Assembly (NCBI RefSeq): GCF_019195455.1
Contig: NZ_JAIMBW010000001.1
Span: forward strand, 310,001 to 374,000
Reading direction: 5' to 3'
Length of the DNA stretch: 64,000 bases
From: Gymnodinialimonas phycosphaerae
GTDB lineage: Bacteria > Pseudomonadota > Alphaproteobacteria > Rhodobacterales > Rhodobacteraceae
The notes beneath the pieces were generated by a model. The model had not been told where the DNA came from. It did not search any database and saw only the letters and a list, made by a program, of their open reading frames with translations. Below, in pieces: positions 1 through 64,000 of the stretch. The position numbers and the translations under genes are program-made. Every line of letters starts with the position of its first letter. Within the stretch, counting starts at the first letter, position 1.

Positions 1-45
1 GAGGAGCGCAGCGAGGAGGGGGGCGAGAGCAAGCGTGCGGCGCAT
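1..45 (-). CDS. Start of an exported protein (partial)
   Basis: Only the first 15 codons are in the window; the gene runs off the left edge. They read MRRTLALAPLLAALL, a short basic start followed by a hydrophobic stretch, the typical beginning of a signal peptide, so the product is probably exported. A GGAAGG ribosome-binding site lies a few bases before the ATG. It is codirectional with the rpsF-rpsR-rplI operon but separated from rplI by a hairpin. Nothing can be said about function. Confidence 0.5.
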   Translation of the reverse strand, partial: MRRTLALAPLLAALL

Positions 46-84
46 GGGAAGACCTTCCAGAAAACTATGGTTTCCATAGAAATA

Positions 85-116
85 GGCCGCCCCCGCAAGG
101 AGACGGCCCATTTTTT
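85..116. terminator. Hairpin between rplI and the next gene, terminator-like
   Basis: GGCCG and CGGCC arms (85-108) enclose a short loop, with G-U pairs extending the stem to about 10 bp. A run of six T follows on the plus strand (111-116); on the minus strand the tail is weaker. It sits just beyond the rplI stop codon and probably ends the ribosomal operon, possibly acting in both directions. Confidence 0.5.
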
Positions 117-141
117 CGTGATCACGTCGCGACAGGTGAAA

Positions 142-762
142 TTATTCCTCGTCAGAGGTCTCTTCCGCCGCCGGTGCGGGTGCTGCGTCGTCGTCTTCAT
201 CCAGACCAGCGGCCCCGATGTCGTCGAACAGTTCAGCGATCTCGAACTCGGCTTGTGCCTCTTCCTCGGCGGCCAGGTCCTGAATGGACTTGCCGGAGGC
301 TTGCAACTCGGCCTCTTCAGGCGAGCGGGCGACGTTCAGCTCGATCTCGACCTCGACTTCGGGGTGCAGTTTCACCAGCACGTTGTGGATGCCCAGATCC
401 TTGATCGGTGCGATCAGGGCGACCTGCTTGCGATCCACGGTGAAGCCTTCGGCCGTTGCCGCTTCGGCCGCGTCGCGGATCGTGACGGAGCCGTAGAGCG
501 AGCCGCTGTCAGAGGCGGAGCGGATGATGACGAACTGCTGGCCTTCCAGCTTTTCGCCCATTGCTTGCGCTTCTTTCTTCGTCTCGAGGTTCGTCGCCTC
601 AAGCTGTGCCTTTTGGTTCTCAAAAGTCTTGAGGTTCACTTCGTTGGCGCGAAGCGCCTTTTTTTGCGGCAGAAGGAAGTTGCGCGCGTAGCCCTCTTTG
701 ACAGAGACCACTTCGCCCATTTGACCCAGCTTCGCCACACGTTCCAGAAGGATAACGTCCAT
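142..762 (-). CDS. rplI: 50S ribosomal protein L9
   Basis: Ribosomal protein L9, which binds 23S rRNA at the base of the L1 stalk. The N-terminal domain is clear: [19 protein letters not shown], then the [13 protein letters not shown] segment. A long connecting helix and the C-terminal rRNA-binding domain follow. At 206 residues it is longer than the usual 150 or so because of an acidic, Ala/Glu-rich C-terminal tail (about residues 155-206), a feature often seen in Rhodobacterales L9. It is last in the rpsF-rpsR-rplI operon, 12 bases after rpsR. Confidence 0.97.
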
Positions 763-774
763 GATGTGCGTTCC

Positions 775-1002
775 TTATTTTACGGCGTAGGGCAGAAGGG
801 CCAGGAAACGCGCGCGCTTGATCGCCTTGGCGAGCGCACGCTGGTTCTTGGCACCAACAGCGGTGATACGGGAGGGGACGATCTTGCCACGCTCGGAGAT
901 GTAGCGTTGCAGAAGACGGGTGTCTTTGTAGTCGATCTTCGGCGCGTTCTCGCCCTCGAACGGGTCGGTCTTGCGGCGGCGGAAGAATGGTTTAGCGGCC
1001 AT
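775..1002 (-). CDS. rpsR: 30S ribosomal protein S18
   Basis: Ribosomal protein S18 (75 residues), partner of S6 on the 30S platform. Recognised from the F-RR-K start, the IDYKD segment followed by [20 protein letters not shown], and the basic [14 protein letters not shown] end. Length is normal. It lies between rpsF and rplI on the minus strand, the standard operon order. Confidence 0.97.
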
Positions 1003-1034
1003 GGTTTGGTCCTTTCAAACGGTCAGCGGTCGAA

Positions 1035-1388
1035 TCAACGACGCTCGCGACGGGGTTCACGCTCATCGCGCTTTTGCATCTGGACCGAGGGGCCCTCTTC
1101 GTGGGCGTCGACCTTGATGGTCAGAACGCGCATCACGTCGTCATGCAGGCGCATCAGGCGTTCCATTTCCTGGATCGCGGCGGACGGTGCGTCCGTGCGA
1201 ATGAAGGAATAGTGACCCTTGCGGTTCTTGTTGATCTTGTAAGCCATTGTTTTGACACCCCAATATTCGGTGTCAACAACAGTGCCGCCGTTGTCGGCGA
1301 GGACGGTGCCAAAGTGCTCGTTCAGCGCTTCGGCTTGCGTGTTGGACAGGTCCTGACGCGCAATCATCACGTGCTCGTAGAGAGCCAT
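1035..1388 (-). CDS. rpsF: 30S ribosomal protein S6
   Basis: Ribosomal protein S6 (117 residues). The start MALYEHVMIARQDLS is typical; an in-frame upstream start would add 12 residues with no similarity to S6, so the ATG at 1388 is preferred. Core motifs include DTEYWGVKTMAYKINKNRKGHY, with a basic C-terminal tail. First gene of rpsF-rpsR-rplI, preceded by a structured leader that may carry the S6:S18 autoregulatory site known from other bacteria. Confidence 0.97.
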   Translation of the reverse strand: MALYEHVMIARQDLSNTQAEALNEHFGTVLADNGGTVVDTEYWGVKTMAYKINKNRKGHYSFIRTDAPSAAIQEMERLMRLHDDVMRVLTIKVDAHEEGPSVQMQKRDEREPRRERR

Positions 1389-1735
1389 GGGAACTCCAGT
1401 TCTATCGTTTCGGGCGCATTTCAAAGGCCGGGCATGTGCATCCTTGCTCCCCGGCCACGAGGGATCACGCCAATGGGTAACTTGGCAAGGATGCGCGCTG
1501 TTACGCTTCCGTGCTGCCGTTGTCTACCCTGTGTGCCGCCAAGGTGGGGGCCGATATGCCAAGGCATGAGGGCGGTTCTCGCCCAATGGCCACAGGGATT
1601 TCCGGTTTCTGCCCCATTCTGACCATGTTGCGCAGGCACGACGGCGTCGGAGAGTGCCGTCCTGCGATCAGGAGGGCACCGGCGGGCAGGCCGTTTGGAC
1701 CTGGCAGACCGCAAGGAATCAAGGGCTCAGGGCCC
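1389..1735. other. Intergenic region with rpsF leader
   Basis: 347 bases between the divergent rpsF and the Flp-like gene. Its main visible structure is a perfect 10-bp inverted repeat, GCATCCTTGC (1438-1447) and GCAAGGATGC (1485-1494), which would fold in the rpsF leader about 50 bases before the start codon. Both promoters should lie here, but no convincing -35/-10 pair was found. No additional gene is seen. Confidence 0.5.
1438..1494 (-). promoter_or_regulatory. Structured leader of rpsF
   Basis: A perfect 10-bp stem encloses 37 bases with further short pairings and a CCGG-rich segment. In many bacteria the S6:S18 complex binds a leader structure with a CCG bulge in its own mRNA; this element is in the right place for such a site. 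Assignment is by position and foldability only. Confidence 0.35.
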
Positions 1736-2653
1736 ATGCAGGAACAAGAATGGAGGCCCCCCGTGGCGCACCAACGGTTTTTGACGGATGAACGTGGCGC
1801 CGCGACGATCGACTGGGTCGTCGTGATGGCGGCCTTGGTGGGTATGGGTGTCTTTGTCTCCGAGCAGACGGGCGACGCCTTGACCACCGAATCCAGCACC
1901 ATTCAAGGCGAGTTGCAGGACGGCATGTTCGAAACGGCCTGGGACAGCCAATTGGCCGTTCAACCTGATGAAGAGGCGGGCGATAGCTGCACGGGTGGAT
2001 CGACTTGCGACCCGGGACCGACCCTTTGGACCGGCACGGATACGGGGACTGGCACAGGTACGGGCACTGGAACCGGAACTGGGACGGACCCCGATCCTGA
2101 TCCCGATCCCGATCCATACCCCGACCCGGATCCTGATCCGAACCCCGATCCTGATCCAGATCCGGTCCCCGATCCTGATCCCGACCCAGATCCAGATCCG
2201 ACGCCGGACCCGCCGCAAACCGCGAGTCCGCCTGCGGCAGGTTGCCCGTCGACCAATTATTTCGGCATCCCGATCGTCTCGGACGGCTCGGACCTGACGA
2301 ACAACTCGGATTACCAGGTGCGCTATTCGGGCTACACCAATATCCGGGGCTGCGCCGGCTTGCCGAACCGCTGGGCGCATTTCGATGCGAACCCGACGTT
2401 CACGCTGACGTTGTCTGATATGGAGAGCTACGACTATCTACAGTTCGACGTCGAATCCGCCAATTGTGACACCACGCTTCTCGTGCGTGATGCGGCTGGC
2501 AATTATCATTTCGACGACGATGGCGGAAACCGTTTGCTGTCGCGGCTAAGACTTTATGACACCGACGACCTCAACGGACGTGTGGATGTCTGGCTGGGCG
2601 TTTATTCCGGCGGCACGTGCACTGCCGAGTTGGAGATCCGAACCGGCGGCTGA
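1736..2653 (+). CDS. Flp-pilin-like anchored protein with TG/DP repeats and a C-terminal beta domain
   Basis: 305 residues, not a recognised named gene. Residues about 15-48 (RGAATIDWVVVMAALVGMGV) look like the hydrophobic N-terminus of Flp/TadE-type pilins of roseobacters. Then come an acidic stretch with two cysteines, a Thr-Gly repeat (about 102-115), a long Asp-Pro repeat (about 117-157) and a C-terminal domain of about 130 residues. That domain has three further cysteines and a pattern (CDTTLLVRDAAG, DDDGGN, VDVWLGVYSG) resembling bacterial pre-peptidase C-terminal (PPC) domains. The start at 1736 is chosen because upstream in-frame codons show no protein-like sequence. Probably a surface or secreted protein; function unknown. 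Confidence 0.75.
   Translation: MQEQEWRPPVAHQRFLTDERGAATIDWVVVMAALVGMGVFVSEQTGDALTTESSTIQGELQDGMFETAWDSQLAVQPDEEAGDSCTGGSTCDPGPTLWTGTDTGTGTGTGTGTGTGTDPDPDPDPDPYPDPDPDPNPDPDPDPVPDPDPDPDPDPTPDPPQTASPPAAGCPSTNYFGIPIVSDGSDLTNNSDYQVRYSGYTNIRGCAGLPNRWAHFDANPTFTLTLSDMESYDYLQFDVESANCDTTLLVRDAAGNYHFDDDGGNRLLSRLRLYDTDDLNGRVDVWLGVYSGGTCTAELEIRTGG
2038..2205 (+). repeat. Low-complexity TG and DP codon repeats
   Basis: In-frame repetition inside the Flp-like gene: first ACx-GGx codons giving Thr-Gly, then GAT/GAC-CCx codons giving Asp-Pro, interrupted by occasional Tyr, Asn, Val and Thr. It encodes an extended acidic linker. Such tracts can vary in copy number between strains. Confidence 0.9.
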
Positions 2654-2840
2654 CAGCCAGAGTGCTGGAGTTTTGCAAATCACAGGCGGTGCGCGCAGGC
2701 GTGCCGCCTGTTTCGCGTTTGCCCCCCTTTGCGCGTGCCACATTGCGATGGGCGCGGGCTTGGGGTAGCCCAAGGAGACCATGTTTTGGGCGCGGTGGAC
2801 GCGCGCCCTTCCAGCGATTGATCCAAGGGAGAGCCCCACC

Positions 2841-3794
2841 ATGACCCGAGCCTTCATCTTTCCTGGCCAAGGGGCCCAGACCATCGGCATGGGCCGCGCC
2901 CTGGCGGAGGCGTATCCGGCTGCCCAAGCCGTCTTCGACGAGGTGGACGACGCGCTGGGGGAGGCCTTGTCCACCCTGATCTGGGAGGGAGAGATCGAGG
3001 CCCTGACCCTGACGCGCAACGCGCAGCCCGCGTTGATGGCCACGTCCCTGGCCGCCATGGCGGCCCTGAAGGCGGAGGGGGTCGAAGTCACTGCCGCCTC
3101 CTACGTGGCGGGACACTCGCTGGGCGAATACTCGGCCCTGGCGGCGGCGGGGGCGTTGTCCCTGGCTGATACCGCGCGCCTTTTGCGGTTGCGCGGCGAA
3201 GCGATGCAGGCGGCCGTGCCTGCCGGCGAGGGCGCCATGGCGGCGATCCTCGGGCTAGACTTGGCGACGGTGGAAGAAGTGGCTTCTGAGGCCTCTGCTG
3301 AATTCAAGGGGGGCGAAGTCTGCGAGGCGGCCAACGACAATGACCCGGCCCAGGTGGTGATTTCCGGCGCGAAAGCCGCAGTGGAGCGAGCGTGCGAGAT
3401 CGCCAAGGCGCGCGGTGCCAAGCGGGCGCTGATGCTGCCGGTCTCGGCCCCTTTCCATTGCGCGCTGATGCAGCCTGCCGCCGACGCGATGGCGGAGGCA
3501 TTGTCGCAGGTCGACATGCAAGCGCCGATCGTGCCGCTGGTCGGCAATGTGATCGCAAGCGCCGAATCCTCGGCCATGGTGATCCGCGATAACCTGGTGG
3601 CGCAGGTGACGGGCCGTGTGCGTTGGCGCGAGAGTGTGGCGTGGATGGCGGCGCAGGGGGTGACGGAGGTGTTCGAGATCGGGGCCGGAAAGGCGCTGTC
3701 GGGCATGGTCAAACGCATTGACCGCACGGTGGCGACCCATGCGGTCGGCACGCCAGACGACGTGGCCGCCGCCGTAGCGGCAATCAAGGGATAG
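2841..3794 (+). CDS. fabD: Malonyl CoA-acyl carrier protein transacylase
   Basis: Transfers malonyl from CoA to acyl carrier protein at the start of type II fatty acid synthesis. 317 residues, usual length. Visible motifs: the FPGQGAQ start, the nucleophile elbow GHSLGEYSA (Ser near 92) and the active-site His in APFHCALM. The ATG at 2841 has a GGGAGAG ribosome-binding site and begins exactly at MTRAFIFPGQG; upstream in-frame starts add unrelated residues. Followed 12 bases later by fabG. Confidence 0.97.
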   Translation: MTRAFIFPGQGAQTIGMGRALAEAYPAAQAVFDEVDDALGEALSTLIWEGEIEALTLTRNAQPALMATSLAAMAALKAEGVEVTAASYVAGHSLGEYSALAAAGALSLADTARLLRLRGEAMQAAVPAGEGAMAAILGLDLATVEEVASEASAEFKGGEVCEAANDNDPAQVVISGAKAAVERACEIAKARGAKRALMLPVSAPFHCALMQPAADAMAEALSQVDMQAPIVPLVGNVIASAESSAMVIRDNLVAQVTGRVRWRESVAWMAAQGVTEVFEIGAGKALSGMVKRIDRTVATHAVGTPDDVAAAVAAIKG

Positions 3795-3806
3795 AGGGAG
3801 AGGCAT

Positions 3807-4544
3807 ATGTTTGATCTGACAGGAAAAAATGCGTTGGTGACGGGCGCCTCTGGCGGAATTGGCGCGGCGATTGCGCGCCGGTTGCACGGGGCGGGGGCTG
3901 TTGTCGGCCTATCTGGCACGCGCACCGAGCCGTTGGAGGCCTTGGCCGCCGAATTGGGCGAGCGCGCCCATGTGTTGCCCTGCAACCTGAGCGACGCCGA
4001 AGCAGTGGAAGCCTTGCCCAAGGCCGCGATTGCCGCGATGGGGAGCCTCGATATTCTGGTCAACAACGCGGGCATCACCCGCGACAACCTGTTCATGCGC
4101 ATGTCCGACGACGAATGGGCCAGCGTTTTGGAGGTCAACTTGACCTCGACGATGCGGCTCTGCCGGGGTGCGCTTCGGGGCATGATGAAAGCCCGTTGGG
4201 GGCGGATCATCAACGTCTCTTCGGTCGTGGGGGCCACGGGCAACCCGGGACAGGCAAATTATGCGGCCTCCAAGGCAGGCATGGTGGGGATGTCGAAAAG
4301 CTTGGCCTACGAAGTGGCCAGCCGGGGCATCACGGTGAACTGCATTGCGCCGGGGTTCATCGAAACGGCGATGACCGATAAGCTGACGGACGACCAGAAA
4401 GACAAGATCCTGGTGCAGATCCCGGCAGGGCGCATGGGCTCGGCCGACGAGATCGCGGCCTCGGCCCTGTTCCTTGCCAGCCCCGAGGCGGCCTACCTGA
4501 CGGGCACGACGTTGCATGTGAACGGCGGCATGGCGATGCTATGA
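3807..4544 (+). CDS. fabG: 3-oxoacyl-[acyl-carrier-protein] reductase
   Basis: NADPH-dependent reduction of beta-ketoacyl-ACP. 245 residues, a classical short-chain dehydrogenase. It has the TGASGGIG cofactor loop near the N-terminus, NNAG, the catalytic Ser in NVSSVVG, and YAASKAG with catalytic Tyr and Lys. The C-terminus GTTLHVNGGMAM is typical for FabG. Second gene of the fabD-fabG-acpP-fabF series. Confidence 0.97.
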   Translation: MFDLTGKNALVTGASGGIGAAIARRLHGAGAVVGLSGTRTEPLEALAAELGERAHVLPCNLSDAEAVEALPKAAIAAMGSLDILVNNAGITRDNLFMRMSDDEWASVLEVNLTSTMRLCRGALRGMMKARWGRIINVSSVVGATGNPGQANYAASKAGMVGMSKSLAYEVASRGITVNCIAPGFIETAMTDKLTDDQKDKILVQIPAGRMGSADEIAASALFLASPEAAYLTGTTLHVNGGMAML

Positions 4545-4583
4545 TCGCCGTTGACGCTGCGTCAGAAAGGCGGCGACAGGGCA

Positions 4584-4611
4584 TTGCCATGGCCGCAACA
4601 TATGCTATAGG
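4584..4611 (+). promoter_or_regulatory. Candidate promoter of acpP
   Basis: TTGCCA (4584-4589) and TATAGG (4606-4611) with a 16-base spacer, in the 221-base gap between fabG and acpP. A separate promoter would fit the high expression needed for ACP. Based on match to the sigma-70 pattern only. Confidence 0.4.
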
Positions 4612-4765
4612 CGGCGCAGATTTCACCGGAGGGCTTGTCCCGATGGCAGGCCTATCCCACCTGTAACGGGTGGGGTTAGGCAACTCGAGCGGCCGAAATG
4701 GCACTTATTTAACCGGAAAGGTCCCAGGTCGGGGCTGGCCCTGAAACTACGATAAGGAACCTAGT

Positions 4766-5002
4766 ATGAGCGACATCGCAGACCGCGTGAAAAAGATCGT
4801 TGTTGAGCACCTGAGCGTCGACGAAGAGAAAGTGGTTGAGGGCGCGTCGTTCATCGACGATCTCGGCGCAGACTCGCTGGACACCGTCGAGCTGGTCATG
4901 GCGTTCGAGGAAGAGTTCGGGATCGAGATCCCCGACGACGCCGCCGAGACGATCCAGACTTTCGGCGACGCGACGAAGTTCATCTCTGAGGCGACAGCCT
5001 GA
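4766..5002 (+). CDS. acpP: Acyl carrier protein
   Basis: Small acidic carrier protein (78 residues) that holds growing acyl chains on a phosphopantetheine arm. The attachment Ser is in the conserved [12 protein letters not shown] motif (about residues 34-45). Sequence and length are those of a standard AcpP. Flanked by unusually large gaps for this operon (221 bases before, about 250 after), with a candidate promoter upstream and hairpins downstream, suggesting it is also expressed as a short separate transcript. Confidence 0.98.
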
Positions 5003-5014
5003 TAGGCGGACCTT

Positions 5015-5033
5015 ATCCGCTTGGGCGGATGAT
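5015..5033 (+). terminator. Short hairpin after acpP
   Basis: ATCCGC and GCGGAT arms around a TTGG tetraloop begin about 14 bases after the acpP stop. There is no clear T-run, so it is only a possible terminator or mRNA end protector. Confidence 0.35.
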
Positions 5034-5115
5034 TTAGCGCGGCGTTCGGAGCAATCCGGGCGCCGTTTTCCGTTTGGCCCGAGAGACGTGATGGGGCTTG
5101 GACGGGGGAGACGCT

Positions 5116-5152
5116 GGCTTGCGGTTTTTTGCCCGGCAAAAAAGCGCAAGCC
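5116..5152 (+). repeat. Long perfect-type hairpin between acpP and fabF
   Basis: GGCTTGCG (5116-5123) pairs with CGCAAGCC (5145-5152). After one mismatch, six T pair with six A, then GC with GC around a CCG loop: about 16 paired bases in a 37-base element. The A/T block lies inside the stem. It may act as a terminator or attenuator before fabF. Confidence 0.7.
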
Positions 5153-5255
5153 TCGCCCCTCCCGCCGTCCCGCGGGTGCGAATGGGGCAGGGGATTGCGC
5201 CTAGGGGGGCGTTTCCGGTAATTGATCTGGCAAAGACGATTAAAGGGGTTTGGGC

Positions 5256-6512
5256 ATGCGGCGAGTGGTTGTAACGGGTCTGGGGTTGGTGACACCTCTG
5301 GCATCGGGCGTGGACGAAACGTGGAGCCGTATTCTGGCGGGGCAATCGGGCGCGGGTCCGATCACGCGCTTTGATCCTACGGGCTTTGGCACGACCTACG
5401 CCTGTGAGTTGCCGCGCGGTGACGGCAGCGACGGGACGTTCAACCCCGACGCCTGGATGGAGCCCAAGGAGCAGCGCAAGGTCGACGATTTCATCCTCTA
5501 CGGCATGGCCGCCGCGGTACAGGCCGTGGAAGATGCAGGCTGGACGCCGACCGATAGCGAGAGCCTGGAGCGGACGGGGTGCCTTTTGGGCGCGGGCATC
5601 GGCGGATTATCGTCCATCGCCGATACCTCCATCGTGTTGAACGAGCGTGGCCCCCGGCGGGTGTCGCCATTCTTTGTGCCGGGCGCATTGATCAACCTGA
5701 TCTCGGGGCAGGTCTCGATCCGCTATGGCTTCAAGGGGCCGAACCATTCGGTGGTGACGGCGTGTTCTACCGGGGCACATGCCATTGGCGATGCGGCGCG
5801 GCTGATCGCGTTCGACGACGCTGATGTGATGATCGCGGGCGGAGCGGAAAGCCCGATTTGCGCCATCGGTATTGCCGGGTTCAACGCCTGTAAGGCGCTG
5901 TCGACCAAGCGTGCGGATGAGCCCGAAAAGGCCTCGCGCCCCTGGGATGCGGACAGCGACGGCTTCGTGATGGGCGAGGGCGCCGGTGTGGTGGTGCTGG
6001 AGGAATACGAGCACGCCAAGGCGCGGGGTGCCACGATCTATGCAGAAATCCTGGGCTACGGGTTGAGCGGCGACGCCTATCACATCACCGCCCCGCCGCC
6101 CGACCATGAGGGCGCAGAACGCGCGATGCGCGCGGCGCTGAAGCGGGCTGGACTGCCCCCTTCGGCGGTGGATTACGTCAATGCGCACGGCACGTCGACC
6201 ATGGCCGATACCATCGAATTGGGCGCGGTAGAGCGCCTGATGGGCGATCACGCGAGCAAGTTGCGGATGTCCTCGACCAAATCGATGACCGGGCACCTTC
6301 TGGGGGCAGCGGGCGCGATCGAGGCGATTTTCAGCATTCTTGCAATCCGCGATAACGTGGCGCCGCCGACGATCAACCTAGACACACCTGCGGCGGAGAC
6401 GGCGATCAACCTGTGCGCCAACGCCAAGCAGGAAGGCGAGATCAACGTCGTGCAATCGAACTCGTTCGGGTTCGGCGGGACAAACGCCTGCCTGATCATG
6501 GGCCGGGTGTAG
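5256..6512 (+). CDS. fabF: 3-oxoacyl-[acyl-carrier-protein] synthase II
   Basis: Condenses malonyl-ACP with acyl-ACP in chain elongation. 418 residues with the full Cys-His-His triad: Cys in VTACSTGAHAIG, His in NAHGTSTMADT, His in KSMTGHLLGAAGA. An alternative TTG start lies two codons upstream (5250), but the ATG at 5256 has an AAAGGGG ribosome-binding site at good distance and gives the usual MRRVVVTGLG start. Followed closely by mltG. Confidence 0.96.
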   Translation: MRRVVVTGLGLVTPLASGVDETWSRILAGQSGAGPITRFDPTGFGTTYACELPRGDGSDGTFNPDAWMEPKEQRKVDDFILYGMAAAVQAVEDAGWTPTDSESLERTGCLLGAGIGGLSSIADTSIVLNERGPRRVSPFFVPGALINLISGQVSIRYGFKGPNHSVVTACSTGAHAIGDAARLIAFDDADVMIAGGAESPICAIGIAGFNACKALSTKRADEPEKASRPWDADSDGFVMGEGAGVVVLEEYEHAKARGATIYAEILGYGLSGDAYHITAPPPDHEGAERAMRAALKRAGLPPSAVDYVNAHGTSTMADTIELGAVERLMGDHASKLRMSSTKSMTGHLLGAAGAIEAIFSILAIRDNVAPPTINLDTPAAETAINLCANAKQEGEINVVQSNSFGFGGTNACLIMGRV

Positions 6513-6518
6513 ACGCGC

Positions 6519-7676
6519 ATGTGGAAACATATCGCCGCCAACGGCATCTCGTTCCTGATCGTTGTCCTGATCGCTGCGGCGGCTGCCTTGGGCTGGGGAC
6601 AGCGGCAATGGCAGGGCGAAGGCCCGCTGGCGCAGGCCACGTTCTTTGAAGTGGAGCAAGGGGACACCCTGAGCCGCGTCTCGGAACGGCTGGAGGCGGC
6701 GGGCGCCATCCGCTCGGCCACCGTGTTTCGGGTGGGTGTGCGCGCGGCGGATCGTGCGGGCGACTTGCGCTTCGGCAACTACGAGATCCCGGCAGGCGCC
6801 AATATGGCGCAGGTGCTGGAGATCGTCACGGCGGGCGGCCCGTCTTCTTTCCGCTACCGTGCGACTTACGTTTTGCGGAACTCGGGCACCGGGCAATTGC
6901 GTCTGAGCGAGCGCAACCCCACCACGGGGGAGGTCGAAGAGATCGTTCGCTTCGCCTATGAAGAGGGCGTTCCGGTCGAATATGCGACCCTCGTCGATGA
7001 GGGCACGCCGATGCTGTACCGCTTGGTGATCCCCGAAGGGTTGACCTCGTGGCAGGTGGTGCAGGGGCTGATGGCGGCGGATTTCCTTGACGGAGAAATC
7101 GTGGACATCCCTCCCGAGGGGATGCTGGCGCCGACCACTATCGAAGTGAACCGGGCCGATAGCCGTCTGGATCTGTTGGCAGAGATGCAAACCGCGCAGG
7201 AGCGGATCCTGGCGGAGGCTTGGGCGAACCGGGCAGAGGGCATTCCGATCTCGACCCCGGAAGAGGCGCTGATCTTGGCCTCGATCATCGAGAAAGAGAC
7301 AAGCGTGCCGGAAGAACGGGGCCGGGTTGCGAGCGTGTTCACCAACCGCTTGAACCAGGGCATGCGCCTGCAAACGGACCCGACGGTCATTTATGGCGTC
7401 ACCAACGGGCGCGGCATTCTGGGCCGTGGCTTGCGGCAATCAGAACTGCGGGCCGAGACGCCTTGGAACACCTACGTCATTAACGGCTTGCCCCCGACGC
7501 CGATTGCCAACCCGGGACAGGCTGCGATCGAGGCGGCGGTGAACCCCGACAGCACGGACTTCATCTTCTTCGTGGCCGATGGCACCGGGGGCCACGCATT
7601 TGCGGTGACGCTTGACGAGCATAACCGCAATGTGGCGCGGTGGCGTGAAATCGAGGCAGAGCGCAACGGGAATTGA
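6519..7676 (+). CDS. mltG: Endolytic transglycosylase MltG
   Basis: Inner-membrane lytic transglycosylase that cuts nascent peptidoglycan and limits strand length. 385 residues: short cytoplasmic start, one membrane segment (about 7-25), a LysM-like part (about 45-100), then the YceG catalytic domain. The catalytic Glu is in ASIIEKETSVPEERG, followed by the family signature FTNRLNQGMRLQTDPTVIYG. It lies 6 bases after fabF, as is common in alphaproteobacteria. Confidence 0.95.
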   Translation: MWKHIAANGISFLIVVLIAAAAALGWGQRQWQGEGPLAQATFFEVEQGDTLSRVSERLEAAGAIRSATVFRVGVRAADRAGDLRFGNYEIPAGANMAQVLEIVTAGGPSSFRYRATYVLRNSGTGQLRLSERNPTTGEVEEIVRFAYEEGVPVEYATLVDEGTPMLYRLVIPEGLTSWQVVQGLMAADFLDGEIVDIPPEGMLAPTTIEVNRADSRLDLLAEMQTAQERILAEAWANRAEGIPISTPEEALILASIIEKETSVPEERGRVASVFTNRLNQGMRLQTDPTVIYGVTNGRGILGRGLRQSELRAETPWNTYVINGLPPTPIANPGQAAIEAAVNPDSTDFIFFVADGTGGHAFAVTLDEHNRNVARWREIEAERNGN

Positions 7677-7849
7677 GGCGCGCCTCACTTCCTTTCGGGC
7701 GGTAATCACGGCGATTTCGTGAGCCTTGTGCGGGTGGCACGTCGAAATGCGATGTCGTTCGCGCAAAAACTTTGCGCGGAGCGTTCGGTGGGGGCGGCAG
7801 CTTTGGTGCATCCGACACCCTTGATTTTCAAGGCGCATCTGGCAGCGGG

Positions 7850-7864
7850 TTAATCAAGTGTTAC
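7850..7864 (+). promoter_or_regulatory. CtrA-like site upstream of the GTA cluster
   Basis: TTAA, seven bases, TTAC: one mismatch from the CtrA consensus TTAA-N7-TTAA. CtrA is needed for GTA production in R. capsulatus, although there control of the GTA promoter passes through the activator GafA. A single degenerate site is weak evidence. Confidence 0.3.
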
Positions 7865-7961
7865 CGCGCGGTGCGCCCGTTAACCCTTTGAAAATACAAT
7901 ACTTGTTGACCCACCGAACGGCCCATGGCACCTCTTTAGGCACGCTGGAAGATGTGGGTTC

Positions 7962-8002
7962 AACGGCCAATCAGGGTAACGCCCTGGGGGCCGTTTCTTT
8001 TT
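7962..8002 (+). terminator. Rho-independent terminator-like hairpin before the GTA cluster
   Basis: Outer stem AACGGCC (7962-7968) with GGCCGTT (7989-7995) and inner stem CAGGG (7972-7976) with CCCTG (7982-7986), followed by TTTCTTTTTG. This is a strong intrinsic terminator pattern on the plus strand, between mltG and the first GTA gene. Confidence 0.75.
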
Positions 8003-8119
8003 GTCCGGGTGAGACGGGGTCCTTCCTTTGCAGGGGGCCGCGGCGGACGGAATGGTTTCAAGACGACACCTGCATTCTGCTCGTGACCGAGAGCCATCAC
8101 GGACACGGGAATTACGAAC

Positions 8120-8476
8120 ATGACCACTACAAATGATATCGCCCCCAAGAACGAGGCGCGTGCCGAGAAGCTGCTGCTTCAGGCGCAAGATGCGTTCGAC
8201 CGCGCCGTTCGGGCATTGCAAGCCTCTTGCCGCGAGTTGGAGCAGGCGCCGGACGTCGGTGAGGGTGAAGTTACGAAAGCAGTGCGCCAGATGAATGGCG
8301 CATTCATTTATACGATGGAAATGCGGGAGAAGGCACGTGAAGCAGGTTGCAAACGGTTCGGGGTTGGCGGCGCAGGGCAGCTCGACCTTGACAAAGCAAG
8401 GGCTGAAATCGGGCTCCGCCTGGCTTGCCTCCGCGGGGCCGGACACGGAAGAGACGTTTCTGAACAGTCTGGATGA
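8120..8476 (+). CDS. GTA small terminase subunit (gp1-like)
   Basis: 118 residues. Position just before and overlapping the large terminase, together with the helical, charged composition, fits RcGTA gp1, which is known in R. capsulatus as the GTA small terminase. It should recognise DNA and help load the large terminase. Residues about 15-75 form a likely helical region; the C-terminal part (after about residue 75) overlaps the terL start and looks less conserved. No phage-type cos/pac specificity can be read from it. Starts about 115 bases after a terminator-like hairpin. Confidence 0.75.
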   Translation: MTTTNDIAPKNEARAEKLLLQAQDAFDRAVRALQASCRELEQAPDVGEGEVTKAVRQMNGAFIYTMEMREKAREAGCKRFGVGGAGQLDLDKARAEIGLRLACLRGAGHGRDVSEQSG

Positions 8477-9746
8477 GAACGCCCTGGCGGCTTTGCCGTG
8501 GCTGTTCGAGTTCTGGGCGTTGCCGCACCAATTGCCCCCTGAGGGCAAGTGGACCACCTGGGTGGTGCTTGGCGGCCGGGGCGCAGGCAAGACGCGGGCC
8601 GGGGCCGAATGGGTCCGGTCCATGGTCGAGGGCGCCACGCCAGAAGCGCCGGGACGGGCCAAACGCGTGGCCTTGATCGGAGAGACTTACGATCAGGCGA
8701 CGGCCGTCATGGTGAAGGGAGAAAGCGGGTTGATCGCCTGCTGTCCACCCGATCGGGTGCCGCGCTGGATTTCGGGCGAACGTAAACTGGTCTGGCCCAA
8801 TGGGGCCGAGGCGCAGGTCTTTTCGGCCAATGATCCCGAGGCGCTGCGGGGACCGCAGTTTGATTTGGCCTGGGCCGATGAATTGGCGAAGTGGCCAAAG
8901 GCGCAGGAAACATGGGACATGTTGCAGTTCGGCCTTCGGCTGGGTCAACACCCGCAGCAGATCGTCACGACCACGCCGCGAAACGTTAACGTCCTTAAGG
9001 AATTGTTGGCACGGGATGGGGTGGCGCACACCCATGCCCCGACAGAGGCGAATTCGGCCTATCTGGCGGACTCGTTCCTGACGGAGGTTCGGTCACGCTA
9101 CGGAGACACACGGTTGGGACGGCAAGAGCTGGACGGCGTGTTGCTGGACGACGTCGACAACGCATTGTGGATACGTGGCACGCTGGACGAGGGGCGTTTG
9201 GCCGAATCGCCTGAGGTGACGCGGGTGCTGGTGGCGGTTGATCCTCCGGTGACGGGGCACGCGGGCTCGGATGCTTGTGGGATCGTGGTGGTCGGTATCG
9301 TTGAAAGTGGCGATCCGGCGCAGTGGCGTGCGGTGGTGTTGGAGGATTGCTCGGTCCAGGGCGTGTCGCCGAACCAATGGGCGAACGCGGCCGTTGCCGC
9401 CTACCATCGTCACGGCGCAAGCCGGATGGTGGCAGAGGTCAACCAGGGCGGCGTCATGGTGGCGGATACGATCCGCACGGTCGACCCCACGATCAACCTG
9501 CGGACGGTCCATGCCTCCACCGGCAAGGTGGCACGGGCAGAGCCTGTGGCGGCGTTGTACGAGCAGGGGAAGGTGGCCCATGTGGGCACCCACGCTGAAC
9601 TGGAAGATGAGATGTGCAAGATGGCGTTGACGGGATACGAGGGCCAAGGCTCTCCTGACCGAGTGGATGCGCTGGTCTGGGCGCTGACAGAGGGCATGTT
9701 GGTGCCCGCCAAGAACCGGCTGAACCCCGGTATTCGCAACCTTTGA
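8337..9746 (+). CDS. GTA large terminase (gp2)
   Basis: DNA-packaging motor ATPase/nuclease. Walker A is in VVLGGRGAGKTRAG (about residues 75-88) and Walker B in FDLAWADELAKW (about 176). The C-terminal RNase H-like nuclease begins with VAVDPPVT. A GTG start at 8337 with a GGAGAAGG ribosome-binding site is chosen, giving 469 residues; an upstream ATG at 8295 has no clear site and a later start near LNSLDENALAALP is possible. It overlaps gp1 by about 140 bases in another frame. A hairpin with T-run follows before the portal gene. Confidence 0.93.
   Translation: MKQVANGSGLAAQGSSTLTKQGLKSGSAWLASAGPDTEETFLNSLDENALAALPWLFEFWALPHQLPPEGKWTTWVVLGGRGAGKTRAGAEWVRSMVEGATPEAPGRAKRVALIGETYDQATAVMVKGESGLIACCPPDRVPRWISGERKLVWPNGAEAQVFSANDPEALRGPQFDLAWADELAKWPKAQETWDMLQFGLRLGQHPQQIVTTTPRNVNVLKELLARDGVAHTHAPTEANSAYLADSFLTEVRSRYGDTRLGRQELDGVLLDDVDNALWIRGTLDEGRLAESPEVTRVLVAVDPPVTGHAGSDACGIVVVGIVESGDPAQWRAVVLEDCSVQGVSPNQWANAAVAAYHRHGASRMVAEVNQGGVMVADTIRTVDPTINLRTVHASTGKVARAEPVAALYEQGKVAHVGTHAELEDEMCKMALTGYEGQGSPDRVDALVWALTEGMLVPAKNRLNPGIRNL
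8985..8999. repeat. Variant of the GTTAAC-N3-GTTAAC motif (in terL)
   Basis: GTTAACGTCCTTAAG, two mismatches from the consensus. Lies within the terminase gene. Confidence 0.5.
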
Positions 9747-9783
9747 CAACAACCTAGACAGGTCGCCATCGGCGATTTGAGAC

Positions 9784-9812
9784 CGGGAGGCGCAGGCCTG
9801 CCCGTTCTTTTT
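9784..9812 (+). terminator. Terminator-like hairpin between GTA terL and portal
   Basis: CGGGAGGC (9784-9791) pairs with GCCTGCCCG (9796-9804, one bulged base) around a 4-base loop, followed by TTCTTTTT. It lies inside the GTA operon, in the 89-base gap between packaging and structural genes, and could lower or interrupt readthrough. Confidence 0.65.
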
Positions 9813-9835
9813 GTATGACTTGAGGAGAGGCTCAT

Positions 9836-10996
9836 ATGGTATTGGATTTCCTAAAGAAATCTACACCCGCGGCACCAGAGGCGAAGGCCTCTGCGAGTGC
9901 AAAGCTGGCGGTCTGGGGATCGTCCGGCCGCGTGGTGTGGAGCCCCCGGGACGTGGGGTCACTGACCAAGAACGGCTTTCTGGGAAACCCGGTGGGCTTC
10001 CGTGCGGTCAAGGTGATTGCCGAAGCCGCAGCGGCTTTGCCGGTGATCTGCCGTGACGCAGAGCGCCGTTATGAGGCACATCCCGTCCTAGCGCTGTTGG
10101 GGCGCCCGAACGCGGGTCAGACCCGGGCCGATCTGCTGGAGGCCGCCTTCGCGCAGCTGATGCTGTCGGGCAATGCCTATGTGGAAGCGTTGATGCCGGA
10201 AGAGGGCTATCCGGCAGAGCTTCACGTGCTGCGATCCGACCGAATGAGCCTGATCCCCGGTGCCGATGGCTGGCCCAAGGCCTATGACTACACGGTCGGG
10301 GCGCGGTCGCATCGGTATCCGGCGGAGTTGATCTGCCACATTCGCAATTTCCACCCCCAGGACGACCACCACGGATTGGCGCCGATCCAGGCGGCGGCGA
10401 CGGCGATTGATGTGCACAACTCGGCGGCGCGATGGTCCAAGGCGCTGTTGGACAACGCTGCGCGTCCCTCGGGTGCCATTGTTTACAACGGCCTGGAGGG
10501 GTCTGGCACGATGAGCCAGGACCAGTTCGACCGCCTCCAGATGGAGTTGGAAAGCCACCACCAGGGCGCGCGCAATGCCGGGCGTCCGATGCTGCTGGAG
10601 GGCGGACTGGACTGGAAGCCAATGGGGTTCAGCCCCTCTGACATGGAATTCCAGAAGACCAAGGACGCCGCCGCGCGCGACATCGCACTGGCCTTCGGCG
10701 TGCCGCCGATGCTGCTGGGAATCCCCGGCGACGCGACCTACGCCAACTACGCCGAGGCCAATCGAGCGTTCTATCGCCTGACGGTCCTGCCGCTGGCGCA
10801 GAAGGTTTGGGCATCGATGTCCTATTGGCTTTCTGGGCTGACGGGCGATGTGGTGGAGGTCACGCCTGACCTCGACGGTGTACCCGCCTTGTCCGCCGAG
10901 CGCGAGGCGCAGTGGCGCCGCGTCAGCGAGGCCGCATTCCTGACAGACGCCGAAAAGCGTCGGATGTTGGGCCTGTCGGAGCAGCCGGAGGAATGA
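9836..10996 (+). CDS. GTA portal protein (gp3)
   Basis: HK97-family portal protein, 386 residues, forming the dodecameric ring through which DNA enters the capsid. Typical elements are VVWSPRDVGSLTKNGFLGNPV near the start, the HPVLALLGRPN segment, DVHNSAARWSKALLDNAARP, and FQKTKDAAARDIALAFGVPPMLLGIPGDATYANY in the clip/stem region. A GAGGAGAGG ribosome-binding site precedes the ATG. Its stop overlaps the next gene (ATGA). Confidence 0.95.
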   Translation: MVLDFLKKSTPAAPEAKASASAKLAVWGSSGRVVWSPRDVGSLTKNGFLGNPVGFRAVKVIAEAAAALPVICRDAERRYEAHPVLALLGRPNAGQTRADLLEAAFAQLMLSGNAYVEALMPEEGYPAELHVLRSDRMSLIPGADGWPKAYDYTVGARSHRYPAELICHIRNFHPQDDHHGLAPIQAAATAIDVHNSAARWSKALLDNAARPSGAIVYNGLEGSGTMSQDQFDRLQMELESHHQGARNAGRPMLLEGGLDWKPMGFSPSDMEFQKTKDAAARDIALAFGVPPMLLGIPGDATYANYAEANRAFYRLTVLPLAQKVWASMSYWLSGLTGDVVEVTPDLDGVPALSAEREAQWRRVSEAAFLTDAEKRRMLGLSEQPEE

Positions 10997-11241
10997 GCGT
11001 GACACGCCCTGCAGGCGGCTCTCGCTATCTGTACGCGCCATTTGACGCTGCCAACGCGCAGATCGAAGCGAATGAGCGGGTGCAGCAAGAGAGATGGGCC
11101 GCCTTGGCGTTTCGCCTCGAAGGAATCGAGGTGGCGCTTCAACGGCTGGAAAAGCGCCTATGGCTCGCCGTTTTCGGCGTGGTCTCGGTGATCCTTGCGC
11201 AGGGGATCAGCCAGCTACTTAACTTGAACGTCGGCGTTTAG
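10993..11241 (+). CDS. GTA head formation protein (gp3.5, rcc01685-like)
   Basis: Short protein of 82 residues. A soluble, helical N-terminal part contains an EANERVQQERWAALAFRLEG helix; a single hydrophobic segment (about residues 57-78) lies at the C-terminus. It occupies the place of RcGTA gene 3.5 (rcc01685 family), required for head formation in R. capsulatus. The start ATG overlaps the portal stop codon, indicating translational coupling. Assignment rests on position, size and helix-plus-anchor layout. Confidence 0.75.
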   Translation: MSVTRPAGGSRYLYAPFDAANAQIEANERVQQERWAALAFRLEGIEVALQRLEKRLWLAVFGVVSVILAQGISQLLNLNVGV

Positions 11242-11250
11242 GAGATTGAT

Positions 11251-11802
11251 ATGAATGCATTCTCGGCAAGTGGACTGGAAGTGAAATTCCAGAAGTTCGA
11301 CAGGGATCTGACCCTTGACGATGAATTCGTCATCGAGGGCTACGCCTCGCTGTTCGGCGCAAAGGACCAGGGCGGCGACGTCGTGGAAAAGGGCGCCTAT
11401 GCAAAGTCGTTAGGGGACGGTCGCAAGGTCAAGATGCTGTGGCAGCATGACCCGAACGAACCCATCGGTATCTGGGACGAGATCCGCGAAGACGAGCGCG
11501 GACTCTACGTGAAGGGGCGGCTGCTGGAGACCGTGGCGCGCGCCCGTGAGGCGGCTGCGCTAACCCGCGCGGGTGCGATTGACGGGCTATCCATCGGGTA
11601 TCGCACGGTGAAGTCCCACAAGAACGAGAGGGGCCTTCGGTGCCTTTCGGAAGTGGAGCTTTGGGAGGTGTCGCTTGTCACTTTCCCGATGCTTCCAGAG
11701 GCGCGTTTGGATGGCCGCGAGGGTAAATCCGACACGCTTCAAGACCTGGCGCAGGTGTTCGAGAACGCCCGCCAAACCCTGGCGGCCCGCAAGGCCCGCT
11801 GA
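11251..11802 (+). CDS. GTA prohead protease (gp4)
   Basis: HK97-family prohead serine protease, 183 residues, which trims the capsid protein before maturation. Core motifs: FVIEGYASLFGAKDQGGDVVEKGAY, MLWQHDPNEPIGIWDEI with the catalytic His, and the Ser in GAIDGLSIGY. The C-terminus (ARQTLAARKAR) is basic. Directly followed by the capsid gene, as in RcGTA and HK97. Confidence 0.95.
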   Translation: MNAFSASGLEVKFQKFDRDLTLDDEFVIEGYASLFGAKDQGGDVVEKGAYAKSLGDGRKVKMLWQHDPNEPIGIWDEIREDERGLYVKGRLLETVARAREAAALTRAGAIDGLSIGYRTVKSHKNERGLRCLSEVELWEVSLVTFPMLPEARLDGREGKSDTLQDLAQVFENARQTLAARKAR

Positions 11803-11809
11803 TCTCGGG

Positions 11810-11824
11810 CCCCCATGCCGGGGG
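11810..11824 (+). repeat. Small hairpin before the capsid gene
   Basis: CCCCC (11810-11814) and GGGGG (11820-11824) with a 5-base loop, in the 48-base gap between prohead protease and capsid, about 26 bases before the capsid ATG. It may affect mRNA processing or stability; this is inference. Confidence 0.4.
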
Positions 11825-11850
11825 TCAAACTCAACCACAAGGGAATTCTC

Positions 11851-13032
11851 ATGACCGAGACCCACGAACGGGGCGCGGCCAGCGCTCCTATGGCTGAAGT
11901 CAAGACCGCGATCGGCGGATTCTTGAATGAATTCAACCAATTCCAAGACGACATGAATGCAAAATTTCAAAAGCAGGAAGAGCGTATCGCTATGCTGAAC
12001 ACCAAGACAAACCACTTCGCACGCCCCGCCTTGTCCGCGGACATCGACACCACCGCGCCGCACAAGCTGGCGCTGAAATCCTATCTTCGTTGCGGCGACG
12101 ATGACGCGCTGCGGGGCCTGGAGCTGGAAGGCAAGGCGATGAACACCGCCGTCAATGCCGAGGGTGGCTACCTGGTCGATCCGCAGACTGCCGAGATGAT
12201 CCAATCGGTTCTGCGGTCGTCCTCTTCGCTGCGGTCCGTGGCCAATGTGGTCAACGTCGAGGCGTCCTCGTTCGACGTGCTGATCGACAGCACCGACACG
12301 GGTGCCGGTTGGGCTGACGAAGTCTCCAACACGGCTGAAACGGATACGCCGAGCATCGAGCGTATCTCGATCCCGCTGCATGAGCTGTCCGCGTTGCCCA
12401 AGGCATCCCAGCGTCTGCTGGACGATGCGGCCTTCGACATCGAGGGCTGGCTGGCCGGTCGCATCGCGGACAAGTTCGCCCGTGCCGAAGCATCCTCATT
12501 CATCTCGGGTGACGGCGTGGGCAAACCCAAGGGTGTCCTGACCCACCCGACGGCTGATAACGGCAGCTGGACCTGGGGCAACCTTGGCTATGTCGCCACG
12601 GGAACCGCAGGCGATTTCGACGGCACCAACCCCGCCGACGCCATTGTCGATCTGGTCTACGCCCTGGGCGCCCGCTACCGGGCCAACGCCAACTTCATCA
12701 TGAATTCCAAGACGGCTGGGGCCGTTCGCAAGATGAAGGACGCCGATGGCCGCTTCCTGTGGTCCGACGGTCTTGCCGCCGGTGAGCCCGCGCGCCTTAT
12801 GGGCTACCCGGTCCTGATCGCCGAGGACATGCCCGACATCGCTGTTGACGCGATGGCAATTGCCTTCGGTGACTTTGGCGCCGGCTACACCATCGCCGAG
12901 CGTCCGGATCTGCGCGTGTTGCGCGATCCCTTCTCGGCCAAGCCCCATGTCTTGTTCTATGCCACCAAGCGCGTGGGCGGTGACGTGACGGACTTCGCAG
13001 CGATCAAGCTGATGAAGTTCGGCACCAGCTGA
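11851..13032 (+). CDS. GTA major capsid protein (gp5)
   Basis: HK97-fold capsid protein, 393 residues. The N-terminal part (about 1-90) is helical and charged (the delta domain removed by the protease). The mature domain follows, with GGYLVDPQTAEMIQ, SSLRSVANV, ASQRLLDDAAFDIEGWLAGRIADKFARAE and SGDGVGKPKGVL, all typical. The C-terminus reads VGGDVTDFAAIKLMKF. The start MTETHERGAAS is chosen; twelve upstream codons read from the intergenic hairpin. Confidence 0.96.
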   Translation: MTETHERGAASAPMAEVKTAIGGFLNEFNQFQDDMNAKFQKQEERIAMLNTKTNHFARPALSADIDTTAPHKLALKSYLRCGDDDALRGLELEGKAMNTAVNAEGGYLVDPQTAEMIQSVLRSSSSLRSVANVVNVEASSFDVLIDSTDTGAGWADEVSNTAETDTPSIERISIPLHELSALPKASQRLLDDAAFDIEGWLAGRIADKFARAEASSFISGDGVGKPKGVLTHPTADNGSWTWGNLGYVATGTAGDFDGTNPADAIVDLVYALGARYRANANFIMNSKTAGAVRKMKDADGRFLWSDGLAAGEPARLMGYPVLIAEDMPDIAVDAMAIAFGDFGAGYTIAERPDLRVLRDPFSAKPHVLFYATKRVGGDVTDFAAIKLMKFGTS

Positions 13033-13077
13033 TCTCAGATCATCGATCCTGCCCTGGCGCCCTCGGGGTGCTGGGGC

Positions 13078-13163
13078 GGGTGGGGCGTGCGTGCGGACCT
13101 TTGCGGGTCCAGCTGCGCGTCTCTCCGCATGAGCAGCGCGGAGGTCGGCGGCACGCCCCAGCC
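13078..13163 (+). repeat. Branched inverted-repeat structure between capsid and connector
   Basis: Outer stem TGGGGCGTGC (13081-13090) with GCACGCCCCA (13151-13160), extended by GGG/CCC around a bulge. Inside are two hairpins: GGACC (13095-13099) with GGTCC (13106-13110), and CTCCGC (13123-13128) with GCGGAG (13138-13143). Together they form a potential three-way junction in the 167-base gap after the capsid gene, about 40 bases before the gp6 start. No T-run, so not a standard terminator. Confidence 0.7.
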
Positions 13164-13199
13164 CTCTACTCCTATTCGTAATTTCCCGGAGATTTCAAC

Positions 13200-13787
13200 A
13201 TGATGATGGTCGAATTGACCTCCGTTCCCAGTGCATCCCTTCCGGTGAGTGCGCTGTCGGATCACCTGCGCCTGTCCTCCGGGTTTGCCGATGACGGCAG
13301 CCAGGATGCGCAGTTGGAAAGCTGCCTGCGGTCCGCCATGGCCGCGATCGAGGCACGTATCGGCAAGGTCCTGATGCAACGTCAGTTCGCACTGACGATG
13401 GTCTCCTCGCCGGTGTCGGCCAGCTACGCCTTGCCGATTGCCCCCGTCACCCAGATCGACTGCATCAAGTTGATCGCGCGCAACGGCGACGAGAGCGTCG
13501 TTGATGAGGCGCGCTACACGCTGCTGCCGGACGCCCATCGTCCCTGCATCGAAATGGTCGCGGGATCGTTTCCGATGCCTGCCAAAGGCGGCACCGTCGA
13601 GGTCACCGTGACGGCGGGATACGGGCCGGATTGGTCCAATGTTCCGGCGGATTTGCAGCGCGCGCTGCTGGTCTTGGCGGCTGAGTATTACGGCCAGGTC
13701 GACAGCGGATCGCGGCATATGCCCCCTCAGGTGACGGCGTTGATCGAGCCCTATCGGCAAATCCGCCTGCGGGGAGGCACGGCATGA
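13200..13787 (+). CDS. GTA head-tail connector (gp6)
   Basis: 195 residues, phage gp6-like/phiE125 gp8-type connector that forms the adaptor ring under the portal. Typical features are SDHLRLSSGFADDGSQDAQLESCLRSA, the IGKVLMQRQF strand, and VTAGYGPDWSNVPADLQRALLVLAAEYY. Three consecutive ATG codons begin the gene. A CCGGAG ribosome-binding site is visible. Its end overlaps gp7 (GCATGAGC). Confidence 0.88.
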   Translation: MMMVELTSVPSASLPVSALSDHLRLSSGFADDGSQDAQLESCLRSAMAAIEARIGKVLMQRQFALTMVSSPVSASYALPIAPVTQIDCIKLIARNGDESVVDEARYTLLPDAHRPCIEMVAGSFPMPAKGGTVEVTVTAGYGPDWSNVPADLQRALLVLAAEYYGQVDSGSRHMPPQVTALIEPYRQIRLRGGTA

Positions 13788-14110
13788 GCATCCCGCATTT
13801 CAACCGAAAACTCGTGCTGGAGGCGCCCAATCGCGCAAGCGACAGCGCGGGTGGGTTTTCCGAGGTTTGGCAGGCGCTTGGCATCATCTGGGCCGAGGTC
13901 TTGCCCCGAGGCGCAGGGCGCGAGGTCGAGGCCTCTGAGCTGAAGCTGAAGATTACAGTTCGAGCTGTACCGCAAGGGGCGCCCTCGCGGCCCACGGCGG
14001 CGATGCGGTTTCGCGATGGCGACCGGATCTACCGCATCGAGGCGGTGACCGAAACGGATGCAGCAGGCCGCTATCTGGTGTGTTTCGCAAAAGAGGAGGT
14101 GGGCGCATGA
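13784..14110 (+). CDS. GTA head closure/adaptor protein (gp7)
   Basis: 108 residues, SPP1 gp16-like head-tail adaptor. Pattern: an N-terminal FNRKLVLEAPNRASDSAGGFSE and a beta-rich core, including RDGDRIYRIEAVTETDAAGRYLVCFAKEE. It should close the head below the connector. Start overlaps gp6, and end overlaps gp8 by ATGA, so translation is coupled. Confidence 0.87.
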   Translation: MSIPHFNRKLVLEAPNRASDSAGGFSEVWQALGIIWAEVLPRGAGREVEASELKLKITVRAVPQGAPSRPTAAMRFRDGDRIYRIEAVTETDAAGRYLVCFAKEEVGA

Positions 14111-14517
14111 GCTACGCCGCGACTGCCGCCTTGCAAGAGGCGGTCTATGCCAAACTGACATCGGATGCCGCCGTCGACACGTTAACCGGAGGCGCGATCT
14201 ACGACGCGCTGCCGCCGGGTCCGGTGCCGACGATCTACGTGAGCCTTGGGCCGGAGCGGGTCCGCGATGCCTCGGACGTGGTGGGCGACGGCGCGGTCCA
14301 TGACTTCCCGGTCATCGTCATCTCGGACGGGGCGGGGTTTCATACGGCCAAAACGATCGCTGCTGCGATCTCGGACGCGCTGAGCGACGCTGATCTGACC
14401 CTGTCCCGAGGGACCTTGACCGGCCTGAACTTCCTTCGCGCCCGCGCACGGCGGGTGGGGAATGGCCGCGAAATCGAGATCTGGTTTCGCGCCTACATTG
14501 ATTCAAGTGATGCATGA
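14107..14517 (+). CDS. GTA tail terminator/completion protein (gp8, DUF3168)
   Basis: 136 residues, DUF3168-type tail completion protein. Elements: SYAATAALQEAVYAKLTSDAAV, ALPPGPVPTIYVSLGPE and the HDFPVIVISDGAGFHTAKTIAAAISDAL helix. It caps the tail tube and joins it to the head. The start at 14107 overlaps the gp7 stop; an upstream in-frame start would extend into gp7. Confidence 0.88.
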   Translation: MSYAATAALQEAVYAKLTSDAAVDTLTGGAIYDALPPGPVPTIYVSLGPERVRDASDVVGDGAVHDFPVIVISDGAGFHTAKTIAAAISDALSDADLTLSRGTLTGLNFLRARARRVGNGREIEIWFRAYIDSSDA

Positions 14518-14557
14518 GCTTCGCTTCACAAAGCACTGACAATAATGGAGAATCCCC

Positions 14558-14971
14558 ATGACAGCACAGAATGGCAAGGACCTTCTCGTGAAGGTCGACA
14601 TGGACGGCAACGGCGTGTTCGAGACGATGGCAGGCCTGCGTGCTTCGCGCCTTTCTTTCAACAGCGAAAGCGTTGACGTCACGAGCCTGGAGAGCACCGG
14701 CGGCTGGCGCGAACTGCTGCGCGGCGCGGGCGTGAAATCGGCCTCGATCAGCGGGTCAGGCATCTTCCGCGATGCCTCCACCGACGAGCGGGCGCGCGAC
14801 ATCTTCTTCGAAGGCGGCATGCCTGACTTCCAGGTTGTAATCCCCGACTTCGGCATCGTGGAAGGCGCTTTCCAGATCAGCTCCATCGAATATGCGGGCA
14901 CACATGATGGTGAGGCGACCTACGAGATTTCCATGGCGTCCGCAGGCGCACTGACCTTCACGGCGATCTGA
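14558..14971 (+). CDS. GTA major tail tube protein (gp9)
   Basis: 137 residues, TP901-1-type major tail protein forming the tube. Typical: MTAQNGKDLLVKVDMDGNG, LRASRLSFNSESVDVTSLES, GWRELL-GAGVKSASISGSGIF and the end SMASAGALTFTAI. Preceded by a 40-base gap with a GGAGAA ribosome-binding site, consistent with independent high translation. Followed 2 bases later by gp10. Confidence 0.93.
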   Translation: MTAQNGKDLLVKVDMDGNGVFETMAGLRASRLSFNSESVDVTSLESTGGWRELLRGAGVKSASISGSGIFRDASTDERARDIFFEGGMPDFQVVIPDFGIVEGAFQISSIEYAGTHDGEATYEISMASAGALTFTAI

Positions 14972-14973
14972 TC

Positions 14974-15291
14974 ATGGCGAACCCTTGGACCGGCGAAGTG
15001 GCGCTGACCCTGAACGGAGAGCGGCACATGGCAAAGCTGACGCTGGGTGCGTTGGCGGAGCTGGAAGAATGGCTTGGCGCGGGGTCCCTCACGCAGATGG
15101 TGGCCCGGTTCGAGGGGGACGGTCTGAAGTCCGCCGACGTGTTGGGGCTGGTCTGTGCTGGGCTGCGGGGTGGCGGATGGCGGGGCCAGATGGAGGACCT
15201 GATGGAGGCCGAGATCGACGGTGGCATCCTGGAGGCCGCGCGGGTGGCCGCGCGGCTTCTGATCCTAGCGTTCCGGCCCGTGCCGACATGA
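14974..15291 (+). CDS. GTA gp10, tail assembly chaperone-type protein
   Basis: 105 residues, matches the GTA gp10 family: MANPWTGEVALTLNGERHMAKLTLGALAELEEWLG, then a helical C-terminus ending RLLILAFRPVPT. In phage tail operons two small proteins between tube and tape measure act as assembly chaperones; here gp10 and the next gene fill this place. No frameshift sequence is evident between them; the reading frames overlap by ATGA. Confidence 0.82.
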   Translation: MANPWTGEVALTLNGERHMAKLTLGALAELEEWLGAGSLTQMVARFEGDGLKSADVLGLVCAGLRGGGWRGQMEDLMEAEIDGGILEAARVAARLLILAFRPVPT

Positions 15292-15512
15292 ATGACGGAC
15301 CTTCTGGCTTTGATTGGCCTGCGCTGATGCGCGTTGCTTTTCAAGGGCTTGGCCTGACGCCTGCAGCGTTCTGGGCGATGACCCCAACGGAATTCCTGAT
15401 CCTGCTCGGCCCCGAGAACGGGGCCGCGCCTTTGCGTCGTGACGCATTTGACGCGCTTTTGGCGCGGTTCCCAGACAAGAGAGACGAGGACGGACATGAC
15501 AGAGATGGATGA
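15288..15512 (+). CDS. GTA tail assembly chaperone (rcc01693 family)
   Basis: 74 residues. The core FDWPALMRVAFQGLGLTPAAFWAMTPTEFLILLG is the signature of the small rcc01693-type tail chaperone. Starts inside the gp10 stop codon (ATGA) and overlaps the tape measure gene by 17 bases. It probably coats or guides the tape measure protein during assembly. Confidence 0.85.
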   Translation: MNDGPSGFDWPALMRVAFQGLGLTPAAFWAMTPTEFLILLGPENGAAPLRRDAFDALLARFPDKRDEDGHDRDG

Positions 15513-16161
15513 CACTCTCAGCCGCTTTGATGCCGAGATTGCGGAGCTGGAGACGAGCCTTGCGGGCGCGACCTCCATGGCAGCGGCGTTCCAGGGCGAG
15601 CTGCGCGAGATGCAAGGCACGATGCTTTACACGGGGCGCGAAGTAAACTCGATGAGCCGAGCGATCGGCGGCGGATTGCGCCGTGCGTTCGATGGCGTTG
15701 TTTTCGACGGCATGCGCTTGTCCGACGCCCTTCAAAACGTGGCCTCGTCGATGATCGACGCGGCCTACAACACGGCGATGCGGCCGGTGCAAAACGCCTT
15801 CGGAACCGCGATCAGCAACGGCATGAATGGCCTTTTGAGCGGCATCTTACCGTTCGAGAAAGGCGGCGCGATCAGCCAGGGTCGGGTGATGCCCTTTGCA
15901 CGCGGTGGCGTGGTCAGCAGCCCCACGACCTTCCCGATGCGCGGGGGAACGGGCCTGATGGGCGAGGCGGGGCCGGAAGCAATCATGCCGCTGCGCCGTG
16001 GCGCGGACGGAAAACTTGGCGTTGCGGCTGCGGGCGGCGGCGGCTCGGTGCACGTCACGATGAACATCACCTCGCCCGATGTGGCCGGGTTCCAGCGGTC
16101 CTCCAGCCAGGTAGCCGCGCAGATGCAACGTGCCTTGGCGCGTGGCCAACGTAATCGGTAA
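15496..16161 (+). CDS. GTA tail tape measure protein (gp11)
   Basis: 221 residues, phage tail tape measure protein. An N-terminal helical region (about 1-60: LSRFDAEIAELETSLAGATSMAAAF) leads to a hydrophobic middle and a Gly-rich end with the GGVVSSPTTFPMRGGTGLMGEAGPEAIMPLRRG motif. The very short length fits the short GTA tail. Start chosen at MTEMDDT; upstream in-frame codons belong to the preceding gene. Confidence 0.92.
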   Translation: MTEMDDTLSRFDAEIAELETSLAGATSMAAAFQGELREMQGTMLYTGREVNSMSRAIGGGLRRAFDGVVFDGMRLSDALQNVASSMIDAAYNTAMRPVQNAFGTAISNGMNGLLSGILPFEKGGAISQGRVMPFARGGVVSSPTTFPMRGGTGLMGEAGPEAIMPLRRGADGKLGVAAAGGGGSVHVTMNITSPDVAGFQRSSSQVAAQMQRALARGQRNR

Positions 16162-16173
16162 AGGGGAAAAACC

Positions 16174-16806
16174 ATGGGATTTCATGAAGTTCGCTTCCCC
16201 GCAAACCTCAGCTTCGGGTCGGTCGGTGGACCCGAGCGGCGCACGGAAGTCGTGGCGCTGACCAACGGTTTCGAAGAGCGCAACACGCCCTGGGCGCATT
16301 CGCGCAGGCGGTATGATGCGGGCGTTTCAATGCGATCACTCGATGACATCGCGCTCTTGATCGACTTTTTCGAGGCCCGTCGAGGACAGCTTTTCGGTTT
16401 TCGCTGGAAGGATTGGTCCGACTACAAATCCTGCGCGCCCTCGTCCGAGCCGTCCTTCCGCGATCAGCGGATCGGGACGGGGGACGGCGTGACGCAGACG
16501 TTTCAACTGACCAAGACCTACCAATCCGGCATCAACTCGTACGCGCGACCGTTAACCAAGCCTGTGATGTCGACGGTTCTGGCGGGCGTCTCCGTCGATG
16601 AGCAGGTCGCGGGCGTGCATTTCGACATCAACTACACGACTGGCGAGATCACCTTCGTAGATGCCCCACCGAAGGATGTGGAGGTCACGGCGGGTTATGA
16701 ATTCGACGTCCCGGTGCGCTTTGACACCGACATCATCCAGACGTCTGTCGCCTCGTTTCAGGCCGGTGAAGTGCCCAATGTTCCCATCGTGGAGATCCGG
16801 ATATGA
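16174..16806 (+). CDS. GTA distal tail protein (gp12, DUF2460)
   Basis: 210 residues, DUF2460 family distal tail (Dit-like) protein. Clear motifs: MGFHEVRFPANLSFGSVGGPERRTEVVAL, DIALLIDFFEARRGQLFGFRWKDWSDYKSC, and GYEFDVPVRFDTDIIQ near the end. It forms the ring at the tail tip that holds the hub. Its end overlaps gp13 by ATGA. Confidence 0.94.
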   Translation: MGFHEVRFPANLSFGSVGGPERRTEVVALTNGFEERNTPWAHSRRRYDAGVSMRSLDDIALLIDFFEARRGQLFGFRWKDWSDYKSCAPSSEPSFRDQRIGTGDGVTQTFQLTKTYQSGINSYARPLTKPVMSTVLAGVSVDEQVAGVHFDINYTTGEITFVDAPPKDVEVTAGYEFDVPVRFDTDIIQTSVASFQAGEVPNVPIVEIRI

Positions 16807-17681
16807 GCGTTCAAGACCTTGATCTGCATCTGAAAACCGGGGCGACGGGGGTCTCTCGCTGTTGGCGGGTGACGCGTATGGATGCCGCGCAGTTCGGCTT
16901 CACAGATCACGATTGTGACCTGGTCTTTGACGGCACTACGTTTCGCGCGGGCACGGGATTGAGCGCGGCCGCCTTGAGCCAGACGACCGGCCTGTCGGTC
17001 GACAATACCGAGGCCGTGGGCGCGCTGTCGGATCTGTCGATCACCGAGGCGGACATCTTCGCGGGCCGCTTTGACGGGGCGGAGGTCGAGGCGTGGCTGG
17101 TCCAATGGGCGAATCCCGATAACCGGGTGCTGCAGTTTCGCGGCAGCTTGGGCGAGATCACGCGTGCGAATGGTGCGTTCTCGGCTGAATTGCGCGGTTT
17201 GGCGGAACGGATGAACGTGCCCACCGGACGCGTTTATCAAAGGACCTGTCAGGCGGTGCTGGGTGACGCGGAATGCGGCTTCGATTTGGCGACGACGGGC
17301 TATGTGGCCGAGGCCGACGTGACAACGACAGACGGGCGCAGGTTCACATTTGACGGCCTTACCGGGTTTGAGCCGCGCTGGTTCGAGCGCGGCCGTATGC
17401 AGGTTCTCACGGGGACTGCGGCGGGGTTGTCCGGGGCAGTCAAACTGGATCGGATCGCGGACAATCTGCGCATGGTGGAGTTATGGGACAGCCTGCGCGA
17501 TGATATTGCGCCGGGCGATGCGGTCCGCTTGACTGCCGGATGTGACAAGTGGATGGAAACCTGCCGTCTGAAATTCGTTAATCTCGTTAACTTCCAGGGC
17601 TTCCCGGACATCCCCAACGAGGATTGGCAGGTGGCTCATCCGACACGGCTGTCGTCTCGCAATGGTGGGACACGCCGATGA
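16803..17681 (+). CDS. GTA baseplate hub protein (gp13, DUF2163)
   Basis: 292 residues, DUF2163 hub protein. Typical: CWRVTRMDAAQFGFTDHDCDL, TGLSVDNTEAVGALS and the C-terminal cysteine motif TAGCDKWMETCRLKFVNLVNFQGFPDIPNEDW. In RcGTA the hub protein gp13 binds an iron-sulfur cluster through its cysteines; the cysteines C-x6-C near the end plus CQAVLGDAECGFD are present here. Coupled to gp12 and gp14 by overlapping start/stop codons. Confidence 0.92.
   Translation: MSVQDLDLHLKTGATGVSRCWRVTRMDAAQFGFTDHDCDLVFDGTTFRAGTGLSAAALSQTTGLSVDNTEAVGALSDLSITEADIFAGRFDGAEVEAWLVQWANPDNRVLQFRGSLGEITRANGAFSAELRGLAERMNVPTGRVYQRTCQAVLGDAECGFDLATTGYVAEADVTTTDGRRFTFDGLTGFEPRWFERGRMQVLTGTAAGLSGAVKLDRIADNLRMVELWDSLRDDIAPGDAVRLTAGCDKWMETCRLKFVNLVNFQGFPDIPNEDWQVAHPTRLSSRNGGTRR
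17577..17591. repeat. GTTAAC-N3-GTTAAC-type motif (in gp13)
   Basis: GTTAATCTCGTTAAC, one mismatch from GTTAAC-N3-GTTAAC. In the hub protein gene. Confidence 0.65.
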
Positions 17682-18112
17682 ACGCGGTGGTGACTGCTGC
17701 GCGGGAATGGCTGGGTACGCCCTATGTGCACCAGGCGTCTTGCAAGGGCGCGGGATGTGACTGCCTTGGCCTATTGTTGGGGCTGTGGCGAGAATTTCAC
17801 GGCACGTTGCCAGCACCTGTGCCAGCCTACACCAACGATTGGTCCGAGATCTCGGGTGAGGAGCGGCTGTTACAGGCTGCCCGCGCTCACATGGTTGAAA
17901 GGGCCCTTGGCGACGCCGCCGAGGGCGACATCCTGATCTTCCGGATGCGTGCGGGCGCCGTGGCCAAACACGTCGGCCTCCAAACGCAGGCGGGCGATAA
18001 CCCACGGTTCTTGCATGCTTATTCCGGGCGCGGCGTCACCGAAGGCGCTTTGACGCCCCCTTGGGCGAGGCGCGTTGTGGCGCGTTTCACCTTCCCCGAA
18101 AGGAAAAACTGA
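17678..18112 (+). CDS. GTA NlpC/P60 cell-wall peptidase (gp14)
   Basis: 144 residues, NlpC/P60-type peptidase associated with the tail tip, thought to open peptidoglycan in the recipient. The catalytic Cys lies in GCDCLGLLLGLWREF (about residue 27) and the His in AVAKHVGLQT. The ATG overlaps the gp13 stop, and this start gives the standard MNAVVTAAREWLGTPYVHQ beginning. Confidence 0.93.
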   Translation: MNAVVTAAREWLGTPYVHQASCKGAGCDCLGLLLGLWREFHGTLPAPVPAYTNDWSEISGEERLLQAARAHMVERALGDAAEGDILIFRMRAGAVAKHVGLQTQAGDNPRFLHAYSGRGVTEGALTPPWARRVVARFTFPERKN

Positions 18113-18113
18113 T

Positions 18114-21100
18114 ATGGCAACCCTTCTCCTTTCAGCAGCCGGCGCCGCAGTGGGCGGCCTGATCCAGGCTCCGATTCTGGGCATGACCGGCGCTGTCCTG
18201 GGTCGCGCGGTGGGTGCGACCATCGGGCGGGTCATCGACCAGCGCCTCATGGGCACCGGCTCGGACCCGATCGAGGTGGGCCAGACGGATCGTCTTCGGA
18301 TCACCGGCGCGGGCGAAGGTGCGCCGATTGCGCAGCTTTATGGGCGTATGCGTTTGGGTGGCCACGTCATCTGGGCGACGCAGTTCCAGGAGCGCGCCAA
18401 CACAAGCGGCAGCGGTAAGGGCGCGCCGCCGCAGCCGCAAACCACGACCTATTCCTATAGCGTCAGCCTTGCCGTCGCCCTGTGCGAGGGCGAGATTTCA
18501 CGCGTGGGCCGGATCTGGGCGGACGGGGTCGAGATCGACCGTGAAGCGATGACGTGGCGGCTTTACAAGGGCACGAAAAACCAGATGCCCGACCCCCTGC
18601 TTGAGGCCGTGGAAGGCGATGGCGCCGTGCCTGCCTATCGGGGCACCGCCTATATCGTCTTCGAGGATCTCGATCTGTCGCCATACGGCAATCGCGTGCC
18701 GCAGTTTGCCTTTGAGGTAGTGCGCCCTGCGCAGCCCGAGGTCCCCCATGTCCCGAGCGCGGCGGAATCTGTTCGGGCTGTCGCCTTGATGCCGGGCACG
18801 GGCGAATATGCACTGGCCACGACGCCGGTCAGCCGCCGCGTGGGGTTGGCTTCGGGCTCTTCCAGCAACGTGAGCGCGGAGGGGGGCGTCACCGATTTTG
18901 CTCAATCCCTTGGGCATTTGCGGGACACGCTGCCCAATCTCGAGTCAGTCTCGTTAATCTACTCCTGGTTCGGCGATGACCTGCGGGCCGGCCAGTGCAT
19001 TGTGCGTCCGAAAGTCGAGCAGAGGGATTATGACGGCTTGGAGATGGCGTGGCGTGCGGGCGGGATCAACCGCCAGATGGCCGAAGAGATCGCGCAGGTC
19101 GACGGACGCCCGGTCTATGGCGGGACGCCTGCGGATGGCTCGGTGCTGGAGGCGATCGAGGCGATTCACGCGGGCGGCCAAGAGGTCACTTTTTATCCGT
19201 TTCTGTTGATGGAGATGTTGGAAGGCAACGGCCTTCCGGACCCCTACGGCGGAGCGGAACAGGTCGCTTTGCCGTGGCGTGGGCGGATCACCGGCGAGCT
19301 GGCGCCGGGACAGGTGGGATCGCCGGACGGGACGGCGGCCAACCGCCTTGCGGTGGAAGCCTTCTTTGGGACCGCCACCGCGTCTGATTTCAGCACCGGT
19401 CTTGCGGGCGTCCAATACAGTGGCCCCCAGGAATGGAGCTACAGCCGCTTCATTTTGCACTGCGCCGCCTTGTGCGCACAGGCGGGCGGAGTGGAGGCGT
19501 TCTGCATCGGTTCCGAAATGCGCGGACTGACGCAGATGCGCGACGATCAAGGCTTCCCGGCGGTGGAGGCCTATATCGCACTGGCCGCCGAAGTGCGCGC
19601 GTTGCTGCCCGACGCCAAGATCACTTATGCCGCTGATTGGTCGGAGTATTTTGGCTATCACCCGCAAGATGGCTCGGGCGATGTCTTCTTCCACCTTGAT
19701 GCGCTTTGGGGGGACGACAACATCGATATGATCGCCATCGACAACTACATGCCGATAAGCGATTGGCGCGATGGGACGGAACATCTGGATTACGAGAAAG
19801 GGCCGATCCACGCACTTGATTATCTGAAGTCCGCCGTCGAAGGCGGCGAGGGGTATGACTGGTACTACACAGGCCCCGAGGCCGAAGCGGCGCAGCGGCG
19901 TGAGTCGATCACCGACGGCATGGATGAGCCGTGGATCTTCCGCTTCAAGGATCTGCGCAATTGGTGGGATCAGCCCCATTCCAACCGCATCGACGGAGTT
20001 CGTATACGCGACTTGCCGATCCTGGGAGAGCCCGCTTTCGAAGCCAAAGGGTGGGCCTCTGGGTATTGGGTACGGCTGTTCAACCACAAGATCTCGGTCC
20101 TCGCGGGGATGGATCCGATTACTTATTATGGCTCGGCCACCGTGCAGACTCTGCCGACCGAGGGCGATGTGCTGCAGGTTTCGGGCTCGTACCTGACGGC
20201 GTCCGAGCGGGGCTACCGCCCGATCGTGCCGGGGCAGGAGGTGCGCGTCACGATCCGGATGCGTCTATTGGCGGAACCTGACGATGGGCAACCTCATCAG
20301 ACCAACGTTTACCTGGCGTTCAACCGCGCAAACGGCAATCCGGGTGGTGCACATCTGCTGATTACGGCGGCTGGACAGACGGTGGCGGATGGTTGGGTAG
20401 AGCACACCGCCACGGTCGTGCCGGAAGACATGGTCGGTGTCGGCTCGGTTTGGCCGGACTCGATCCATTGGCGATTGATGCTGGCCCTGAACGGGCCGAC
20501 CAGCGGTTCGCCCGATGGGGCGATCATTCAGGTCTCGGAAGTCAATGTGTCGGTCGAGAACGGCTACACCGATTGGGTGCCACGGTCCAAACCGATCTGG
20601 TTCACCGAGTTCGGCTGCGCGGCGATCGACAAGGGCACCAACCAGCCCAACCGTTTCCTTGATCCCAAATCATCCGAGAGCGGCATCCCCAAGTACTCAA
20701 ACGGGCGCCGCGATGATCTGATCCAGGCACAATACCTGCGCGCCATCATGGATTACTGGGCGGAGGAGGGACGAAACCCACAATCCGATCAATATGATGG
20801 GCCGATGCTGGACATGGGCCGCGCCCATGCCTGGGCGTGGGATGCGCGGGTTTGGCCGACGTTCCCCAATGACCGGGAGCGCTGGAGCGATGGCGTGAAC
20901 TGGGCACGGGGGCATTGGTTGACGGGCCGATTGGATGCGCAGCCGTTGGACCTTGTGGTTGCGGAAATCTGCGAAGAGGCGGGCGTGACGAACTACGACG
21001 TCTCGGGGCTTTACGGGTTGGTTCGGGGTCATGTCTCGGCCCAGACGCAAAGCGCACGGGCACGGTTGCAACCGCTGATGCTGGCCTATGGTTTCCACGC

Positions 21101-22559
21101 CGTTGAGCGTGACGGCAAGATTGTCTTCCTGCCCGTGCCCGAACACCCTCAACACGTGATTTCCGCACCGTTGACGGCGCGTGACGACGATGGAGAGGGC
21201 GGCTTCACCCATGTCCGCGCGCCAGAGGCCGAGACGGTCGGTCGCCTGCGCATCGGCTATACCGAGGCAGAGGGCGCCTATGACGACAAGGTGGCCGAGG
21301 CGATTTTCCCCGGCGATGGGGCAGATCAGGTCAACGACGTTGACCTGCCGCTGGCGTTGACGACCGCCGAAGGGCAGGGCATGGCAGAGCGTTGGCTGGC
21401 GGAGGGCCGTGTAGCGCAAGACACACTGCGCTTTGCGCTGCCGCCGTCCGAGCGCGTAGTAGGTGCGGGCGCCTTGATCGCCACGGAAGACGGCCACACC
21501 TGGCGGGTGGATCGTGTAGAAGATCGGGGCTTTCGGCAGATGGAGGCGGTGCGGGTCGAACCTTCGGCCGCGATCCCGTCGGACGAGGTGGAAGAGGTGG
21601 CGAGTTTCGAGGCTTTCGTGCCGCCCTTGCCGGTGACGCCGATCTTCCTCGACCTACCACTTTTGACCGGAGATGAGGTCGAACACGCGCCGCATCTGGC
21701 CGTTGCCGCAGATCCTTGGCCGGGTTCCGCCGCCGTCTATTCGGCGCCATCGGCAAATGGTTTCACGCTCAACAAATTGGTGAAGCAACCGGCGATCGTG
21801 GGCACGCTTTTGCAGCCGATGTTCGCGCAGGCGCCGGGCGTGTGGGACCGCTCAGGTGCGGTGCAGATCCGCTTGGAAACGGGGAGCTTGTCCTCGGCAG
21901 AGGTCGCCTCGGTTCTAGCGGGGGCAAATGTGGCTGCCATCGGATCGGGCGAGGATGACGTCTGGGAGGTGATGCAGTTCGCGCAAGCCACTCTGGTCGG
22001 CCCGGACACCTGGGAGATCGGCCTGAGGTTGCGGGGCCAGCAGGGCACGGACGCGGTTATGCCGGATGTCTGGCCCGTGGGGAGCGTGTTCGTGCTTCTG
22101 AATGGGGCTGTCGGGCAGGTGGAACTGGCCAGCTCTGCCCGCGGGTTGGAGCGCTATTGGCGCGTGGGTCCCGCCCGCCGGTCTGTCGATGATGCCAGCT
22201 ACACGGAAAAGGTTGTGGCGTTTCATGGTATTGGCCTGAGGCCCTACAGCCCGGTGCACTTGCGCGCGCCCCGCAACGGCGCGGGCCGTGACGTCAGCTG
22301 GATCCGCCGCTCGCGGATCGACGCGGATACGTGGGACGGCACCGACGTGCCGCTGGGCGAGGCGTCCGAGCAGTACATTCTACGCGTCACGGACGCCACG
22401 ACGATCCGCCGGGAAGAGGTGCTGAGCGCGCCGACTTTCACCTACACCGACGCGATGCGCGCCAGCGATGGCACGCTTCCAGACTACTCCATCGAGGTTG
22501 CTCAAGTCTCCGAACGGTTCGGGGCGGGGCCCATTGCAAGGATTCAGATCAATGACTGA
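18114..22559 (+). CDS. GTA megatron/host-interaction protein (gp15) with an extra domain
   Basis: 1481 residues, the largest GTA protein, at the tail tip. Order: an N-terminal hydrophobic glycine-rich segment, a head region, the GTA TIM-barrel-like domain (from about 410; TYAADWSEYFGYHPQDG near 502), a phage tail-tip domain (about 930-1090) and a C-terminal rcc01698-like part. Between about residues 629 and 820 lies a stretch rich in beta-type sequence that, from recollection of the family, is not part of standard gp15. The expected segment after the barrel's KDLRNWWDQPHSNR resumes at DWVPRSKPIWFTEFGCAAID. Ends with an 8-base overlap into the next gene. Confidence 0.93.
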   Translation: MATLLLSAAGAAVGGLIQAPILGMTGAVLGRAVGATIGRVIDQRLMGTGSDPIEVGQTDRLRITGAGEGAPIAQLYGRMRLGGHVIWATQFQERANTSGSGKGAPPQPQTTTYSYSVSLAVALCEGEISRVGRIWADGVEIDREAMTWRLYKGTKNQMPDPLLEAVEGDGAVPAYRGTAYIVFEDLDLSPYGNRVPQFAFEVVRPAQPEVPHVPSAAESVRAVALMPGTGEYALATTPVSRRVGLASGSSSNVSAEGGVTDFAQSLGHLRDTLPNLESVSLIYSWFGDDLRAGQCIVRPKVEQRDYDGLEMAWRAGGINRQMAEEIAQVDGRPVYGGTPADGSVLEAIEAIHAGGQEVTFYPFLLMEMLEGNGLPDPYGGAEQVALPWRGRITGELAPGQVGSPDGTAANRLAVEAFFGTATASDFSTGLAGVQYSGPQEWSYSRFILHCAALCAQAGGVEAFCIGSEMRGLTQMRDDQGFPAVEAYIALAAEVRALLPDAKITYAADWSEYFGYHPQDGSGDVFFHLDALWGDDNIDMIAIDNYMPISDWRDGTEHLDYEKGPIHALDYLKSAVEGGEGYDWYYTGPEAEAAQRRESITDGMDEPWIFRFKDLRNWWDQPHSNRIDGVRIRDLPILGEPAFEAKGWASGYWVRLFNHKISVLAGMDPITYYGSATVQTLPTEGDVLQVSGSYLTASERGYRPIVPGQEVRVTIRMRLLAEPDDGQPHQTNVYLAFNRANGNPGGAHLLITAAGQTVADGWVEHTATVVPEDMVGVGSVWPDSIHWRLMLALNGPTSGSPDGAIIQVSEVNVSVENGYTDWVPRSKPIWFTEFGCAAIDKGTNQPNRFLDPKSSESGIPKYSNGRRDDLIQAQYLRAIMDYWAEEGRNPQSDQYDGPMLDMGRAHAWAWDARVWPTFPNDRERWSDGVNWARGHWLTGRLDAQPLDLVVAEICEEAGVTNYDVSGLYGLVRGHVSAQTQSARARLQPLMLAYGFHAVERDGKIVFLPVPEHPQHVISAPLTARDDDGEGGFTHVRAPEAETVGRLRIGYTEAEGAYDDKVAEAIFPGDGADQVNDVDLPLALTTAEGQGMAERWLAEGRVAQDTLRFALPPSERVVGAGALIATEDGHTWRVDRVEDRGFRQMEAVRVEPSAAIPSDEVEEVASFEAFVPPLPVTPIFLDLPLLTGDEVEHAPHLAVAADPWPGSAAVYSAPSANGFTLNKLVKQPAIVGTLLQPMFAQAPGVWDRSGAVQIRLETGSLSSAEVASVLAGANVAAIGSGEDDVWEVMQFAQATLVGPDTWEIGLRLRGQQGTDAVMPDVWPVGSVFVLLNGAVGQVELASSARGLERYWRVGPARRSVDDASYTEKVVAFHGIGLRPYSPVHLRAPRNGAGRDVSWIRRSRIDADTWDGTDVPLGEASEQYILRVTDATTIRREEVLSAPTFTYTDAMRASDGTLPDYSIEVAQVSERFGAGPIARIQIND

Positions 22560-23259
22560 CACACCCGAACTGGCCCTGCCGCTGCTGGCGCCCGCACAAG
22601 CACAAAAGCATGTCACCGTGAACGAGGCGCTGGTGCGCCTGGACGGGTTGGCGCAATTGCGCCTGCAATCGGTGACGCAAACCACGCCGCCAGCCGCCTT
22701 GGACGGCTTCGCCTACGGGGTGCCCTCGGGTGCGGTGAATGCCTGGGCAGGGCAGGAGGGCTCGGTCGCCATCGCGTCGGGCGGGGGCTGGGTTTTCGTG
22801 CCCGCGCAACGCGGCTGGCGTGCAGTGGTTCTGGACGCCGGATCGCTGGCGATTTTCGACGGGGCAGCATGGCGGATCGGGGCGCAGACGTTGACGCCGG
22901 GCGGCGCCTCGGTCGCGCTGACGTCGGCCGAGTTCGATGTGCCCCTGACCGCCGGCACAAGCGTAACCACGCCGGTGCTTTTCCCTGCGCGTGCAATTGC
23001 TTACGGGATCACCGGGCGCGTAACCTCGGCCATCACTGGCGCGGCCACGACGTGGGACATCGGTGTGACCGGTGATTTGCAGCGCTATGGCGCAGGCCTT
23101 GGGGTGGCGTTGAATTCCTGGGTCAGCGGGCCGGCCGCGCCGCAGGTCTATTGGGCACCTAGCGCACTGGAAATCACGGCCCAGGGCGGAAACTTCGCGG
23201 GCGGCTCGATCCGCCTTGTCGCCCATTACGCGACGCTGGCGTTGCCGGATCCTGTGTAA
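22552..23259 (+). CDS. DUF2793 fibre-like protein at the end of the GTA cluster
   Basis: 235 residues. The N-terminal domain, LALPLLAPAQAQKHVTVNEALVRLDGLAQL, is the DUF2793 signature; FVPAQRGWRAVVLDAGSLAIFDGAAW follows. The C-terminal 110 residues look like a beta-rich receptor-type domain (TGRVTSAITGAATTWDIGVTG). DUF2793 proteins occur with GTAs and phages as fibre components; here it is likely a tail fibre or spike. In R. capsulatus some fibre and spike genes lie elsewhere on the chromosome, so its presence in the main cluster is notable. The start overlaps gp15, suggesting coupled translation. Confidence 0.8.
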   Translation: MTDTPELALPLLAPAQAQKHVTVNEALVRLDGLAQLRLQSVTQTTPPAALDGFAYGVPSGAVNAWAGQEGSVAIASGGGWVFVPAQRGWRAVVLDAGSLAIFDGAAWRIGAQTLTPGGASVALTSAEFDVPLTAGTSVTTPVLFPARAIAYGITGRVTSAITGAATTWDIGVTGDLQRYGAGLGVALNSWVSGPAAPQVYWAPSALEITAQGGNFAGGSIRLVAHYATLALPDPV

Positions 23260-23350
23260 GTTGAGCTGACAGTCTACACATTTCGTTGCATGGACCTTTG
23301 CGGTGCTCTCACCTATTCTGAGGAGAACAGCATCGCAAAGGAGGCGGCCC

Positions 23351-24169
23351 ATGGCGCGCACCCAAAAACATGTCAGCGAAGTCGATCCGGTCTGGCGCCG
23401 GATCACGGAAGAGGCGCAGGCGGCCGTCGATTCCGAGCCATTGCTCGGGGGGCTGGTTCACGCCTGCGTCCTTCACCACCCCTCCCTTGAAAATGCGCTG
23501 GCTTACCGCGTCGCGCAAAAACTGGCATCCTCCGAGATGTCCGAGCAGCTTCTGCGCGAGATTGCGGATGAGGCATTCGCCTTGGATCTGCGGCTTGGGG
23601 CGCAGGCGCGCGCGGATATCGTGGCGGTCTTCGATCGCGATCCCGCCTGCCACCGGTTCTTGCAACCCTTGATGTTTTTCAAGGGTTTCCAGGCGATTAC
23701 GGCTTACCGCGTCGGCCACTACCTGTGGCGCGAGGGGCGCAAGGACCTGGCCTATTTCATCCAGATGCGTGTGTCCGAAGTCTTTGGCGTCGATATCCAC
23801 CCCGCGGCTCGCGTGGGCCAGGGCATCATGATCGATCACGCCCATTCCATCGTGATCGGAGAGACAGCCGTCGTGGGCGACAATGTTTCCATGCTGCATT
23901 CCGTCACTTTGGGCGGCACCGGCAAGGAAGAGGAAGACCGCCATCCCAAGATCGGAGATGGCGTGTTGATCGGGGCAGGGGCGAAGGTCTTGGGCAACAT
24001 CGAGGTTGGCCATTGTTCGCGCATTGCCGCGGGGTCGGTTGTTCTGCATCCCGTACCGCCGATGAAGACCGTGGCAGGCGTGCCCGCCAAGATCGTGGGC
24101 GAGGCGGGCTGTGATCAGCCGTCGCTGGCGATGGATCACCTGTTTGGCGGACCCGCAACGGGGCTCTGA
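23351..24169 (+). CDS. cysE: Serine O-acetyltransferase
   Basis: Makes O-acetylserine from serine and acetyl-CoA, the committed step of cysteine synthesis. 272 residues: an alpha-helical N-terminal SATase domain (about 10-140), then the left-handed hexapeptide-repeat helix. The latter contains DIHPAARVGQGIMIDHAHSIVIGE, the catalytic His, and the GGTGKEEEDRHPKIGD loop. A GGAGG ribosome-binding site precedes the ATG at 23351; upstream in-frame codons are not protein-like. It follows the GTA cluster, a conserved position in the order. Confidence 0.96.
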   Translation: MARTQKHVSEVDPVWRRITEEAQAAVDSEPLLGGLVHACVLHHPSLENALAYRVAQKLASSEMSEQLLREIADEAFALDLRLGAQARADIVAVFDRDPACHRFLQPLMFFKGFQAITAYRVGHYLWREGRKDLAYFIQMRVSEVFGVDIHPAARVGQGIMIDHAHSIVIGETAVVGDNVSMLHSVTLGGTGKEEEDRHPKIGDGVLIGAGAKVLGNIEVGHCSRIAAGSVVLHPVPPMKTVAGVPAKIVGEAGCDQPSLAMDHLFGGPATGL

Positions 24170-24196
24170 CCCCTTAACGCTATTTACTTTTCTCAG

Positions 24197-24231
24197 AAGC
24201 CCCCCGTCGGTTCCACCGGCGGGGGCTTTTT
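24197..24231 (+). terminator. Rho-independent terminator of cysE
   Basis: AAGCCCCC arm pairs with GGGGGCTT, with a CGG/CCG extension around a short loop, followed by TTTTTG. It lies about 28 bases after the cysE stop. Confidence 0.85.
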
Positions 24232-24280
24232 GCGTTTGGTCGGGCGCGCAGAGCGGGGGAATTCCGCACCAGGCTTCCCC

Positions 24281-24297
24281 GAAAACGGCGCGTTTTC
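24281..24297. promoter_or_regulatory. Perfect 17-bp palindrome upstream of an unknown gene
   Basis: GAAAACG, three bases, CGTTTTC (24281-24297), about 80 bases before the start of the next gene. Shape and position suit an operator. No regulator can be named. Confidence 0.35.
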
Positions 24298-24376
24298 CTG
24301 ACTGCACGCTAGGGGTTTGTGGGGCTAGTTATCGGCCATTCACACGACCCTTTCATTTCTAATTTGGATATTTCTT

Positions 24377-24802
24377 ATGACCCTTTTTGTGAACCAAACC
24401 AAATCCTACACGCTGACCGTTTCGTCGGAGACCGGTGAAGTGAAGATCCTTCTGGCCGATGACCTGAAAGAGCGGCTGAAGGAAATGGCAGCCGACGCCG
24501 ACACGAACGCCGATATGGTTGCGGGTCTGCTGGACGCGATGGGCGATGACGCCGCTGAATACCTTGCCGTGGCGGGTGACTTGGCGGGCATTGGCGGCAC
24601 TTTGGCCGATACCCTGGCCAAAGGCGGCACGGATGCGGTGATCGAAGCCATTGCAGATATGAAAGGCGACGCATTCGAGGGAAGCAAAGGTGTGCGGGAC
24701 CGCGCGGCGGACAGCAGCTTGTTCAGCGAATTTGCGGATCTGGTTGCCGAGCGTGATCAGGACCGTCGGCAGCGAATGCTTGCTTTCGTCAGGGCGGCAT
24801 GA
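24377..24802 (+). CDS. Unknown acidic protein
   Basis: 141 residues, not recognised. It starts with a beta-like segment (KSYTLTVSSETGEVKILLADD), then helical, acidic and Gly/Ala-rich sequence (AGLLDAMGDDAAEYLAVAGDLAGIGG), and a charged C-terminal helix (DLVAERDQDRRQRMLAFVRAA). No signal peptide, membrane segment or cysteine. It is a lone gene after a strong terminator, preceded by a 17-bp palindrome, and faces a converging gene 36 bases downstream. The reading frame is uninterrupted and has normal codon use, so it is probably real. Confidence 0.65.
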   Translation: MTLFVNQTKSYTLTVSSETGEVKILLADDLKERLKEMAADADTNADMVAGLLDAMGDDAAEYLAVAGDLAGIGGTLADTLAKGGTDAVIEAIADMKGDAFEGSKGVRDRAADSSLFSEFADLVAERDQDRRQRMLAFVRAA

Positions 24803-24838
24803 CGCCTTCTGAAGCGCTCTGCTCCCTCCCAACGGCAC

Positions 24839-25525
24839 TTAGGGGCGTTCGTAATCCAGTAGCACCTGCGCGCTTGCGATCTGTCCGATGAAGGCGCAGG
24901 GATCATCGCGTTCTGTCAGATGTTGCCATGCGCGACGCGCGAACAGATCAGGTGCCATCATCAGGATGATGGGGTTGAGGGTATCGCGGGAGACCGGCCC
25001 ATCGACGGGATCGACAGCTTCAAACGCCGCGATATCGGCCGCCGGTATGAACCGGCCCTGCATGGTATAGGCGATGTATTCCTGACGTACGATGCAATTG
25101 TCGAACGGGCAGGGCAGTGATTGCAGCGCGACATGGGCCAACTCGTGTCGGATGACGCTTTCGAAAAACGCCTCGGGCGATACCGGCGAGAAAGCACCGG
25201 AGCGTCCGTGCGCCAAGCGGGTCGCGTAGGCATCGGGGTGCTCGATCTCGATGCGCTGATCTCCGCAATGAAAGATACCGAGGCATTCATCAGGAAGCAT
25301 GTCCACCAATTCGAAAAGCACGGGGCCTTTGACGTCGAGATTGCAGGTCGCCAATTGCGCGGCCGTACGTGTGGCGATTTCGCAGATCTGATCGGCGACG
25401 TCATCCGCGCCAAGTGTTTGGAAACGCGCATCTGGGCAGGCCACAGGATCCGCATTTCCCGGCGCAGAGACCACGATCACCAGCGCCAGGCCAAAACCAG
25501 CGCGTCCCGGGTACGTCTTCGACAT
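24839..25525 (-). CDS. Secreted protein with an HExxH metal-binding motif
   Basis: 228 residues from the chosen ATG at 25525, which begins a signal peptide (MSKTYPGRAGFGLALVIVVSAPGNA). The motif RHELAHVALQ with a downstream QEYIAY, in which Glu could be the third ligand, suggests a zinc-binding fold of the gluzincin kind. Five or more cysteines in the mature part point to disulfides and a periplasmic location. No named family is recognised. A longer in-frame start (25606) would hide the signal peptide. Peptidase activity is unproven. Confidence 0.7.
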   Translation of the reverse strand: MSKTYPGRAGFGLALVIVVSAPGNADPVACPDARFQTLGADDVADQICEIATRTAAQLATCNLDVKGPVLFELVDMLPDECLGIFHCGDQRIEIEHPDAYATRLAHGRSGAFSPVSPEAFFESVIRHELAHVALQSLPCPFDNCIVRQEYIAYTMQGRFIPAADIAAFEAVDPVDGPVSRDTLNPIILMMAPDLFARRAWQHLTERDDPCAFIGQIASAQVLLDYERP

Positions 25526-25685
25526 CGCCAAACCCTGTGTAAGGGCCGAACGGAAGTCTAGCCCGTCAAAGAAGCCTGACTGTTTCGCCCCTGAGGGCCA
25601 AGACAACGGAAATTCGGGTAATTCGCGCCGGGTGTTGAACCTTCGAAATACCCTAAGGTTTCTCTATCGTTACCGGCAGATTGAT

Positions 25686-25712
25686 CGGGCGTGACATGTC
25701 TTGTCACGCCCG
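25686..25712. terminator. Perfect 11-bp hairpin after typA
   Basis: CGGGCGTGACA (25686-25696) and TGTCACGCCCG (25702-25712) around a 5-base loop, about 16 bases beyond the typA stop on the minus strand. The T-run is weak, so termination is likely but not certain. Confidence 0.55.
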
Positions 25713-25727
25713 GTTCCATGGCGTGGC

Positions 25728-27545
25728 TCAGCCCGCGCGCGAGGCGCGCTTGCGCTCATGCGGGTCGAGGTGGCGTTTGCGCAGGCGGATGGCGTTGGGG
25801 GTCACTTCGACCAACTCGTCATCATCGATATAGGCGATGGCTTGCTCCAGCGACATGGTGACGGGGGTGGTCAGTTTGACCGCTTCGTCGGTGCCCGATG
25901 CGCGCACGTTGGTCAGCTTCTTGCCCTTCAAGGGGTTCACTTCCAGATCGTTGTCGCGGCTATGCTCACCGATAATCATGCCGGTATAGACAGGCGCCTG
26001 CGCGCCGATGAACATCTTGCCGCGATCCTCCAGGTTCCACAGGGCAAACGCCACCGAGGTGCCGTTTTCCATCGAGATCAGAACCCCTTGGCGACGCCCT
26101 TCCATCGGGCCCTTGAACGGCGCCCATTCGTGGAACACGCGGTTCAGCACGCCGGTGCCGCGTGTATCGGTGAGGAATTCGCCGTGGTAGCCGATCAGGC
26201 CGCGCGACGGGACATGGGCAATGATGCGGGTCTTGCCCGCGCCTGCCGGCTTCATCTCGGCCAGGTCGCCTTTACGCGGTCCGGTGATCTTCTCGATCAC
26301 GGCGCCGGTATATTCATCATCCACATCGATCGTGACTTCTTCCACCGGCTCGTGGCGCACATCATCGATGTCGCGGAAGAGAACCTGCGGGCGGGAGATG
26401 CTGAGTTCAAATCCCTCGCGGCGCATGTTCTCGATCAGGACGCCCATCTGGAGTTCGCCGCGACCGGCAACCTCGAAGGCCTCACCGCCGGGCGTGTCGC
26501 TGATCTTGATGGCGACGTTTGATTCCGCCTCTTTCATCAGGCGCTCACGGATCACGCGCGATTGCACCTTCTTGCCGTCACGACCTGCCAAGGGTGAGTC
26601 GTTGATGCCGAAGGTGACAGTAATGGTAGGCGGATCAATGGGTTGCGCGTGAAGCGGCTCATCCACGGCCAGCGCACAGATGGTGTCGGCCACGGTGGAT
26701 TTCGTCATCCCCGCGAGGGACACGATGTCGCCTGCCAGCGCTTCGTCGATGTCCTGCTGTGCCAGACCCCGGAAGGCCTGGATGCGGGTGACGCGGAACT
26801 GTTCGATCTTCTCGCCAAGACGCGACAGCGTCTGCACCGTCTGGCCCACCTTCAGGCGGCCGGACTCGACCCGGCCTGTCAAAAGGCGACCGACGAAGGC
26901 GTCGGCACCAAGGGTCGTGGCGAGCATGCGGAAATCGTCGTCCTGGTGGTGGATCTGCTTGGGCGTGGGCACATGCCGCACGATCAGATTGAACAGCGCG
27001 TCCAGATGTTTGCGCGGCCCGTCCAGCTCATGATCCGCCCATCCATTGCGGCCCGAGGCGTACATATGGGGGAAATCCAGTTGGTCTTCGTTGGCGTCGA
27101 GGCTGGAGAAGAGGTCGAAGACTTCGTCCAGCGCGCGGTCGGGTTCAGCGTCGGGCTTGTCGACCTTGTTGAGCACCACGATGGGGCGCAGGCCAAGGGC
27201 CAACGCCTTGGACAGGACGAATTTCGTCTGGGGCATCGGGCCCTCTGCGGCATCGACCAGCAGGACAACGCCATCGACCATGGACAGGATGCGCTCGACC
27301 TCGCCGCCGAAATCGGCGTGGCCGGGGGTGTCGACGATGTTGATCCGCGTGCCTTTCCACTCCAGCGAGGTCGGCTTGGCGAAGATCGTGATGCCGCGCT
27401 CGCGCTCCAGATCGTTGCTGTCCATGGCGCGTTCGGCCACGGCCTGGTTTTCGCGGAAGGCACCGGATTGCTTGAGAAGCTCGTCCACGAGGGTGGTCTT
27501 GCCGTGGTCAACGTGCGCGATGATCGCGATATTACGGAGGTCCAT
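25728..27545 (-). CDS. typA: Translational GTPase TypA/BipA
   Basis: Ribosome-binding GTPase related to EF-G, involved in ribosome assembly and stress adaptation. 605 residues, normal length. GTPase motifs: [15 protein letters not shown] (G1), [13 protein letters not shown] (G3), NKVDKPDA (G4). The BipA-type C-terminus follows, with [31 protein letters not shown] and ending ...[15 protein letters not shown]. Monocistronic by position: a hairpin follows, and the upstream gene ends about 100 bases away. Confidence 0.97.
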
Positions 27546-27605
27546 TGGAATGGCCTTTATACGGGTATGGGATCGGGTTGTTATGTAGGGTTTGTGGGGC
27601 GCTTA

Positions 27606-27619
27606 GGGGGTTTTCCCCC
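27606..27619. repeat. Small GGGGG-TTTT-CCCCC hairpin
   Basis: Five-base perfect stem with a TTTT loop in the 97-base gap between the histidine kinase gene end and typA. Resembles other G/C-run intergenic hairpins in this window. No T-run, so only a weak terminator candidate. Confidence 0.4.
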
Positions 27620-27642
27620 AAATGGCCAGCGCAATTCCGGTT

Positions 27643-28788
27643 TCAGTCGCTGGCGTGGAACCGCAACGTGGCGTGATATCCCGACGTGTCGACCTGTGTC
27701 GAAATCTCACCGTCCAATTGTTGGGCCAGCATCGCGATGATGGTGTTGCCCAACCCGCTGCCCTGTACCTCTGACACCGCGGCGGAGCCCGCCCCGTTGT
27801 CGCGCAGCGCGACGGACAGCGCGCCATTCTGGGCGCGGTCGATCGACAAGGTCAGCTGACCCGGCGTGCCGTCTGGAAAGCCATGTTTCACGGCGTTCGC
27901 CGCGAGTTCCGCCACGATCAGCCCCACAGACCCTGCCTCTTTCGACGAGACGGTCGCATCGCCGCAATCGGCAGCGACCGTCAGCGTCAGGGACGGAGGC
28001 AAGCTGCGGCGCAACAGATCCGCGACCGATGTCAGGTAGTCTGACAGCGTGATCCGCTCTTCCGCGCTGATCTCGTAGAGCGCGCGGTGCAGATCTGCGA
28101 TCACCTCGACGCGCTGAACCATCAGCGTCATGGCGTCGCGCGCCTGCTCATCCTCCAACCGGCGGGCGTGGATCCGGGCCAGCGAAGCCACCGATTGCAG
28201 AGAGTTCTTGACGCGGTGGTCGACTTCCTGCCGCAAGACCTCGGCCTGACGCAGGGATTGCCGCAGGTCCAGCTGACGCATGACCTGCCGCGCCATCACC
28301 TTCAAGCTTTCGCGTTGAAGTTCATCCAGCACACGCGGGTGGCTATCGAGCACACACAGCGTGCCCAGGGGCAGGCCATCGGCGGTTTTCAACAAGGCGC
28401 CCGCATAAAAGCGCAGGTTCGGCGCGCCCAGGCACAGCGGGTTCGTGGCCATGCGCGGATCTTCAAGGGTGTCGGGAATTTCCATGTAGTCATCGAGCAA
28501 GATCGCATGGGCGCAGATCGATTCGTCCAGCGGCAGTTCGCGCGTGCCAAGGCCCACTTCCGCCTTGAACCATTGCCTGTTGGTGTCGATGAAATTGACC
28601 ACGGCGAAGGGGACATCGCAGATCTTGGCGATCAACTCGACGATCTCGTCGAAATCGGCCTCGCGTTCGGTATCAAGGATACGGCTGTTGTGCAGCGCTT
28701 TCACGCGCTTGTCGTTGTCGGGGTGCGGCGCCGCCACGTAGTCCTTTTGCGTCCCGTCGGCCACCTGCTTTTCCCCCGCGTTGGCCAT
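27643..28788 (-). CDS. GAF-domain sensor histidine kinase (HisKA_2 type)
   Basis: 381 residues, no membrane segment or signal peptide, so cytoplasmic. A GAF domain spans about 30-165 (DVPFAVVNFIDTNRQWFKAEVG, ESICAHAILLD). The phosphoacceptor helix EVDHRVKNSLQSVASLARIHARR (about 195-217) is the HisKA_2 type. An HATPase domain follows, with VAELAANAVKHGF (N box) and LRDNGAG. Kinases of this type often signal to the general stress response or single-domain regulators. No response regulator is adjacent. Its start lies 8 bases after irr, so the two likely form an operon. Confidence 0.9.
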   Translation of the reverse strand: MANAGEKQVADGTQKDYVAAPHPDNDKRVKALHNSRILDTEREADFDEIVELIAKICDVPFAVVNFIDTNRQWFKAEVGLGTRELPLDESICAHAILLDDYMEIPDTLEDPRMATNPLCLGAPNLRFYAGALLKTADGLPLGTLCVLDSHPRVLDELQRESLKVMARQVMRQLDLRQSLRQAEVLRQEVDHRVKNSLQSVASLARIHARRLEDEQARDAMTLMVQRVEVIADLHRALYEISAEERITLSDYLTSVADLLRRSLPPSLTLTVAADCGDATVSSKEAGSVGLIVAELAANAVKHGFPDGTPGQLTLSIDRAQNGALSVALRDNGAGSAAVSEVQGSGLGNTIIAMLAQQLDGEISTQVDTSGYHATLRFHASD

Positions 28789-28796
28789 CGGGGGTG

Positions 28797-29216
28797 TCAG
28801 GACGTTTTGCGCAAGCGGATAACGACGTCGACCTTTGCGACCTCATAGCCTTCGGGGACGTCGGGCAGGGATTTGATCTGCAATTCGGCTGACGGCGCAT
28901 CGGTCAACGTGCCACAGCCTTCAAGGTAGAAATGCGGATGGTCGTCGACACGGGTATCGAAATAGCTGCGGTTGCCATCAACCGTGACTTCCTGCATCAG
29001 CCCCGCGTCGCAAAACGCGCGCAGGGTGTTGTAGACCGTCGCCAGGGATACCTTGTCACCGGTTCCCAGCACGGCCTCGTGCAGACCTTCCGCCGTGACG
29101 TGGCGGTTCTGACCATCGCCCACAAGTAACGACGCCAGCGCAAGGCGTTGGCGGGTGGGGCGCAGTTCTGCTTTTCCAAGCCAAGATTGCGAGCGTTCGA
29201 GGGCTTCGGGGGTCAT
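28797..29216 (-). CDS. irr: Fur-family iron response regulator Irr
   Basis: 139 residues, winged-helix DNA-binding domain (LRPTRQRLALASLL, VSLATVYNTLRAFCDAGL) and a dimerisation domain with DDHPHFYLEGCG. It lacks the paired CxxC zinc sites of many Fur proteins, as is usual for Irr. In alphaproteobacteria Irr responds to heme availability and represses or activates iron-related genes. Divergent from fabA, an arrangement often seen in Rhodobacterales, and followed by a histidine kinase gene. Confidence 0.88.
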   Translation of the reverse strand: MTPEALERSQSWLGKAELRPTRQRLALASLLVGDGQNRHVTAEGLHEAVLGTGDKVSLATVYNTLRAFCDAGLMQEVTVDGNRSYFDTRVDDHPHFYLEGCGTLTDAPSAELQIKSLPDVPEGYEVAKVDVVIRLRKTS

Positions 29217-29248
29217 GGGTCCCGGGGCTTTCTATTAGGTCTGCGTCT

Positions 29249-29278
29249 TATATATGGCTTTTTGCGAGCGCTTTGCAA
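29249..29278 (-). promoter_or_regulatory. Candidate irr promoter
   Basis: On the minus strand TTGCAA (29273-29278), 18 bases, TATATA (29249-29254), about 33 bases before the irr start. A reasonable sigma-70 match. No clear Irr box (ICE) overlaps it. Confidence 0.45.
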
Positions 29279-29300
29279 ATGTCGAAGTGTGTCGCGGCGT

Positions 29301-29336
29301 GCTTCGCGCACTTTGCGGCGAGCTTCGTGCACTTTG
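29301..29336. repeat. Imperfect direct repeat upstream of fabA
   Basis: Two 15-base copies, GCTTCGCGCACTTTG (29301-29315) and GCTTCGTGCACTTTG (29322-29336), 21 bases apart, about two helical turns. Suits a tandem binding site or a small duplication. Confidence 0.55.
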
Positions 29337-29348
29337 ATGCATAAGGCG

Positions 29349-29409
29349 GTGCCCTTGCGCCGGAAAAGGCGCGGATGCCCGTGCCCTTGCGCCGGAAAAG
29401 GCGCGGATG
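29349..29409. repeat. Tandem 29-base repeat upstream of fabA
   Basis: Two identical copies at 29349-29377 and 29381-29409, period 32. Each contains the inverted repeat GCGCC-GGAAAA-GGCGC and so folds as a hairpin. The second copy ends about 55 bases before the fabA ATG, in its leader or promoter. Confidence 0.85.
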
Positions 29410-29463
29410 ATAGACGGGATGCAAGCCGTGCGCGGCACCAGACAAGACGAGCAGGGGGCTGAC

Positions 29464-29973
29464 ATGTCCGAGTATCCAACAAGTTTCGACCGTGAAGACC
29501 TGCTGCGCTGTGCGCGCGGCGAGCTGTTTGGCGAGGGCAACGCGCAACTGCCCGAGCCGCCAATGCTTATGATGGACCGGATTACCGACATCTCGGGCGA
29601 TGGTGGCGAACATGGCAAGGGCCATGTTGTGGCCGAATTCGACATCAAGCCGGACGCTTGGTTTTTCGAGTGTCACTTCCCCGGCAACCCGATCATGCCC
29701 GGCTGTCTGGGCCTTGACGGGTTGTGGCAGCTGACGGGCTTCAACCTTGGCTGGCGCGGCTGGCAAGGGCGCGGCTATGCGTTGGGCGTGGGCGAGGTGA
29801 AGCTCACCGGCATGGTCCGCCCCGACCGCAAGATGCTGACGTATTATGTGGACTTCACCAAGGCGATCCAGACGCGCCGCCTGACCATGGGTGTCGCCGA
29901 TGGCCGGGTCGAGGCCGATGGCGAAGTCATCTACATGGTCAAGGACATGAAGGTCGCGTTGAGCGAGAGCTGA
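29464..29973 (+). CDS. fabA: 3-hydroxydecanoyl-ACP dehydratase/isomerase
   Basis: Introduces the cis double bond for unsaturated fatty acid synthesis. 169 residues, normal length. Active-site His in [20 protein letters not shown] with the catalytic Asp in that motif. The start [20 protein letters not shown] is standard; an upstream in-frame start reads through repeat sequence. Its stop overlaps the next gene by one base. Confidence 0.97.
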
Positions 29974-30647
29974 TGGCCTTCCTGCGCGGCCATTGGCAGT
30001 TAATCGCGTTAACCGTCGTGGTCTTCGCCCTGTGGTCGACGCCTGTCGTCCTGCCCCTCAAACTGTTGGTCGTGTTCTTTCACGAGCTGTCCCACGGCCT
30101 TGCCGCGGTCCTGACAGGGGGCGCCATCGAGTCGATTTCCGTCAATTTCCAACAAGGCGGAGAGGCGTGGACGCGGGGCGGATCTCGGTTTGTCATTCTC
30201 ACGGCCGGATACCTCGGGTCGCTGGCGATTGGGGCGGGGCTGCTGTTCACGGCACTCAGGGGGTGGGCTGACCGGGCGGTCTTGATGGGCTTGGGCGTGC
30301 TGATGCTGGTGGTGCTGGTGCTTTATGTCCGCGACATCCCGGCGGCGCTGATCTGCGGCGCGACGGGCGCGGCACTTCTGGCGGCGTCGCGGTTCCTTTC
30401 CGCGCCGATCTGCGATTTGATCCTGCGGGTCATTGGCCTGAGCTCTCTGATCTACGTCCCTTACGACATCTTCGACGACACGTTGCGCCGCGCCTCGCTG
30501 AACTCGGACGCGCGCATGCTGGCCGAGGAAATCGGGGGCACCACGATGATGTGGGGCGCCCTTTGGCTGGTGATCAGCCTTGCCGTGATTTTCTGGTGCC
30601 TGCGACGGGGTCTTGGGCGCGACAGCAACGTGAAGTTCGCACGCTAA
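29973..30647 (+). CDS. M50-like membrane metallopeptidase
   Basis: 224 residues, about five or six membrane segments. HELSHGLAAVLTGG (about residues 33-46) is the zinc motif of the M50B group, followed by GEAWTRGGSRFVILTAGYLGSLAIGA. The second, NPDG-type motif is not obvious; the PYDIFDDT segment may provide the third ligand. It starts within the fabA stop codon and lies before fabB, so it is probably cotranscribed with the unsaturated-fatty-acid genes. Target and role unknown. Confidence 0.75.
   Translation: MAFLRGHWQLIALTVVVFALWSTPVVLPLKLLVVFFHELSHGLAAVLTGGAIESISVNFQQGGEAWTRGGSRFVILTAGYLGSLAIGAGLLFTALRGWADRAVLMGLGVLMLVVLVLYVRDIPAALICGATGAALLAASRFLSAPICDLILRVIGLSSLIYVPYDIFDDTLRRASLNSDARMLAEEIGGTTMMWGALWLVISLAVIFWCLRRGLGRDSNVKFAR
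29999..30013. repeat. GTTAAC-N3-GTTAAC-type motif (in M50 gene)
   Basis: GTTAATCGCGTTAAC, one mismatch. Uses two TTA Leu codons in the M50-like gene. Confidence 0.65.
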
Positions 30648-30740
30648 CGGGTTGCACGAGGCGGCGGCGACCGCCTAGATACCCCCGATACGTCAGTAAC
30701 AGGAGCGCGCCATGCGTCGGGTCGGACCGGAGATTTGCAC

Positions 30741-31970
30741 ATGAGACGAGTCGTCGTGACGGGATTGGGCATCGTATCCCCCATTGGAAACAACGCCGCC
30801 GAAGTGACGGAAAGCCTGAAGGCAGGTCGCTCGGGGATCGAGGCGTCGCCGGTGATGGCCGAGCATGGCTTCCGCAGCCAGGTGGCGGGTACGCTGAAGA
30901 TCGACGTGGCCGAGCATGTGGACAAGCGCGCCTTGCGGTTCATGGGGCCTGGGGCGGCCTATGCCCATATCGCCATGGGCCAGGCGATTGCCGACGCGGG
31001 GCTGGAGGAAGGTGACGTGGTGAACGAGCGCACGGGCCTGATCGCGGGATCGGGCGGGCCATCGACATCGGCCATGTTCGCGGCCCATCAGACGGTTCTG
31101 GAAAAAGGCTCTCCCAAGCGGATCGGGCCCTTCGCGGTGCCCAAGTGCATGTCCTCCACGATCAGTGCGAACCTTTCCACGGCCTACAAGATCAAGGGCA
31201 TCAACTATTCGATCACCAGCGCCTGTTCGACGTCGCTGCACTGCATTGGATCGGCCGCCGAGCAGATCATGATGGGCAAGCAGGACGTCATGTTCGCGGG
31301 CGGGGCCGAGGAATTGGACTGGACGCTAAGCTGCCTGTTCGACGCGATGGGCGCGATGTCGTCCAAGTACAATGACACGCCGCAGCGTGCGTCGCGCGCG
31401 TTCGACGCGGATCGCGACGGGTTCGTGATCGGCGGCGGCGGGGCCATCCTTGTGCTGGAAGAGATGGAGCGCGCGGTGGCGCGCGGCGCGAAGATCTACG
31501 CGGAAGTGACCGGATTTGCGGCCACGTCCGACGGACACGACATGGTCGCGCCAAGCGGTGAGGGTGGCGAGCGGGCGATGCGCCTGGCAATGCAAACGCT
31601 GCCCGAGGGCCGCAAGGTCGGCTACATCAATGCCCACGGCACCTCGACGCCCGTCGGCGATGTGGGTGAGGTCGAGGCCGTGCGCCGGGTCTTCGGTCAA
31701 GGCAGCACACCGCCGATTTCTTCAACAAAATCAATGACCGGACATGCCCAAGGCGGTGCAGGCGCATTGGAGGCGACGTTCTGCCTTCTGATGCTGGACG
31801 GCGATTTCATTACCCCGTCGATCAACGTGGAAACCCTTGATCCGGCGCTGGACCCGGCAGAGATCGCGACCGCATTCAAGGCGGACGCGGGCCTCGATAC
31901 CGTGATGACGAATTCCTTTGGTTTTGGCGGCACGAACGGCTCCATGCTGCTCAGCCGATTTGAGAAGTGA
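30741..31970 (+). CDS. fabB: 3-oxoacyl-[acyl-carrier-protein] synthase I
   Basis: Condensing enzyme needed to elongate the cis-unsaturated chain made by FabA. 409 residues with the Cys in TSACSTSLHCIG, His in NAHGTSTPVGD and His in KSMTGHAQGGAGA. The FabB rather than FabF assignment rests on its neighbour fabA and on the SLHCIG and AQGGAGA variants. The ATG at 30741 gives MRRVVVTGLGIVSPIG; a start two codons earlier is possible. Followed 9 bases later by fabI. Confidence 0.95.
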   Translation: MRRVVVTGLGIVSPIGNNAAEVTESLKAGRSGIEASPVMAEHGFRSQVAGTLKIDVAEHVDKRALRFMGPGAAYAHIAMGQAIADAGLEEGDVVNERTGLIAGSGGPSTSAMFAAHQTVLEKGSPKRIGPFAVPKCMSSTISANLSTAYKIKGINYSITSACSTSLHCIGSAAEQIMMGKQDVMFAGGAEELDWTLSCLFDAMGAMSSKYNDTPQRASRAFDADRDGFVIGGGGAILVLEEMERAVARGAKIYAEVTGFAATSDGHDMVAPSGEGGERAMRLAMQTLPEGRKVGYINAHGTSTPVGDVGEVEAVRRVFGQGSTPPISSTKSMTGHAQGGAGALEATFCLLMLDGDFITPSINVETLDPALDPAEIATAFKADAGLDTVMTNSFGFGGTNGSMLLSRFEK

Positions 31971-31979
31971 GACTCCGAA

Positions 31980-32768
31980 ATGGCTGAATTGATGGCGGGA
32001 AAGCGGGGCCTGATCATGGGCGTCGCCAATGAGCGCTCGATCGCGTGGGGCATCGCCAAGGCGCTGCACGCGGAGGGGGCGGAACTGGCGTTCTCGTATC
32101 AGGGTGAGGCATTCGGCAAGCGGTTGCAGCCGCTGGCGGCATCGCTGGGGAGCACGGTGATGGTGGATGTGGACGTCAACAACGACGAGTCCATGGACAC
32201 ATGCTTTTCGACGCTGAAGGACGAATGGGGAAGCCTTGATTTCGTGGTTCACGCCATCGCCTATTCCGACAAGAACGAACTGACGGGGCGCTTCATCAAT
32301 ACCTCTCGGGCGAACTTCAAGAACTCGCTGACGATCAGCTGTTATTCTTTCATCGACGTGGCCAAACGGGCGTCCGAGCTGATGCCGAACGGGGGCACCT
32401 TGCTGACGCTGACCTATCAAGGGTCAAACCGGGTGACGCCGTTCTATAACGTGATGGGCGTCGCGAAAGCAGCGTTGGAATCCTCGGTCCGCTATCTGGC
32501 GAACGATTTGGGGCCGCAAGGGATCAGGGTAAACGCGATTTCACCGGGGCCGATGAAGACCTTGGCGGGGGCCGCCATCGGGGGCGCGCGCAAGACGTTC
32601 AAGACGACAGAGATGAACGCGCCGATGCGCGCGAATGCGACGCTGGAGGCGGTCGGCGGCACGGCGGTCTACCTGGCCTCGGACTACGGCGCGTGCACGA
32701 CAGGTGAGATCGTGATGGTCGATGGCGGCTTCCATGTGTTGAGCATGGCGCAACCCGAAAACCTGTGA
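31980..32768 (+). CDS. fabI: Enoyl-[acyl-carrier-protein] reductase (NADH)
   Basis: Last reduction of each fatty-acid elongation cycle. 262 residues, SDR-fold. Cofactor region GLIMGVANERSIAWGIA, catalytic Tyr/Lys in PFYNVMGVAKAALESS (Y-x6-K), and the FabI C-terminus with ASDYGACTTGEIVMVDGG. Ends the fabA-M50-fabB-fabI cluster; a terminator hairpin follows. Confidence 0.96.
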   Translation: MAELMAGKRGLIMGVANERSIAWGIAKALHAEGAELAFSYQGEAFGKRLQPLAASLGSTVMVDVDVNNDESMDTCFSTLKDEWGSLDFVVHAIAYSDKNELTGRFINTSRANFKNSLTISCYSFIDVAKRASELMPNGGTLLTLTYQGSNRVTPFYNVMGVAKAALESSVRYLANDLGPQGIRVNAISPGPMKTLAGAAIGGARKTFKTTEMNAPMRANATLEAVGGTAVYLASDYGACTTGEIVMVDGGFHVLSMAQPENL

Positions 32769-32783
32769 TTCCAAGCAAATAGA

Positions 32784-32808
32784 GCGCCCAAGGGCGCATT
32801 CCTTTTAT
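32784..32808 (+). terminator. Terminator of the fabA-fabI operon
   Basis: GCGCCC and GGGCGC arms (32784-32797) followed by ATTCCTTTTATC, 15 bases after fabI. Confidence 0.65.
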
Positions 32809-32819
32809 CAAGAAGGAAG

Positions 32820-32890
32820 GGGCGCTGCCCCTTATGCGCATCCTTTGGGATGCGCATACCCCGGAGTTTTTCGGGCAAGATGAAGGCCGT
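32820..32890. repeat. Hairpin cluster between fabI and the HAD gene
   Basis: GGGGCGCTGCCCC, then a perfect 10-bp hairpin ATGCGCATCC-TTTG-GGATGCGCAT (32834-32857), then CCCCGGAGTTTTTCGGGC. Such composite G/C-rich blocks ending near a gene start are frequent between roseobacter genes. Function unknown. Confidence 0.6.
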
Positions 32891-32939
32891 TGCGGAGGCC
32901 TTGGGGGCGTGGCAGGTTTCATGGGAAGAGGAGCTTTTC

Positions 32940-33626
32940 ATGACCAGGATCACCACATGCATTTTCGATGCTTATGGCACGTTGTTCGATGTCGCGGCGG
33001 CGGCGCGGGAGTTGGCGGGACAGCCAGGGCGACAGGCCTTCGCGGAGGTTTGGATACAGGTGGCCAATGATTGGCGGCTCAAGCAGTTGCAGTATTCGTG
33101 GCTGCGGGCGGTGGCGCGGGATCATTGTGATTTCTGGAAAGTGACGGGGGATGGGCTGGACTGGGCGCTGGAGCGTGCAGGCTTGCAGGATGAAGAGCTG
33201 CGTGAAGCGTTATTGGGGCTTTACTGGAATTTGTCTGCTTATCCTGAAGTGCCGGACATGCTGGCGGCCTTGAAGGGCGCGGGGATGCAGACGGGGATCT
33301 TGTCCAATGGCTCGCCGGAGATGTTGAGCGGTGCCGTGGACAGCGCGGGGATCGGCGATGTTCTGGATGCGGTTTTGAGCGTCGAGGATGTGGGGGTCTT
33401 CAAGCCTGACGTGCGGGTCTATGACATGGTGGGGCAGCGGTTTGGCTGCGCGCCGGGTGACGTGTTGTTCGTCTCGGCCAACGGTTGGGACGCCTCTTTC
33501 GCGACGGCCTACGGGTTTGACACGTTGTGGGTGAACCGGGGCGGGGAGCCGATGGACCGGTTGAGCGGGAAGCCGCGACGAGAGGCACGGGATTTGACCG
33601 GCGTGCCAGAGTTGGCGGGCGTGTGA
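32940..33626 (+). CDS. Haloacid dehalogenase type II family protein
   Basis: 228 residues, HAD superfamily. The nucleophile motif is CIFDAYGTLFDV, motif II is ILSNGSPEM, the Lys is in VFKPDVRVYDM, and motif IV is FVSANGWDASFA. The SANGWDA form is that of L-2-haloacid dehalogenases. These hydrolyse 2-haloalkanoic acids to 2-hydroxy acids. The ATG at 32940 has a GAGGAG ribosome-binding site. Overlaps the next gene (TGATG). Confidence 0.9.
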   Translation: MTRITTCIFDAYGTLFDVAAAARELAGQPGRQAFAEVWIQVANDWRLKQLQYSWLRAVARDHCDFWKVTGDGLDWALERAGLQDEELREALLGLYWNLSAYPEVPDMLAALKGAGMQTGILSNGSPEMLSGAVDSAGIGDVLDAVLSVEDVGVFKPDVRVYDMVGQRFGCAPGDVLFVSANGWDASFATAYGFDTLWVNRGGEPMDRLSGKPRREARDLTGVPELAGV

Positions 33627-34459
33627 TGGACTACGTGACGGCCGCAGACGGGATCCGGTTGGCCTACGACGATCAAGGGCAGGGTGTGGCGTTGTTGTGC
33701 CTGCCGGGATTGACGCGGAACATGGATGATTTCGAGCCGGTTCTGGCCCATTACCGTGACCGTGCGCGGGTCATTCGGATGGATTTTCGGGGGCGTGGAG
33801 CCTCGGACCACGCGAATTTCGCCACCTACACGCCGATGCAGGAGGCGCAGGATGTGGTGGCGTTGCTGGACCATCTGGGGTTGGACAAGGTTTGCGTTCT
33901 GGGCACGTCGCGGGGCGGTTTGGTGGCGCTGATGCTGGCGGTGATGGCGCGGCACCGGCTTTCGGGGGTGATTTTCAACGACATCGGACCGGAGGTCATG
34001 CCAGAGGGGCTTTCGGCGATCATGGACTATATCGGGCGCGCGCCAGCCTATAGCTCGTTGGTGGAAGCGGCAGCGGCATTGCCGGTGTTTTATGAAGGCG
34101 TTTTCCGAAATGTGCCGACGGCCACTTGGGCTGATTTCGCCCGCAGGGTCTGGCGAGAAGAGGGGGGGCGCTTGCATCTGCGCTATGACCCCAAGTTGCG
34201 CGATGCCGTGGCGCCCGCCTTTGCGCCAGAGTATGAGGCGCCCGATCTGTGGCCCTTGTTTGATGCGCTGGACGGCGCGCCCCTGGGGCTGATCCGGGGG
34301 GCGCAATCCAACATCCTGTCGGCTGAGACCGCCGCCGAGATGCGGCGGCGCCGTCCTGACATGGCCTTCGTGGAATTGGGCGACCGGGGCCATGTGCCCT
34401 TCCTTGATGAACCTGGCGCACGGGCCGTCATTGACGATGTCCTGGAGCGCTGTGCATGA
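33626..34459 (+). CDS. Alpha/beta hydrolase
   Basis: 277 residues, alpha/beta-hydrolase fold. Oxyanion region LLCLPGLTRNMDDF, nucleophile elbow LGTSRGGLVALML (Ser), and late motif ELGDRGHVPFLDEP with the catalytic His. Substrate unknown. Translationally coupled to the dehalogenase upstream (TGATG) and the dehydratase downstream (ATGA), so the three form an operon. Confidence 0.88.
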   Translation: MDYVTAADGIRLAYDDQGQGVALLCLPGLTRNMDDFEPVLAHYRDRARVIRMDFRGRGASDHANFATYTPMQEAQDVVALLDHLGLDKVCVLGTSRGGLVALMLAVMARHRLSGVIFNDIGPEVMPEGLSAIMDYIGRAPAYSSLVEAAAALPVFYEGVFRNVPTATWADFARRVWREEGGRLHLRYDPKLRDAVAPAFAPEYEAPDLWPLFDALDGAPLGLIRGAQSNILSAETAAEMRRRRPDMAFVELGDRGHVPFLDEPGARAVIDDVLERCA

Positions 34460-35445
34460 TCACGATCGATGACATCGAGGCTTCGGCCGCAAGGGCCCTG
34501 GGCGTGGTGCGGCGCACGCCGCTGTTGTCCTCGCCCTTCATTGACGAGATCGCGGGGCGGCCTGTGTTCCTCAAGGCCGAGGTGTTGCAGCACACGGGAT
34601 CGTTCAAGTTTCGGGGCGGGTGGTCGGCGTTAACGGCGTTAACCGATGACCAACGCAAGCGCGGTGTGATCGCCTATTCCTCGGGCAACCATGCGCAGGG
34701 GGTGGCGCGTGCGGCGCAGATACTGGGTGTCTCGGCGGTAATCCTGATGCCTGCCGACGCGCCTGCGCTGAAGATCGAGAACACCCGTGCGATGGGCGCG
34801 GAAGTGGTGCTATATGATCGGGCGGGTGGCGAGGATCGGGTCGCGATCGGAACGCGGCTTGCCGATGCACGCGGGCTGACGTTGGTGAAGCCCTACGACG
34901 ACGAAAACGTGATGGCGGGCCAGGGGACCTGTGGATTGGAGATTGCCGCGCAAGCCGGAGACGCGGGGATCAAGGAAGGAACGGTTCTCACCTGCTGCGG
35001 CGGCGGCGGTTTGACATCGGGCATTGCCACGGCCTTGGCGGCGAAAGCGCCGGGTTTGAAGGTGCGCCCGGTAGAGCCGGAGGGGTTCGACGACACGGCC
35101 CGTTCGTTGAAGGCAGGCAAGATCCTGTCCAACAGCGGCCCGGAGGTGGGGCTATGCGATGCCGTGCTGACGCCCGCGCCGGGGCAATTGACCTATCCTG
35201 TGATGCAGCGCCTTTGCGGTGCGGGCATTGCTGTCAGCGACGCGCAGGTCAAAGCCGCGATGCGGGTCGCGGCGAGCCGATTGAAGCTGGTGGTGGAACC
35301 CGGCGGCGCGGTCGCCTTGGCGGCGGCATTGTTCCATGGCGACGCGTTGGATGCCGAAGGCCCTGTCGGCCCGGTGATCGCGACATTGTCGGGCGGCAAT
35401 GTGGACCCCGCGCTATTCGCCCGGATCTTGGCAGAGGCAGGCTAG
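34456..35445 (+). CDS. Threonine/serine dehydratase-like PLP enzyme
   Basis: 329 residues, fold-type II PLP enzyme. The PLP lysine is in TGSFKFRGGWSAL, the Asn loop in SSGNHAQGVARAA, and the phosphate loop in CCGGGGLTSG. Close relatives include threonine ammonia-lyase, serine racemase and hydroxyaspartate dehydratase; without a regulatory ACT domain, it is the short catabolic type. A GTTAAC-N3-GTTAAC motif lies in the gene at 34629-34643. Its stop codon overlaps that of the converging MFS gene. Confidence 0.85.
   Translation: MITIDDIEASAARALGVVRRTPLLSSPFIDEIAGRPVFLKAEVLQHTGSFKFRGGWSALTALTDDQRKRGVIAYSSGNHAQGVARAAQILGVSAVILMPADAPALKIENTRAMGAEVVLYDRAGGEDRVAIGTRLADARGLTLVKPYDDENVMAGQGTCGLEIAAQAGDAGIKEGTVLTCCGGGGLTSGIATALAAKAPGLKVRPVEPEGFDDTARSLKAGKILSNSGPEVGLCDAVLTPAPGQLTYPVMQRLCGAGIAVSDAQVKAAMRVAASRLKLVVEPGGAVALAAALFHGDALDAEGPVGPVIATLSGGNVDPALFARILAEAG
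34629..34643. repeat. GTTAAC-N3-GTTAAC motif (in dehydratase gene)
   Basis: GTTAACGGCGTTAAC, a perfect match. Encodes LTALT with two TTA codons. Confidence 0.8.
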
Positions 35446-36683
35446 GCGTCGCCATTTTGGGGTGCACTGGCCTCTTGCATCGTGCCCCCAGAGCGCCCGT
35501 GGAGGGTGGCGAAGATGGCGAAAGCCGCGCCCATGAGCACGGCGGCCAGCAGAAACGGCGCGCCGGGCAGCCATAGCGTAGCGCCCTCACGGGTGAACCA
35601 GAAGAACGCCTGCGTCATAATCAGCGGGCTCAGGATCATCGACAGGGATGAGATCGAGGCCAGAACGCCTTGCAGCTCACCTTGTTGATCGGCACCAGCG
35701 GCCTGGCTCATCACGCCTTGCATCGCGGGCGCCACAACCGCGCCCATGGCCGAGATCGGGATCAGCACCCAGATCATCCAGGCGTCCGACGCCAATCCAT
35801 AACAGATGAGACAGACCGAGTTCAGAACCAGGCCCCAATAGACCGTACGCCGAAGGCCCAACCGGGGCAGGATCAGGCGGATGAGACCGGCCTGCACGAC
35901 GGCGATGGCGACGCCGTAGACAGTAAGTGACAGGCCCACCATGCGGCTGGTCCAGCCGAAAGCCGCCTGGCCGTAGTAGGCCCAGATGGCCGGGTAGACG
36001 AAGTTGGCGATCTGGTAGGCCAGCATCACGACCAGCAAAAGCCGCACGCCGGGCAGGGCGCTGATCTGCATCAAGCCGCCCGCCGGGTTGGCACGGCGCC
36101 ATTGAAACGGGCGGCGGCGGTTGCGGGGAAGGCTTTCGGGCAGGATGAAGTAGCCGAAGGCGAAGTTGGCTGCGGCAAGACAGGCGGCGGCGACAAAAGG
36201 CGCGCGCGGATCGATATCCCCCAAGAAGGCCGCAACGAGGGGCCCCAGGACAAATCCCATACCGAAGCCGGCCGAGATCAGGCCGAAGTTCTGGGCGCGT
36301 TTTTCAGGCGCGGTGATGTCGGCCATATAGGCCAGCGCCGTGGCATGGGTGCCTGCGGCGATGCCCGCGATGATGCGTCCGATGATCAGAAGCCAGATGG
36401 TGCCTGCAAGGCTCATGACGACGTAATCGGCGGATAGAACGGCGAGAGAGACCAGCAGGATCGGGCGGCGTCCGAAGCGATCGGACAGGTTGCCCAATGT
36501 GGGCGAGCAGAGGAACTGCATCACCGCGTAGGTCGAGGACAGCACGCCCCCCCAAAGCGCCGCGTTGGCAAGGTCCGCCCCCCGAACCTCGGTGATCAGG
36601 GCGGGCATGACGGGCAGTATCAGGCCGATGCCCATCGCATCGATGGTCACGGTGATCAGGATGAAGAGGGTGGGCAGGCGCAT
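35442..36683 (-). CDS. MFS transporter, TCR/Tet-like
   Basis: 413 residues, twelve membrane segments expected. The MFS motif A GNLSDRFGRRPILL lies between segments 2 and 3, and GFGMGFVLGPLVAAF is typical of drug:proton antiporters (DHA1, TetA-like). Likely exports a small molecule; substrate not predictable. The ATG at 36683 (MRLPTLF) is chosen over a TTG three codons earlier. Converges on the dehydratase gene with interlocked CTAG stop codons. Confidence 0.9.
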   Translation of the reverse strand: MRLPTLFILITVTIDAMGIGLILPVMPALITEVRGADLANAALWGGVLSSTYAVMQFLCSPTLGNLSDRFGRRPILLVSLAVLSADYVVMSLAGTIWLLIIGRIIAGIAAGTHATALAYMADITAPEKRAQNFGLISAGFGMGFVLGPLVAAFLGDIDPRAPFVAAACLAAANFAFGYFILPESLPRNRRRPFQWRRANPAGGLMQISALPGVRLLLVVMLAYQIANFVYPAIWAYYGQAAFGWTSRMVGLSLTVYGVAIAVVQAGLIRLILPRLGLRRTVYWGLVLNSVCLICYGLASDAWMIWVLIPISAMGAVVAPAMQGVMSQAAGADQQGELQGVLASISSLSMILSPLIMTQAFFWFTREGATLWLPGAPFLLAAVLMGAAFAIFATLHGRSGGTMQEASAPQNGDA

Positions 36684-36837
36684 GGAGGGCAATCGTGCTT
36701 GGATGTGTCAAGCTAGATTGACAGTTGCAACGGCGCAAGAGGGGATGCGCCCCCCCCCTCGTCCTCTCGTGCCGATGGGGTTGGTGCCCTGCTGGCGGGG
36801 GCGACTGCCAGTGGTTCTGCCCCTCCTCGGGGCTGCG

Positions 36838-38151
36838 TCAGGCGAGGGCGCGGGCGGCCTTGACGAAGGCACGGGCCTCGGTCGGGGCTTGGCCCAGGCT
36901 TGCGGGCCCCGTAAGGGGCGGCAGCGGCGCGTCGGGGTGTGCTTCGGCCACCAAACTGGCAAGCGGGCGGCCAGTGGCGAGGGCCGCTTGCGTCAGGCGT
37001 TTTACCTCGGCGCTCGCATCGGGGCGGCGGAGGGTGGCTGTCAGGGCGAAGGAGAGCGCCTCGGCATGGATCAGGCCGAGAGGGTCGTTCAGGCGGTCGG
37101 CCATGGCGGCGGCATCGGGCGCGACACTGCGCGCCACATCCCCGGCCAGCGTGCTGGCGCGCGCCGCGGCAGCGACCAACGGCGGCAAGGTCAGCCATTC
37201 GGTGAACCAGCTTGCGCCATCGCGGGCTTCGCCGTGGGGTACAGACAGGACGGCGGCTTGGGCGGGGGCCATTCGCGACAGGGCGACGAGGGCCGAGGCC
37301 GCAACCGGGTTTTGCTTTTGGGGCATCGTGGAGGACGCCCCGGCACCGCCGATCCGTACCTCGCCCACGTCCGAACGGCTGAGGCGCAGGACATCTTCGC
37401 CGATCTTGCCCATTGCGACGCTGACGCCGGCAAGCCATTGCGCTAACTCGATAATACGTGATCGCTCGGTGTGCCACGAGTTCTGTGGATCGTTGAGGCC
37501 CAAGGCCTCGGCCAGCGCGCGGCGCAGGGCGACGGGGTCCGGGCCAAGTTGGCTGGCGGTGCCCGCTGCCCCGCCAAGCGACACGCACAGCGCATGCGCG
37601 CGCAGGTCTGGCAGGCGGTCGAGCAGGCGGATCACAGGCCAACCCCAGCTTGCCACCAGCGCGCCGAAGCTGCTGGGCACGGCCACTTGCCCATAGGTGC
37701 GGGCGGCCATTGGCGTCTCTGCATGGGCCTCGGCCAATTCGGTTAACGTCGTTAACAGGTTGCGCAGCCGCGCCTCCATCAGCACCAGAACCTGTCGCAG
37801 GCGCAGGCTTTGGGCCGTGTCCTGAATGTCTTGCGACGTCGTGCCCCAATGGAGGTAATGGGCGTGCTCCGGCGCTTCCAGCGCCTCGCGCATCGCATGC
37901 ACAAGGCCGGGGATGGTGACGCCGTTCATGCCTGCAAGTCCCATGGGGTCGATCTGGATTTCCATCGTGGCGCGATGCAGGAACGCGCCGGACACTTCGG
38001 GGATCACCCCGGCAGCACCTTGCACCTTTGCCAAAGCGCCCAAAACCAGCATCATCGCGCGGACCTCAGCGCTGTCGGACAGCAGGCGCGCCACCTCCGG
38101 GTCGCCAAACAGATCGCGGTGGATCACACTGTCGAAAATGGAAGCGCTCAT
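36838..38151 (-). CDS. pcaB: 3-carboxy-cis,cis-muconate cycloisomerase
   Basis: 437 residues, fumarase/aspartase superfamily. Converts 3-carboxymuconate to 4-carboxymuconolactone in the protocatechuate branch of the beta-ketoadipate pathway. Signature GASSTMPQKQNPVAAS, catalytic region HWGTTSQDIQDTAQ. Starts within the end of pcaD (4-base overlap), so the two are cotranscribed. A GTTAACGTCGTTAAC motif occurs at 37742-37756 within the gene. The other pca genes are not in this window. Confidence 0.93.
   Translation of the reverse strand: MSASIFDSVIHRDLFGDPEVARLLSDSAEVRAMMLVLGALAKVQGAAGVIPEVSGAFLHRATMEIQIDPMGLAGMNGVTIPGLVHAMREALEAPEHAHYLHWGTTSQDIQDTAQSLRLRQVLVLMEARLRNLLTTLTELAEAHAETPMAARTYGQVAVPSSFGALVASWGWPVIRLLDRLPDLRAHALCVSLGGAAGTASQLGPDPVALRRALAEALGLNDPQNSWHTERSRIIELAQWLAGVSVAMGKIGEDVLRLSRSDVGEVRIGGAGASSTMPQKQNPVAASALVALSRMAPAQAAVLSVPHGEARDGASWFTEWLTLPPLVAAAARASTLAGDVARSVAPDAAAMADRLNDPLGLIHAEALSFALTATLRRPDASAEVKRLTQAALATGRPLASLVAEAHPDAPLPPLTGPASLGQAPTEARAFVKAARALA
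37742..37756. repeat. GTTAAC-N3-GTTAAC motif (in pcaB)
   Basis: GTTAACGTCGTTAAC, a perfect match. On the gene's strand encodes LTTLT with two TTA codons. Confidence 0.8.
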
Positions 38152-38939
38152 GGCAAGTGACCGATATCGTTCAGGAAAGCTGTGAGGTGGGTGGCATAGG
38201 CCTCGGGCTGTTCCACGCAGGGCAGATGCCCCGCGCCGCGCATCAACTCGAACCGGGACCCGGGGATCAGATCCGCCAACTCACGTACCAGGTCAGGGGG
38301 GGTGGCCCCGTCGCGGTCCCCCGCGATGACCAGCGCGGGCAGGCGCAGGGCGGCGGTCGTGCTGTAGAAATCGCTGCCCGCAATCGCGGCCGAGCAGCCC
38401 GCGTAGCCGTCCTCGGGACAGGTCTCTACCATCCGTTTCCACGGGGCCACGGCGGGGCTGTTGCGGAACGCGGGCGAGAACCAGCGCTCCATGATCGCGT
38501 CTGACATGGACGCCAAGCCACCAGCGCGCAGCGCGGCAATCCTCTCGTCCCACATCGCGCGCGTGCCGATCTTGGCCGCCGTGTTCGACAGGACCACCGC
38601 ACGCACCAGGTCCAGCCGCTTCGCCGCCAGCCCTTGCGCGATCAGCCCGCCAATTGAAAGCCCAACGAAAAGGGCATCGCGCGCCTCCAGGGCATCCATC
38701 ACCCTCTCGGCATCGCGCACCAGCGCGCCCATGCCGTAGGGCGGGGCGGGACAGGTCGACAACCCGTGGCCGCGCTTGTCATAGCGGATCAGCCGCAATC
38801 CCTTGGGCAATAGCGGCACGACCGGGTCCCAAAGGCGCAGATCCGTCCCCAGCGAGTTGCCGAACACCACCGCGGGGCCATCGTCGGGTCCATCGACCTG
38901 CACATGCAAGGCCACATCATCAAAGGTCAAAACATCCAT
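38148..38939 (-). CDS. pcaD: 3-oxoadipate enol-lactonase
   Basis: 263 residues, alpha/beta hydrolase that opens beta-ketoadipate enol-lactone. Nucleophile in VGLSIGGLIAQGLA, oxyanion FGNSLGTDLRLWDPV, and catalytic His in GAGHLPCVEQPEAYA. The ATG at 38939 (MDVLTFDDVALH) is chosen; upstream codons extend through the gap to the divergent gene. Upstream of and coupled to pcaB. Confidence 0.92.
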   Translation of the reverse strand: MDVLTFDDVALHVQVDGPDDGPAVVFGNSLGTDLRLWDPVVPLLPKGLRLIRYDKRGHGLSTCPAPPYGMGALVRDAERVMDALEARDALFVGLSIGGLIAQGLAAKRLDLVRAVVLSNTAAKIGTRAMWDERIAALRAGGLASMSDAIMERWFSPAFRNSPAVAPWKRMVETCPEDGYAGCSAAIAGSDFYSTTAALRLPALVIAGDRDGATPPDLVRELADLIPGSRFELMRGAGHLPCVEQPEAYATHLTAFLNDIGHLP

Positions 38940-39070
38940 GCCTGGGTTGTTCCCCGATCCGCGCGCCTTTCGCAAGGTCAGCGTCGCAACTGGCTGCCCG
39001 GATGGCGCATTTTCCCTCGCAATCCGGCGCGTGACCCGCAATGGTGGTTGCCAAGCTACCGGAGAAAGCC

Positions 39071-40153
39071 ATGCCCAAGACCATCCGCGCCGCCGTTTGC
39101 CACACCCACGGCGCGCCCCTCATCGTGGAAGAGATCACCCTGCGCGACGCCGGGCCCGGAGAGGTCGAGGTCACGCTGGACGCGGTGGCGATCTGCCATT
39201 CCGACATCTCCTATATGGAGGGCGCCTGGGGCGGCGATCTGCCCGCGGTCTACGGCCACGAGGCGGCCGGCCGCGTGACGGCGGTGGGCGATGGCGTGGC
39301 CCTGAAACTTGGCGATCGGGTGATCGTGACGTTGGCCAAATCCTGTGGCCAGTGCCCGTCGTGCGCCTCCGCGCAACCGATGTATTGCGGCGGCAACAGG
39401 CCCGAGGCCCAGGTCCTGACGACCTCGGACGGTGGGCCAATCGTCAAGGCGATGAACTGCGGGGCCTTTGCAGAGGTCGTCGTCGTCGATGCCAGCCAAA
39501 CCGCGCCCATTGGCGATGATATCCCGTCCGATGTCGCCTGTCTGCTGGCCTGCGGCGTGCCCACGGGCGTGGGTGCCGCGATCAACACCGCCAAGGTCAA
39601 GCCGGGTGACAAGGTGGTCGTCATCGGCGCAGGCGGTGTGGGCCTCAATGCAATTCAGGGCGCGCGGATAGCAGGCGCGGCCCGGATCGTGGCGATGGAT
39701 CTGGAAGAGAAAAAGCTGGCTGATGCGCTGGAATTCGGCGCGACCGATACGCTTCCCGCCCAAACCCAGAAGCCTTGGGTGGCGCTGGAGAAAATCCTCG
39801 GCGGCACCCTGGCCGACCACGTTTTCGTCTCCGTCGGCGCCATCCCCGCCTATGAGGTTGCCCTGCGCCTACTCGCCCCGCGGGGCACCGCCTACGCCGT
39901 CGGCATGACCCACAATGGCGAAACCACGCCCTACGAGCCGGTCATCTTCGCCGCCACCGGCCAGGGCATCCGCGGCTCTTTCCTGGGCGAAATCGTCCTG
40001 AAACGAGACATCCCGTGGATGGTCGACCTCTACTCCCAAGGCCGCCTGAAACTCGATGAGCTGGTCTCCGCCCGCTGGTCCCTCGATCAGATCAACGAGG
40101 CCATCGCCGACACCAACTCGGGCCAGGCCCGCCGCAACGTCATCACCTTCTGA
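39071..40153 (+). CDS. Zinc-dependent alcohol dehydrogenase
   Basis: 360 residues, medium-chain dehydrogenase. Catalytic zinc site: CHSD near residue 44 and GHEAAGRV. Structural zinc: the cysteines of CGQCPSCASAQPMYC. The NAD-binding loop is VIGAGGVGLNAIQGA. It belongs to the class III-like ADH group; substrate unknown. Divergent from pcaD with 131 bases between them, and followed by an enolase-superfamily gene. Confidence 0.92.
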   Translation: MPKTIRAAVCHTHGAPLIVEEITLRDAGPGEVEVTLDAVAICHSDISYMEGAWGGDLPAVYGHEAAGRVTAVGDGVALKLGDRVIVTLAKSCGQCPSCASAQPMYCGGNRPEAQVLTTSDGGPIVKAMNCGAFAEVVVVDASQTAPIGDDIPSDVACLLACGVPTGVGAAINTAKVKPGDKVVVIGAGGVGLNAIQGARIAGAARIVAMDLEEKKLADALEFGATDTLPAQTQKPWVALEKILGGTLADHVFVSVGAIPAYEVALRLLAPRGTAYAVGMTHNGETTPYEPVIFAATGQGIRGSFLGEIVLKRDIPWMVDLYSQGRLKLDELVSARWSLDQINEAIADTNSGQARRNVITF

Positions 40154-40186
40154 TCCACACGCCACCCCCCTTCATTCCCCGTTCCG

Positions 40187-40230
40187 TAAATATCCCGGGG
40201 GGTTTGGGGGGCTGGCCCCCCAACTTCTGG
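40187..40230 (+). repeat. Dispersed intergenic repeat, copy 1
   Basis: TAAATATCCCGGGG (40187-40200), then the palindrome GGGGGGCTGGCCCCCC and a TGGTCCC motif. The same order recurs at 60192-60239. It lies just before the start of the enolase-superfamily gene. Confidence 0.7.
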
Positions 40231-40235
40231 TCCCC

Positions 40236-41456
40236 ATGAAACTCGACACGCTTGAAATCTTCGCCATCGCCCCGCTGCCGCCCGGTTGGGGCGGGCGCTA
40301 TTGGCTGATCGTGCGCGTCACGACCGATACCGGGCTGACGGGATTGGGAGAGGTCTACGCCGCAGGGGTCGGGCCCGAGGCGATGCGCGCCGTCATAGGG
40401 GATGTCTTCACGCGCCACATGCAGGGCGAAGACCCGGAAAATGTCGAACTGATGTCGCGCCGCGCCCAATCCTCGGGGTTCACGCAACGCCCTGATCCCA
40501 CCGTTTTCGGCGCCTTTTCGGGCCTTGAAATGGCCTGCTGGGACATCCTTGGCAAAGCCCGCGACTGCCCGGTTTACGCGCTTCTGGGGGGCAAGATGAA
40601 TGCCCGGATCCGCGCCTACACCTACCTCTACCCCGAGCCGCACCACGATGCGGAGGCCTTCTGGACCTCGCCCGGGATGGCTGCGGAATCCGCCGTCGCT
40701 CGCGTGGCCGAGGGCTACACGGCGGTGAAATTCGACCCCGCTGGCCCCTACACGGTGCGTGGCGGGCACATGCCTGCGCTTAGCGATATTGATCTCTCTG
40801 CGAGGTTCTGTGCCGCCATTCGCGATGCGGTCGGCACCAAGGCGGATCTGCTTTTCGGCACCCACGGCCAATTCGCCCCCTCTGGCGCGATCCGGTTGGC
40901 CAGGGCGATCGAACCCCATGATCCACTCTGGTACGAGGAGCCGATCCCGCCCGACAACCTCCCCGGACTGGCCGAGGTCGCGGCCCACACCTCCATCCCC
41001 ATCGCCACCGGCGAGCGGCTGACAACCGTGGCGGAATTCACCGAGGCGCTGCGCCATGGTGCCCGTATCCTGCAACCGGCCCTGGGTCGGGCAGGGGGCA
41101 TTTGGGAGGGCAAGAAGATCGCCACCATCGCTGCCGCCTTCGGAGCACAGATCGCGCCGCATCTTTATGCGGGCCCGGTAGAATGGGCCGCGAATGTTCA
41201 TCTTGGTGTCAGTTGCCCGAACCTGCTGATGGTGGAAGCCATCGAGACGCCATTCCACGAGGCGTTGGTGACGGGGCGTCCGAAGGTGGAAAACGGGTTT
41301 GTTGCCGCGCCGGAAGCGCCGGGCCTTGGTATCACGCTGAACGACGCGGTGGCCAACGCCCACCTTTACACGGGTGATCGCCTGCATCTGGAGATGCAGG
41401 AGGCGCCGTGCGATTGGCAAAACGGTAACAGCTTTGGCGGTGGGGCTGTCGATTGA
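40236..41456 (+). CDS. Mandelate racemase/muconate lactonizing-type enolase superfamily enzyme
   Basis: 406 residues. Capping domain, then barrel with TAVKFDPAGP (Lys), LLFGTHGQF (His), LWYEEPIPPDN (Glu ligand) and IATGERLTT (Glu ligand). Relatives include sugar-acid dehydratases and cycloisomerases. The first metal ligand, usually an Asp two residues before the His, reads Gly-Thr here. Substrate unknown. Adjacent to a FadR-type regulator that converges on it. Confidence 0.85.
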   Translation: MKLDTLEIFAIAPLPPGWGGRYWLIVRVTTDTGLTGLGEVYAAGVGPEAMRAVIGDVFTRHMQGEDPENVELMSRRAQSSGFTQRPDPTVFGAFSGLEMACWDILGKARDCPVYALLGGKMNARIRAYTYLYPEPHHDAEAFWTSPGMAAESAVARVAEGYTAVKFDPAGPYTVRGGHMPALSDIDLSARFCAAIRDAVGTKADLLFGTHGQFAPSGAIRLARAIEPHDPLWYEEPIPPDNLPGLAEVAAHTSIPIATGERLTTVAEFTEALRHGARILQPALGRAGGIWEGKKIATIAAAFGAQIAPHLYAGPVEWAANVHLGVSCPNLLMVEAIETPFHEALVTGRPKVENGFVAAPEAPGLGITLNDAVANAHLYTGDRLHLEMQEAPCDWQNGNSFGGGAVD

Positions 41457-41485
41457 GGCAATCCCCTAGGACCCGTGGCGTGCAA

Positions 41486-41521
41486 CCCGGTCTACGGGGA
41501 TGCGGTAAGATATAGACCGGG
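41486..41521. terminator. Hairpin between converging genes
   Basis: CCCGGTCTA (41486-41494) and TAGACCGGG (41513-41521), a perfect 9-bp stem with an 18-base loop. It lies between the ends of the enolase-superfamily gene and the GntR gene and could end both transcripts. No T-run. Confidence 0.45.
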
Positions 41522-41542
41522 CATCACGCCCCAGACGCGGAC

Positions 41543-42310
41543 CTACCTCTCGCGCTCATGGGCATAGCGCAGCCGCGCGATTTCTTCGTTTCTCTCGGAT
41601 GCTTTCAGCGCGTTCATCTCTTCCTTCACATAATCCAGATGCTGGATCACAGCGGCCTTCGCGGCCTCGGCGTCGCGTTCCTGAATGCCCGCGTTGATCG
41701 CCCGGTGCTGATCCAGAAGGATGTCGCGCGTGGTGCGGTTCTTGAACATTTGCTGGCGGTTGAAGAACACGCCCTGGCGCAGCAGGTTGAAGCTGGCGCG
41801 CATCATGTGCAGCAGGATGACGTTGTGGCTGGCTTCGATGATCGCCAGATGGAACTCGGCGTCCAACTCGGCCTCATCTGTGGGGTTTCGCTTGCGGTGG
41901 GCGACTTCCATCTTCCGGAAGATCGTGTCGATCACCTTCAGGTCGGTGTCCGAGCCATGGATCGCGGCGCGCTCGGCTGCGATGCTTTCCAGGTCTTGCC
42001 GGAACGAGATGTAGTCGAAGACTGCCTCTTCATGGGCCGACAGAAGATCGATCAGGGCCGGCGAAAAGGCCGAGCCGATCACGTCGGCCACATAGATGCC
42101 AGCGCCCGCGCGGGTCGCCAGAAGGCCCCTTTCCTGCAATTCGGCAACCGCTTCGCGCAAGGAGGGGCGGGACACGCTGAGGCGCTCGCTCAACTCGCGT
42201 TCCGAGGGCAAACGCTCTCCGGGGCGCAGGATGCCGCGCAGGATCAGTTGCTCGATTTGCTTGACGACGGAGCGTGAGAGTTTCTCTGCTTCGATACGTT
42301 GGAAAGGCAT
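41543..42310 (-). CDS. GntR/FadR-family transcriptional regulator
   Basis: 255 residues. N-terminal winged helix (LPSERELSERLSVSRPSLREAVAELQERGLL) and a C-terminal all-helical FCD domain (about 80-215), with SFRQDLESIAAERAAIH and DAEFHLAIIEASHN supplying ligand residues. Such regulators bind small organic acids. AAGGAGG precedes the ATG. The palindrome TGGTCA-N7-TGACCA lies 20 bases upstream, a likely autoregulatory operator. The adjacent dehydratase-type gene is a possible target. Confidence 0.9.
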   Translation of the reverse strand: MPFQRIEAEKLSRSVVKQIEQLILRGILRPGERLPSERELSERLSVSRPSLREAVAELQERGLLATRAGAGIYVADVIGSAFSPALIDLLSAHEEAVFDYISFRQDLESIAAERAAIHGSDTDLKVIDTIFRKMEVAHRKRNPTDEAELDAEFHLAIIEASHNVILLHMMRASFNLLRQGVFFNRQQMFKNRTTRDILLDQHRAINAGIQERDAEAAKAAVIQHLDYVKEEMNALKASERNEEIARLRYAHERER

Positions 42311-42329
42311 GGGGCGCCTCCTTCAGAAT

Positions 42330-42348
42330 TGGTCAAACGATATGACCA
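42330..42348. promoter_or_regulatory. Likely operator of the GntR-type regulator
   Basis: TGGTCA (42330-42335) and TGACCA (42343-42348), a perfect inverted repeat spaced by 7 bases, just upstream of the regulator start. TGGTCA-type half sites fit FadR-subfamily operators; the spacing is larger than in FadR. Confidence 0.5.
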
Positions 42349-42390
42349 CCGGGTAGGCCTGTCCACCCAAGATCGCGGTGTGGCACATGC

Positions 42391-42421
42391 AAAAACGGCC
42401 CGCCCCAAGGGGCAGGCCGTT
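42391..42421 (-). terminator. Terminator of the OmpA-like gene
   Basis: On the minus strand AACGGCC and GGCCGTT arms enclose an inner GCCCC/GGGGC stem and are followed by TTTTT. About 22 bases after the stop codon of the OmpA-like gene. Confidence 0.85.
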
Positions 42422-42443
42422 GATTTCAGGATGTAAAATAGGG

Positions 42444-43103
42444 CTAGCGCGGGCGAATAATCACCTCGACCCGGCGGTTTTGCTGACGGCCCTCGGGTGT
42501 CAGGTTGGTGGCGATCGGTGCGCTTTCACCGCGCCCGATTGAGCGGACGCGGGACGGGGCGACGCCCGCCTCCAGCAACACACCGGCCACGGCTTGCGCG
42601 CGGCGGGTGGAGAGGTCCTGATTGTAGCCCGCCGATCCGGTGTTGTCGGTATGGCCCACGACCTCCACGCCCGTGGCGGGGTATTGGTTGAGGTTCGCGG
42701 CCAAGGCGCGCAGATCCGATTGCAGGCCGGCACGGATCGCGGCCGAGTCGACGTCGAAAAGGATACCCTCGGGCATGGTGACGATCAATTCAGAGCCGGT
42801 GTTCTCGATCAGGATGCGATCATTGCTGAGCTGTCCGCGCAGATCCTGGGCCTGACGGTCCAACGCGTTGCCGATGGCCCCGCCCGCCGCCGCACCGACG
42901 GCCGCACCGAGGATCGCGTTGCGACCCTGGTTGTCGTCGTCCGCAGTGGCCCCGAGAAAGCCGCCCAGAAGCCCGCCGATGATTGCGCCGTCGCGGGTGC
43001 GGTTTGCGTTGGGATCGGCTGGCGCCACGGTGTTGCCGACGCAGGCGGTCAACGCCAGTGACGCGGCGGTAGCCAGAAGAAGTGATTTATTCAGAAGTGC
43101 CAT
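42444..43103 (-). CDS. OmpA-family lipoprotein
   Basis: 219 residues. Signal peptide with lipobox LALTACVGN (Cys near 21), a glycine-zipper region (GAIIGGLLGGFLGATA, GAAVGAAAGGAIGNAL) and a C-terminal OmpA peptidoglycan-binding domain (VVGHTDNTGSAGYNQDLSTRRAQAV). It should be anchored in the outer membrane and bind the cell wall, like YiaD/Pal-type proteins. Monocistronic, with its own terminator. Confidence 0.93.
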   Translation of the reverse strand: MALLNKSLLLATAASLALTACVGNTVAPADPNANRTRDGAIIGGLLGGFLGATADDDNQGRNAILGAAVGAAAGGAIGNALDRQAQDLRGQLSNDRILIENTGSELIVTMPEGILFDVDSAAIRAGLQSDLRALAANLNQYPATGVEVVGHTDNTGSAGYNQDLSTRRAQAVAGVLLEAGVAPSRVRSIGRGESAPIATNLTPEGRQQNRRVEVIIRPR

Positions 43104-43248
43104 GAGTGCATGCCCTTTAAGCCTGTGCCCCGTTTCCCGACGAGACTTGTTGCCTGCGTGTATATCAGTCCCGTGCGTGCGGCACAGGGGGAAAACGGCG
43201 GGCGGCGCGGCACGGGCAGGACAGCGCCGATTTGCCGTTCTTTTTCAG

Positions 43249-43295
43249 GCTGCGCCATCTTCTGTCGTGACTAAGCTGCGCCATCCTCTGTCGTG
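43249..43295. repeat. Duplicated 3' end of the ada-like gene
   Basis: Two 21-base copies (43249-43269 and 43275-43295), one mismatch, 26 bases apart. The upper copy encodes the last residues of the Ada-like protein; the lower copy lies after its stop codon. A small tandem duplication. Confidence 0.8.
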
Positions 43296-44125
43296 GCGGC
43301 TTCCCAAGCCAGCATGGCGCGTTTGACGGGCAGACCCCAATGGTAACCGCCAAGCCCGCCGGATTTGCGCAAGGCGCGGTGGCAAGGGATCAGCCAGCTG
43401 ATCGGATTGCGCCCCACGGCAGTGCCCACCGCGCGCACGGCGCGGGGTTTGCCGATGGCGCCCGCGATCTGGCTGTAGGTGGTGACGTGGCCCGTCGGGA
43501 TCGACAAGAGCGCCTCCCACACCTTGATTTGGAAGGGTGCCCCGATAAGCGACAGGTGCAGATCGCCGCCGCCGCCAAAGGCTGCATCGGCCAGGGCTTT
43601 GAGGGCGATGGTATCTTCCACGTAGGTGGCATTGGGCCAGCGCGACCGCAGGTCTGCCATGGCCGGCTCTGGCCCGGTCTCGGACGCAAAGCCGATGCCG
43701 CAGATGCCTTTTTCGGTGGCCATCAGCAGCGCCGGACCGAAGGGGCTATCGAACCAGCCCCAGCGGATCGTCAGACCCTTGCCGCCGGATGCGTAGGTGC
43801 CGGGGCTCATCGCCTCCCACCGCAGGAACAGATCGTGGAGCCGCCCGCCCGAGGTCAGCCCGGTCTCGCCCACCGTGTCGAGCACGGTGAAGCGCTCTGC
43901 CAACAAGCGCCGGGCGTGATCCAGCGTCAGGTATTGCTGATAGCGCTTGGGGCTGACGCCGACCCAGCCGCTGAACGTGCGCTGAAAATGCGCCGGGCTC
44001 ATGTCGAGGGCACGCGCCAGGTCATCGAGGCTCTGGTGCGGATTGGCATCGATCAGGTCCAACGCCCGACGCATCACGTTGAAGTGGTAACTTCCCGAGG
44101 GATCGTGGGGGGGGACATGTGACAT
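43271..44125 (-). CDS. AraC-type regulator/methylated-DNA-cysteine methyltransferase (Ada-like)
   Basis: 284 residues. An N-terminal AraC helix-turn-helix region (MSPAHFQRTFSGWVGVSPKRYQQYLT, about 45-100) and a C-terminal MGMT domain with active-site IPCHRALRKSGGLGGY (Cys). It repairs O6-alkylguanine by transfer to its Cys. The N-terminal Ada phosphotriester domain is missing, so methyl-induced DNA binding like that of E. coli Ada is not expected. AAGGAGAG precedes the ATG. Divergent from nth. Confidence 0.93.
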   Translation of the reverse strand: MSHVPPHDPSGSYHFNVMRRALDLIDANPHQSLDDLARALDMSPAHFQRTFSGWVGVSPKRYQQYLTLDHARRLLAERFTVLDTVGETGLTSGGRLHDLFLRWEAMSPGTYASGGKGLTIRWGWFDSPFGPALLMATEKGICGIGFASETGPEPAMADLRSRWPNATYVEDTIALKALADAAFGGGGDLHLSLIGAPFQIKVWEALLSIPTGHVTTYSQIAGAIGKPRAVRAVGTAVGRNPISWLIPCHRALRKSGGLGGYHWGLPVKRAMLAWEAATTEDGAA

Positions 44126-44137
44126 GGCTCGGCTCTC

Positions 44138-44152
44138 CTTAACGCCGTTAAC
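44138..44152. repeat. GTTAAC-N3-GTTAAC-type motif (ada-nth intergenic)
   Basis: CTTAACGCCGTTAAC, one mismatch, just upstream of the ada-like ribosome-binding site, in the divergent ada-nth region. Confidence 0.7.
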
Positions 44153-44243
44153 CTACCGCGGCCATGCTGGGGGGCGCGACCCGCTTCTTGCGGGATGTGC
44201 GGGGGGCTTGCCCGCCCGCGCCCGGCACGCCAAAAGGGACGCC

Positions 44244-44915
44244 ATGGCCAAACCACTTCCCTATCATACGATTCACGAGATATTCACCCGTTTCCGGGAG
44301 GCCGAGGCCGAGCCGAAGGGAGAGTTGCACCACGTCAACGCCTATACGCTGGTGGTCGCCGTGGCGCTGTCCGCGCAGGCGACGGATGCGGGCGTGAACA
44401 AGGCGACGCGGCGCTTGTTCGAGATTGCGGACACGCCGCAAAAGATGCTCGACCTTGGGCTGGACGCGGTGACCGAGCATGTCAAGACCATCGGCCTCTA
44501 CCGCAATAAAGCCAAGAATGTCATCAAGTTAAGCCAGATCCTTGTGGATGAGTACGGGGGCGAAGTGCCATCCTCGCGCGCGGCGCTGCAATCATTGCCG
44601 GGGGTGGGGCGCAAGACCGCCAACGTGGTTCTGAACATGTGGTGGGGGATGCCCGCGCAGGCCGTCGATACCCACATTTTCCGCGTCGGCAACCGGACTC
44701 GGATCGCGCCGGGCAAGGACGTGGACGCGGTGGAACGCGCGGTAGAGGATAACATTCCGGCCGAATTTCAGCTGCACGCCCATCACTGGTTGATCCTGCA
44801 TGGCCGCTACATCTGCGTGGCGCGCAAGCCCAAATGCGGCGCGTGCCTGATCCGGGATCTGTGTGTGTTCGAGGACAAGACGCCTGACCCGCTGCCCAAG
44901 AAAGGGAAGATATGA
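44244..44915 (+). CDS. nth: Endonuclease III
   Basis: 223 residues, base-excision glycosylase/AP lyase for oxidised pyrimidines. Helix-hairpin-helix LPGVGRKTANVVLN with catalytic Lys nearby, catalytic Asp in AVDTHIFRVGNR, and the [4Fe-4S] motif C-x6-C-x2-C-x5-C at the end. The ATG at 44244 gives MAKPLPYHTIHEIF; upstream codons are from the divergent promoter region. Next to another DNA-repair gene (ada-like), and coupled to the following gene by ATGA. Confidence 0.95.
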   Translation: MAKPLPYHTIHEIFTRFREAEAEPKGELHHVNAYTLVVAVALSAQATDAGVNKATRRLFEIADTPQKMLDLGLDAVTEHVKTIGLYRNKAKNVIKLSQILVDEYGGEVPSSRAALQSLPGVGRKTANVVLNMWWGMPAQAVDTHIFRVGNRTRIAPGKDVDAVERAVEDNIPAEFQLHAHHWLILHGRYICVARKPKCGACLIRDLCVFEDKTPDPLPKKGKI

Positions 44916-45301
44916 CACGGCAAAACGTTTCCTCCGGTTCCTACCTGGAGCCGCAGATCGGGTTTTCGCGGGCCGTGCGCATCGGCAATATGGTCGCTAT
45001 CGGCGGCACAGCCCCCATCGCGGCGGGGGGCGGCACTGACTGCGTCGGGGACGCCTACGGACAGACAAAACGCTGCCTGGAGATTGCGTTAACGGCATTA
45101 ACCCAGGCAGGTGGCACGGCAGAAGATGTCATCCGTACCCGTATAATCCTTAAGGATATCAATGACTTCAAAGAGGCAGCGCGTGCCCACGCCGAAGTCT
45201 TCACCGACATCCGCCCCGTCACGACGGTGATGGCGGTCACCGCTTTCGTCGATCCCGACTGGTTGGTCGAGATTGAAATCGATGCCATTGCAAAGGACTG
45301 A
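44912..45301 (+). CDS. RidA-family protein
   Basis: 129 residues, YjgF/RidA fold, which often destroys reactive enamine/imine intermediates. GTAPIAAGG, DVIRTRIILKDINDF and MAVTAFVDPDWLVEIEIDAIA fit the family; the usual catalytic Arg near residue 105 is not obvious, so it may be of a divergent subgroup. Coupled to nth (ATGA) and followed 3 bases later by a kinase gene. Contains a GTTAACGGCATTAAC motif (45088-45102). Confidence 0.87.
   Translation: MTRQNVSSGSYLEPQIGFSRAVRIGNMVAIGGTAPIAAGGGTDCVGDAYGQTKRCLEIALTALTQAGGTAEDVIRTRIILKDINDFKEAARAHAEVFTDIRPVTTVMAVTAFVDPDWLVEIEIDAIAKD
45088..45102. repeat. GTTAAC-N3-GTTAAC-type motif (in ridA)
   Basis: GTTAACGGCATTAAC, one mismatch. Encodes LTALT with two TTA codons. 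Confidence 0.7.
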
Positions 45302-45304
45302 ACC

Positions 45305-46300
45305 ATGACCCAAACCTACGACCTCGTGGGCATTGGCAACGCTGTTGTTGATGTGATTTCCCACGCCGATGACAGCTTTCTCGACAATATGGGCATCCAG
45401 AAGGGCATCATGCAGTTGGTAGAGCGCGAGCGCGCCGAGATCCTTTACGGCGCGATGACCGATCGGGTGCAGGCGCCCGGCGGGTCAGTCGGCAACTCGG
45501 TCTATGGCGCGGGCTCTCTGGGGTTGAAGACGGCGTTTCTGGGCAAGGTGAAGGACGACGCGCTGGGGATCTTCTATCAGAATGGCATGGCGGCGGACGG
45601 CATCGATTTCCCCAATCCGCCGGTCTCCGGCGCTGGGATCGCGCCCACGACACGGTCGATGATTTTCGTCTCCCCCGATGGCGAGCGATCGATGAACACC
45701 TACCTCGGCGCGGGCGCGGATTTCGATGAGGGCGACGTGGACGCCTCTGTCGCGGGCAACACACGTTACCTGTTTCTGGAGGGCTACCTCTATGACAAGG
45801 ACGAGGGCAAACGCGCTTTCACCGCAGCCGCGCAGGCCTGTCACGACGGTGGCGGCCAGGCCGGTGTCACGCTGTCGGATCCCTTCTGCGTCGACCGCCA
45901 CCGCGACGATTTCCGTCGCCTGATCGCGGAGGAAATGGACTTCACCCTTGGCAATGAAGAAGAGTGGCTGGCGCTGTTCCAGACCGAGGATCTCCAGGAC
46001 GCGCTCTCGCAGGCGGCAGCGGTGTGTGACCTGATCGTCTGCACGCGCTCGGGCAATCCGGTGATCCTGATCCAGGGCGACACGCGTGTCGAAGTGCCGG
46101 TCGTGCGGGTCACGCCAGTCGACGCCACGGGCGCGGGGGACCAGTTCGCTGCTGGGTTCCTTTATGGCGTGGCCACGGGGCAAACCCTTGAGACAGCGGG
46201 AAAAATGGGCGTTGCGGCAGCTGCCGAAGTCATCGCCCACGTGGGGCCCCGTCCCAAACGCCCCCTGCGTGACGTCTTCGCCGAGCAAGGCTTGATATAG
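45305..46300 (+). CDS. PfkB-family kinase, adenosine kinase-like
   Basis: 331 residues, ribokinase fold. N-terminal GIGNAVVDVISHADDSFL, GGSVGNSVYGAGSLGLKTAFLG and the C-terminal anion-hole motif DATGAGDQFAAGFLYG. Often annotated as adenosine kinase in alphaproteobacteria; sugar kinase activity is possible. Third gene of the nth-ridA-pfkB set, 10 bases before a membrane protein gene. Confidence 0.9.
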   Translation: MTQTYDLVGIGNAVVDVISHADDSFLDNMGIQKGIMQLVERERAEILYGAMTDRVQAPGGSVGNSVYGAGSLGLKTAFLGKVKDDALGIFYQNGMAADGIDFPNPPVSGAGIAPTTRSMIFVSPDGERSMNTYLGAGADFDEGDVDASVAGNTRYLFLEGYLYDKDEGKRAFTAAAQACHDGGGQAGVTLSDPFCVDRHRDDFRRLIAEEMDFTLGNEEEWLALFQTEDLQDALSQAAAVCDLIVCTRSGNPVILIQGDTRVEVPVVRVTPVDATGAGDQFAAGFLYGVATGQTLETAGKMGVAAAAEVIAHVGPRPKRPLRDVFAEQGLI

Positions 46301-46310
46301 GGTTGGCGCG

Positions 46311-47003
46311 ATGTCTGACCTTTTAGCACAGCTCAGTACGGGCACCGGTTCCATCGCGATCCTGTTGGTGGGCCTCGTGTTCAAGCTGACCGGCTTCGCG
46401 GTCCGCGACGAATTGATGTTGCGGATTCTCGTGGTCTGCGGGTTCATTTGTGATGCCGCCTACTACTTCTTCCGGGCTGATCCGATCCTGCCGTCGGTCA
46501 TGTCGAACATCGCGCTTTTGACGATCAACGTGATTCTGATCGCAGCTATCGCGTCCGAGCGGACGACTTGGCGCATGTCGGACGAAGACAGAAAGACCTT
46601 CGCCCATTTCCCGACCCTCACGCCGGGCCAGTTCCGGCGTCTCAAGAAGATGCTCTCTGCCGAGATCGCAGGGCGCGGCGCGGTCCTGACCCGCGAGGGG
46701 GCGGCGGTGGAGGACCTGATGCTGGTCTTCGCCCAGACGATCATGATCACCAAACGCGGTGAAAGCTTCCCGATCGCGGGCCCTGCCTTCGTGGGCGAGA
46801 TCGCGTTCCTCACGGGTAACCCGTCCAGCGCCGATGTGACCCTGCCTGAAGGGGGGACAGTGGTGCGGATCAACTCCGCAGCGCTACGCAAACGCATGTC
46901 GCGCTCGCCCGCGTTCAACAATGCGCTGGTGGCCCTATTCGGGGCCGAATTGGCCCGCAAGGTGGCGGATTCCGTGCCGATGGCGCGCGCCGCAGAGCGG
47001 TAG
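46311..47003 (+). CDS. Membrane protein with cyclic-nucleotide-binding-like domain (Popeye-like), 1
   Basis: 230 residues. About three membrane segments in the first 85 residues, then a cyclic-nucleotide-binding-like domain (about 100-215) with FVGEIAFLTGNPSSADVTL where canonical domains have FGE...PRxA. The Glu is present, but the phosphate-binding Arg is replaced by Ser. Layout is that of Popeye-type proteins. It converges on a similar gene, and its 3' end lies 18 bases from it, with a GTTAAC motif between. Confidence 0.8.
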   Translation: MSDLLAQLSTGTGSIAILLVGLVFKLTGFAVRDELMLRILVVCGFICDAAYYFFRADPILPSVMSNIALLTINVILIAAIASERTTWRMSDEDRKTFAHFPTLTPGQFRRLKKMLSAEIAGRGAVLTREGAAVEDLMLVFAQTIMITKRGESFPIAGPAFVGEIAFLTGNPSSADVTLPEGGTVVRINSAALRKRMSRSPAFNNALVALFGAELARKVADSVPMARAAER

Positions 47004-47004
47004 G

Positions 47005-47019
47005 GTTAACGGTATTAAC
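47005..47019. repeat. GTTAAC-N3-GTTAAC-type motif (between Popeye-like genes)
   Basis: GTTAACGGTATTAAC, one mismatch. It fills nearly the whole 18-base gap between the two converging genes. Confidence 0.75.
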
Positions 47020-47021
47020 CT

Positions 47022-47714
47022 CTAGCTGGCCGACAGGCCCGCCCGGTTGCGGTTGGCGGCCTCGATCTTGCGTTGCGCCTCGATCTGCAAGGCATTCGAC
47101 ACGGCCAGGGCAAACTCGTGGTCGATGTCCAACTCGCGGATCAACGCTGCGCGGGGCAGGGTGAAGATGCGCGCCTCGGACGTGATCTCCACATCTGCGG
47201 TCGCCTCCCCGCCGTGCATGATCGTCATCTCTCCGATCAGGGCTGTTGGCCCGATCTGCGCCACCACGACCCCATGGGCGCGCACCTCGGCGTTGCCGTG
47301 GCCCACATAGACCAATTCATGGACCGGCATGCCCTGGCGGGCCAGGACCGTGCCGGGGCTGACCGATTGCCACCGTCCCAGCCGCAGGAACTTGCGCGCC
47401 AGATGCGGTGAGAGCGTGCTGAAATGGGTGCTCAGGAACGCCCGTTCTTCATCCGAAAAGCGGACCTGACTACGCACCCAGGCCATCCGCCCCAGACCCA
47501 CCAGCGACAGCGTGATCCAGGAGATCTGGATCAGCAGCGACGACAGGTTGAACGCCTCCACCAAGCTGAGCAGAACCGCCATCGCGGCGAACATGTTCAT
47601 CACCGTATAGGTGACCGAACTGCCGCGCAGCAGTCCCAACTGCAAACCTCCATACGCCGAGAGGTAGAGGGCGACCCCGACAAGACCGGACGTTGACCAG
47701 ATCGAAAATTCCAT
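47022..47714 (-). CDS. Membrane protein with cyclic-nucleotide-binding-like domain (Popeye-like), 2
   Basis: 230 residues from the preferred ATG at 47714 (MEFSIWSTSGLVGVALYLSAYGG). Three membrane segments (about 5-80), then a cyclic-nucleotide-binding-like domain with ALIGEMTIMHGGEATADVEI, again with Glu but no Arg. Same length and layout as the converging neighbour, so the two are probably ancient paralogues. Divergent from the cyclase gene, sharing its 190-base upstream region. Longer in-frame starts (47723, 47795) exist. Confidence 0.8.
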   Translation of the reverse strand: MEFSIWSTSGLVGVALYLSAYGGLQLGLLRGSSVTYTVMNMFAAMAVLLSLVEAFNLSSLLIQISWITLSLVGLGRMAWVRSQVRFSDEERAFLSTHFSTLSPHLARKFLRLGRWQSVSPGTVLARQGMPVHELVYVGHGNAEVRAHGVVVAQIGPTALIGEMTIMHGGEATADVEITSEARIFTLPRAALIRELDIDHEFALAVSNALQIEAQRKIEAANRNRAGLSAS

Positions 47715-47904
47715 GGGCAGCATTTCCTTGAAACCGAAGCGACGCCCGGTAAGACGCCAAAGGGTGGCCTGCCACAGTGTCCCTGTCAAATCCATCTTCG
47801 ACACCAGAAGGGTTTGCGACGACACGGAAAATCCGCCACGATCCATCGCGAGCCGAGGGGGAAACCGTGCCAAGACACGCAGCGCAACAACCAAGGGCGG
47901 CCCG

Positions 47905-50112
47905 ATGTCCCGGGTGACTGTCGTTCTGGGTCTGGCGGTGACCGCGGCCATGGTAGGATTGACGGCCTTCCCGCCGCCGATCCTTGACCGTGCACGCGAT
48001 GCCGTTTTCGATGGCTACCAGCGCAGCGCGCCGCGTCCCTATGACCCCACCGCGCCAGTGCATATCATCGACATTGACGAGACCGCGCTGGAGGTCTATG
48101 GCCAGTGGCCCTGGCCGCGCAGCTACATGGCCGAGATGACCGACCGCCTGTTCGACCACGGCGCCGCTGCAATAGGCTTCGACGTGCTTTTCCCCGAACC
48201 GGATCGAACCTCGCCGGAACTGATCGTCGAGTCCTGGGCACGGTTCAGCGACGGCCCTGTGCCGGGGCTGGCCGATTTGGGGGCCGATGTGGACTTCACC
48301 CCCCATGACACCCGTTTTGCCCAAGCGATGGAGGGGCGATCGGTGGTCCTTTCGGTCGCCGGCGGCCTTGAGGGCACGATGCCCGAGGCCGTCGCGGGCT
48401 TCGCCGTTACCGGCGCCACCCCTACGACGCTGACAACCTACCCCGGCGCGATCGGCAATCTGCCAGAGTTGACGGCGGCGGCCAGCGGCATTGGCACGAT
48501 CAGCCTTGGGCGCAACGCTGATGGCATCACTCGGACCGTTCCCATGGTCTCGGACTTCGGGGGCGTGCTGATCCCGTCGCTGTCGGCCGAGCTGTTGCGC
48601 GTGGCGCAAGGGGCAGGGGGCCATGTGTTGCGGACCACGCAGGCCTCGGGCGAGGTCTCGGGCGGCACGGTCGCGGCGACGGCGATGCAAGTCGGCGGGT
48701 TGGCATTTCCGCTGGAGGCCGACGGGCGCTTTCGCCTCTATTTCGCGGGCTACCAGCCCCAGCGCGTGACGCCCGTGGGCGATCTGCTGGAGGCGGACGG
48801 CATTGACCCCGCCCTGCAACAGCGGCTGGCGGGGCGGATCATTCTTGTAGGATCCTCCGCGCAGGGGCTGTTCGACATCCGCACCACGCCGCTGGACGGG
48901 CAAATTGCGGGGGTCACGCTGCACGCCGAAATCATCGAGCAGATCGTGGCAGGCGCCTTTCTGTCGCGCCCGGACTGGATGCGCGGGCTGGAGATCCTGA
49001 TCGTGGCGCTTGCCGGCATCGCGTTGACGATCCTCAACCGGTTGGAGCGGCCCGTTTTGGGCCTAAGCGCGGCGCTGAGTGTCAGTGGCGGTTCGGTCCT
49101 CGGGGGTATTCTCGCCTTCACGCAGATGGGTGTGCTTTTCAACCCGCTGATGGCGGTGTTGACCTCGGTTCTGGTCTATATCCCCGGCACGACTCTGGGA
49201 TATCTCGCCAAGGAGCGCGCGCGGCGCTCCATCCGCGAGCGGTTCGCCCGCTTCCTGCCGCCCGATCTGATCGCCGAGATCGAAAAGAACCCCACCGCCG
49301 CCCTGACACCCGAGGGGGCCGAGCGTGATTTGACGGTGATGTTCGTGGACATGCGCGGCTTTTCGACCGTCACCGAAGGCATGTCGCCGGACCGGGTCGT
49401 GACGCTTGTGAATACGTTCCTGTCCGCCGTGGCCGAGACCCTTGTGGATCACGGCGCCACCATCGACAAATTCATGGGCGACGCAGTCATGGCCTTCTGG
49501 AATGCCCCCATCGAGCGGTCGGACCACGCGGCCGCCGCCCTCGGCGCGCTGCACGCGGTCAACGACGCGGCGGAGCAGGCGAATTTCATGCTGACCTCGC
49601 AAGGGCTGCCACGGGTGAACCTTGGGGTGGGGCTGAACACCGGGCCCGCATCCGTGGGGTTGATGGGCTCACGGGACCGTCTGTCATATACCTGTATCGG
49701 CGATAGCGTCACGCTGGCCGCAAGGCTGGAGGGGCTGACGCGGATCTATGGCACGCGCAACTGCGTGGGGCCGAATGCCGTGGCCGAATGCCCGCCGCAT
49801 TTGCAGGCCGTGACGCTGGATTTGATCGCTGTGAAGGGGTTTGCGCGGGCCGTCGAGGTGGCCACGGTGCTGCCGCGCATGACGCCGGGGCTGGAGGGGT
49901 TTGCCGACGCGCTCGCCAAAGCCCGCGCCACCTACATCGCCCGCGACTGGACGGGGGCGGAAGCAGCCTTCCTGAACGTGGCCAAAATCAAGGTGCCCAC
50001 GTGCAACACGGGCCTTCTGGCGCAGCTCTATCTGGATCGGATCGCGGCCCACAAAGAAGATCCCCCGCCCGAGGGTTGGGCGGGGGAATATGTCGCGCTG
50101 TCAAAGCGTTAG
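47905..50112 (+). CDS. CHASE2-domain adenylate/guanylate cyclase
   Basis: 735 residues. Membrane segment at the start, a periplasmic CHASE2 domain (about 30-335; HIIDIDETALEVYGQWPWPR), three membrane helices (about 360-430), then a class III cyclase domain (about 470-640). Metal-binding Asp residues are in VMFVDMRGFS and DKFMGDAVMAFW; the Lys of DKF is present. The later motif reads YTCIGDSVTLAARLEG: Arg is present but the usual Asn (VN) is Thr. The start MSRVTVVLGL is chosen; upstream codons run into the shared intergenic region. Stop codon overlaps the converging FecR gene. Confidence 0.92.
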   Translation: MSRVTVVLGLAVTAAMVGLTAFPPPILDRARDAVFDGYQRSAPRPYDPTAPVHIIDIDETALEVYGQWPWPRSYMAEMTDRLFDHGAAAIGFDVLFPEPDRTSPELIVESWARFSDGPVPGLADLGADVDFTPHDTRFAQAMEGRSVVLSVAGGLEGTMPEAVAGFAVTGATPTTLTTYPGAIGNLPELTAAASGIGTISLGRNADGITRTVPMVSDFGGVLIPSLSAELLRVAQGAGGHVLRTTQASGEVSGGTVAATAMQVGGLAFPLEADGRFRLYFAGYQPQRVTPVGDLLEADGIDPALQQRLAGRIILVGSSAQGLFDIRTTPLDGQIAGVTLHAEIIEQIVAGAFLSRPDWMRGLEILIVALAGIALTILNRLERPVLGLSAALSVSGGSVLGGILAFTQMGVLFNPLMAVLTSVLVYIPGTTLGYLAKERARRSIRERFARFLPPDLIAEIEKNPTAALTPEGAERDLTVMFVDMRGFSTVTEGMSPDRVVTLVNTFLSAVAETLVDHGATIDKFMGDAVMAFWNAPIERSDHAAAALGALHAVNDAAEQANFMLTSQGLPRVNLGVGLNTGPASVGLMGSRDRLSYTCIGDSVTLAARLEGLTRIYGTRNCVGPNAVAECPPHLQAVTLDLIAVKGFARAVEVATVLPRMTPGLEGFADALAKARATYIARDWTGAEAAFLNVAKIKVPTCNTGLLAQLYLDRIAAHKEDPPPEGWAGEYVALSKR

Positions 50113-50939
50113 GGCGTGATCGGCGGGGAGGGGCAAAACGGGCCCGGGTCCAATGGATTGCAGAGATCGAACTCTTCGAATTCTATCTCCGGCAGGCCAT
50201 CCAGCAGATCGTCGAAGCGAAGATCATCGTCGAAGATTTCGGGGTCGAACTCTTCACCCGTGGTCGAGACGGGGCCCCGATCCGATGGGTTGGGGTTGCC
50301 GACGCCCGACCCGAGGCCCGCTCCACCACCGCCACGGGGGGCGCCGTCGATCAGTTCAAGGATCTGCGCGAGGTATGCGGGGTTCACCCGGCCCTGGTAG
50401 CCGTCTTCCGTCAACACGCCGCCACGGCGGCTGGTGCAGGCGCGGCGACCGTTGCGCGTGGAAATGCAAAGACGCTCTCCGGCAAGGAATACGGCGATCG
50501 TTTCGCCGTTCAGGTGCACGATCAGCGCGCTCGATCCGCGGATGCCGATGGTGGCCGTCGGCGTCGTCACCGTCGCCTCTTGCTCACGCGACAGGGTGCC
50601 ACCGATGAAGCGCAGCGCACCTTCGGTCATTTGCAGGCCCATCTGGCCCGTGCCGTTCGCGTTGAACACGAATTGGTCCAGCACGATGGTGGTGTTGGGC
50701 GCCAGCGAGAGGGTCGTCTGGTCGACGAACAGGATTTGCCCCCGGCCCGAAGCCGACGACGCAATCGTCTCGTCCTGCACGACGCCTGTGCCCAGGTTCA
50801 ACGGGCGCGTTCCTGCGCCCGGCGGTGTACCGCGCAGGGTCGGTTCGCTGGAAGCGACCGTGCCGATGTTCTGCGCCGCCAAGGGCGCTGCGAGGGCGAG
50901 GGCCGCCGTTGCGACAAGTGCTAATGTCTTGAAGGGCAT
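50109..50939 (-). CDS. Secreted FecR-domain protein
   Basis: 276 residues. Signal peptide (MPFKTLALVATAALALAAPLAAQ), then a FecR-type beta domain (about 50-150): GRGQILFVDQTTLSLAPNTTIVLDQF, GALRFIGGT and TPTATIGIRGSSALI. A Cys pair follows (CISTRNGRRAC), then an acidic Gly/Pro-rich C-terminus with two further Cys. No transmembrane segment or sigma-factor interaction region, so it is not a classical FecR regulator but a periplasmic or surface protein. A GGGAG site precedes the ATG at 50939. Three bases after the beta-barrel gene, so cotranscribed. Confidence 0.85.
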   Translation of the reverse strand: MPFKTLALVATAALALAAPLAAQNIGTVASSEPTLRGTPPGAGTRPLNLGTGVVQDETIASSASGRGQILFVDQTTLSLAPNTTIVLDQFVFNANGTGQMGLQMTEGALRFIGGTLSREQEATVTTPTATIGIRGSSALIVHLNGETIAVFLAGERLCISTRNGRRACTSRRGGVLTEDGYQGRVNPAYLAQILELIDGAPRGGGGAGLGSGVGNPNPSDRGPVSTTGEEFDPEIFDDDLRFDDLLDGLPEIEFEEFDLCNPLDPGPFCPSPPITP

Positions 50940-50941
50940 GC

Positions 50942-52162
50942 TTAAAACTCCCAACCGACCTGGAATGTGTAAATCATTTCTTCCCGTGTGCCGCCGGGCG
51001 TCGTGTCCTCATGGACCTGCGCTGCGGCCGTCTCAATGTAGATGTCTTCAAATACGAAAGCGCGCAGCCACAGGCCGTAGCTGTACTCGTCAAAATCCGT
51101 GGTTATGCCACCGACGTCCTGTTCCGTCTGGCCCATCTCGGCGAATGCGCCGGCGACCCAGCGGTTAGGCAGGTTGTCCCATTCCACATCGAAGGCGTGC
51201 TGCGCGGCCAACCGGACCGAGGCTTCGGTGAATTCGATCGGTGTTGCCGCATCCACCTCGGTGTGGGCGCTCCATGTGCCCGACAGACGCAGGCGCGTGT
51301 CGCGAGAGGGGCGGTAGGTCACGCCTAGGTCAAACTCGTAAAAATCGAAATCCGGATCGCCCGCGTCCATCGCGATCTCGCGGCCCACACCCAGATCGGC
51401 GTAGACCGTAAAGCGCTCGTTGATCGGGTTGGCGTAGGCCAGACCTGCGCCCCAGGAGGTGTAATCACCGGACAGAGTGTCGTCGTTCTGGAACCACCCC
51501 AATTCGGCGTAGGCCTGTAGACGGGGGCCGTAGGCATCGGATGCAAGGCGCCACTGCGGTCCGGTGCGCAGGCGCGCATTGGTGCGTTCGTTGATCGAGG
51601 CATCCCCGGGCTGGTAGGTGCTGAAGGCGAATTCCGTGACCCATTGCGTCACATCGGCGTCGCCCATGTCGATGCGCCAATCCACGGAACCGTTCACGAA
51701 GGCCCCTTGCTCGTCACTGGTGTCGGCAAAGGCATAGCCCACCTGCAACCGCCCGCTATAGTCCGAGCGGTCATCGCGCTCTTGCGCTTCTTCGCGGTAA
51801 CGCGCGACCTCGGTCATTTGCTCGGGCGTCAGCGTCCCCGAGGCCTGGGCGGCGGCGAAATGGTATTCGGCCACAGCGTAGGAGCCGAGCGCGAAGTAGG
51901 CCACGGCCAGCTCTACGCGGGCGGTGGTATTGTTGGGCTCCAGATCAACCAGGCGCTCCAGGGTTGCGGCGGCGGCCTCGAAATCGCGGGCCGCAACCGA
52001 AAGGCGAGCATAGTCGCGCATCAACTGGCGGTTGGCGGGATCGACCAGCAGTTGCTCGAACACGTCTTGGCGCTGCGCGTCAGCGGCCGCAGTTTGGGCC
52101 GCGACAGGCGCGGAAATCAAGGTCAGAGCGGCGACGGACGCCAGAAGAGGGGCGCGAAACAT
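50942..52162 (-). CDS. TPR and outer-membrane beta-barrel protein
   Basis: 406 residues. Signal peptide (MFRAPLLASVAALTLISAPVAAQ), a TPR-like helical region (about 30-130; NTTARVELAVAYFALGSYAVAEYHF) and a C-terminal beta-barrel of about 260 residues. The barrel has alternating aromatic strands and a terminal Phe (TFQVGWEF), as in outer-membrane proteins. Layout is like Slam-type surface lipoprotein assembly modifiers, which move proteins across the outer membrane. Upstream of the FecR gene and probably its partner. Confidence 0.82.
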   Translation of the reverse strand: MFRAPLLASVAALTLISAPVAAQTAAADAQRQDVFEQLLVDPANRQLMRDYARLSVAARDFEAAAATLERLVDLEPNNTTARVELAVAYFALGSYAVAEYHFAAAQASGTLTPEQMTEVARYREEAQERDDRSDYSGRLQVGYAFADTSDEQGAFVNGSVDWRIDMGDADVTQWVTEFAFSTYQPGDASINERTNARLRTGPQWRLASDAYGPRLQAYAELGWFQNDDTLSGDYTSWGAGLAYANPINERFTVYADLGVGREIAMDAGDPDFDFYEFDLGVTYRPSRDTRLRLSGTWSAHTEVDAATPIEFTEASVRLAAQHAFDVEWDNLPNRWVAGAFAEMGQTEQDVGGITTDFDEYSYGLWLRAFVFEDIYIETAAAQVHEDTTPGGTREEMIYTFQVGWEF

Positions 52163-52299
52163 ATCAGGGGGGCCTCACGAGGGGAAAAATAAGGTCGTCT
52201 CAATAGGCGCGATCCTAGGACTGCGTGGCCCATTTTACAACGTGTTGCGCACCAGACGGCCCGGATCGCGGCATTGTCGCAACGGTCCCGAACCCTGTA

Positions 52300-53118
52300 T
52301 CAGCCGCCCAGCTTGGCGTGCACCTCTTCCAGATCAATTTCGCCGATGGGCATCTTGTTGCTGGGATTGTCGAAATCGTACTTAAAGAGCTCGAAATCGC
52401 GGTGGTAGATTTCCTTGATCAGATGCATTGACAGATCGTCGAAGTAGTCCTCGACCGGGTGCAGGCGCTTGGGGCCGTGTCCTTCGGACTCGTTGAAACG
52501 GGGCACGTCCTTGAGCTTGATCGGATGGGCGTTTTCCGTTGCATCCAGAACGCTTTGCATGCCGTCGTTGAAGCTTTCGGTCCAGAAGATCTTGTCGTAG
52601 CGCCCGCCGTTGACGATGAAGGTCGAGACATGGCCCGCCATCGCGGACCAGTGGATGTCCGGGTCCATCGGCTTGCGCCAGCGGATGGTGTCACGGGTAA
52701 ACAGCAGGAACCGGCGGAAGCTGGCGATCTGGTCAAACTCGCCCTTGCCGTCCTCACCGCCCACTTCGATGCCGTATTTCTGGATCAGAAGTGGCACCAG
52801 GTTGCCGCGATAGCGCTTCCCGTTGCGCTGGATGCCGCAGATCTTGTCGAAAAACGACGACAGGATGCGGGTGTAGGGGTTGCGCACGCAGGTGAAGGCG
52901 AAACTCTTGTTGGTGGTGACGTTGGCCTCGATCAGCGGCTGGCTGGCATCGAAGGCCCATTTGTGCATGCCGCCCTGGGCGTCATGAATGTCGCCGTCGA
53001 AGTACGCTCCATTGTCGGTGTAGTACATGATCTGGCCGATCGTCGAGCAGGCGCATTTGGGCACCACGCGGTACACCATGCTTTCACTCGACGTCATCCA
53101 AGTGCCTGGAAAACCCAT
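52300..53118 (-). CDS. Sulfotransferase family 2 protein
   Basis: 272 residues, carbohydrate-type sulfotransferase. The 5'-phosphosulfate loop is VYRVVPKCACSTIGQ near the start; the 3'-phosphate motif is TCVRNPYTRILSSFFDKI (about 75-92). It should transfer sulfate from PAPS to a glycan. A GAGG site precedes the ATG at 53118; a start at 53097 is also possible. Divergent from a glycosyltransferase gene with 166 A/T-rich bases between. Confidence 0.88.
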   Translation of the reverse strand: MGFPGTWMTSSESMVYRVVPKCACSTIGQIMYYTDNGAYFDGDIHDAQGGMHKWAFDASQPLIEANVTTNKSFAFTCVRNPYTRILSSFFDKICGIQRNGKRYRGNLVPLLIQKYGIEVGGEDGKGEFDQIASFRRFLLFTRDTIRWRKPMDPDIHWSAMAGHVSTFIVNGGRYDKIFWTESFNDGMQSVLDATENAHPIKLKDVPRFNESEGHGPKRLHPVEDYFDDLSMHLIKEIYHRDFELFKYDFDNPSNKMPIGEIDLEEVHAKLGG

Positions 53119-53284
53119 ATGCTCGTTACCTCACGTGCTGCCCGGCGTGTCGTTCGACGGATCGCTCACCAAATCTAAAGATATAAATTGCAAACATTTG
53201 ATGTCGCATCAATGTCTTTCGGGTATTAATGAGTTAACAACAAGGCGCAACAATGCGCAAAGATCCGAGGCAATCGTTTCCAGA

Positions 53285-54862
53285 ATGGCAAAAATCGCCT
53301 TTATTCTCCTGTGTCACAAGGATGCGCCAAGCATCATCCGGCAGGCCGAGCGTCTGACGGCGACAGGTGATTATGTGTCGATTCACTTTGACGCAAGTGC
53401 CAAGGCGGCGGAGTTTGCGGCATTGCAGAGCGCCTTGAAGGACAACGCGGGCGTCACTTTTGCAAAAAAGCGCATAAAATGCGGCTGGGGGGAATGGTCG
53501 CTTTGCCAAGCCACGTTGAACGCGATCGAAGCCGCGGTCGAAGCGTTCCCCAAGGCCACCCACTTCTACATGCTCTCGGGCGATTGTGCCTCGGTTAAGT
53601 CGGCGGCCTATGCGCACAAGTTCCTCGATGACCGGGACATGGATTATGTGGAGTCGTTCGATTTCTTCCACTCGGACTGGATCAAGACCGGCTTCAAGGG
53701 TGAGCGGCTGTTTTACCGCCACTTCTTCAACGAACGAAACCACAAGACGCTGTTTTATGCCTCCTTCAACCTGCAACGCAAACTGCGGCTGGAACGCAGG
53801 ATACCCGACGACATCCAGGTGATGATCGGTAGCCAATGGTGGTGCCTGCGCCGCAACACGATCGAGGCCATCCTCGCCTTCTGCCGTGAGCGGCCGGATG
53901 TGATCCGCTTCTTCCAGACCACATGGATCCCCGATGAGACGTTCTTCCAGACACTTGTGCGCCACCTCGTCCCCGCGCGCGAGATCGAGAGTCGCACGCT
54001 GACCTTCAAGATGTTCAGCGATTACGGCATGCCGGTGACCTTCTACAACGACCAGTACGATCTGCTGATCAGCCAGGACTACCTGTTCGCCCGGAAGATT
54101 TCGGCTGAGGCCACGCTGCTCAAAGAGCGTCTCGGTGCGCTGTGGAGTTCTTCGCGCAAGGACTTCGCGACATCCCAGGAGGGGCCCAAGCTGCACGCTT
54201 TCCTGACCGGGCGCGGACGGGTCGGCAAACGTTTCGGCACCCGGTTTTGGGAGCGCGAAAGCACATTGGGCGCGGACCGCGATCTTTATATGCTGGTGTG
54301 CAAGAAATGGCACGTCGCCAAGCGCCTGTTGAAGGCTTCGTCCGAAAAGCTGGACATCCGGGGCGTCGAGTATCTGTTCGATGAGGCGGGCTGCCGCGTG
54401 CCGCATCTGGGCGGAATCGAACGGACGATGGAAAAGCGCAACCGCCACCGTCGGGCGCTGATGCGGATGCTGTTCGATTACTACGGGACAGAGCAATTGA
54501 TGATCTGCCTCGACCCTGCCAATCTTGACCTGATGCGCGACTTCATGTCGGATCGTGCCAATGCGAGGATTCTGGAAGTGCAGTGCAATTTCGACGATCA
54601 ATATCTAGTTGGCCATGCCCATCGCGTGGGACTTGCGACAGATGACACGCCGGGCGAGGTCTTGCAGCGCATGCTGCCGACACTGCGCCACGAATTCCTC
54701 GATGAACAGATGGAGATCCGCGAGGCGGAGTTCAAACAGCATTGGCGCCTGAAGGAAGGCCGCTCGCCCGAGGAAAACGGCACGGTGCTGGCAGAGTTTT
54801 TCGGGATCGATCAGGACCGCGGTCGCGAGTTGGCCGAGACCCAGCACCTGTTTGCGGATTGA
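53285..54862 (+). CDS. GT14-type beta-1,6-N-acetylglucosaminyltransferase with DUF5928-like C-terminus
   Basis: 525 residues. The N-terminal half (about 1-280) fits core-2/I-branching glycosyltransferases: KIAFILLCHKDAPSIIRQAERL, KCGWGEWSLCQATLNAI, HFYMLSGDCASVKS, GSQWWCLRRNTIEAIL and PDETFFQTL. The C-terminal half (about 290-525) is a conserved unknown domain, probably DUF5928, with LMICLDPANLDLMRDF. No membrane segment. Possibly builds a surface glycan that the divergent sulfotransferase modifies. The ATG at 53285 is the first with protein-like sequence. Confidence 0.85.
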   Translation: MAKIAFILLCHKDAPSIIRQAERLTATGDYVSIHFDASAKAAEFAALQSALKDNAGVTFAKKRIKCGWGEWSLCQATLNAIEAAVEAFPKATHFYMLSGDCASVKSAAYAHKFLDDRDMDYVESFDFFHSDWIKTGFKGERLFYRHFFNERNHKTLFYASFNLQRKLRLERRIPDDIQVMIGSQWWCLRRNTIEAILAFCRERPDVIRFFQTTWIPDETFFQTLVRHLVPAREIESRTLTFKMFSDYGMPVTFYNDQYDLLISQDYLFARKISAEATLLKERLGALWSSSRKDFATSQEGPKLHAFLTGRGRVGKRFGTRFWERESTLGADRDLYMLVCKKWHVAKRLLKASSEKLDIRGVEYLFDEAGCRVPHLGGIERTMEKRNRHRRALMRMLFDYYGTEQLMICLDPANLDLMRDFMSDRANARILEVQCNFDDQYLVGHAHRVGLATDDTPGEVLQRMLPTLRHEFLDEQMEIREAEFKQHWRLKEGRSPEENGTVLAEFFGIDQDRGRELAETQHLFAD

Positions 54863-54877
54863 GAGGGGGCCTGACAC

Positions 54878-55252
54878 ATGGCATTCGACTACGACGACCA
54901 GAACATTTTCGCCAAGATCCTGCGCGGTGAAATTCCCAACACAACCGTGGCGGAAACCGAGCATACGCTGGCGTTCGCCGACATCCATCCGCAAGCGCCG
55001 GTCCATGTGCTGGTGATCCCCAAGGGACCTTACGTTTGCTTCGATCACTTCGCGGCGGAAGCCTCGGACGCGGAAATCGTCGATTTCCACCGGGTCGCGG
55101 CACAGATCTGCGCCAGGATCTCACCCGGCGCAGGCGGGGCAGGGTACCGCACGATCTCCAACGCGGGCACCGACGGTGTGCAGGACGTGCCCCATTACCA
55201 TATGCATATTCTGGGCGGGCGTCCCCTGGGGCGGATGCTGGCAAAGGCATAG
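54878..55252 (+). CDS. HIT-family nucleotide-binding protein
   Basis: 124 residues, histidine triad protein (HINT branch). It has ENIFAKILRGEIP-type start (QNIFAKILRGEIPN), DIHPQAPVHVLVIPK and the triad HYHMHILGG near the end. Hydrolyses nucleoside phosphoramidates in related proteins. Starts 16 bases after the glycosyltransferase gene. Confidence 0.94.
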   Translation: MAFDYDDQNIFAKILRGEIPNTTVAETEHTLAFADIHPQAPVHVLVIPKGPYVCFDHFAAEASDAEIVDFHRVAAQICARISPGAGGAGYRTISNAGTDGVQDVPHYHMHILGGRPLGRMLAKA

Positions 55253-55321
55253 TCGCACGCTTGTCTGCCCGCAGGTGAGGTGCGATAGAGGCGCAAGAAA
55301 CCATCGCAAGGGATCAAGACC

Positions 55322-55504
55322 ATGGCCATCGACGCCCCCGAGACAGAAATCGTGTCCACGACCCGCGTGGCCTGTGATGGCGGCGAAGGCGCCTTGGGCC
55401 ATCCGCGCGTCTGGCTGATGATCGACCCCGACACCGGCTTCGTCGAATGCGGCTATTGCGACAAGAAGTTCGTGCATGAGGATTTCGTCGACAAGACCGG
55501 GTGA
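55322..55504 (+). CDS. Zinc-finger domain protein (NDUFS6/zf-CHCC-like)
   Basis: 60 residues. Conserved [26 protein letters not shown] with C-x2-C and His ligands, plus Cys near residue 19, the pattern of the small zinc-finger proteins related to the complex I subunit NDUFS6. Short gap to the HIT gene and a ribosome-binding AAGGGA before the ATG. Confidence 0.9.
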
Positions 55505-55550
55505 TCCGTCGCCGCGTCGGCGCATGGCGCTGGGCTGCCCCTTGGGGCGC

Positions 55551-55942
55551 TTAGCTGAGGGGGATTTCCTGAACCCCGCATTGCAGGGTCACGCGGCCAG
55601 TTTCGGCCTGAACGTAATCCGCGATGTTGTTGCCGCTCCAGGCCTCGTCGGGCGGCCGTCCAGCATTTCTCCGGTCCCCTGGGCGGTGCCCGTTGCCCCG
55701 TCGAAGACCGTGTATTGCACCGTCCCTTCCACCCCGTCGCCGCAATCGAACCGTGCCATGCCGGTCTCGTTGTCCCAGGTGCCGGTGCAGGCCTCGCCGG
55801 TGTATAGCTCCCCCCGCAGGGTGCCGCGGTCCCAGCCGATGGAGCCGCCCACAAACAGCGTATCGCCCCCGATGCAGCCCACCACATGGCTACAGCTTTG
55901 CGGGCTGCCCTCTTGATGCACGCAGTCGGGATCAAGCCGCAT
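55551..55942 (-). pseudogene. Small cysteine-rich protein gene with a frameshift
   Basis: The first part (55942 to about 55660) encodes CVHQEGSPQSCSHVVG, GSIGWDRGTLRGELYTG and GTVQYTVFDGATGTAQGTGEM; the sense then continues in another frame as PDEAWSGNNIADYVQAE and ends at 55551 (CGVQEIPLS). One base missing in a C-run (three instead of four C) near 55660 would explain it. Either a real recent frameshift or a sequence error. No clear signal peptide from the in-frame ATG. Function unknown. Confidence 0.65.
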
Positions 55943-56029
55943 CTACGCGCTGGCGGAATTTGTGAAAAACACGGATGCAGTACCTGCCCCGGCAAGGTAG
56001 ACACAGATCAGCAAACGAGGGAAAGCACC

Positions 56030-58819
56030 ATGGCATTTGGAAAAGGACATCATCTTCACCTCGTGGATGGGTCAGCGTTCATTTTTCGCGCGTACCATGC
56101 TCTGCCGCCGCTGACGCGCAAGTCAGATGGTCTTCCAATTGGGGCGGTCGCGGGATTTTGCAACATGATCTACCGGATGATCGAGGCCAACACCGGCCCC
56201 GATGCGCCGACCCATGCCGCCGTCATATTCGACAAGGGCAGCCATACGTTCCGCAACGACCTCTATGACCAATACAAGGCCAACCGCGAGGCGATGCCCG
56301 AGGATCTGCGGCCGCAGATTCCGCTGACCCGCGATGCGACGCGGGCCTTCAACCTCGCCTGTATCGAGATGGAGGGGTTCGAGGCCGACGATATCATCGC
56401 CACCTACGCCCGCATGGCGCGGGAAGCTGGGGGGCGCTGCACGATCATTTCCAGCGACAAGGACATGATGCAACTGGTCGGTGACGGGGTCGAGATGTTC
56501 GATGCCATGAAGAACAACCGCATCGGCCGCGACGGCGTGCTGGAGAAATTCGGCGTCGGGCCTGAACGGGTCGTGGATGTGCAGGCGCTGGCAGGCGATA
56601 GCGTTGACAACGTCCCCGGTGCACCCGGCATCGGGATCAAGACGGCGGCACTTTTGATCAATGAATACGGGGATCTGGACCAGCTTCTGGCGCGTGCGGA
56701 CGAGATCAAGCAACCCAAGCGTCGACAGACCCTGATCGATCACGCCGACCAGATCCGCCTGTCGCGACAACTGGTGTTGCTGGATGAAAACGTGGATCTG
56801 GCAGAAAGCCTCGATGACCTTGAAGTGCGGGAGCCTGACGCGGAACAACTTCTGTCCTTCCTGGCCGAGATGGAGTTTCGCACGCTCACCAAACGTGTCG
56901 CCGAGCAGATGGGCGCCGAGGCCCCGACCATCGCCGAGCCCACGCCCGAAGCGGCCCCTGACGCCCCTGAGATGCCCGCGATCGACCATTCCAAGTATGA
57001 GATCGTCAACGACGTCAAGACATTGCAGGACTGGGTAGACCGGGCCGTGGCCCGGGGCGAAGTGGCGTTCGACACCGAAACCACCTCGCTCAACGAGATG
57101 GTGGCAGAACTGGTCGGGGTCTCGCTCTGCATTGAACCAGGCGAAGCCTGCTACATCCCGCTTCTGCACCGGGGCGGCGGTGATGACCTCTTCGCCGACA
57201 CTGCATTGGCCGAGGGGCAGATCCCGTTCGAGGACGCGCTGGCCGTGCTCAAGCCGATGTTGGAGGACGATAGCGTCCTGAAGATCGCCCAGAATGCCAA
57301 ATATGATGTGAAGGTGCTGGCCAACTACGGCATCACCGTCGCGCCCATCGACGACACGATGCTGCTGTCCTACGCGCTGCACGCGGGTCTGCACAATCAC
57401 GGCATGGATGCCCTGTCCGAACGCTACCTGGGTCACACGCCTTTGCCGATCAAGGCGCTGATCGGAAGCGGGAAATCCCAGATCACCTTCGACCGAGTCG
57501 CGATTGCGGACGCCGCCCCCTATGCGGCTGAAGACGCCGATATCACCCTGCGGTTTCACAAACTGTTCAAACCCAAGCTGCACCAGGTCGGGGTCACGAA
57601 GGTCTATGAACGGCTCGAACGCCCGCTGGTTCCCGTCCTTGCGCGCATGGAACGCTCGGGCATCAAGGTCGACCGCGAGGTCCTGTCGCGCATGTCCAAC
57701 GCCTTCGCCCAGAAAATGGCAGGGCTGGAGGCCGAAATTCACGAGCTGGCCGGAGAGACCTTCAACGTCGGCTCGCCCGCACAGCTTGGCGAGATTCTGT
57801 TCGACAAGATGGGTCTGGACGGCGGCAAGAAGGGCAAGGCAGGGAAATACTCCACCGGTGCCGATATCCTCGAAGATCTCGCCACCGAACATGATCTACC
57901 CGCCCGCGTGCTGGACTGGCGGCAGTTGTCGAAGCTGAAATCCACCTACACCGACGCGCTGCAAGACCACATCAACCCGGACACGGGCCGCGTACACACG
58001 TCGTATTCTATCGCGGGCGCCAACACCGGGCGGCTCGCCTCCACCGATCCGAACCTGCAAAACATCCCGATCCGTTCCGAGGAAGGCCGCCGGATACGCG
58101 AAGCTTTTGTGGCCGAACCGGGTAAGGTGCTGGTGGCACTGGACTATTCCCAGATCGAGCTGCGCATCCTTGCCCATATCGCGGGCATCGACGCCCTGAA
58201 AGAGGCCTTCAAGGAAGGTCAAGACATTCACGCCGCCACGGCGTCCGAGATGTTCAACGTGCCGCTTGAAGACATGACCTCCGACGTGCGTCGTCAGGCC
58301 AAGGCGATCAACTTCGGGGTGATCTACGGTATTTCGGGCTTCGGCCTTGCGCGCAACCTGCGCATCCCGCGGGCCGAGGCGCAGGGCTTCATCGACCGCT
58401 ATTTCGAACGTTTCCCCGGCATCCGCACCTACATGGACGACACCAAGGCCTTCGCGAAAGAGAACCTCTACGTGCAGACGCTCTTTGGCCGCAAAATCCA
58501 CACGCCCGAGATCAACGCCAAGGGGCCCGGCGCGGGCTTCGCGGGGCGCGCGGCGATCAACGCGCCGATCCAGGGCACAGCCGCCGACATCATCCGCCGG
58601 GCCATGGTACGGATGGAGGACGCGATTGAAGGCATCCCTGCAAAGATGCTTCTCCAGGTCCACGACGAACTGGTGTTCGAGGTCGATGAAGACGCCACCG
58701 ACGCCCTGATCGCGCGTGCGCGCGAAGTGATGGAAGGCGCCGCCCATCCGGCGGTGCACCTGAGCGTCCCGATCACGGTGGATGCCGGGCAGGGGGCGAA
58801 CTGGGCAGAGGCGCATTGA
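56030..58819 (+). CDS. polA: DNA polymerase I
   Basis: 929 residues, all three domains: 5'-3' exonuclease (about 1-300; HLVDGSAFIFRAYHA), 3'-5' exonuclease (from about 330; FDTETTSLNEM with the metal-binding Asp/Glu intact, so proofreading is expected) and polymerase (from about 530). Motif A is ALDYSQIELRILAHIAG, the O-helix RRQAKAINFGVIYG, motif C QVHDELVFEV. The ATG at 56030 begins MAFGKGHHLHLVDG; earlier in-frame codons are intergenic. Repairs DNA and removes Okazaki primers. Confidence 0.97.
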   Translation: MAFGKGHHLHLVDGSAFIFRAYHALPPLTRKSDGLPIGAVAGFCNMIYRMIEANTGPDAPTHAAVIFDKGSHTFRNDLYDQYKANREAMPEDLRPQIPLTRDATRAFNLACIEMEGFEADDIIATYARMAREAGGRCTIISSDKDMMQLVGDGVEMFDAMKNNRIGRDGVLEKFGVGPERVVDVQALAGDSVDNVPGAPGIGIKTAALLINEYGDLDQLLARADEIKQPKRRQTLIDHADQIRLSRQLVLLDENVDLAESLDDLEVREPDAEQLLSFLAEMEFRTLTKRVAEQMGAEAPTIAEPTPEAAPDAPEMPAIDHSKYEIVNDVKTLQDWVDRAVARGEVAFDTETTSLNEMVAELVGVSLCIEPGEACYIPLLHRGGGDDLFADTALAEGQIPFEDALAVLKPMLEDDSVLKIAQNAKYDVKVLANYGITVAPIDDTMLLSYALHAGLHNHGMDALSERYLGHTPLPIKALIGSGKSQITFDRVAIADAAPYAAEDADITLRFHKLFKPKLHQVGVTKVYERLERPLVPVLARMERSGIKVDREVLSRMSNAFAQKMAGLEAEIHELAGETFNVGSPAQLGEILFDKMGLDGGKKGKAGKYSTGADILEDLATEHDLPARVLDWRQLSKLKSTYTDALQDHINPDTGRVHTSYSIAGANTGRLASTDPNLQNIPIRSEEGRRIREAFVAEPGKVLVALDYSQIELRILAHIAGIDALKEAFKEGQDIHAATASEMFNVPLEDMTSDVRRQAKAINFGVIYGISGFGLARNLRIPRAEAQGFIDRYFERFPGIRTYMDDTKAFAKENLYVQTLFGRKIHTPEINAKGPGAGFAGRAAINAPIQGTAADIIRRAMVRMEDAIEGIPAKMLLQVHDELVFEVDEDATDALIARAREVMEGAAHPAVHLSVPITVDAGQGANWAEAH

Positions 58820-58820
58820 T

Positions 58821-59189
58821 ATGTCCCACCCACCCGGCATCCGCACCTGGTCCGAGTTGCGCGCCTTCGCCCTGTCGCTTGGCCTGCCCAAGGTTGAAGA
58901 CGCGGTGTCATGGGGCAACCCGAACCTCAAAGCTCACGGCAAGATGTGGTGCTGGTGGTCGCCCTACGTCGATGCGGCGATCTTCAAGGGCACCCGCGAG
59001 GAGCGCGAGGTACTGCTGGACGCCAACCCTGACACCTTCGTGATGCATCCGCACTACGCCAACACCGGGCTGACCCTCGTGGCGGCGGGCCGGATCGACC
59101 CCGATTGGGCGGAGGCGCGGCTGAGACGCACGTGGCGGGATATGGCTCCGAAACGCTGGCTCGCCAGCCATGATGCGGGGCAAGGCTGA
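58821..59189 (+). CDS. MmcQ/YjbR-family protein
   Basis: 122 residues. WSELRAFALSLGLPKVEDAVSWGNPNLKAHGKMWCWW and the end AWRD-like TWRDMAPKRW fit the MmcQ/YjbR fold, thought to bind DNA. Function unknown. Directly follows polA (1 base) and is coupled to the next gene (TGATG). Confidence 0.88.
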   Translation: MSHPPGIRTWSELRAFALSLGLPKVEDAVSWGNPNLKAHGKMWCWWSPYVDAAIFKGTREEREVLLDANPDTFVMHPHYANTGLTLVAAGRIDPDWAEARLRRTWRDMAPKRWLASHDAGQG

Positions 59190-59605
59190 TGCAGGCGCTC
59201 TATGTCTTACGGGGCTGCCTCGCGGCCTATGCGGCGGGCGTGATCGTGATAACTCTCGCGATGATGGGCGCCGAGGGGGACGGACCTGAAGCCTTTGGGT
59301 TCGTTGCGCTTTTTGGTCTCTTCGCACTGATCCCGATGCTGATCATCACCTTTGTCATCTGGGGCGTTCTGGTGGCCAACAGCGCCCGCGTGAAGGCGTT
59401 GCAGGCGATGGCGCTCTGCGCGGCAGTGTTTTTCAGCCTCTCGGTGCTGGCGGGCGTGGCGGATGGGGAACTGCTGGCGCTTTTTGCCATCTCGCTGACC
59501 AGCCCGTTGGTGGGCGCGGCCTTCGGGGCGGCGTTCTGGGTCGGGGCCTTCGGGTTCCGCAAGGAAATGACCATGGCCAAACGCATGCCCGAGGATTGGT
59601 GGTGA
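59189..59605 (+). CDS. Small membrane protein, unknown
   Basis: 138 residues, not recognised. Four hydrophobic segments (about 8-28, 38-65, 70-90, 95-122) with few charges between, ending in a short basic tail (FRKEMTMAKRMPEDWW). Start within the yjbR-like stop, stop overlapping the pseudouridine synthase start, so translation is coupled in both directions. Confidence 0.75.
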   Translation: MQALYVLRGCLAAYAAGVIVITLAMMGAEGDGPEAFGFVALFGLFALIPMLIITFVIWGVLVANSARVKALQAMALCAAVFFSLSVLAGVADGELLALFAISLTSPLVGAAFGAAFWVGAFGFRKEMTMAKRMPEDWW

Positions 59606-60138
59606 TGCTGATCGCGCTCAACAAGCCGATGAACATGCTGTCACAATTCACGTCCGAGGGCGGATGGCCCGCGCTCGACACGCTCGGATTGCCGAAGAAG
59701 ATCTACGCCGCCGGTCGTCTGGATCGCGACAGCGAAGGGCTGTTGCTTCTGACCGATGATGGCGGCCTGCAGGCGCGGATCTCCTCGCCGAAATACAAAT
59801 CCCCCAAGGTCTATTTCGCATTGGTCGAGGGGGTGCCGGACGGCGATGCCCTGAACAGGTTGCGCGCGGGCGTCACGCTGAAAGACGGCAAGACCGCCCC
59901 CTGTGAGGCCGAAACCGTCGATACCCCCGATTGGATCTGGGACCGCGACCCGCCCGTGCGGGTCCGCAAAACAATCACCGACACTTGGGTGCGCCTGACC
60001 CTGACAGAGGGCAAGAACCGCCAGGTTCGCCGCATGTGCGCCGCTGTGGGCTATCCGGTGATCCGCCTCATTCGGTATTCCATCGGTCCCCACACCCTTG
60101 AAACCCTCGCCCCCGGCGCGTGGCGCCACGTCGGTTGA
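59605..60138 (+). CDS. 23S rRNA pseudouridine synthase, RluE-like
   Basis: 177 residues, RsuA/RluB/E/F family without the N-terminal S4 domain, as in RluE. Catalytic Asp in AGRLDRDSEGLLLLTDDG; conserved KNRQVRRMCAAVGYPVIRLIR. Modifies a uridine of 23S rRNA. The ATG at 59605 gives MLIALNKPMNMLSQF. Last gene of the polA-yjbR-membrane protein-rluE run. Confidence 0.92.
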   Translation: MLIALNKPMNMLSQFTSEGGWPALDTLGLPKKIYAAGRLDRDSEGLLLLTDDGGLQARISSPKYKSPKVYFALVEGVPDGDALNRLRAGVTLKDGKTAPCEAETVDTPDWIWDRDPPVRVRKTITDTWVRLTLTEGKNRQVRRMCAAVGYPVIRLIRYSIGPHTLETLAPGAWRHVG

Positions 60139-60191
60139 CGCAATTGAAAAAGGAGCACCCGGTTTCCCCGGCGCCCCTCTTCCCTGTTCTC

Positions 60192-60239
60192 TAAATATCC
60201 CGGGGAGCGCGAGGGGCTGGCCCCTCGCTTCTTTGGTCC
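60192..60239 (+). repeat. Dispersed intergenic repeat, copy 2
   Basis: TAAATATCCCGGGG (60192-60205), then the palindrome GAGGGGCTGGCCCCTC and TTTGGTCCC. Same 14-mer and order as 40187-40230. Leads directly into the tandem repeat. Confidence 0.7.
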
Positions 60240-60337
60240 CGCGCCGTCGGCGCGAGGGACTGGCCCCTCGCTCGCTTATTGACCCGCGCCTTTGGCGCAA
60301 GGGGCAGGTCCCTCGCTACTTTCGTCCCGCGCCGTCG
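60207..60337. repeat. Three tandem 43-45-base units
   Basis: Units at 60207-60249, 60250-60294 and 60295-60337. Each starts GCGC, has a GAGGG...CCCTC hairpin, then CTT, and ends CCCGCGCC-TCG or TTTG. It lies between rluE and the end of pdhC, which converge here. Confidence 0.8.
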
Positions 60338-60356
60338 ACGCGGGGCGCTCTCCAAC

Positions 60357-61676
60357 TCAGGCCAACATCACCATCGGGTTTTCAAGGTTTTCCTTGATCG
60401 CGGCCAGAAGCTCGGCCCCCAAGGCACCATCGATCACACGGTGATCCACCGACAGCGTGCACGACATGACTGTCGCCACGGCCAGCTCTCCGTCCGCACC
60501 CACGACAGGTTTCTTGACGCCTGCGCCGACGGCGAGGATCGCGCCGTGGGGCGGGTTGATGACCGCGTCGAAGTTCTCGATCCCCATCATCCCAAGGTTG
60601 GAAATGGCGAAAGAGCCGCCCACGTATTCGTGCGGTGCCAGCTTGCCATCGCGCGCACGACCCGCAAGATCCTTCATCTCGGCCGACAGGGCCGACAGGG
60701 ACTTGGTATCGCTGTCTTTCAGGACCGGCGTGAACAGGCCACCATCGACGGCGACCGCCACGGCCACGTCTGAGGGCTTGAGCTTGATCATCCGATCACC
60801 CGCCCAGACGGCGTTGGCGTCGGGCACGGCTTGCAGCGCCAAGGCACAGGCCTTGATGACGAAGTCGTTGACGGACAGCTTCACGCCCCGGCCTTCCAGC
60901 TGCTTGTTGAGCTGCGAGCGGAACGCCAAAAGCGCGTCCAGTTGGATATCGCGACGCAGGTAGAAGTGCGGGATGGTCTGCTTTGCCTCGGTCAGGCGCG
61001 CGGCAACGGTCTTGCGCATACCGTTGAGCTTGACCTCTTCGAACTCGCGGCCCTCGTACATCTTGAGGACCTGTTCGGTCGACGGACCCGTGGGCATCGA
61101 CCCACCGCCAGCGGGCGCTGCGGCGGCCTTGGGCGCCTCGGCGGCCGGGGCTGCGGCGGCTTTGGGCGCAGCACTCGCACCTTCCACGTCGGCCTTCACG
61201 ACGCGGCCATGGGGGCCGGAGCCCGTGATCGTGGCCAGATCCAGACCCTTGTCGGCAGCGATCCGGCGCGCCAAAGGCGAGGCGAAGATACGTCCGCCAT
61301 CGGCTTTTGCCGGGGCTGCCGGGGCAGGGGTCGCAGCAGCAGCCGCAGCCGCAGCCGCCGGGGCCGCTTCTTCCGCTGCCGGGGCAGCCGCCTCAGCGGC
61401 GGGGGCCACGGAAGGCGCGGCGGAGAAGTCTTCGCCTTCCTCGCCGATCAGGGCAATGGCGGTGTTGACCTTCACGCCCTCGGTGCCCTCGGCCACAAGG
61501 ATCTTGCCGATCACGCCTTCATCGACGGCTTCGAACTCCATCGTGGCCTTGTCGGTCTCGATCTCGGCCAGCAGATCGCCGGAAGAGACGGTGTCGCCTT
61601 CTTTCACCAGCCATTTCGCAAGGGTGCCTTCTTCCATGGTCGGCGAGAGGGCGGGCATCAGGATTTCAATGGGCAT
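60357..61676 (-). CDS. pdhC: Pyruvate dehydrogenase E2, dihydrolipoamide acetyltransferase
   Basis: 439 residues. One lipoyl domain (1-80; lipoyl Lys in [12 protein letters not shown]), an Ala/Pro-rich linker (about 85-125), the E3/E1-binding domain ([18 protein letters not shown]), a second Ala-rich linker, then the catalytic domain ending with the [14 protein letters not shown] active-site motif. Transfers acetyl to CoA. 12 bases after pdhB. The lipoyl domain is almost identical to that of E1-beta. Confidence 0.97.
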
Positions 61677-61688
61677 CGCGGACGCTCC

Positions 61689-63065
61689 TTACCGGTAGGT
61701 GACTTGTTTGACGGCTTCGATCACCTCGTCGGTGGTGATCAGCGCGTGGCGTTCAAGGTTGGCCGCATAGGGCATGGGCACGTCCTTGCCGGTACAGTTG
61801 ATGACCGGCGCGTCGAGGTAATCGAACGCGTTCTGCATCAGGTAGGCGGACAGGTGGTTGCCGATGGAGCAGACCGGAAAGCCTTCCTCCACGGTCACGC
61901 AGCGGTTAGTTTTCATCACCGAAGCCAGCAAGGTATCGTAGTCCAACGGACGCAGGGTGCGCAGGTCCACGACCTCTGCCGAAATACCGTCCTCGGCCAA
62001 TTTGTCAGCGGCTTCCAACGCATAGGTCATGCCGATGCCGAAGGAGACGATGGTGACGTCCGTGCCCTCGCGCCAGATCTTGGCCTTGCCGAAGGGGATG
62101 GTGAAATCATCCATGTCCGGCACCTCGAACGAGCGACCGTAGAGGATCTCGTTTTCAAGGAATACGACCGGGTTGGGGTCGCGGATGGCGGTTTTCAGCA
62201 GGCCTTTGGCGTCGGCTGCCGAATAGGGCATGACGACCTTGAGGCCGGGCACTTGGGAATACCACGTCGCGTAGTCGTGGCTGTGCTGCGCGCCCACGCG
62301 GGCGGCGGCACCGTTGGCGCCCCGGAACACCATGGGCGCGCCCATCTGGCCGCCTGACATGTAAAGCGTCTTGGCGGCAGAGTTGATGATGTGGTCAATC
62401 GCCTGCATGGCGAAGTTGAAGGTCATGAACTCGACGATGGGCTTGAGCCCGCCGAAGGCCGCGCCCACACCGATGCCGGCAAAGCCGTGCTCGGTGATTG
62501 GCGTGTCGATGACGCGCTTCTCGCCGAACTCATCCAGCATGCCTTGGGTGATCTTGTAGGCGCCGTTGTACTCGGCCACTTCCTCACCCATCACGAAAAC
62601 GTTGGGGTCGGCGCGCATTTCCTCGGACATGGCATCGCGAAGCGCTTCGCGCACCGTCTGGGTCTTCATCGGCGTGCCGTCGGGCCAATCGGGGCTGGTG
62701 TTCGCCTTTGGCGCGGCGGGGGCAGGGGCGGTGGTCGCAGGCGCAGGGTCGGACTTGCCTTCAGAACCGTTCAGCGCGGCAGGCGCGGGTGCACTTTCCG
62801 CTTCGGCGGCAGACATATCCTCGCCCTTTTCGCCGATGATCGCGATGGCGGTGTTCACCTTCACGCCTTCGGTGCCTTCTTCTACAAGGATCTTGCCGAT
62901 CACACCTTCGTCGACAGCTTCGAATTCCATCGTGGCTTTATCGGTTTCAATCTCGGCCAGGATATCGCCGGATTGCACGGTGTCGCCTTCTTTCACCAGC
63001 CATTTGGCCAGCGTGCCTTCTTCCATCGTGGGGGAGAGGGCGGGCATCAGAATTTCTACAGCCAT
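61689..63065 (-). CDS. pdhB: Pyruvate dehydrogenase E1 beta with lipoyl domain
   Basis: 458 residues. An N-terminal lipoyl domain (1-80, [12 protein letters not shown]), a linker rich in Ala/Pro (about 88-125), then the transketolase-type E1-beta: [34 protein letters not shown] and [16 protein letters not shown]. The fused lipoyl domain is a known alphaproteobacterial variant. Start adjoins the pdhA stop; 12 bases before pdhC. Confidence 0.97.
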
Positions 63066-64000
63066 TTACACAGCCTCCCCTTGCGGTGCCTCATCGGCGT
63101 AGATGTCAGTCCAGAGTTCTTCCAGCGCGGGTTCCGGGCTTTCCTTGGCGAACTCGGCCGAGGCGTTGACGACCTCTTTGATTTCCTTGTCGATGGCCTT
63201 CAGGTCATCTTCCGTCGCGTGGCCGCCGGTCAGCAGCATCTGGCGGATGTGTTCGATCGCGTCGCGCTTTTCGCGCATCTCCTGCACTTCTTCGCGGGTC
63301 CGGTACTTCGCCGGGTCCGACATGGAGTGGCCGCGATAGCGGTAGGTCTTGATTTCCAGGATGTACGGCCCGTTGCCTGCGCGGCAGTGGGCGACGGCCT
63401 TTTCACCGGCGGCCTTCACGGCCAGCACGTCCATGCCGTCCACTTCCTCGCCCTTGATGCCGTAGGCGGCACCCCGTTCCCAGTAAGACGGCGAATGGGT
63501 GGAGCGTTTGGTCGAAGTGCCCATGGCGTACTGGTTGTTTTCAATGACGAAAATGCAGGGCAGGCCCCAGATTTCGGCCATGTTGTAGGCCTCGTAGACT
63601 TGGCCCTGGTTGGCGGCACCGTCGCCGAAATAGGTGAAGGTCACGCGGTCGTTGCCAAGGTACTTATCCGCAAACGCAAGGCCCGCGCCGATCGGCACCT
63701 GGGCTGCGACGATGCCGTGGCCGCCATAGAAATGTTTCTCCTTCGAGAACATGTGCATGGAGCCGCCCTTGCCCTTCGAATAACCGCCTTCGCGGCCGGT
63801 CAACTCGGCCATCACGCCCTTGGGATCCATCCCACACGCCAGCATGTGGCCGTGATCGCGGTACGAGGTGATGCGCTTGTCGCCTTCCTCGGCGGCGGCC
63901 TCAAGGCCCACAACGACGGCCTCTTGACCGATATAGAGGTGGCAGAAACCGCCGATCAGGCCCATGCCGTAGAGTTGGCCCGCCTTCTCTTCGAAGCGGC
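63066..64000 (-). CDS. pdhA: Pyruvate dehydrogenase E1 alpha (partial)
   Basis: Cut by the right window edge; 311 residues and the stop codon are present, and the 5' end lies beyond 64000. The reading frame is open to the edge (RFEEKAGQLYGMGLIGGF). The thiamine diphosphate motif GDGAANQGQVYEAYNMAEIWGLP is intact, as is the phosphorylation-loop region RYRGHSMSDPAKYR. First gene of the pdhABC operon. Confidence 0.97.
   Translation of the reverse strand, partial: RFEEKAGQLYGMGLIGGFCHLYIGQEAVVVGLEAAAEEGDKRITSYRDHGHMLACGMDPKGVMAELTGREGGYSKGKGGSMHMFSKEKHFYGGHGIVAAQVPIGAGLAFADKYLGNDRVTFTYFGDGAANQGQVYEAYNMAEIWGLPCIFVIENNQYAMGTSTKRSTHSPSYWERGAAYGIKGEEVDGMDVLAVKAAGEKAVAHCRAGNGPYILEIKTYRYRGHSMSDPAKYRTREEVQEMREKRDAIEHIRQMLLTGGHATEDDLKAIDKEIKEVVNASAEFAKESPEPALEELWTDIYADEAPQGEAV

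Follow-up and report, generated by a model that had tools for sequence, protein, structure and literature searches.

CHASE2 domains are widespread. The factors that they recognize are stated to be not known in the consulted sections of a report on the BiofilmReg operon (PMC5192318), in which a CHASE2 sensor is paired with a FecR protein (LysM-FecR), as in the locus described here; the output of that operon is a CHASE2 histidine kinase, and TPRs and cyclases are not mentioned in the text searched. In S. meliloti, according to the portion of the source consulted (PMC7529298), the cyclase CyaK acts together with NsrA, a barrel protein of the outer membrane, both being needed for the signal response, and exposure is described only for the barrel loops of NsrA, whose FecR and TPR parts come before the barrel. 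NsrA also acts with CyaD1/D2, cAMP passes to Clr, and a Crp-type regulator serves as effector. In an excerpt of a further report (PMC5498481), the small FecR gene smc02177 of this species is described as dispensable for signal perception. For the Campylobacterota, a partly consulted source (PMC9239204) describes a cluster of a CHASE2 adenylate cyclase, a FecR-domain outer-membrane protein, a TPR protein and a phosphodiesterase.

Such parts also lie together in the window, by which we mean the whole stretch of 64,000 nucleotides of Gymnodinialimonas phycosphaerae DNA that was analysed. An earlier note on this DNA knew of no described system that combines these parts, a view contradicted by the S. 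meliloti NsrA/CyaK system and the Campylobacterota cluster. All five genes that it claimed are present, with ends close to those that it gave, and the features of the locus are as follows.

46311..47003, forward strand: CNB-A, 230 aa; about three hydrophobic stretches, then a degenerate cyclic-nucleotide-binding domain; Popeye-like
47022..~47723, reverse strand: CNB-B, 233 aa; N-terminal part of the CBU_0592 type, then a cyclic-nucleotide-binding domain without the phosphate-binding Arg
47724..47904, no strand: divergent upstream region common to CNB-B and the cyclase, bounded by likely starts from sequence and relatives
47905..50112, forward strand: CHASE2 class III nucleotide cyclase, 735 aa
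47944..49020, forward strand: CHASE2 domain of the cyclase, a predicted periplasmic sensor (Pfam profile)
49327..49734, forward strand: catalytic domain of the cyclase; metal Asp pair, substrate Lys and transition-state Arg kept, transition-state Asn replaced by Thr
50109..50939, reverse strand: secreted FecR-domain protein, 276 aa; an acidic tail of low model confidence follows the FecR fold
50490..50768, reverse strand: FecR domain (Pfam profile)
50942..52162, reverse strand: TPR and 14-strand outer-membrane barrel protein, a relative of T11SS/Slam (DUF560) proteins, with a C-terminal Phe
51773..52093, reverse strand: predicted periplasmic helical TPR part, residues 24-130 (profile and model)
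50948..51766, reverse strand: 14-strand beta-barrel, residues 133-405 (model and profile comparison)

CNB-A starts 10 bases 3' of a pfkB gene. The open reading frame of CNB-B is extendable to 47951, its likely start near 47723 being inferred from sequence and relatives. The cyclase had been described as interlocked with the FecR and barrel genes and as sharing its upstream region with one of the membrane cyclic-nucleotide-binding proteins, and both descriptions hold: the stop codons of the convergent cyclase and FecR genes overlap, 2 bases separate the end of the barrel gene from the start of the FecR gene (ATG start taken; alternative TTG at 50954), and CNB-B and the cyclase diverge, their likely starts lying about 181 bases apart. 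Because the FecR and barrel genes are convergent with the cyclase gene, the arrangement does not imply a shared transcript.

As in the window, the CHASE2 cyclase gene of S. meliloti adjoins a gene with FecR, TPR and barrel-length parts. The gene before cyaK, which it overlaps by one base, carries FecR and TPR parts in one chain and has a C-terminus of barrel length with a weak Pfam barrel match; from its position and length we take it to be nsrA. FecR, TPR and barrel form one protein in S. meliloti, whereas they are divided between two separate genes in the window. No profile match was obtained between the NsrA-type C-terminal region and the window barrel (hhalign 0.3%, from only two NsrA-type sequences). 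In the Campylobacterota cluster the cyclase, FecR and TPR proteins are likewise clustered, a likeness judged from the partly consulted description; no phosphodiesterase was found among the nine window genes scanned.

The earlier note had proposed a survey of neighbouring genes, and in related genomes these genes do adjoin. Among 198 genomes of the family (one per genus, with related genera counted as independent), a FecR domain lies within 8 kb at 43 of 58 CHASE2 places, in four arrangements; none lies within this distance at the other 15, two of which are at contig starts. By genome, 40 had both CHASE2 and FecR, 4 CHASE2 only, 10 FecR only and 144 neither, counts that are lower bounds since few candidates were scored per protein query (at most 5 for the cyclase). 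CHASE2-FecR clustering is far above chance on these counts, although p values overstate its significance, kinship among the genomes being uncorrected. Seen from the barrel, FecR is directly downstream in 46/51 loci (the window and 50 named loci found via the barrel) when the barrel-FecR gap is limited to between -400 and +200 bases. L146 falls one or two bases outside this limit, the gap at L147 is 317, FecR is elsewhere at L174, and no FecR was found at L167 and L180. The cyclase is present in 33 of the 51 loci and absent from the examined stretch in 18, some of these stretches being cut by contig ends. The family-genome and named-locus sets overlap (G080 is L144, G125 is L150 and G083 is L161).

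Vertical synteny could keep such genes together without their forming a single pathway, and close relatives also retain pfkB, nth, sulfotransferase and DUF5928 genes on the flanks. We consider this account very improbable and, for the cyclase, FecR and TPR-barrel genes, largely refuted, though it may still apply to CNB-A: these three occur together despite differing flanks, orders and strands in Paracoccus, Shinella, Neomegalonema and Rubrimonas, and the FecR-CHASE2 linkage holds across genera. The cyclase, FecR protein and TPR-barrel are a conserved unit, and a cyclic-nucleotide sensor of the envelope or surface, as originally suggested, is its best reading.

We consider it fairly probable that the encoded proteins form a trans-envelope receptor controlling a class III nucleotide cyclase, with a surface barrel, a periplasmic FecR relay and the CHASE2 cyclase as its parts. 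The TPR-barrel protein would meet the outside at the outer membrane, and its periplasmic TPR part would hold or present the secreted FecR protein. FecR may then contact the periplasmic CHASE2 domain at the inner membrane and set the activity of the cyclase, so that the signal would run inwards. The cyclic nucleotide so made would act on cyclic-nucleotide-binding proteins as effectors, perhaps including the divergently encoded membrane protein CNB-B. In favour of this receptor are the linkage of the three genes across genomes, the S. meliloti gene overlapping cyaK together with the joint need for NsrA and CyaK, the modelled barrel and its T11SS kinship, the catalytic residues that the cyclase keeps, and the association of cyclic-nucleotide-binding genes with CHASE2 cyclases. 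Counting against it are the Thr in the cyclase, the convergent gene order, the dispensability of smc02177, the places that lack a nearby FecR or cyclase gene, and the want of a profile match to the NsrA-type barrel.

The outer-membrane component shows kinship, by profile comparison, to type 11 secretion. Its model (pLDDT 90.2) has a TPR part and 14 strands, an arrangement common to T11SS proteins (Slam, NilB, HrpB; DUF560), and the barrel alone aligned to T11SS (Slam/DUF560) barrels at 95.9% in hhalign against 18.6% for the reversed control; E-values were pairwise, reversed and shuffled profiles served as controls, and BcsC, PelB and PgaA lay outside the comparison. On this profile evidence the barrel is related to T11SS/Slam (DUF560) outer-membrane barrels. 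It differs from them in giving no match to PF04575 in a Pfam scan; among 14 distant TPR-barrel relatives picked for spread, 5 matched this model at E 0.01 or better and one (L157) exceeded its cut-off. We found no earlier report of T11SS kinship for the outer-membrane part of such gene sets, and the words 'FecR' and 'cyclase' are absent from the main text of the T11SS surveys searched. Both the T11SS kinship of the barrel and the T11SS-cargo-like domain in the FecR partners of several relatives appear to be new.

The suggestion that the barrel displays or exports the FecR protein fits relatives rather than the window itself. Several long FecR partners of related barrels end in a TbpB/fHbp/NHBA-like domain resembling T11SS cargo, and TbpB_B_D was matched at E 0.1 or better by 8 of 12 long FecR C-termini picked for spread. 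These matches were all below Pfam cut-offs in whole-protein scans, and among the cut C-terminal pieces only L175 is shown over a cut-off (FHBP_C). The window protein has a FecR domain (E 8.8e-11, Pfam) and an acidic tail that is modelled with low confidence and varies among relatives, and, in contrast to T11SS cargo, no TbpB-like 8-strand domain was detected in it by Pfam scan or model. A periplasmic relay is likelier here because the window FecR lacks a cargo-like domain, and by analogy with the FecR-TPR-barrel protein encoded next to cyaK in S. meliloti, the FecR protein of this lineage probably stays in the periplasm in that role.

These findings bear on a rival account, the scheme of the earlier note, in which secretion is primary: the TPR-barrel would be a functional T11SS channel for the export or display of FecR, and the cyclase would sense only export or the state of the envelope. 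The kinship of the barrel, the PF04575 matches of its distant relatives, the cargo-like ends of several long FecR partners and the occurrence of a TPR-barrel/FecR pair without cyclase in the examined stretch in Roseibium/Labrenzia/Breoghania all speak for such a channel. We nevertheless judge it unlikely, given that the window barrel does not match PF04575, that the window FecR has no cargo-like domain and a variable tail, that three of five long FecR proteins scanned whole (L157, L161 and L164) gave only FecR at E 0.01, and that NsrA reportedly exposes only barrel loops (PMC7529298, in part). A further reading, possible if unlikely, is a T11SS turned receptor, in which a FecR cargo would span the envelope, displaying a C-terminal TbpB-like barrel outside while its N-terminal FecR domain, left in the periplasm, switches the CHASE2 cyclase. 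The window lineage would then be a stripped form with no displayed FecR barrel, in which the outer-membrane protein is itself the surface sensor, coupled to CNB-B as a Popeye-like effector.

In the locus, candidate partners of CHASE2 sit side by side: FecR as a secreted relay, and an outer-membrane protein with kinship to a protein-export family. If the proposal is right, type 11 secretion would be linked to second-messenger signalling and FecR proteins would be suggested as a new class of T11SS cargo, and both ideas could be tested in environmental bacteria.

The cyclase matches CHASE2 strongly (176.3 bits against a cut-off of 26.3, E 1.1e-51) and Guanylate_cyc at E 1.6e-11 (both Pfam). In alignment it keeps what we take to be the two metal-binding Asp residues, the substrate Lys and the transition-state Arg, whereas the presumed transition-state Asn is Thr. 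Activity is not certain because of this replacement, which is found in 20/78 aligned cyclase ORFs (the window and 19 of 77 others). A weak or inactive cyclase might have become a receptor that signals by protein contacts with CNB-B and CNB-A, with no diffusible nucleotide, as could fit the fact that 19 of the 20 Thr-type cyclases come from loci where the TPR-barrel has a short FecR next to it and the absence of the phosphate-binding Arg from relatives of both CNB proteins. This seems distinctly improbable, since all 20 keep both metal Asp residues and the Lys and 19 keep the Arg, which is not expected of decay, and since Popeye proteins are reported, in the text consulted, to bind cAMP through a divergent cassette (PMC6952887). 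The exception, L137, is a split ORF with Gly in the Arg column.

For the preferred receptor with an active cyclase, the proposal that Popeye-like proteins respond to the nucleotide fared better for CNB-B than for CNB-A. Both resemble Popeye (POPDC) proteins in having hydrophobic N-terminal stretches (2-3 in CNB-B) followed by a cyclic-nucleotide-binding-like domain with a divergent phosphate cassette, but neither meets the cut-off of the Popeye model PF04831 (CNB-A 15.3 bits vs 28.1; CNB-B not listed), and the Popeye motifs DSPE and FQVT are absent from their translations. A relative of CNB-A (L044) does exceed it (29.9 bits vs 28.1). Against PF00027 (cut-off 27.5), CNB-B scored 42 bits and CNB-A 20.9. 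The phosphate-binding Arg is replaced by Ser in CNB-A and by Ala in CNB-B, and occurs in none of 19 and 19 relatives of the two with a readable motif (3 and 2 further sequences had none, and the two sets may share members). CNB-A follows the pfkB gene and hardly co-occurs with CHASE2, with no clear preference. CHASE2 is present in 16/17 genomes with full-length CNB-B, defined by a match that extends to about residue 190 of the query, in genome lists compiled by hand. More broadly, 14 of 38 cyclase places have an ORF with a cyclic-nucleotide-binding domain no more than 5 kb away, where roughly 1.4 would be expected from the 13 cyclic-nucleotide-binding places of the window genome (11 over cut-off); four of the 14 are Crp-type regulators, two overlapping the cyclase ORF.

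All five genes described in the earlier note are present as it described them in the window (C1:310001-374000 of a 4.32 Mb genome):

46311-47003, forward strand: CNB-A, a Popeye-like membrane protein with a cyclic-nucleotide-binding (CNB)-like domain
47022 to about 47723, reverse strand: CNB-B, a second such protein
47905-50112, forward strand: CHASE2 cyclase
50109-50939, reverse strand: FecR protein, secreted
50942-52162, reverse strand: TPR-barrel, an outer-membrane protein

The cyclase gene runs towards the FecR gene and their stop codons overlap; FecR starts two bases after the end of the barrel gene, and a common upstream region of ~180 bases separates the divergent CNB-B and cyclase genes. 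Endonuclease III-like (by reading), RidA-type and PfkB-family genes (44124-46300) lead into CNB-A on the same strand, and pfkB and the endonuclease gene remain next to CNB-A in Roseicyclus-type loci. A sulfotransferase gene and a Core-2/I-branching/DUF5928 gene (52300-54862) also flank the module and are conserved in close relatives. Named genomes with protein relatives include Gymnodinialimonas, Jannaschia, Roseicyclus and Hasllibacter. The window's genome has PF00027 matches at 13 places (11 above cut-off) and two class III cyclases (PF00211), the CHASE2 cyclase and a MASE7 protein; the latter, a membrane cyclase at C1:105078-105608 (L071), is the sole other PF00211 match.

The earlier note had asked for a survey of co-occurrence, and this bore out the association of CHASE2 with FecR. 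Among 198 family genomes, one per genus, CHASE2 was present in 44 and FecR in 50 (both in 40, CHASE2 only in 4, FecR only in 10, neither in 144). A FecR domain lay within 8 kb at 43 of the 58 CHASE2 places, in four arrangements: same strand with FecR upstream (28), divergent (10), convergent (3; the window, G080 and G034) and same strand with FecR downstream (2). Because linkage outlasts these changes of gene order, it points to a functional tie. A TPR-barrel profile scan of named genomes gave 50 loci, or 51 rows with the window; FecR was directly downstream of the barrel in 46/51 and a CHASE2 cyclase fell within the retrieved stretch in 33/51, including 21 of the 25 rows with a short FecR (<450 aa). 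TPR-barrel matches were rarer in the family sample (7/198 genomes at E 1e-5, two covering the TPR part only).

The AlphaFold model of the TPR-barrel (75 sequences, mean pLDDT 90.2) has a helical TPR part at ~25-130 and a 14-strand barrel at 133-405, and the chain ends in Phe. Type 11 secretion (T11SS) proteins are likewise described as 14-stranded, and NilB as joining its barrel to a TPR-bearing periplasmic N-terminus of ~140 residues (excerpts of PMC8406197). The DUF560 model, PF04575, did not match the window's protein. Its profile nevertheless aligned with that of 14 family proteins found by PF04575 at 99.4% over 356 columns, and the barrel-only comparison gave 95.9% (E 5.5e-9, 244 columns; reversed control 18.6%, shuffled 0.1%), against 0.3% for an NsrA-type barrel. 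More distant TPR-barrel relatives reached 99.6% by barrel only (reversed control 9.6%), and 5/14 of them had a PF04575 match with E no higher than 0.01, that of L157 being above cut-off. A fold search also returned other TPR-barrel channels (BcsC, PelB); the profile comparisons covered PF04575-found and NsrA-type barrels. From the profile comparisons and the matches of distant relatives, we read the window's barrel as kin by descent of T11SS/Slam barrels, albeit outside the formal Pfam definition.

This kinship bears on whether FecR is cargo or relay. The FecR encoded next to the barrel is ~620-1090 aa long in Roseibium/Labrenzia, Shinella and Paracoccus, among others. In the last 160 residues of 12 such proteins, TbpB_B_D was found at E 0.1 or better in 8 and FHBP_C in 7, and their profile retrieved NHBA (GNA2132), factor H binding protein, TbpB and LbpB structures (best E 1.9e-7). 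When long FecR proteins were scanned whole, matches to this cargo-like domain fell below Pfam cut-offs, and 3/5 (L157, L161, L164) had none at E 0.01. Five loci from Roseibium, Breoghania and Labrenzia (L168, L170, L171, L173, L175) have a TPR-barrel and long FecR without a CHASE2 cyclase in the retrieved stretch, L168 and L175 with a TbpB/fHbp-like C-terminus by Pfam; these may be ordinary T11SS whose cargo is FecR. In the window, FecR is a short protein that comprises a confident FecR beta domain (31-189) bearing two invariant Cys and a low-confidence, acidic tail that varies among relatives; this lineage has thus either lost the cargo-like domain or never acquired it. Export is possible in the window's system and likelier for the long relatives.

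The alternative, a relay, is suggested by Sinorhizobium meliloti, where the response to plant signals requires outer-membrane NsrA and the cyclases CyaK or CyaD1/D2 (excerpts of PMC7529298, PMC13001267). The gene before cyaK on R28 pSymB, overlapping it by one base, encodes 1190 aa with FecR at 66-160, TPRs at ~417-587 and a weak, below cut-off OMP_b-brl_3 barrel match at the C-terminus; we take it to be nsrA from its place, its size and the reported NsrA barrel range of 600-1200 (excerpt of PMC7529298). It carries on one chain the part kinds that the window has on two, with a barrel apparently of another family. Because the one-chain protein puts FecR at the periplasmic face of a surface barrel, beside a CHASE2 cyclase, and the window has the same part kinds, we favour by analogy a chain in which the surface barrel would signal through its TPR part to a FecR relay, the relay to CHASE2, and the resulting cyclic nucleotide to CNB effectors. 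The scheme of the earlier note, in which the barrel displayed or exported FecR, is right in outline, with relay preferred to export. Its statement that it knew of no described system combining these parts was, as a claim of novelty, wrong as it stood, given NsrA/CyaK and the clustered CHASE2 cyclase, phosphodiesterase, FecR and TPR genes of Campylobacterota (excerpt of PMC9239204); in Burkholderiales the CHASE2 partner of LysM-FecR is a kinase (excerpt of PMC5192318). The main text of two T11SS surveys contains neither 'FecR' nor 'cyclase'; FecR and a T11SS term turned up together in a Lysobacter siderophore study and an Acinetobacter genome study, going by their titles. We found no report of a T11SS-FecR-CHASE2 link in openly licensed literature. 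The sensor half related to T11SS is what looks new relative to known systems.

Very large FecR proteins (open frames 1789 to 3345 aa) are divergent from CHASE2 cyclases in G148, G139 and G092, and the TPR/FecR/CHASE2-cyclase set adjoins NHLP-type bacteriocin export genes in L076 (Shinella) and L074 (Ensifer), the latter with a short TPR gene (about 105-115 aa).

Full-length CNB-B occurs in 17 genomes, 16 with CHASE2 (Fisher 4e-11, or 2e-6 among cyclase-bearing genomes, kinship ignored), usually far from it in the genome; 10 genomes, none with CHASE2, have short proteins related to its membrane part only. The cyclase of L145 and L146 is preceded, in the same orientation, by two CNB-B genes, and the closer one shares 4 bases with it. 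CNB-A follows pfkB and has no clear CHASE2 preference. The phosphate-binding Arg is replaced in both families (retained in 0/19 and 0/19 readable motifs, with one Lys; not readable in 3 and 2 further sequences) and is likewise missing from four small CNB ORFs (L049, L050, L054, L074), whereas control Crp-, SulP-, patatin-, glutaminase- and SpoIIE-linked domains of the same neighbourhoods retain it. Since Popeye proteins bind cAMP with a divergent cassette (excerpt of PMC6952887), nucleotide binding by CNB-A and CNB-B is doubtful rather than excluded. The proposal that both respond to the cyclase thus gains from the co-occurrence of CNB-B and loses from CNB-A and the replaced Arg. More widely, 14/38 cyclase places had a CNB-domain ORF within 5 kb, where ~1.4 were expected, and in 11 it was no more than 1 kb away. 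These ORFs include SulP transporters, a CNB-bearing glutaminase and SpoIIE phosphatase, and four Crp-type regulators that lie close to the cyclase or overlap it; patatin-CNB genes are found near it in Paracoccus and L145. Large ORFs diverge from the cyclase in L151 (14115-17375) and L154 (14443-17382), that of L151 matching an ABC-transporter membrane domain with a C-terminal CNB domain.

The solved structures matched by the cyclase sequence are class III cyclase domains. At the aligned positions that we take to be metal-binding, substrate and transition-state residues, the window's cyclase has the Asp pair, Lys and Arg, with Thr for the transition-state Asn. This Thr is found in 20 of 78 aligned ORFs (a few being fragments or non-CHASE2), 19 of them at loci where the TPR-barrel neighbours a short FecR; L136 and L033 (same place as L150), which are also of this type, keep Asn. 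The remaining catalytic residues are intact in the 20 except L137, a split ORF with Gly at the Arg column, which argues for a predicted active, perhaps altered, enzyme. A CHASE2 cyclase relative at L035 7877-10060 (G011), with several catalytic positions changed and FecR absent nearby, is possibly a dead cyclase.
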